From positions 1-14,945 of the forward strand of contig DNKW01000053.1 of the NCBI GenBank assembly GCA_003488655.1: 14,945 bases of DNA, in the 5' to 3' direction. The translations under genes were made by a program, and so were the position numbers. A model generated the notes under the pieces. That model was not told where the DNA came from and did not search any database. It saw only the letters and a list, made by a program, of their open reading frames with translations. Positions 1 to 14,945 of the stretch are shown here, piece by piece (the first letter of the stretch is position 1; each line of letters begins with the position of its first letter). This stretch comes from Candidatus Altimarinota bacterium. GTDB lineage: Bacteria > Patescibacteriota > Gracilibacteria > BD1-5 > UBA2023.

Positions 1-17
1 CCAAACAAACTTGTGAC

Positions 18-49
18 AAAAAAACAGTCCCCAATGAAACTGGAGACTG
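18..49 (-). terminator. Intrinsic terminator, minus strand
   Basis: A 9-bp stem (25-33 with 41-49, one G-U pair on the minus strand) is followed on the minus strand by seven T's (18-24). It lies directly downstream of the truncated tRNA 3' end at 64-84. I infer that it is the original terminator of tRNA-Phe, separated from the intact tRNA by the inserted DNA. Confidence 0.75.
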
Positions 50-63
50 ATTTTGTTTTCACA

Positions 64-84
64 TGGTGGCGAGGGGCAGAATTG
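64..84 (-). repeat. tRNA-Phe 3'-end fragment (att-like direct repeat, left copy)
   Basis: These 21 bp are identical to 6185-6205, the last 21 bases of the intact tRNA-Phe gene (part of the T-loop, T-stem 3' strand, acceptor 3' strand and CCA). Identity ends at both sides. The rest of the tRNA is missing: the bases at 85 onward cannot form the 5' strand of the T-stem. This is the pattern left by tyrosine-recombinase integration into a tRNA 3' end. A truncated second tRNA gene is the alternative. Confidence 0.7.
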
Positions 85-183
85 TCCACCTCTCCGCCGG
101 TGAAACGACTCTCTTTACTCTCGAAGCAAAATCGTTAGCTTCTCGTCCCGAGTTCTCGCGACCGTTCAGATTCAATTCTGCCC
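74..183. repeat. Inverted repeat of a tRNA T-arm segment
   Basis: Positions 74-84 are an exact 11-bp inverted copy of 173-183. The right arm extends to 171-183, which matches 13 bases of the tRNA-Phe T-loop and T-stem, but in the opposite orientation to the repeat at 64-84. A second, imperfect inverted pair overlaps it (about 115-131 with 175-191), so two folds would compete. It could be an integration scar or a structured RNA; I cannot assign it to a known RNA family. Confidence 0.45.
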
Positions 184-208
184 GAGAGTAATCATTTTGC
201 AAAACAAA

Positions 209-240
209 ACCCCCATTCTTGCGAATGAGGGTCTTTTTTT
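209..240 (+). terminator. Intrinsic terminator
   Basis: A 10-bp stem (209-218 with 223-232, one mismatch) with a TTGC loop is followed by C and seven T's (234-240). On the minus strand the stem is followed by an interrupted T-tract, so it may work both ways. No convincing plus-strand gene precedes it in the window. Confidence 0.65.
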
Positions 241-482
241 ATAAATGGTGGCGACTAGTGGAGGAAGTAAGAACTGCATTACAGTCATCAGATATGATTC
301 CTTATGTACCAAAACTCATTTAGATTTTATACCCAGAGTTTTCTTATAATTCTATTCGTGACAAACCTTTTAATATTACATCTTTCAAATAAAATATGTC
401 AATGCATTATTTTTCCAGGTTTTTGCTTTAAATGTGAGAAAATGGTAATCTAGATGCACGTAATCCGTAAAAGAACTGTTTC
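241..482. other. Intergenic, no gene seen
   Basis: No supported coding region is seen on either strand under the UGA-glycine code. The stretch starts with a 9-bp partial copy (246-254) of the tRNA-Phe 3' terminus, in the same orientation as 64-84, and ends with a candidate promoter for the following operon. The rest is A+T-rich and shows nothing else I can name. Confidence 0.5.
423..451 (+). promoter_or_regulatory. Candidate promoter of the island operon
   Basis: TTGCTT (423-428) and TAATCT (446-451) are separated by 17 bp, with 31 nt from the -10 box to the ATG at 483. The match is moderate, but it is the best before the first island gene. Confidence 0.35.
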
Positions 483-779
483 ATGGAACAAATAGGGCAA
501 GAAGACATCACCGAAATACAAACAAGAATCCATGGTTCTCTTTTGATGGATTCCAAAACGAAGGAGTATCTTCGTATGGTCGTACAGGATCCGGAAATAG
601 CGAAGCTCGTCAAAGAGCATCTGGAAACATATGTTCCTTATGAACAAACAGTTCTCGAGGAAATGAATCCGAAGATCCAGCAATTCGTTTCCCAGTGAGA
701 GAAATGAATAGAATCCATAGAACGACTCGAGGAAAAAGAAGAAGTAAAGTTTGCCATAGGAGCACTGCAATATATTTAA
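483..779 (+). CDS. Hypothetical 98-aa protein, first gene of the island operon
   Basis: I do not recognise this family. With UGA as glycine the frame runs from ATG 483 to TAA 777-779 and contains two TGA codons (696-698, 705-707). An in-frame TAA at 468-470 limits the start, and ATG 483 is the first start after it. The product is acidic, hydrophilic and probably mostly helical, with no signal peptide or membrane segment. The C-terminal third (residues about 72-98, after the two UGA glycines) is rich in Glu and Lys. The next gene starts 18 nt after the stop, so the two are probably cotranscribed. A small partner, chaperone or immunity protein for the giant protein is possible from position alone; no motif supports it. 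Confidence 0.7.
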
Positions 780-797
780 TATTTTCATCCGCTGTAT

Positions 798-3700
798 ATG
801 TGACGAGATTCCGATACTATCTCAAAAAATACTGAAAACACATCTTTCTTGCGAAAGGAGGTATTTTCCGATACTTCCGAAAAAAGTTCAAAACAGCATT
901 CAGAATCTCTGCATCAGTTTTCTTCCAGTATCGGCAGTCTTAAAAACCTCAATACAAAACTCCAGAAAATCAACACTCTTAAAAAGGCGCACTCAGGAAT
1001 CGATATGCTTTCCGTGCTCAATGGACTACTTCCGGAGAAGATAGCTACGCATAATTCCGACAATTCTGAAGTGCTCGCTTATTTTTCAGAGCAATGAGAC
1101 GATATAGTGCTGGTTGTTAACAATATCGTTTCCGGAAAAGAAATTATGGATTCCGAAAGCGCTATGAAAGCACTTCTCCGAAAAATAGATTCCATGATAG
1201 ATGAAGGAAAGATATCGGATATGGTCTGACAAAGCAAAAACCCAGACAAGATTATCCATTCATATGGAACAAGCGTTCTGTCGTATTGACAGACGCTTCA
1301 GAACATACAGACGACATATAAGGAAAATACCGACGTGGTTTCCTCTTTGTTCGATATAGGAAATAATATTTCAGGTATTTACAAGCAATCGTTTGAAAAT
1401 ACAAAAAACAATATCAATGTTTCTTACAAAGCTTTCTTGAAAGAATATGCTTCTCTTAAGGAGATGTACGACTTATCTCCTGAGCAGGAAAAGAAACTCG
1501 AACGAATAAAAAAATCGTTTGAAAGAATCCTTGCTTCCAAATTTGAAGTTCAGACATTGGCAAGTTCTATAGAAAAGAGCGATATTGTTCAATTTAGCGA
1601 AAGTTTCGCCGAAGATTTTATGGATTGAACTATTTGAAGGTATGCTTTGGCTGGAATAGAATGAGAATGCAAAGGATTCTACGCAGCCACTATAGGTTTC
1701 ATCGAGTTTACTTTCAAACTCGTCGTAGATGAAAAAGTGCGAGAATCTCTCTGGAAAGAACTCTGAAAACTTTGGAAATATCTCAAAGATAACTCTTCCG
1801 AACCGGGAAAAGTTTGGGCTGATGTTCTCTGAAAACTCTCCGAAGAAATAAAGAAAATATGAGCTCTCCCACAAGAAAAACAGGCCGAAGCGATAGGGAA
1901 TATATTTGGGAATATAGTCGGAACTATGGCTCTATGAGGATGAGCAGTGTGAGCAAAAAACTGGCTTTTAAACAGCGTTAAATGGGAAAAATGAATAAGT
2001 TTTGCTTCCAAAATGGCAGAGTATAGAAAAATACGTACATGGGAACATCTTGAAAAATATGTGATGGATATCGAATGAGGAGCATGAAAATGAGCCAAGG
2101 AACTGACAGGGAAGGATATGGTAAGTCTATTACAGGAAGTGCGCAATGGAACGATGAAAATATCGGATGTTCCGAAAGATATGGGAATACGAGATAAGGT
2201 TGCCGAGCTTCTAAAATACGGTGGAGAGATTCCAAAAGAAAGCGGTTTTGTTAATAAGGCCGCATGAAAAACGGCAGATTTAGCTATTTCATGAGCAGAT
2301 AAACTTGGTAAAACAACACGAAAAGTATTGACTGATTCTCCAGCTGGTAAAATAGCAACGACTATTTCAACCGAAACAATTTCTTATATTACAACCACTA
2401 TTGCGAATATAGATAAAGGCTTGTGAGCCCTCGAAAAGATAAAAAAACTTCTTTCTGTTCCAGAGAATGTCTGTGGAAAGATGAAGTGAGTTGTTGAGAC
2501 GACAGGAGAATGATATACTCGTACAATGGCTCTTAAGACGTTGAATCATCTCGAAGAAACTCTCTCGACCTTAAAAGAAAATATATTCTCTCTCGCAGAA
2601 AATATCTATAAAGATCCAAGAATTCTGGCAACTGCGAGTCGAGGTTTCAGTTATGCAGTTAATAATATTAAATATCTCCTCGAGAGACTTATTAAAGATC
2701 CGCTTTTCGCGAACATAACAGAAAAGTGAGCTATTATTGCTCCGATACAAGGGGAATTATGATTTCTGCTTGAGATAACCCAAGGACTTATAGGGGATAT
2801 AAAAAGTGGAACTTTGAGTGCGATAAAACAAAGCAATATTACTATCGGAAGTGGTAAAACAGCGGAAAGCCACTGGATCAACAGTACGGCGGATTTTATG
2901 CTCGGACAAAAGGAAGTGCTTACATATACGGGAGGAATGGCAAAAGTAACACGACAAGTCGAAATGGTCGGAGAAAATGGCGAGAAAATAACCAAGGAAC
3001 TCATCGGATATAAAGACCATACTGGAAAGATGATTATTGAGCCAACTTATGAAATGGCCCAAGATTTCAAAAACGGCTATGCGGTGGTCACTAAGAACGG
3101 GAAAGTTGATATTATCGATAAAAAATGAATTGCTTCTGGGCTTGATATAGAGGTGGATAAAGTGGGGGATATTCGAATTACTGATGATGGAAGAGCCATT
3201 ATGGAAATAAAAGATTGAAAAGTTAATTCAACTTGAATTTTCGATATGAAAAGTCGGAAATATATAATGATTGAATCAAATAAAAATATGAAATGGGATT
3301 ACCATTTTGGTAATGAAATATCTTTTTTTAAAGATACAAATGGATGGCGAATGATTAATGAAGAAGGAAAATTAGTTGAAGGAAGTTTCAAAACCAAACC
3401 AGAATGTCTATGAACAGAATGATGAGGCTATTTTATCGCGCAAGATGCGACCGGATGGAGAGTGATTGATATGAATGGAAAATTAACTGAAGGAAGTTTC
3501 AAAACCAAACCAGAAGGTTTTTGACGAGGTGGCTTTGTCGTGCAAGATGCGACCGGATGGAGAATATCTACGAGAAACGGTGAATTAACTAAAGGAAGTT
3601 TCAAAACCGAACCAGAATGCTTATGACATGGCTTTATAGCACAAGACGCAAGTGGATGGAGAGTTATTAGTGAATATGGAAAACTGACCGAAGGAAGTTT

Positions 3701-5279
3701 CAAAAATAAACCAGAACGCCTATGAACTGGTTATATCGCACAAGACACAAGCGGATGGAGGGTAATTAGCATGGAAGGGAAATTAGTTAAAGGAAGTTTC
3801 AAAACCGAACCAGAATGCTTATGACATGGCTTTATTGCACAAGATATAAATGGATGGAAAATAATTAGTAGAGATGGAAAATTAGTTGAAGGAAGCTTTA
3901 AAAACAGACCAGAAACTGAAATGGTTGGTTATGTTGTTCAAGACTCAAACGGATGGAAGATGATTACTGAAGATGGAAAATTAGTTGAAGGAAGTTTCAA
4001 AAATAGACCTATATGGTCATGATCTGGACTTGTTGTACAAGATACAAATGGATGGAATATAATTACTTGTAAAGGAAAATTAGTTGAGAAGAATTTTAAA
4101 AATGAACCTGAGATGTTGTGATTTGGTTATGTTGCAGAAGATACGACCGGATGGCGAATGGTTACTTATGATGGAAAAATTGTTGAAGGAAGTTTTAAAG
4201 CTAAGCCAGAAGAAATCTTTGAAAATCATGATTATTTTCTTGCAGAAGATATAAATTGAAAATTCAAAATAATGAATGATAAAGGTAATCATATTAAAAT
4301 AATTTTTGATAATAAGCCAGAAAAAATAGGAAATTATCTTGTTGGGAAAGATACGACTGGAAAATTCAAAATAATGAATGATAAAGGTAATTTTCTTAAA
4401 GTAACTTTTGATAATAAGCCAGAAAAAATAGGAAATTTTTGATTAAAAATACAAACTAAAAAAGGATTGCAGTTTATTAGTGAGGAATGAGATATCATGC
4501 CTGAATTATTTAAAGATATTCAACTAGGTACTGATGGAAATATCCGATTTGAAAAACTTAATGGAGATTTTTTTGAAGTTGATAAAAAATTTTTCCGAAA
4601 GATAGAAAAATCTTCCTCTCTTCAAAATAACGATGTTCTTCTTACTACTGCATTTCTCTCTGAGAATAAGGATTACATTGAAGCGGGATGAAGGAATGTT
4701 AAAAGAAACATAGACCTCCAAACCACCAGATATATCGGGGAAGATGCTCCAAAAATTATCGCGGTCCTCGAGAAGGATGCTAAATTGGAAGATTTCCTCG
4801 TAGGACTTCGAGTCGATAACAGAGAGACGAGTTCAAGTTTCAGAAAACTTATAACCAATTTTTCAGATATTAAGAATGTTTGAGATTTGAAGAAAAAAGT
4901 TTCTGAAACTGTGGATGAAGGAATTCGGGTATATATCCAAAAAATCAATGCCCGTCGAGACATACTGAATGGCGAGAAAGCAAGACAAGGACTGGGGAAG
5001 TTTGAAGAACTTTCTCCCCTTGAAATTACCTACCTCAAAGGCAAATACAAAGAGCGAATGGAGGAAGACTTTATGCAAGCGATACAGCAGGAAATGGCAA
5101 TACAGGAAGGGAAGTTATCCACTATGAGCCCACTTCTCTGAAACGAGGACAATCTCCGAAAGATTATGGGGAAATTCGTAACGAAAGATATGAAGCCGAA
5201 ATTGTATATGGAACTTGGTGGAACAGCAGGCTTTGAGAAATGGACAGAACAATCTTGAAGGGTTCGTAGAACAAAATAA
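798..5279 (+). CDS. Giant 1,493-aa WG-repeat protein, about 43 UGA-glycine codons
   Basis: Read with UGA as glycine, one frame stays open from ATG 798 to TAA 5277-5279 with no TAA or TAG; read with the standard code it shatters. The second codon is already UGA. By eye: residues 1-350 are a helical, Ser/Lys/Glu-rich N-terminus without a signal peptide; 367-392 are hydrophobic and Gly-rich, with three UGA within eight codons; about 400-735 are helical; about 745-776 form one classical WG-type repeat (EPTYEMAQDFKNGYAVV, then GKVDIIDKKG); about 845-1228 hold roughly eleven further repeats, mostly 33 residues, with core QDxxGWRxI...GKLxEGSFKxxPExLG; and 1234-1493 are a charged helical C-terminus ending in a basic tail. 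WG/KWG repeats are generally thought to form beta-rich binding scaffolds. Cellular location and function are unknown. A large effector, adhesin-like or phage-derived protein are alternatives. It lies 18 nt after the 98-aa gene and 24 nt before the 273-aa gene. Confidence 0.85.
3330..4480 (+). repeat. Tandem 33-codon WG-type repeats in the giant gene
   Basis: The GSFK element (typically gga agt ttc aaa) recurs at 3381, 3492, 3594, 3693, 3792, 3891, 3990, 4089 (degenerate, EKNFK) and 4188. Spacing is 111, 102, then 99 bp repeatedly, and two more divergent units follow to about 4440. Each unit has GGATGG coding for Gly-Trp. Units starting at 3594 and 3792 share about 46 nearly identical bases, which points to duplication of a two-unit (198-bp) block. 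The region is visibly more A+T-rich than the gene's ends. Confidence 0.85.
4259..4436 (+). repeat. Recent 102-bp tandem duplication in the giant gene
   Basis: The block coding KFKIMNDKGN (4259-4288) reappears at 4361-4390, and the block coding FDNKPEKIGN recurs at the same 102-bp (34-codon) offset. These two units have lost the Trp of the upstream repeats (GK in place of GW), so they are a derived subfamily that duplicated after diverging. Confidence 0.75.
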
Positions 5280-5303
5280 TTTCATTCATAATAATCCCTA
5301 TAT

Positions 5304-6125
5304 ATGACAAAACAAATTGAGAATATTCAGGAACAAAATACTCCTGAGGCTAGAGCTAAAAAGGTTCGTGATATTTTAGTGCAGAAAAAAGTTATCAAGG
5401 ATGCAGAGAAAGATATGACTATCCATTATATCAAGGAATGAGTATTTGCCTGGTTTGCTGGGAAAACTGTTGCTGGATTCCTTAAAGAAAACTGAGAATC
5501 GATTATTATGTTATTGCCTCTTGGTGAGAGTCCAAAGTTTGATCAGGCAGCATTCCTTGCAGGATACAGAGAAATTAAACAGAATAATGGAATATATGAT
5601 ATGTATCATATTCAAGATATCAATGAAAAAACAGGACAACCAAAACCAGGAGCAAAACCTCTTGATCAAACGAGTGTGGAATATTTCCAAGCATGGATGG
5701 ATATAGGTTTTTATCTTTCAAAACTCACCATAGAGATATGGAAACATCAAGATAGCGAATGAGTTTTCCATAAGGCAACCGAAGGTATGATTCATACTTT
5801 TTGGTATACAAAAACCCTTCGTATCCGAGATATCGAATCATTCCTTAAAAACAAGCAGATCGACAAGAAAATGTTCGATCAGACCTTGAAGACTATCCAA
5901 AGTCAGATAATCGGACAGATAAGCGACGAGCGTTTCGAGCGAATCGGCGATGAAATCACATTCGATGAACTCAGAGATTATTACGAGAAAGGCTTTCTCG
6001 ACAAAAACATCTACGAAAGAGCCATAAAAACCCTCGGTGAAGTCGAGGGAAAGAGAATGGAACGGAACAAAAAGAAAGAAGCCCTGAAAGAAAAAACGAA
6101 AGGAGAGTTGAAGAAAGTACGTTAG
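5304..6125 (+). CDS. Hypothetical 273-aa protein, last gene of the island operon
   Basis: I do not recognise this family. The frame runs from ATG 5304 to TAG 6123-6125 with three in-frame TGA codons read as glycine. There is no signal peptide. The middle (about residues 45-75) has a mildly hydrophobic stretch, FAWFAGKTVAGFLKENG followed by ESIIMLLPLG. Two similar 25-residue units near residues 179-201 and 221-245 share the pattern 'x-x-I/L-D-K-x-x-F/Y-x-x-A/T-L/I-K-T', reminiscent of SHOCT-type helical hairpins. The last 30 residues are strongly basic. It follows the giant gene by 24 nt and is followed by a strong terminator, so it closes the operon. A role connected to the giant protein is an inference from this linkage only. 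Confidence 0.8.
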
Positions 6126-6133
6126 AACCAATA

Positions 6134-6171
6134 AAAACCCCATCAGAATTAAGAAAAACTGATGGGGTTTT
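6134..6171. terminator. Bidirectional intrinsic terminator
   Basis: A perfect 13-bp stem (6134-6146 with 6159-6171) encloses a 12-nt loop, with T-rich tracts on both strands. It ends the island operon on the plus strand and, 13 nt past the tRNA CCA, the tRNA-Phe transcript on the minus strand. It would replace the displaced terminator at 18-49. Confidence 0.85.
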
Positions 6172-6184
6172 ATGAAAATTTACC

Positions 6185-6205
6185 TGGTGGCGAGGGGCAG
6201 AATTG
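6185..6205 (-). repeat. tRNA-Phe 3' end (att-like direct repeat, right copy)
   Basis: These are the final 21 bases of the intact tRNA-Phe gene on the minus strand and are identical to 64-84. The match ends exactly at the encoded CCA on one side and inside the T-loop on the other. Confidence 0.75.
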
Positions 6206-6259
6206 AACTGCCGACACACGGCTTTTCAGGCCGCTGCTCTACCACTGAGCTACCCCGCC
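6185..6259 (-). tRNA. tRNA-Phe (GAA)
   Basis: The minus strand folds into a complete cloverleaf: acceptor GGCGGGG with CCTCGCC (one G-U pair), a D-arm containing AGTGGTAGA, an anticodon stem GCGGC/GCCGT around the loop CTGAAAA (anticodon GAA, so UUY Phe codons), and a T-arm GGCAG-TTCAATT-CTGCC. It ends with A73 and an encoded CCA, and is 75 nt long. It lies 58 nt downstream of dnaE on the same strand and has its own promoter-like sequence. Its 3' end is the apparent integration target of the neighbouring island, and it stays intact. Confidence 0.95.
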
Positions 6260-6270
6260 GGGCGACAGTC

Positions 6271-6298
6271 ATTATATGAAAAACCGTAGGAATGCAAA
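6271..6298 (-). promoter_or_regulatory. Promoter of tRNA-Phe
   Basis: On the minus strand TTTGCA (6293-6298) and a consensus TATAAT (6271-6276) are separated by 16 bp. Reading the -35 box as TTGCAT gives 15 bp. The -10 box ends 11 nt before the mature tRNA 5' end. Confidence 0.6.
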
Positions 6299-6317
6299 AG
6301 ATTTTTTATTTTCTTCT

Positions 6318-9300
6318 TTACCACCCTTTCATTGCCACCCATTCCTCGATTATCTCAATGGATTCAACCGATATTTTTGTGTCTTTCTTTTGTCATTGGA
6401 TATCGATACATACCTGAATAGATCCCTTGGGAACTCCTTCCAGATAGATTTTGAGATCCATGAGATCCTGTCTACAGGCAGAAGAGGGGATTTTAATGAT
6501 GAATTCTTCCTTTTCTTCAGATTCCTGCGGAGTTTTTGCGATTATTTTTTCCATAGCGTCGTCTTCTGTTTCTTGTGAATCCGTTTCCATAGATATGTTT
6601 TTCTTCATTTCCGGTGTTTTGTTCTTTTTTTCATCTTCCATCTCACTCGTACTTTGCTCTTCGGTATATCCCGAGAGATTTACGAGTGCTTTTGGATTAA
6701 AAAGGTTTACATCATAGGCTTGTTGTCGGATGGAAGTTATGGTCGAAGCACGGATGGTCTGAGCCGTTACCGCCATCTCTCCATTTTCTTCGTTTCCTCG
6801 GAAAATACCCTCGACCAAGAGGATTTTATCTTCCTCAAGGAGAGGGGAGAGTGCTTCATATTCTTTGGAAAATACCAATACGGTGAATTTGAAATCGAAA
6901 CTATCACAGGTAGCGATGGCCATCATCTTCCCTGTTTTTGTCTGTACTTGCCGAACGGAGGTCACGAGACCGATGAGGCGCACCCGTTTCATCGCTTCCT
7001 TTTTAGAAGTCTTTGCTTGGAGTCCGGTTCTTTTGTCGCTTTCCTCCTGTGGAATTTCTGCAACTTTTTGTGTGGATGAAGTGCTCTCTTCCATATCTTC
7101 TCACCCTTGTTCTATCTCTATAACGACCCGTTCCGTCATTTTTTTCCGCCATTCAATAATATGTTCCATTCCAATGGTTCGCTTGTCCACATAAGGCTTA
7201 AGTCCATCGAGTCCGTGTCAGGAGACTCCGTATCCGATGGATTGTTTTTCTCCGCGGATTTTCTCTTCAAAAGTCAGAGCTTTGGCTTTCTCCAGAGAAA
7301 AACGAAGATGCTCGGTATTATGATGTCCAAGATCAAAGAGCCCTATCTGACTCGTTGCTTGCTTCTTTTCATTTTCTTTTTGTATCGCACTCATCTTGGT
7401 AATGGACGCAACGAGACTGGCACGATCTCCGAGATTGTCCAATGCTCCGGAGAGGATCAGGGCTTCCAATGCTTTTTTATTGATAACATCCCCGCTATTT
7501 CGCTCGATGAACTCATAGATGGTGGTATAGGGGGCATTCTCGCGATTGCGACGGATTGAATCGATCGGTCCGTCTCAGAGCCCTTTGATAGCCTTGAGTC
7601 CGAAACGGATATGCTTTTTATCGATAAAAGTGAAGTGTTTCATGGATTCGTTCACATCCGGCGGGAGAATCTCGATCCCTTTGGACTTGCATTCTCCGAT
7701 TTCCATGGTGATACGCTCCATATCTTCCTCGTCCGATACCATAAGAGCGGTCATAAATTCTGTCGGATAGTACGCTTTCAGATAAGCAGTCTGATAAGAG
7801 ATCATCGCGTAGCAGGCGGCATGGGATTTATTGAACCCGTACCCGGCAAACGGTTCGATGATATCCTCGAAGATATACTTCGCGAGCTCTTCCTTGTGTC
7901 ATTGAGACTTTGCGGCATCGATGAATTTCCCTTTTTGTTCCATAAGGAGATCGATTTTTTTCTTTCCTATCGCACGACGGAGGATATCCGCTTCGCCGAG
8001 AGAGAATCCCGCAAAAGCCTGAACGAGTTGCATAATCTGTTCCTGATAGATGGCGATCCCTTGAGTAGGCTTCAAGATAGCCTCGAGAGACGGATGTGGG
8101 TACGCAACTTTTTCGCGACCGTGTTTCCGGGCAATATATGTCGGGATATATGCAAGAGGCCCCGGGCGATAGAGAGAGAGCATCGCAATGATATCCTCAA
8201 ATACATTGGGCTTCAGATCTCTCAGATACTTGCGCATTCCGGCTGATTCCAGTTGAAATACCCCGGTGGTGTCTCCGTCTGCGAAAACCTTAAATACCTT
8301 CTTATCATCGAAGGTGATATCGAGAATATTCAAATCTTTCCCATGATGACTCTTGATAATCTTCAGGCATCGCTCGATGATGGTGAGGTTTCGGAGTCCG
8401 AGAAAGTCCATCTTCAGGAGTCCGAGATCTTCCAAAGGTCCTGCAGAAAATTGCGTAACTGTCGTATGTTCGTCTTTTGGCGGATGCTGAAGGGAACAAT
8501 AGTCGGTCATAGGTTTCGGTGCGATGATAACTGCACACGCATGAACCCCGAGCTGTCGAATGGATCCCTCGAGTTTGATGGCGTTGTCGATAACCATATG
8601 GTATCGGCTATCCGTATCGTATGCTTTTTTGAATTCTATCGATTCCTCGAGTGCGTCCTTGAGCTTGGTTCCCGGTTTTGACGGTATTGCTTGAACGAGT
8701 TTATTCATCTCGGCAAAAGGGATTCCGAGCGCTTTTCCCACATCTTTCACCGCCGCCCGTGCCGCCATAGTTCCAAAAGTACAAATCTGCGCTACATGAT
8801 CGGCACCGTATTTCTCCCGAACATATGTGATGACTTTATCGCGTCATTCATCCGAGAAATCCACATCGATATCGGGCATGGAGACACGAGAAGGGTTTAG
8901 GAACCGTTCAAAGAGTAGTCCATAGGGAAGGGGATCGATATCAGTAATATTGGAAAGATATGCGAGAATCGCTCCTGCGGCGGATCCGCGACCCGGTCCC
9001 ACGGGAACCCCGTTGTTTTTCGCATAGATGATGAAATCCGATACGATATTAAAATACCCGTTGAATCCCATAAGATCGACAACCACGAGTTCGTACTCGA
9101 GACGATCGATAATCTGTGATGCCGAAAAAGGCATATTTCGAGATGAGAGTTTTTTCTCCAATTCCGTGATTATTTCCTTTTTCCGATCGGTATAATAACT
9201 CCATGCGAGATTTTTGAGTTCATCCACAGACATTTCCATAAGTTTTTTGGGAGTTCCGAGAATATCTTTTTTATGGATGAATTCATTAATAGTGATTTCA

Positions 9301-10301
9301 TCAAGTCAGAAATCATACCGGAAATTCAATCCCGAGATACAGATATATCGGAGATTCCACTCCTCATCGGAGAGACTTTTTATTCCGGCGGGAAGACGGT
9401 CAATATATTCCTTATAGAGGACTTTCTCCTTTTCCCCGAGCTCAAATGTGGGGATAAGCGTTTCCCCATACGGGATATCGATACGGATTTTATCGTTGAT
9501 TTCAAGCGTGTTTTTTATCGCTTCCGGCATATGGGCAAAAAGTTCCGCCATCTCTTCCGGGCTCCGAAGAGCGTAATTTCCGTCGATGAGAGTCGGACGA
9601 TCGGGATCCTCGAGAGATCGACCGTCTCCGATGCAGTAGAAAAGATCGCGAGCCTCCGCATCACTTTGTTCGATGTAATACACATGATTTGTCGCAACTA
9701 CTTTATATCCATAGGTACGCGAGAGTTTTATGAGATAATCGTTGATCTTCGGCTGATTCCCCCGATCGGGATGCTCCTGAAGTTCCAGATAGAAGTCGTC
9801 TTTCCCGAAAATCCCTTCATAATATGCGATTCTCTGTCGGATGTATTCCTCACTTTTCCCCGTCGTGATGTGCTGTGGAATCTCTCCCATAATGGAACCG
9901 GAAAGCCCTATCAAGTGTTCTTTGTACTTTTCCAAGAGTTCAAAGTCGATGCGTGGTCGCCCATTGTACATACCATGGAGCCATGACTCGGTGATCATAT
10001 TGATGAGATTCTTATATCCTTCGATATTTTTTGCGAGGAGAACGATTTCGAAAAGCTCATTGTCCTTGTCTCGATTCGTTTTTCCTTTTTTGGAGATGGT
10101 TGCCTCCACTCCTATGATAGGATTGATACCCGCTTCTTTCGCCTTTTTATAGAACTCAAATGCTCCATAAAGATTTCCGGCATCGGTGATGGCAAGTCCC
10201 GGCATACCGAGCGTTTTCGCTTGTTTCACAAAAGCCCCGGGCTTTCCGAGTCCCGAGAGGAATGAATAGTGGGTATGAGTATGGAGGTGAACGAAGGACA
10301 T
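6318..10301 (-). CDS. dnaE: DNA polymerase III subunit alpha
   Basis: Replicative polymerase catalytic subunit, 1,327 aa (family usually about 1,100-1,200). ATG is at 10299-10301 and TAA at 6318-6320. Seven in-frame TGA codons (6393, 7101, 7218, 7575, 7899, 8844, 9306, lowest coordinate of each) read as glycine. Domains in order: PHP ([13 protein letters not shown] at residues 5-17, then [12 protein letters not shown]); palm, with [11 protein letters not shown] then PDIDVDF at about 476-482 carrying catalytic aspartates, and the third aspartate in [11 protein letters not shown] near 632; the helix-hairpin-helix region around [16 protein letters not shown]; an SGH motif; an OB fold ([18 protein letters not shown], about 1108); then a Glu/Ser/Lys-rich linker (about 1211-1265) and a short C-terminal domain. 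Several PHP metal-ligand positions look substituted. dnaE is divergent from the kinase gene and upstream of tRNA-Phe. Confidence 0.97.
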
Positions 10302-10332
10302 GGAACTGTTAATTTTTAGTTATTTTCGCGGT

Positions 10333-10360
10333 AGTATATTCAAAATTTGAAAAAACAAAA
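10333..10360 (-). promoter_or_regulatory. Candidate dnaE promoter
   Basis: The minus strand carries a good -10 box TATACT (10333-10338), with a weak T-rich -35 region (TTTTGT at 10355-10360, 16-bp spacing). The -10 box is 31 nt before the dnaE ATG. Confidence 0.45.
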
Positions 10361-10366
10361 ACTCTC

Positions 10367-10394
10367 TTGCCTTCTTTCATTTTTTTCATACTAT
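10367..10394 (+). promoter_or_regulatory. Candidate promoter of the kinase gene
   Basis: TTGCCT (10367-10372), 16 bp, TACTAT (10389-10394), then 28 nt to the ATG at 10423. The same TTGCCT-16 arrangement occurs before the PAP2 gene. It diverges from the dnaE promoter within a 121-bp gap. Confidence 0.55.
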
Positions 10395-10422
10395 TCATTC
10401 ATCTATTTTTTATTAAAAAATC

Positions 10423-10965
10423 ATGCAAAAAACGATTCTCGCACTTGCCGGAGAGATGGGATGCGGAAAAGGAACGCTCACCAAATATCTTGTTGCCAAG
10501 TATAGTGCGGAAGTATACCGATTCTCCAACCCGCTTCGCGATATTCTTGATCGGATGCACCGAGAGACGAGCCGCGATAATATGCAACAACTCTCGACCG
10601 CACTTCGGCAGGTTTTCGGAGAGGATATTCTTTCTGAAATCATCCTCGCGGATGTCGGGCAGAGCGAATCACCCTTCATCATCATCGACGGGGTTCGTCG
10701 GGAGAGCGATATAAAATACCTCCGGAATCTCTCCTGATTTAAGCTCGTCTATATCGATGCGGACTTGCAGACTCGTTATACCCGCATCACTTTTCGGGGA
10801 GAAAACAGTTCCGATACAACCAAAACCATCGAAGAGTTCATCCGGGAGACAGAGGCGGAAGCGGAGTCCAGGATCCGGGGACTCAAGGAAATCTCGGATG
10901 TTATTCTGGAAAATAACGGGACGATCGAAGAGTTGGAAAAGAGGTTTGAAGAGGCGGTGAAATAA
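10423..10965 (+). CDS. P-loop nucleotide kinase, CoaE/dNMP-kinase-like
   Basis: A 180-aa protein, ATG 10423 to TAA 10963-10965, with one in-frame TGA (10735-10737, codon 105) just before the strand FKLVYIDAD. Walker A is GEMGCGKGT at residues 10-18. IIIDGVRRESDI near 86-97 is the strand and following loop typical of small nucleoside or nucleotide kinases and dephospho-CoA kinase relatives, and RYTRITFRGEN near 115-125 resembles their Arg-rich lid. The product is probably a cytoplasmic phosphotransferase acting on a nucleotide or a coenzyme precursor. The substrate cannot be told from these motifs. It is the first gene to the right of the divergent dnaE promoter region, and rpsT follows after 141 bp with its own promoter. 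Confidence 0.8.
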
Positions 10966-10979
10966 TCCCTATAATAAAT

Positions 10980-11007
10980 TTGACTCTTCGACTCTTTTCT
11001 ATACAAT
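10980..11007 (+). promoter_or_regulatory. Promoter of the rpsT-infC cluster
   Basis: TTGACT (10980-10985), 16 bp, TACAAT (11002-11007). The leader to the rpsT ATG (11107) is about 90 nt, longer than others in the window, and holds a small hairpin (11012-11016 with 11026-11030). A longer leader would suit autoregulation by a ribosomal protein, but no known site is recognised. Confidence 0.65.
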
Positions 11008-11106
11008 ACCCGTACTTTTTTAATTCAGTACCATTTTTATTCTCCTTGTGTAAACCATGGAAAGTAGTACTGGATTCATTTTATTTTCATATTATTATCC
11101 TGTTCC

Positions 11107-11376
11107 ATGCCAAATACTTCATCGGCAAAAAAGGCCCTTAAACAAAGCCAGACAAAAGCATCTCGAAATCGCCGTTTCAGCGCTCTTTACAAAGAAACTC
11201 TCAAGGCTTTCCAAAAGTCTCTTGCATCTGGAGCTACAGACGGTCTTGAAATTCTTGCGAAACTCTACTCCCGTATCGATACTCTCGTAAAGAAAAACAT
11301 TCTTCACATCAACAACGGTTCGAGAAAGAAATCTCGTTTCGCAAAGATGCTCAAAGCTGTATCCGTTAAGTCATAA
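11107..11376 (+). CDS. rpsT: 30S ribosomal protein S20
   Basis: An 89-aa basic helical protein that fits S20 in length and sequence: PNTSSAKKALKQSQTKASRNR at the N-terminus, LYKETLKAF in the middle, and INNGSRKKSRFAKML near the end. S20 binds 16S rRNA early in 30S assembly. ATG 11107 has no Shine-Dalgarno sequence before it. There is no in-frame UGA; its three glycines all use other codons. The stop is only 3 nt before infC, so the two are almost certainly on one mRNA and may be translationally coupled. Having rpsT directly upstream of infC is not the usual order, where thrS often precedes infC. Confidence 0.95.
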   Translation: MPNTSSAKKALKQSQTKASRNRRFSALYKETLKAFQKSLASGATDGLEILAKLYSRIDTLVKKNILHINNGSRKKSRFAKMLKAVSVKS

Positions 11377-11379
11377 TCG

Positions 11380-11886
11380 ATGGCTCCAAAAGCAAAACGC
11401 ACCAATGAAAACATACGAGCCGATAAGGTTCAGGTTATCGCTGAGTCTGGAGAGCAACTTGGTATTATGTCTCTCTCTGAGGCTATTAACAAGGCAAGCG
11501 CTTTGGATATGGATATCGTCGAGATAGGAATGCAAGACGGAGTGGTTCTCACGAAGATGATGGATTACGGAAAGTTTCTGTTCAAACAACAGAAGGCTCA
11601 AAATAAATCCCATTCCAAGAAGACCGAGGTCAAGACGATTAAACTTACCTATAAGATAGGGGATCATGATCTCGAGATACGAAGAATTCAGGCCGTAAAG
11701 TTTGCAAAAGAAGGACATCCTCTAAAGATTATCCTTTCACTGAAAGGACGAGAGAATCGGTATGAGGACATCGCGATGGATAAGGTCAATGAATTCGTCA
11801 CTTCGCTCGCGGACGTTTACAAAGCAGATGGCAAGGTTATGAAGGCAGGAAATAATTTTTCCATCCTACTCCATCTCAAAAAATAA
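11380..11886 (+). CDS. infC: Translation initiation factor IF-3
   Basis: A 168-aa protein with the two IF-3 domains: an N-terminal domain (NENIRADKVQVIAESGEQLG, then SEAINKASALDMDIVEIG), a Lys-rich linker around residues 65-88, and a C-terminal domain (TYKIGDHDLEIRRIQAVKF, KIILSLKGRENRYEDIA, MKAGNNFSILLHLKK). IF-3 binds the 30S subunit, checks the start codon and prevents premature subunit joining. The start here is ATG (11380), not the AUU or AUA that permits autoregulation in enteric bacteria. The 3-nt gap after rpsT suggests coupling. There is no in-frame UGA in about ten glycine codons. rpmI follows after 71 nt containing a palindromic hairpin. Confidence 0.96.
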   Translation: MAPKAKRTNENIRADKVQVIAESGEQLGIMSLSEAINKASALDMDIVEIGMQDGVVLTKMMDYGKFLFKQQKAQNKSHSKKTEVKTIKLTYKIGDHDLEIRRIQAVKFAKEGHPLKIILSLKGRENRYEDIAMDKVNEFVTSLADVYKADGKVMKAGNNFSILLHLKK

Positions 11887-11896
11887 ATTCGTTTGT

Positions 11897-11918
11897 CATT
11901 CTCGCGAAAGCGGGAATG
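11897..11918. repeat. Palindromic intergenic repeat (single hairpin)
   Basis: A 9-bp stem (11897-11905 with 11910-11918, one G-U pair) closed by GAAA. It shares the GTCATTC... GGGAATG core of the larger element at 12158-12262. No T-run follows, so it is not a typical terminator. Confidence 0.7.
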
Positions 11919-11957
11919 CAATAAAATTATATCTTATTTCATTTTTAATTCATTTTT

Positions 11958-12158
11958 ATGAAACAGAAAACTCACTCAGGAGCAAAAAAACGTGTAAAGG
12001 TTACCGGAACTGGAAAGTTCATATTTGCTCATTCCTGTAAACGACATCTCCTCTCCGATAAGAGCAAGAAGGCAAAGGGACGAAACAAATACGGTATCGT
12101 CGCTCACGGAACGAACAAATTGGCAGCACAGAGATGTCTCCCTTACGGAATCAAGTAA
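11958..12158 (+). CDS. rpmI: 50S ribosomal protein L35
   Basis: A 66-aa, strongly basic protein, ATG 11958 to TAA 12156-12158. It matches L35 in size and pattern: [19 protein letters not shown], then [15 protein letters not shown] and a Pro-Tyr-Gly-Ile-Lys end. L35 is a late-assembling 50S protein. Its place between infC and rplT is the classical order. No in-frame UGA occurs among seven glycine codons. No Shine-Dalgarno sequence precedes the start, only an A/T-rich leader. Confidence 0.95.
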
Positions 12159-12262
12159 TTGTCATTCCCGTGAAGACGGGAATCTACCAAATATCCCGCA
12201 GGGGAGGTTTTGATTGTATTCCATAATACAAGGAAGATTCCCTCTTTCGAGGGAATGACAAT
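12158..12262. repeat. Palindromic element between rpmI and rplT (MITE-like)
   Basis: A 105-bp segment whose ends are a 12-bp inverted repeat (12158-12169 ATTGTCATTCCC; 12251-12262 its complement). Each end also folds on its own: 12164-12171 with 12176-12183, and 12237-12244 with 12249-12256. The second hairpin is followed by a T-run (12262-12267) and might weakly terminate or attenuate transcription before rplT. The left end overlaps the last base of the rpmI stop. It resembles small dispersed palindromic repeats, and a related single hairpin lies at 11897-11918. Confidence 0.7.
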
Positions 12263-12302
12263 TTTTTCTAAATAACTCATTAATTAACTAATTACTTAAA
12301 AT

Positions 12303-12647
12303 ATGGTACGCGTAAAACGTGGTCTTATGACCAAGAAACGACACAATAATGTCATCGCTCGTGCGAAAGGATTTCGCATGATGAACGGAAATGTATTCAC
12401 TCGAGCAAAGAACGCTCTTATGAAGGCAGGAACCAATGCATATATCGGACGACGTCTCAAGAAACGAGATTTTCGAGGTCTCTGGACTATCCGTATCAAC
12501 AATGCGGTTCGCACTCTTGGACTCAACTATTCGACTTTCATTAACCTTCTCTACAAGAAGAATGTAAAGATCGACCGAAAAGCTCTCTCCAATCTTGCTA
12601 TCAGCCATCCGGCTGTATTCGCAAAGATCGTTGACTTCGTAAAATAA
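12303..12647 (+). CDS. rplT: 50S ribosomal protein L20
   Basis: A 114-aa basic protein, close to the usual 117-118. It carries the L20 signature: MVRVKRGLMTKKRHNNVIARA, an N-terminal extension that threads into 23S rRNA, then NAYIGRRLKKRDFRGLWTIR, INNAVRTLGLNYSTFIN and a C-terminal ISHPAVFAKIV. L20 is required early in 50S assembly and often represses its own operon; no such site is recognised here. The gene follows rpmI by 144 nt, most of it the palindromic element. No in-frame UGA is seen. A hairpin terminator begins 3 nt after the stop. Confidence 0.96.
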   Translation: MVRVKRGLMTKKRHNNVIARAKGFRMMNGNVFTRAKNALMKAGTNAYIGRRLKKRDFRGLWTIRINNAVRTLGLNYSTFINLLYKKNVKIDRKALSNLAISHPAVFAKIVDFVK

Positions 12648-12650
12648 AAG

Positions 12651-12677
12651 AAAGCCCCGCCGTGAAGGTGGGGTTTT
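12651..12677. terminator. Terminator shared by rplT and the convergent small gene
   Basis: An 11-bp stem with G-U pairs (12651-12661 with 12667-12677) is flanked by TTTT on the plus strand and a T-rich tract on the minus strand. It can stop rplT transcripts and those of the 46-aa gene coming from the right. Confidence 0.8.
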
Positions 12678-12702
12678 AATTTGGTCTTATCATCATTGCT
12701 GG

Positions 12703-12843
12703 TTAGGAATTGAAAATCAATCCTCCAATAATTAAAATTGGGGTCAGTACAGTCCATAAAAGTATTTTAGGATGAACTGGCCAGTAATGTTCTGATGTAA
12801 TTTCATAAACGTCGTCTTCCATTTTTGTTTCTCTCTCTTTCAT
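12703..12843 (-). CDS. Small single-pass membrane protein, 46 aa
   Basis: On the minus strand, ATG 12841-12843 to TAA 12703-12705 encodes a charged N-terminus (MKERETKMEDDVYEITSEHYW) and then a hydrophobic helix (ILLWTVLTPILIIGGLIF), ending NS. Inferred topology: one transmembrane segment with a short cytoplasmic head. A near-consensus promoter (TTGACT-16-TATAAA) lies just upstream and would give a leader of about 15 nt, which supports both the gene and this start. A second ATG at 12822 has AGAGAG before it and is the alternative start (39 aa). No family is recognised. It converges on the rplT terminator and diverges from yidD. Confidence 0.65.
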   Translation of the reverse strand: MKERETKMEDDVYEITSEHYWPVHPKILLWTVLTPILIIGGLIFNS

Positions 12844-12844
12844 G

Positions 12845-12872
12845 TTGGTTGAAAAGGTACATTCTTTATATT
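12845..12872 (+). promoter_or_regulatory. Candidate yidD promoter
   Basis: TTGGTT (12845-12850), 16 bp, TATATT (12867-12872), 20 nt before the yidD ATG. Its -10 box overlaps the -10 box of the opposing small-gene promoter. Confidence 0.5.
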
Positions 12873-12892
12873 TAAAACATTCATAAAGTCAA
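12865..12892 (-). promoter_or_regulatory. Promoter of the 46-aa membrane protein
   Basis: On the minus strand TTGACT (12887-12892), 16 bp, TATAAA (12865-12870). The -35 box touches the yidD start codon at 12893. Confidence 0.6.
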
Positions 12893-13270
12893 ATGTTTTC
12901 TCAATTCCTTATTTTTCTCGTCAGGCTTTACCAGCGATACCTCTCTCCCGACCATTCTTTCTGGGCTCGGGCTTTGAATCGACCACTATATTGCAAGTAT
13001 ATTCCGACTTGTAGCGAATATATGGTGGAATCCATCGAGAAAAGGGGAGTGGTACGGGGTATTTTGAAGGGAATCTGGAGGGTTCTTCGGTGTAATCCGT
13101 GGAGTCATGGTGGGTATGATCCGGTGGAGACAGAAACCTCTGAAAAACTCGATCTTTGCATTCAGAACTCCGTTTCCTCGTTCACCGTAGCTTCCGCTAC
13201 GCCTCACTCCGGTACTCATTCTTCACACAAATTTCTTCGCTTTTGAAAGGTTTCTGAGAAAGGAAAATAG
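12893..13270 (+). CDS. yidD: Membrane protein insertion efficiency factor YidD
   Basis: A 125-aa protein, ATG 12893 to TAG 13268-13270, with one in-frame TGA (13244-13246) read as glycine near the end. The conserved core is complete: LVRLYQRYLSPD at the N-terminus, CKYIPTCSEYMVESIEKRG with the paired cysteines, and WRVLRCNPWSHGGYDPV. YidD acts with YidC at the inner membrane in membrane protein insertion. The family is usually about 70-90 aa; here a poorly conserved tail of roughly 44 residues follows GYDPV, with a 6-bp hairpin in its DNA. YidC, a common neighbour, is not in the window. Confidence 0.93.
13186..13201. repeat. Small palindrome within the yidD 3' extension
   Basis: CGTAGC-TTCC-GCTACG forms a 6-bp hairpin inside the coding region for the non-conserved YidD tail. 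It may be part of a palindromic element inserted in frame. Confidence 0.4.
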
Positions 13271-13280
13271 GAAAATATCT

Positions 13281-13308
13281 TTGCCTTTCTTTCCATTCTC
13301 GCTATACT
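13281..13308 (+). promoter_or_regulatory. Promoter of the PAP2 gene
   Basis: TTGCCT (13281-13286), 16 bp, TATACT (13303-13308), then 28 nt to ATG 13337. Box spacing and distance to the start are the same as for the kinase promoter. Confidence 0.65.
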
Positions 13309-13336
13309 CATCTCGTTATTTTCCATATCTCAATAT

Positions 13337-13936
13337 ATGCTCGATTTTCTTATTTCCCAAGATATCACTCTCCTTAACTCTCTTCGTTCTCTTGTCGATC
13401 CAAATTCAATTTTTCAAGTGAAACTTATTCATGTCGGATCGGATATCGAAATAGTTCTCGTTATGCTGGTTCTTGTGGGACTTTGGTTGTATGGGGTATA
13501 CAAGAAGAATAATCAGTATAAAAGCGATGCTCTTATGATTTTTTACTCCATCGCGCTCGCTTTCATATTCTATATCATTCTCAATCTGGGACTTCCGCTT
13601 CGGCCTCGTCCGGAAACAGTTTCTGCAATTCGTCCGCTCGTAGATCATTTGCCGGATAATTCTTTTCCGTCAGGGCATGGGATATTCGCTGGAGCTTCCA
13701 TGCTCGCTGCGTTTTTCTATACCCGTCGGTTTATTGCTTGGATTCTCCTTATAGCCGGGCTTCTTATGATTCTCTCACGAGTGCTTGCGGGGATTCACTA
13801 TCCGGGAGATATTCTTATTGGTTGTATTATCGGACTCATTGGTTCTTTGGCGGTTTATCGCTTCCGAAACGCGAAGTTTATGGTCGGTTATCTTCTCGTG
13901 TATCCTGTGAAAATCGCGAAGTTTTTTCGGTTATAA
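13337..13936 (+). CDS. PAP2-family membrane phosphatase
   Basis: A 199-aa multi-pass membrane protein. The three PAP2 phosphatase motifs are present in order: the LRPRP segment near residues 92-96 (motif 1 is reduced, without an obvious KxxxxxxRP lysine), SFPSGHGIFAGA near 112-123 (PSGH, motif 2), and SRVLAGIHYPGD near 150-161 (SRxxxxxHxxxD, motif 3). About five hydrophobic helices surround them. The family dephosphorylates lipid phosphates such as undecaprenyl diphosphate or phosphatidylglycerol phosphate on the outer face of the inner membrane. Undecaprenyl-diphosphate phosphatase for cell-wall carrier recycling is the most likely role, but the substrate is not proven. No in-frame UGA despite many glycines. 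It has its own promoter and no Shine-Dalgarno. Confidence 0.9.
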   Translation: MLDFLISQDITLLNSLRSLVDPNSIFQVKLIHVGSDIEIVLVMLVLVGLWLYGVYKKNNQYKSDALMIFYSIALAFIFYIILNLGLPLRPRPETVSAIRPLVDHLPDNSFPSGHGIFAGASMLAAFFYTRRFIAWILLIAGLLMILSRVLAGIHYPGDILIGCIIGLIGSLAVYRFRNAKFMVGYLLVYPVKIAKFFRL

Positions 13937-13980
13937 ACTACGAGAAGAGTTAGTGCTTATTAGATATTGCTTTTTTGAAT

Positions 13981-14286
13981 ATGCGAGAATTATTATTTGT
14001 ATATGGAACACTGAGAAATCCTAAAATACAACGAAAAGTAATGGGAAAGAATCCTATTATAGAACGGGATATATTGGAAAACTATACGATAGTGCAACAT
14101 GCATTTTCCGATGGAGTATACCCTATTGCAGTAGAAGCAGTGGACAAAAACATCGAGGGATTTATTCTTTTCATTTCCTTATCTGACTTTGTAACACTAG
14201 ATTAATATGAAGGAATCGGCTACAAAAGAGTGAAAATCTTACTAAAAAGTAGGAGGGAATCATGGATTTATATGAAAAATGAATAA
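13981..14286 (+). pseudogene. Gamma-glutamylcyclotransferase-like gene interrupted by one TAA
   Basis: The first 74 codons encode a gamma-glutamylcyclotransferase (GGCT/AIG2-like) N-terminus: MRELLFVYGTLRNPKIQ with the YGTLR substrate-binding loop, and a later DGVYPIAVEA. At 14203-14205 an in-frame TAA falls inside the usual LDxYEG motif; without it the frame continues YEGIGYKRVKILLKSRRE, then SWIYMKNE, to TAA 14284-14286. The whole would be about 101 aa, right for a small GGCT-like protein. TAA is a true stop in this code, so the gene looks recently inactivated by one substitution (a sense codon such as GAA or AAA to TAA), unless it is an assembly or read error. A start at TTG 13975 is possible, but ATG 13981 better fits the family. 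DedA follows after 25 nt. Confidence 0.75.
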
Positions 14287-14311
14287 ACTTTTTTACTTGT
14301 AACTTTTCGAT

Positions 14312-14908
14312 ATGTTCCATCAAATTTTCGAAGCCATTCTCGCTTTCTTCGGCGGACTCTCTTATACATCGGTATTTTTCCTTATGGCGCTCGAATCGAG
14401 CATCTTTCCGGTTCCATCTGAGGCGGTGATGATTCCAGCAGGGTATTTAGCAAGAACAAACGGACTGAGTTTCTTGCTCCTGCTCGCAGCGGGGACACTG
14501 GGGAGCATGTTCGGAGCAACCGTGAACTATTATATCCTTGGACAATGGATCGGGAAACCGTTTCTCGAAAAATACGGAAAATATTTTCTCATCAATCACA
14601 AAAAATACCTTCAGGCGGAGACTCTTTTCCTGAAAAACGACCGTCTCTATACTTTTGTCGGACGATTCATCCCGGTCGTTCGGCATCTCATCTCGATCCC
14701 TGCGGGAATCTTTCGGATGAACTTTCCTGTATTTCTCCTTCTGACCGGACTTGGAGCGGGCATTTGGTGCTTGATACTTATGCTTTCCGGGTACTATTTC
14801 GGACAAGAAGTGGTGGACATCTTCTCGAAATATACCAAAGAAATGAGCATTGTAGTGATACTAGGGCTAGTTGTTTGGATGGTATGGTTTCTCAGAAAGA
14901 AGAAATAG
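14312..14908 (+). CDS. DedA-family (VTT-domain) membrane protein
   Basis: A 198-aa membrane protein, ATG 14312 to TAG 14906-14908. DedA hallmarks are visible: FLMALESSIFPVPSEAVMIP near residues 23-42 with the acidic residue and P-S-E motif, AGYLA, and the later GRFIPVVRHLISIPAG near 116-131 with the conserved Arg residues, followed by two transmembrane helices and a basic C-terminus (FLRKKK). DedA proteins are implicated in lipid-carrier recycling (undecaprenyl phosphate translocation in some members), membrane potential and antimicrobial tolerance. That would fit with the PAP2 phosphatase two genes upstream, but members differ in function. No in-frame UGA in about 18 glycines. The window ends 37 bp later in what may be the start of a terminator. 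Confidence 0.93.
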   Translation: MFHQIFEAILAFFGGLSYTSVFFLMALESSIFPVPSEAVMIPAGYLARTNGLSFLLLLAAGTLGSMFGATVNYYILGQWIGKPFLEKYGKYFLINHKKYLQAETLFLKNDRLYTFVGRFIPVVRHLISIPAGIFRMNFPVFLLLTGLGAGIWCLILMLSGYYFGQEVVDIFSKYTKEMSIVVILGLVVWMVWFLRKKK

Positions 14909-14945
14909 TCTGAAAAGAAGAAATAATTAAAAATCCCCCAGAGAG

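Follow-up and report, generated by a model that had tools for sequence, protein, structure and literature searches.

The stretch of DNA analysed here, referred to as the window, comprises 14,945 nucleotides of a contig from Candidatus Altimarinota bacterium. The only tRNA gene that ARAGORN detects in it is an intact tRNA-Phe(GAA) on the minus strand (6185-6259; Rfam RF00005, 71.5 bits), flanked by the chromosomal gene dnaE (6318..10301, minus strand), which adjoins tRNA-Phe in relatives too; the encoded DnaE matches those of genomes G147 (91%) and G199 (88%), both of which adjoin tRNA-Phe. The terminal 21 bases of the tRNA (nt 56-76, at 6185-6205) recur at 64-84 as an exact direct repeat (TGGTGGCGAGGGGCAGAATTG, 21/21 identical); from base composition alone, the expected number of exact copies of that end in the window is about 1.5e-8. 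This repeat had been recognised in an initial annotation, along with the intact tRNA-Phe that its right copy terminates, the lack of a tRNA body at its left copy and a terminator beyond the latter (18..49, minus strand, with a stem at 49-25 followed by a T-run), and all of these observations hold. The left repeat was rejected as a tRNA pseudogene, second tRNA or tmRNA, as ARAGORN sees only 6185-6259. Positions 246-254 (TGGTGGCGA) hold a third copy of that end, shorter than the other two, which had been overlooked, as had a structured region, the minus strand of 60-245 folding with z = -5.6. The hairpin and T-run at 6134..6171, to which no strand is assigned, had been proposed as a terminator and can indeed be read from the sequence, but are absent from the four terminator-like sites found by a scan of 1-6400, themselves no more than occur in shuffled sequences.

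Three plus-strand genes, read with code 25, make up the cargo. The first (483..779) encodes 98 amino acids and has a weak homologue in G199 (E 0.0023); the second (798..5279) encodes a protein of 1493 amino acids with WG repeats (PF14903, 39.5 bits) and homologues in G199 and G095; and the third (5304..6125) encodes 273 amino acids, with relatives in 5 of 242 genomes of the class. An AlphaFold model of the third protein has a pLDDT of 88.9, and its fold has no PDB match at E ≤ 0.001. A viral origin of the cargo was rejected, as this protein has no relative in viral_contigs, a comparison sensitive to close relatives only, and so was a role in defence, as the three proteins have no PADLOC match. 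As initially reported, no recombinase is evident among the three ORFs in Pfam or PHROGs: they match neither Resolvase/Recombinase domains nor a tyrosine integrase.

The initial annotation took 64-6184 as the inserted stretch and the 21-bp repeats as its attachment sites, and looked to the tRNA-Phe locus of relatives for an empty site. Island-free loci do exist, in G187 and G253, but both still carry the 21-bp repeat, its second copy lying 158 bp (G187) and 196 bp (G253) behind tRNA-Phe. Because these genomes keep that copy without the island, the left repeat predates the island. Furthermore, positions 56-254 of the window align with the G187 tRNA end and its downstream sequence without a break (91.5% over 199 columns, with a single gap), crossing the supposed interior of the insertion, and the inserted stretch is therefore 246-6184. 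These alignments indicate that the repeat at 64-84 and 6185-6205 does not bound the island, the flanking repeat of which is instead the 9-bp TCGCCACCA, with junctions at 246 and 6185; the hairpin at 6134..6171 lies at the tRNA-side end of the island. The outer att core (246..254, minus strand), a remnant of the tRNA-Phe 3' end, is identical over these 9 bp to the inner att core (6185-6193, minus strand), which lies within the tRNA gene. The terminator at 18-49, previously thought to have been displaced from tRNA-Phe by the island, was not so displaced; it sits behind a copy of the tRNA end belonging to a different unit, described below.

The outer end of the island (246..345, minus strand) is that of a family of serine-recombinase elements, matching G089, G147 and G252 at 85-92% and G247 at 78% over 69 bp; these are the 4 of 27 family genomes in which this end, of approximately 95 bp, is present. 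In the first three of them it forms the distal end of elements that start at tRNA-Phe and measure approximately 16.0 kb (G089), 17.3 kb (G147) and 2.8 kb (G252). The core TCGCCACCA recurs at the distal ends of the G089 and G147 elements, with TCACCACCA found in G252, and in G147 the sequence CAGAATTGAA, resembling an arm of the unit described below, lies 63 bp past the distal att core. Proteins combining Resolvase, Recombinase and Zn-ribbon domains adjoin tRNA-Phe in G089, G147, G199, G247 and G070, and one recombinase-bearing relative of the island carries defence genes. The G252 element has the same end and one large ORF, with no recombinase found. The tyrosine recombinase initially invoked is not what the recombinase-encoding elements sharing this end possess, since the gene adjoining tRNA-Phe in G089 and G147 encodes a large serine recombinase; elements with tyrosine integrases do nevertheless occupy tRNA-Phe in two other relatives, G002 and G095, bounded by repeats of 46 and 45 bp, respectively.

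As the outer end of approximately 95 bp is shared with G089, G147 and G252, the island is a cargo-only member of that family, either mobilised in trans or stripped of its recombinase. The initial proposal of a recombinase-less island at the 3' end of tRNA-Phe therefore stands, with a different extent and different att sites. That it is a decayed serine-recombinase element, and not a satellite, is only a little short of an even chance: it shares with the G089 and G147 elements nothing but the outer end, and its ORFs have no recombinase match, yet all three are long and open, and the element in G252 likewise combines this end with the lack of a detectable recombinase.

Beyond the outer junction lies an older, ORF-free layer, here termed an echo unit (64-245, minus strand), the 3' end of which is the left repeat. 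It comprises a spacer, D (184..245, minus strand), which includes a strong hairpin at 207-240; a structured core of type 1 (74..183, minus strand), distinguished by its fold, its covariation and a score of 122.6 bits with covariance model R1, of which the window is one of four seeds; and the echo copy of tRNA-Phe nt 56-76 (64..84, minus strand), also found in G187 and G253. The 5' and 3' arms of a stem, P1, lie within the core at 173-183 and 74-84, respectively, both on the minus strand. Spacer D falls inside the alignments to G187 (91.5%) and G253 (91.8%), where its homologues lie directly behind tRNA-Phe, and would have adjoined the tRNA gene of the window before the island arrived. Besides the R1 seed score, membership of the echo family is indicated by the 91.5% match to the unit behind the G187 tRNA-Phe. 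Known RNA families were considered and rejected: in the window only the tRNA reaches an Rfam gathering score, none does so over the other units searched, and four weak matches around the D hairpin (E 0.29-2) fall far under theirs.

Matches to models R1 and R2 occur in at least 19 of the 27 genomes of this Gracilibacteria family, in at least 18 of which they lie behind a tRNA, with 14 amino acids represented. As the Infernal searches used stricter filters and 9 or 10 first-look candidates were scored per genome, the numbers of units are minimum values and absences should be read with caution. Across the 353 genomes of the class, R1 at E ≤ 0.1 matches at least 12, three of the 12 weakly and without a tRNA, and R2 at E ≤ 0.01 matches at least 15; the R1 matches in G291, G070 and G059 (E 0.04-0.08), at loci with no tRNA, were dismissed as chance. 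Among the candidates scored from the class outside the family there are two weak model matches, neither with a tRNA, and among those scored from 378 other genomes of the phylum there is no R2 match. The association with tRNA genes is close, 40 of the 52 R2 matches scored having a tRNA on their own strand no more than 400 nt before them. When all 123 tRNA genes of four genomes were surveyed, the terminal 21 nt were found copied, with 2 mismatches at most, for 14 of them, and either such a copy or a complementary arm was present for 19. Among the 40 type-2 units that follow a tRNA, the copy shows more than three mismatches in half, often matching the first 11-15 nt only and missing the CCA, and the presence of units differs between close relatives. 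A rough alignment also brought out, behind the tRNA-Arg(tcg) of G187, a type-3-like relic.

The echo core folds, and its base pairs covary. In the type-1 alignment (16 rows, including the four R1 seeds), 87.4% of cells are paired and 21 of 26 pairs have changed on both sides, with slid controls reaching at most 46.7%; the type-2 alignment, of 4 rows, is 98.2% paired. A further helix around a tandem G.A, outside the model, is 98.7% paired, although two of five measures of this helix do not rise above shuffled sequences, which counts against it. The type-1 helices contain 17 G.U as opposed to 7 A.C cells.

Pairing between the 5' arm and the preceding tRNA was assessed over 11 positions in 47 units, namely 14 of type 1 and 33 of type 2, the latter out of 40 matches that follow a tRNA; this count omits L169, cut at a contig start, and L170, as cut or without a copy, together with seven type-2 matches, mostly far behind their tRNA or with the copy elsewhere. 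On average 9.0 positions pair with the unit's own tRNA, compared with 7.3 with others, and at least 9 of 11 pair in 31 of 47 own-tRNA comparisons, against 312 of 2100 with other tRNAs. Nine units (five type 1, four type 2) reach 7 of 11 at most. Twelve of the 47 have a copy that departs from the tRNA somewhere in nt 57-67; in two of these the copy is the better partner of the arm, in four the tRNA is, and in six the two are equal, which does not clearly single out P1 as the pairing under selection. A longest-run test on 24 units gave a mean of 8.5, compared with 6.3 for shuffled spacers and 6.7 for other tRNAs, with several individual units no better than their own controls.

One explanation, which we regard as rather unlikely, casts the echo unit as a host RNA, whose 5' arm or 3' tail (acceptor strand plus CCA) would act in the processing, repair or control of the preceding tRNA by pairing with it or with its precursor. 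Such a role would suit the resemblance of both arms to tRNA, the preferential pairing with the unit's own tRNA (9.0 against 7.3 of 11), the preponderance of G.U over A.C cells and the lack of a terminator visible by eye between tRNA and core in several units. Single-stranded DNA could likewise form G.T and tandem G.A, however, and both the variable presence of units among close relatives and the many type-2 copies without CCA count against such an RNA. It is less probable still that the echo unit is a dead remnant, formed from the ends of an integrative element or from a tandem tRNA duplication that has lost its middle. Many units have copies decaying at their 3' ends, and in L208, L128 and L165 the spacer and arm are repeated after the copy, but a recurrent, covarying core in two types behind many isotypes counts against decay; ARAGORN also detects no further tRNA body, either in the window or at the G191 locus, a scan that a bare 5' half would escape.

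In an echo unit, the tRNA gene is followed by spacer D (often with a terminator), then by folded core X and a copy of nt 56-76, with the 5' arm of X complementary to approximately nt 57-67 of the same tRNA, such that X can close, through P1, on the copied end. In what we infer of their mobility and function, X would be a small non-autonomous, tRNA-addressed element, folded as RNA or single-stranded DNA, with arms kept matched to the host tRNA, and would move between tRNA genes, partly in company with paralogous tRNAs. A bolder reading, somewhat less likely than not, is that echo units form a class of genetic element new in kind, bearing both a copy and a complement of the T-arm end of their own tRNA, with a copying step that would fit one family to the tRNAs of at least 14 amino acids; they might perhaps be RNAs through which tRNA 3' halves are exchanged or supplied.

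The locus as a whole very probably consists of two layers, the older echo unit (64-245) and a younger integrative island (246-6184). A serine recombinase like those of the relatives would have joined the last nine bases of tRNA-Phe to the island attP, leaving the tRNA intact and displacing the echo unit by 5.9 kb; with cargo only, the island would have to move in trans, unless its recombinase has been lost. Counting against this two-layer reading are the shortness of the 9-bp core, a tRNA-side end with no match to those of the serine-recombinase elements, and, as regards transcription of core X, promoter-like sites no commoner than in shuffled sequences and the hairpin preceding it. A single tyrosine-recombinase event inserting 64-6184, with the 21-bp repeats as attL and attR, is scarcely credible, for although the repeat is exact and placed as expected, and the integrase elements of G002 and G095 use tRNA-Phe, the repeat occurs in island-free form in G187 and G253, the G187 alignment continues through the supposed interior, and the island end at 246 is a separate one, common to serine-recombinase elements.

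Large-serine-recombinase islands at tRNA 3' ends resemble the window island in the tRNA-Phe site, the outer end of approximately 95 bp and the 9-bp core; the window island and the G252 element differ in that no recombinase was found, and the att core is just 9 bp. Recombinase-less cassettes mobilised in trans include SCC-like elements without ccr and phage satellites. The window island is similar in carrying only cargo and having an end common to a helper-bearing family, and differs in its host, a code-25 Gracilibacterium, and in its helper being putative. Like the tRNA att remnants of tyrosine-integrase prophages, echo units have a copied tRNA 3' end lying downstream of the tRNA gene, but they are set apart by the conserved folded core and complementary arm, by occurring with the tRNAs of 14 amino acids, and by copies that are usually the preceding tRNA's own end, beginning 92-240 nt behind it (23 units). 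Miniature inverted-repeat elements and REP palindromes are short, multicopy and hairpin-forming, with complementary ends; echo units are alike in size, copy number, hairpins and complementary ends, but these ends are not fixed, resembling each host tRNA, and the units lie behind tRNAs. Covarying helices and the tandem G.A are features in common with the structured RNAs of Rfam, of which no family reaches its gathering score. We know of no system whose ends are adapted anew to each of many different tRNAs. The open-access literature searched, at the level of titles and the openings of abstracts (including PMC10746230), describes no echo-like units.

In Gracilibacteria, tRNA-Phe is a hotspot for serine-recombinase islands, tyrosine-integrase elements and echo units, and at this locus it holds a cargo-only island with an outer end matching recombinase-bearing relatives. 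A repeat of a tRNA end is by itself no proof of the att site of an island. If echo units are mobile, their copying step would be a new mechanism of integration; if they are host RNAs, they would represent a tRNA-paired RNA family in most of the sampled genomes of the family (at least 19 of 27 by model).

The exact 21-bp direct repeat at 64-84 and 6185-6205 is confirmed, as is the identity of its right copy as nucleotides 56-76 of a minus-strand tRNA-Phe(GAA); from base composition, only about 1.5 × 10-8 exact copies of this tRNA end would be expected in the window. The initial annotation read the two copies as attachment sites flanking a single insertion of 64-6184. When tRNA-Phe was sought in the 27 Gracilibacteria genomes of the family, and matched in 23, island-free loci were found in G187 and G253, but both retain the left repeat, the 21 bases recurring 158 bp and 196 bp behind tRNA-Phe respectively; hence this copy is not the island boundary. 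Window 254-56 (minus strand) aligns with G187 over 199 columns at 91.5% with one gap, from the last nine tRNA-Phe bases, across a spacer and a structured region, and on past the second copy, while G253 matches over the first 85 columns (91.8%) and has a core of another type. These continuous alignments indicate that tRNA-Phe directly preceded window 245 to 64 before the island arrived, and that the insert, as judged from sequence comparison, is 246-6184. The host reads TGA as glycine, as the long open frames under code 25 attest, and the closest relatives of its DnaE are from Gracilibacteria. REP-like palindromes (TTGTCATTC...GAATGACAA) are found at 11893-12263, a stretch that appears to consist of translation genes.

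The island carries three genes (483-779, 798-5279 and 5304-6125), encoding a 1493-aa WG-repeat protein and two small proteins of unknown kind. The reported lack of a recombinase inside it is borne out by Pfam and PHROGs searches of the three ORFs, and none of the proteins was matched by PADLOC. Five of 242 class genomes have a relative of the 273-aa protein, one of the five being weak (E = 2.8 × 10-4), and in G199 and G095 it adjoins a homologue of the 1493-aa protein; as the G095 set is situated 5' of tRNA-Phe, the cargo is independent of this attachment site. Four of the 27 family genomes contain the outer end of the island (246-345). It forms the distal end of elements beginning at tRNA-Phe in G089 (approximately 16.0 kb) and G147 (approximately 17.3 kb), both of which have a large serine recombinase adjoining the tRNA. 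In G252 the outer end terminates an element of 2.8 kb, again at tRNA-Phe, whose one large ORF (833 aa) had no hit in Pfam, PHROG or PADLOC at E ≤ 0.01; a recombinase search of this genome detected, besides the tRNA antisense, one weak stop-bearing match only (E = 2.9 × 10-7, 27%). The outer end and recombinase of G247 lie on separate contigs, so that a link between the two is putative. The window, G089 and G147 share the outer-end core TCGCCACCA, which reads TCACCACCA in G252; the tRNA-side ends of the island and related elements differ. In G199 a related recombinase (65%) adjoins tRNA-Phe, and the outer end was not matched.

The G147 element also encodes a primase, along with IetS-like and type III restriction-modification proteins (locus L135:2831-5335, 7619-11638), and on this evidence looks like a defence-type island, unlike the window in its cargo. 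Its serine recombinase frame (L135:17091-18902) reads through the antisense strand of tRNA-Phe, so that, in the integrated state, the tRNA supplies C-terminal residues 569-594, and recombinase ORFs in G089, G199 and G247 also run into the tRNA-Phe antisense. A partial second serine recombinase match (G199:C1:140915-143560, 51% to that of G147) adjoins the one at tRNA-Phe, which suggests tandem elements in G199. Near the outer end of the window's island, a promoter-like site, TTGACA-18-TAATAT (10 of 12; 402-373, minus strand), points towards the repeat-bearing unit; the frequency of such sites in the scan is not above chance. The island is an element of a kind already known. Two tyrosine-integrase elements were also observed at tRNA-Phe, in G002 (46-bp repeats 11,028 bp apart, L087:3256-14358) and G095 (45-bp repeats 10,249 bp apart, L142:961-11254). 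They may be inovirus-like, possibly filamentous prophages of Gracilibacteria, as hinted by their small size and by weak hits to the M13 protein I family (one, E = 0.0044) and to a head-morphogenesis protein (E = 0.00057).

The left repeat closes an 'echo unit' (window 245 to 64, minus strand), made up of spacer D, which contains a strong hairpin, followed by core X and the copied tRNA end. A BLAST search with the unit of G187 revealed a relative in G191 that lies behind tRNA-Met and duplicates the tRNA-Met tail at its end, and further isotypes were found among 73 tRNAs scanned (loci partly overlapping). R1, a covariance model built from four type-1 units, gave 18 matches at E ≤ 0.1 in 12 of 353 class genomes, 14 of them behind a tRNA and one cut at a contig start; those in G291, G070 and G059 (E 0.04-0.08), at loci lacking a tRNA, were taken as chance. 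In the alignment of 16 type-1 sequences, which was fitted to the structure, includes the four seeds and is biased accordingly, 87.4% of cells pair and 21 of 26 pairs are changed on both sides, with slid controls reaching at most 46.7%. The best evidence that the sense strand folds is a helix of UCY-GA-RY with RY-GA-RGA seen on this alignment outside R1, since it was not used in fitting: 98.7% of 75 cells pair, with 17 double changes (slid controls reach 66.7%), the covariation score exceeds all 500 shuffles, and the two G.A positions are kept in 15/15 and 14/15 lettered rows. Neither the doubly changed pairs of this helix (three; 212 of 500) nor its number of pair types (500 of 500) is above the shuffles. 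Two types are layered at tRNA-Phe of G187, where a type-2 core start (GGAATTGAAACCGTAGC, L106:1725-1760) stands behind the type-1 unit; behind tRNA-Arg(tcg) of the same genome (L213) lies a third core type, resembling the one that follows three tRNA-Leu genes of G003, and its tail copy has decayed.

The type-2 core is 98.2% paired in the four sequences on which its structure was drawn, 15 of 30 pairs being changed on both sides (slid controls at most 46.4%). Its model, R2, found 52 places at E ≤ 0.01 in 15 of 353 class genomes, 40 with a same-strand tRNA at most 400 nt ahead, at gaps mostly of 50-66. Half of these 40 have a tRNA-end copy within three mismatches, other copies matching the first 11-15 nt only; of the 12 places without an annotated tRNA, seven were read and five follow a CCA-ending remnant. 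Of the 27 family genomes, 19 have a match to R1 or R2 (the weak G070 being left out); like the other counts from these searches, this is a lower bound, as just nine or ten first-look candidates were scored per genome. In 18 at least one match lies behind a tRNA, the exception being the only match in G243, and a G211 unit from direct survey would bring the total to 20. Elsewhere in the class, the weak R1 matches of G291 and G059 were the only ones, and R2 matched one of 379 genomes across the phylum, G187 itself.

In four genomes picked for known units (G003, G001, G187 and G253, with 31, 43, 31 and 18 tRNA genes found by RF00005), 14 of 123 tRNA genes are followed within 450 nt by a copy of their final 21 nt (≤2 mismatches), and 19 by a copy or complementary arm. 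Among 163 distinct tRNAs, a set that takes in loci fetched for having a unit, 23 have such a copy, against one in the upstream 450 nt, one with another tRNA's tail and none on the reverse complement; arms at the same threshold number 13 downstream and none upstream. In 47 units (14 of type 1 and 33 of type 2, the latter from the 40 with a tRNA ahead) at tRNAs of 14 amino acids, pairing of the 5' arm, which can form stem P1 with the copied end, averages 9.0 of 11 positions for its own tRNA and 7.3 for others, a high background attributable to the resemblance between T-arms. Copies are exact over nucleotides 57-67 in 35 units, and nine arms pair at no more than seven positions. Twelve units have a copy that departs from the tRNA; among these the arm favours the copy in two, the tRNA in four and neither in six, which limits any claim of selection on P1 itself.

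Echo units lie behind tRNAs, fold, end in a copy of the tRNA end, and are present in some relatives and absent from others. Such units are putative mobile elements; the main rival is that they are host RNAs, each acting on its tRNA. As mobile elements, they may copy the tRNA end at insertion, or be carried along by tRNA paralogues and gene conversion, adapting afterwards, a route given some support by two adjoining tRNA-Arg genes with a near-identical unit in G199 and by spacers common to paralogous tRNAs in G001 and G003. Plain site-specific recombination could hardly move a unit between isotypes, because the copied end would come from the wrong tRNA. At three loci (L208, L128 and L165) spacer and arm are seen again beyond the copy, a pattern consistent with tandem or repeated events. 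No Rfam family reaches its gathering score on the echo unit, and a search of the open-access literature found no description of similar units; on this limited ground, the unit is rated a new category of thing.
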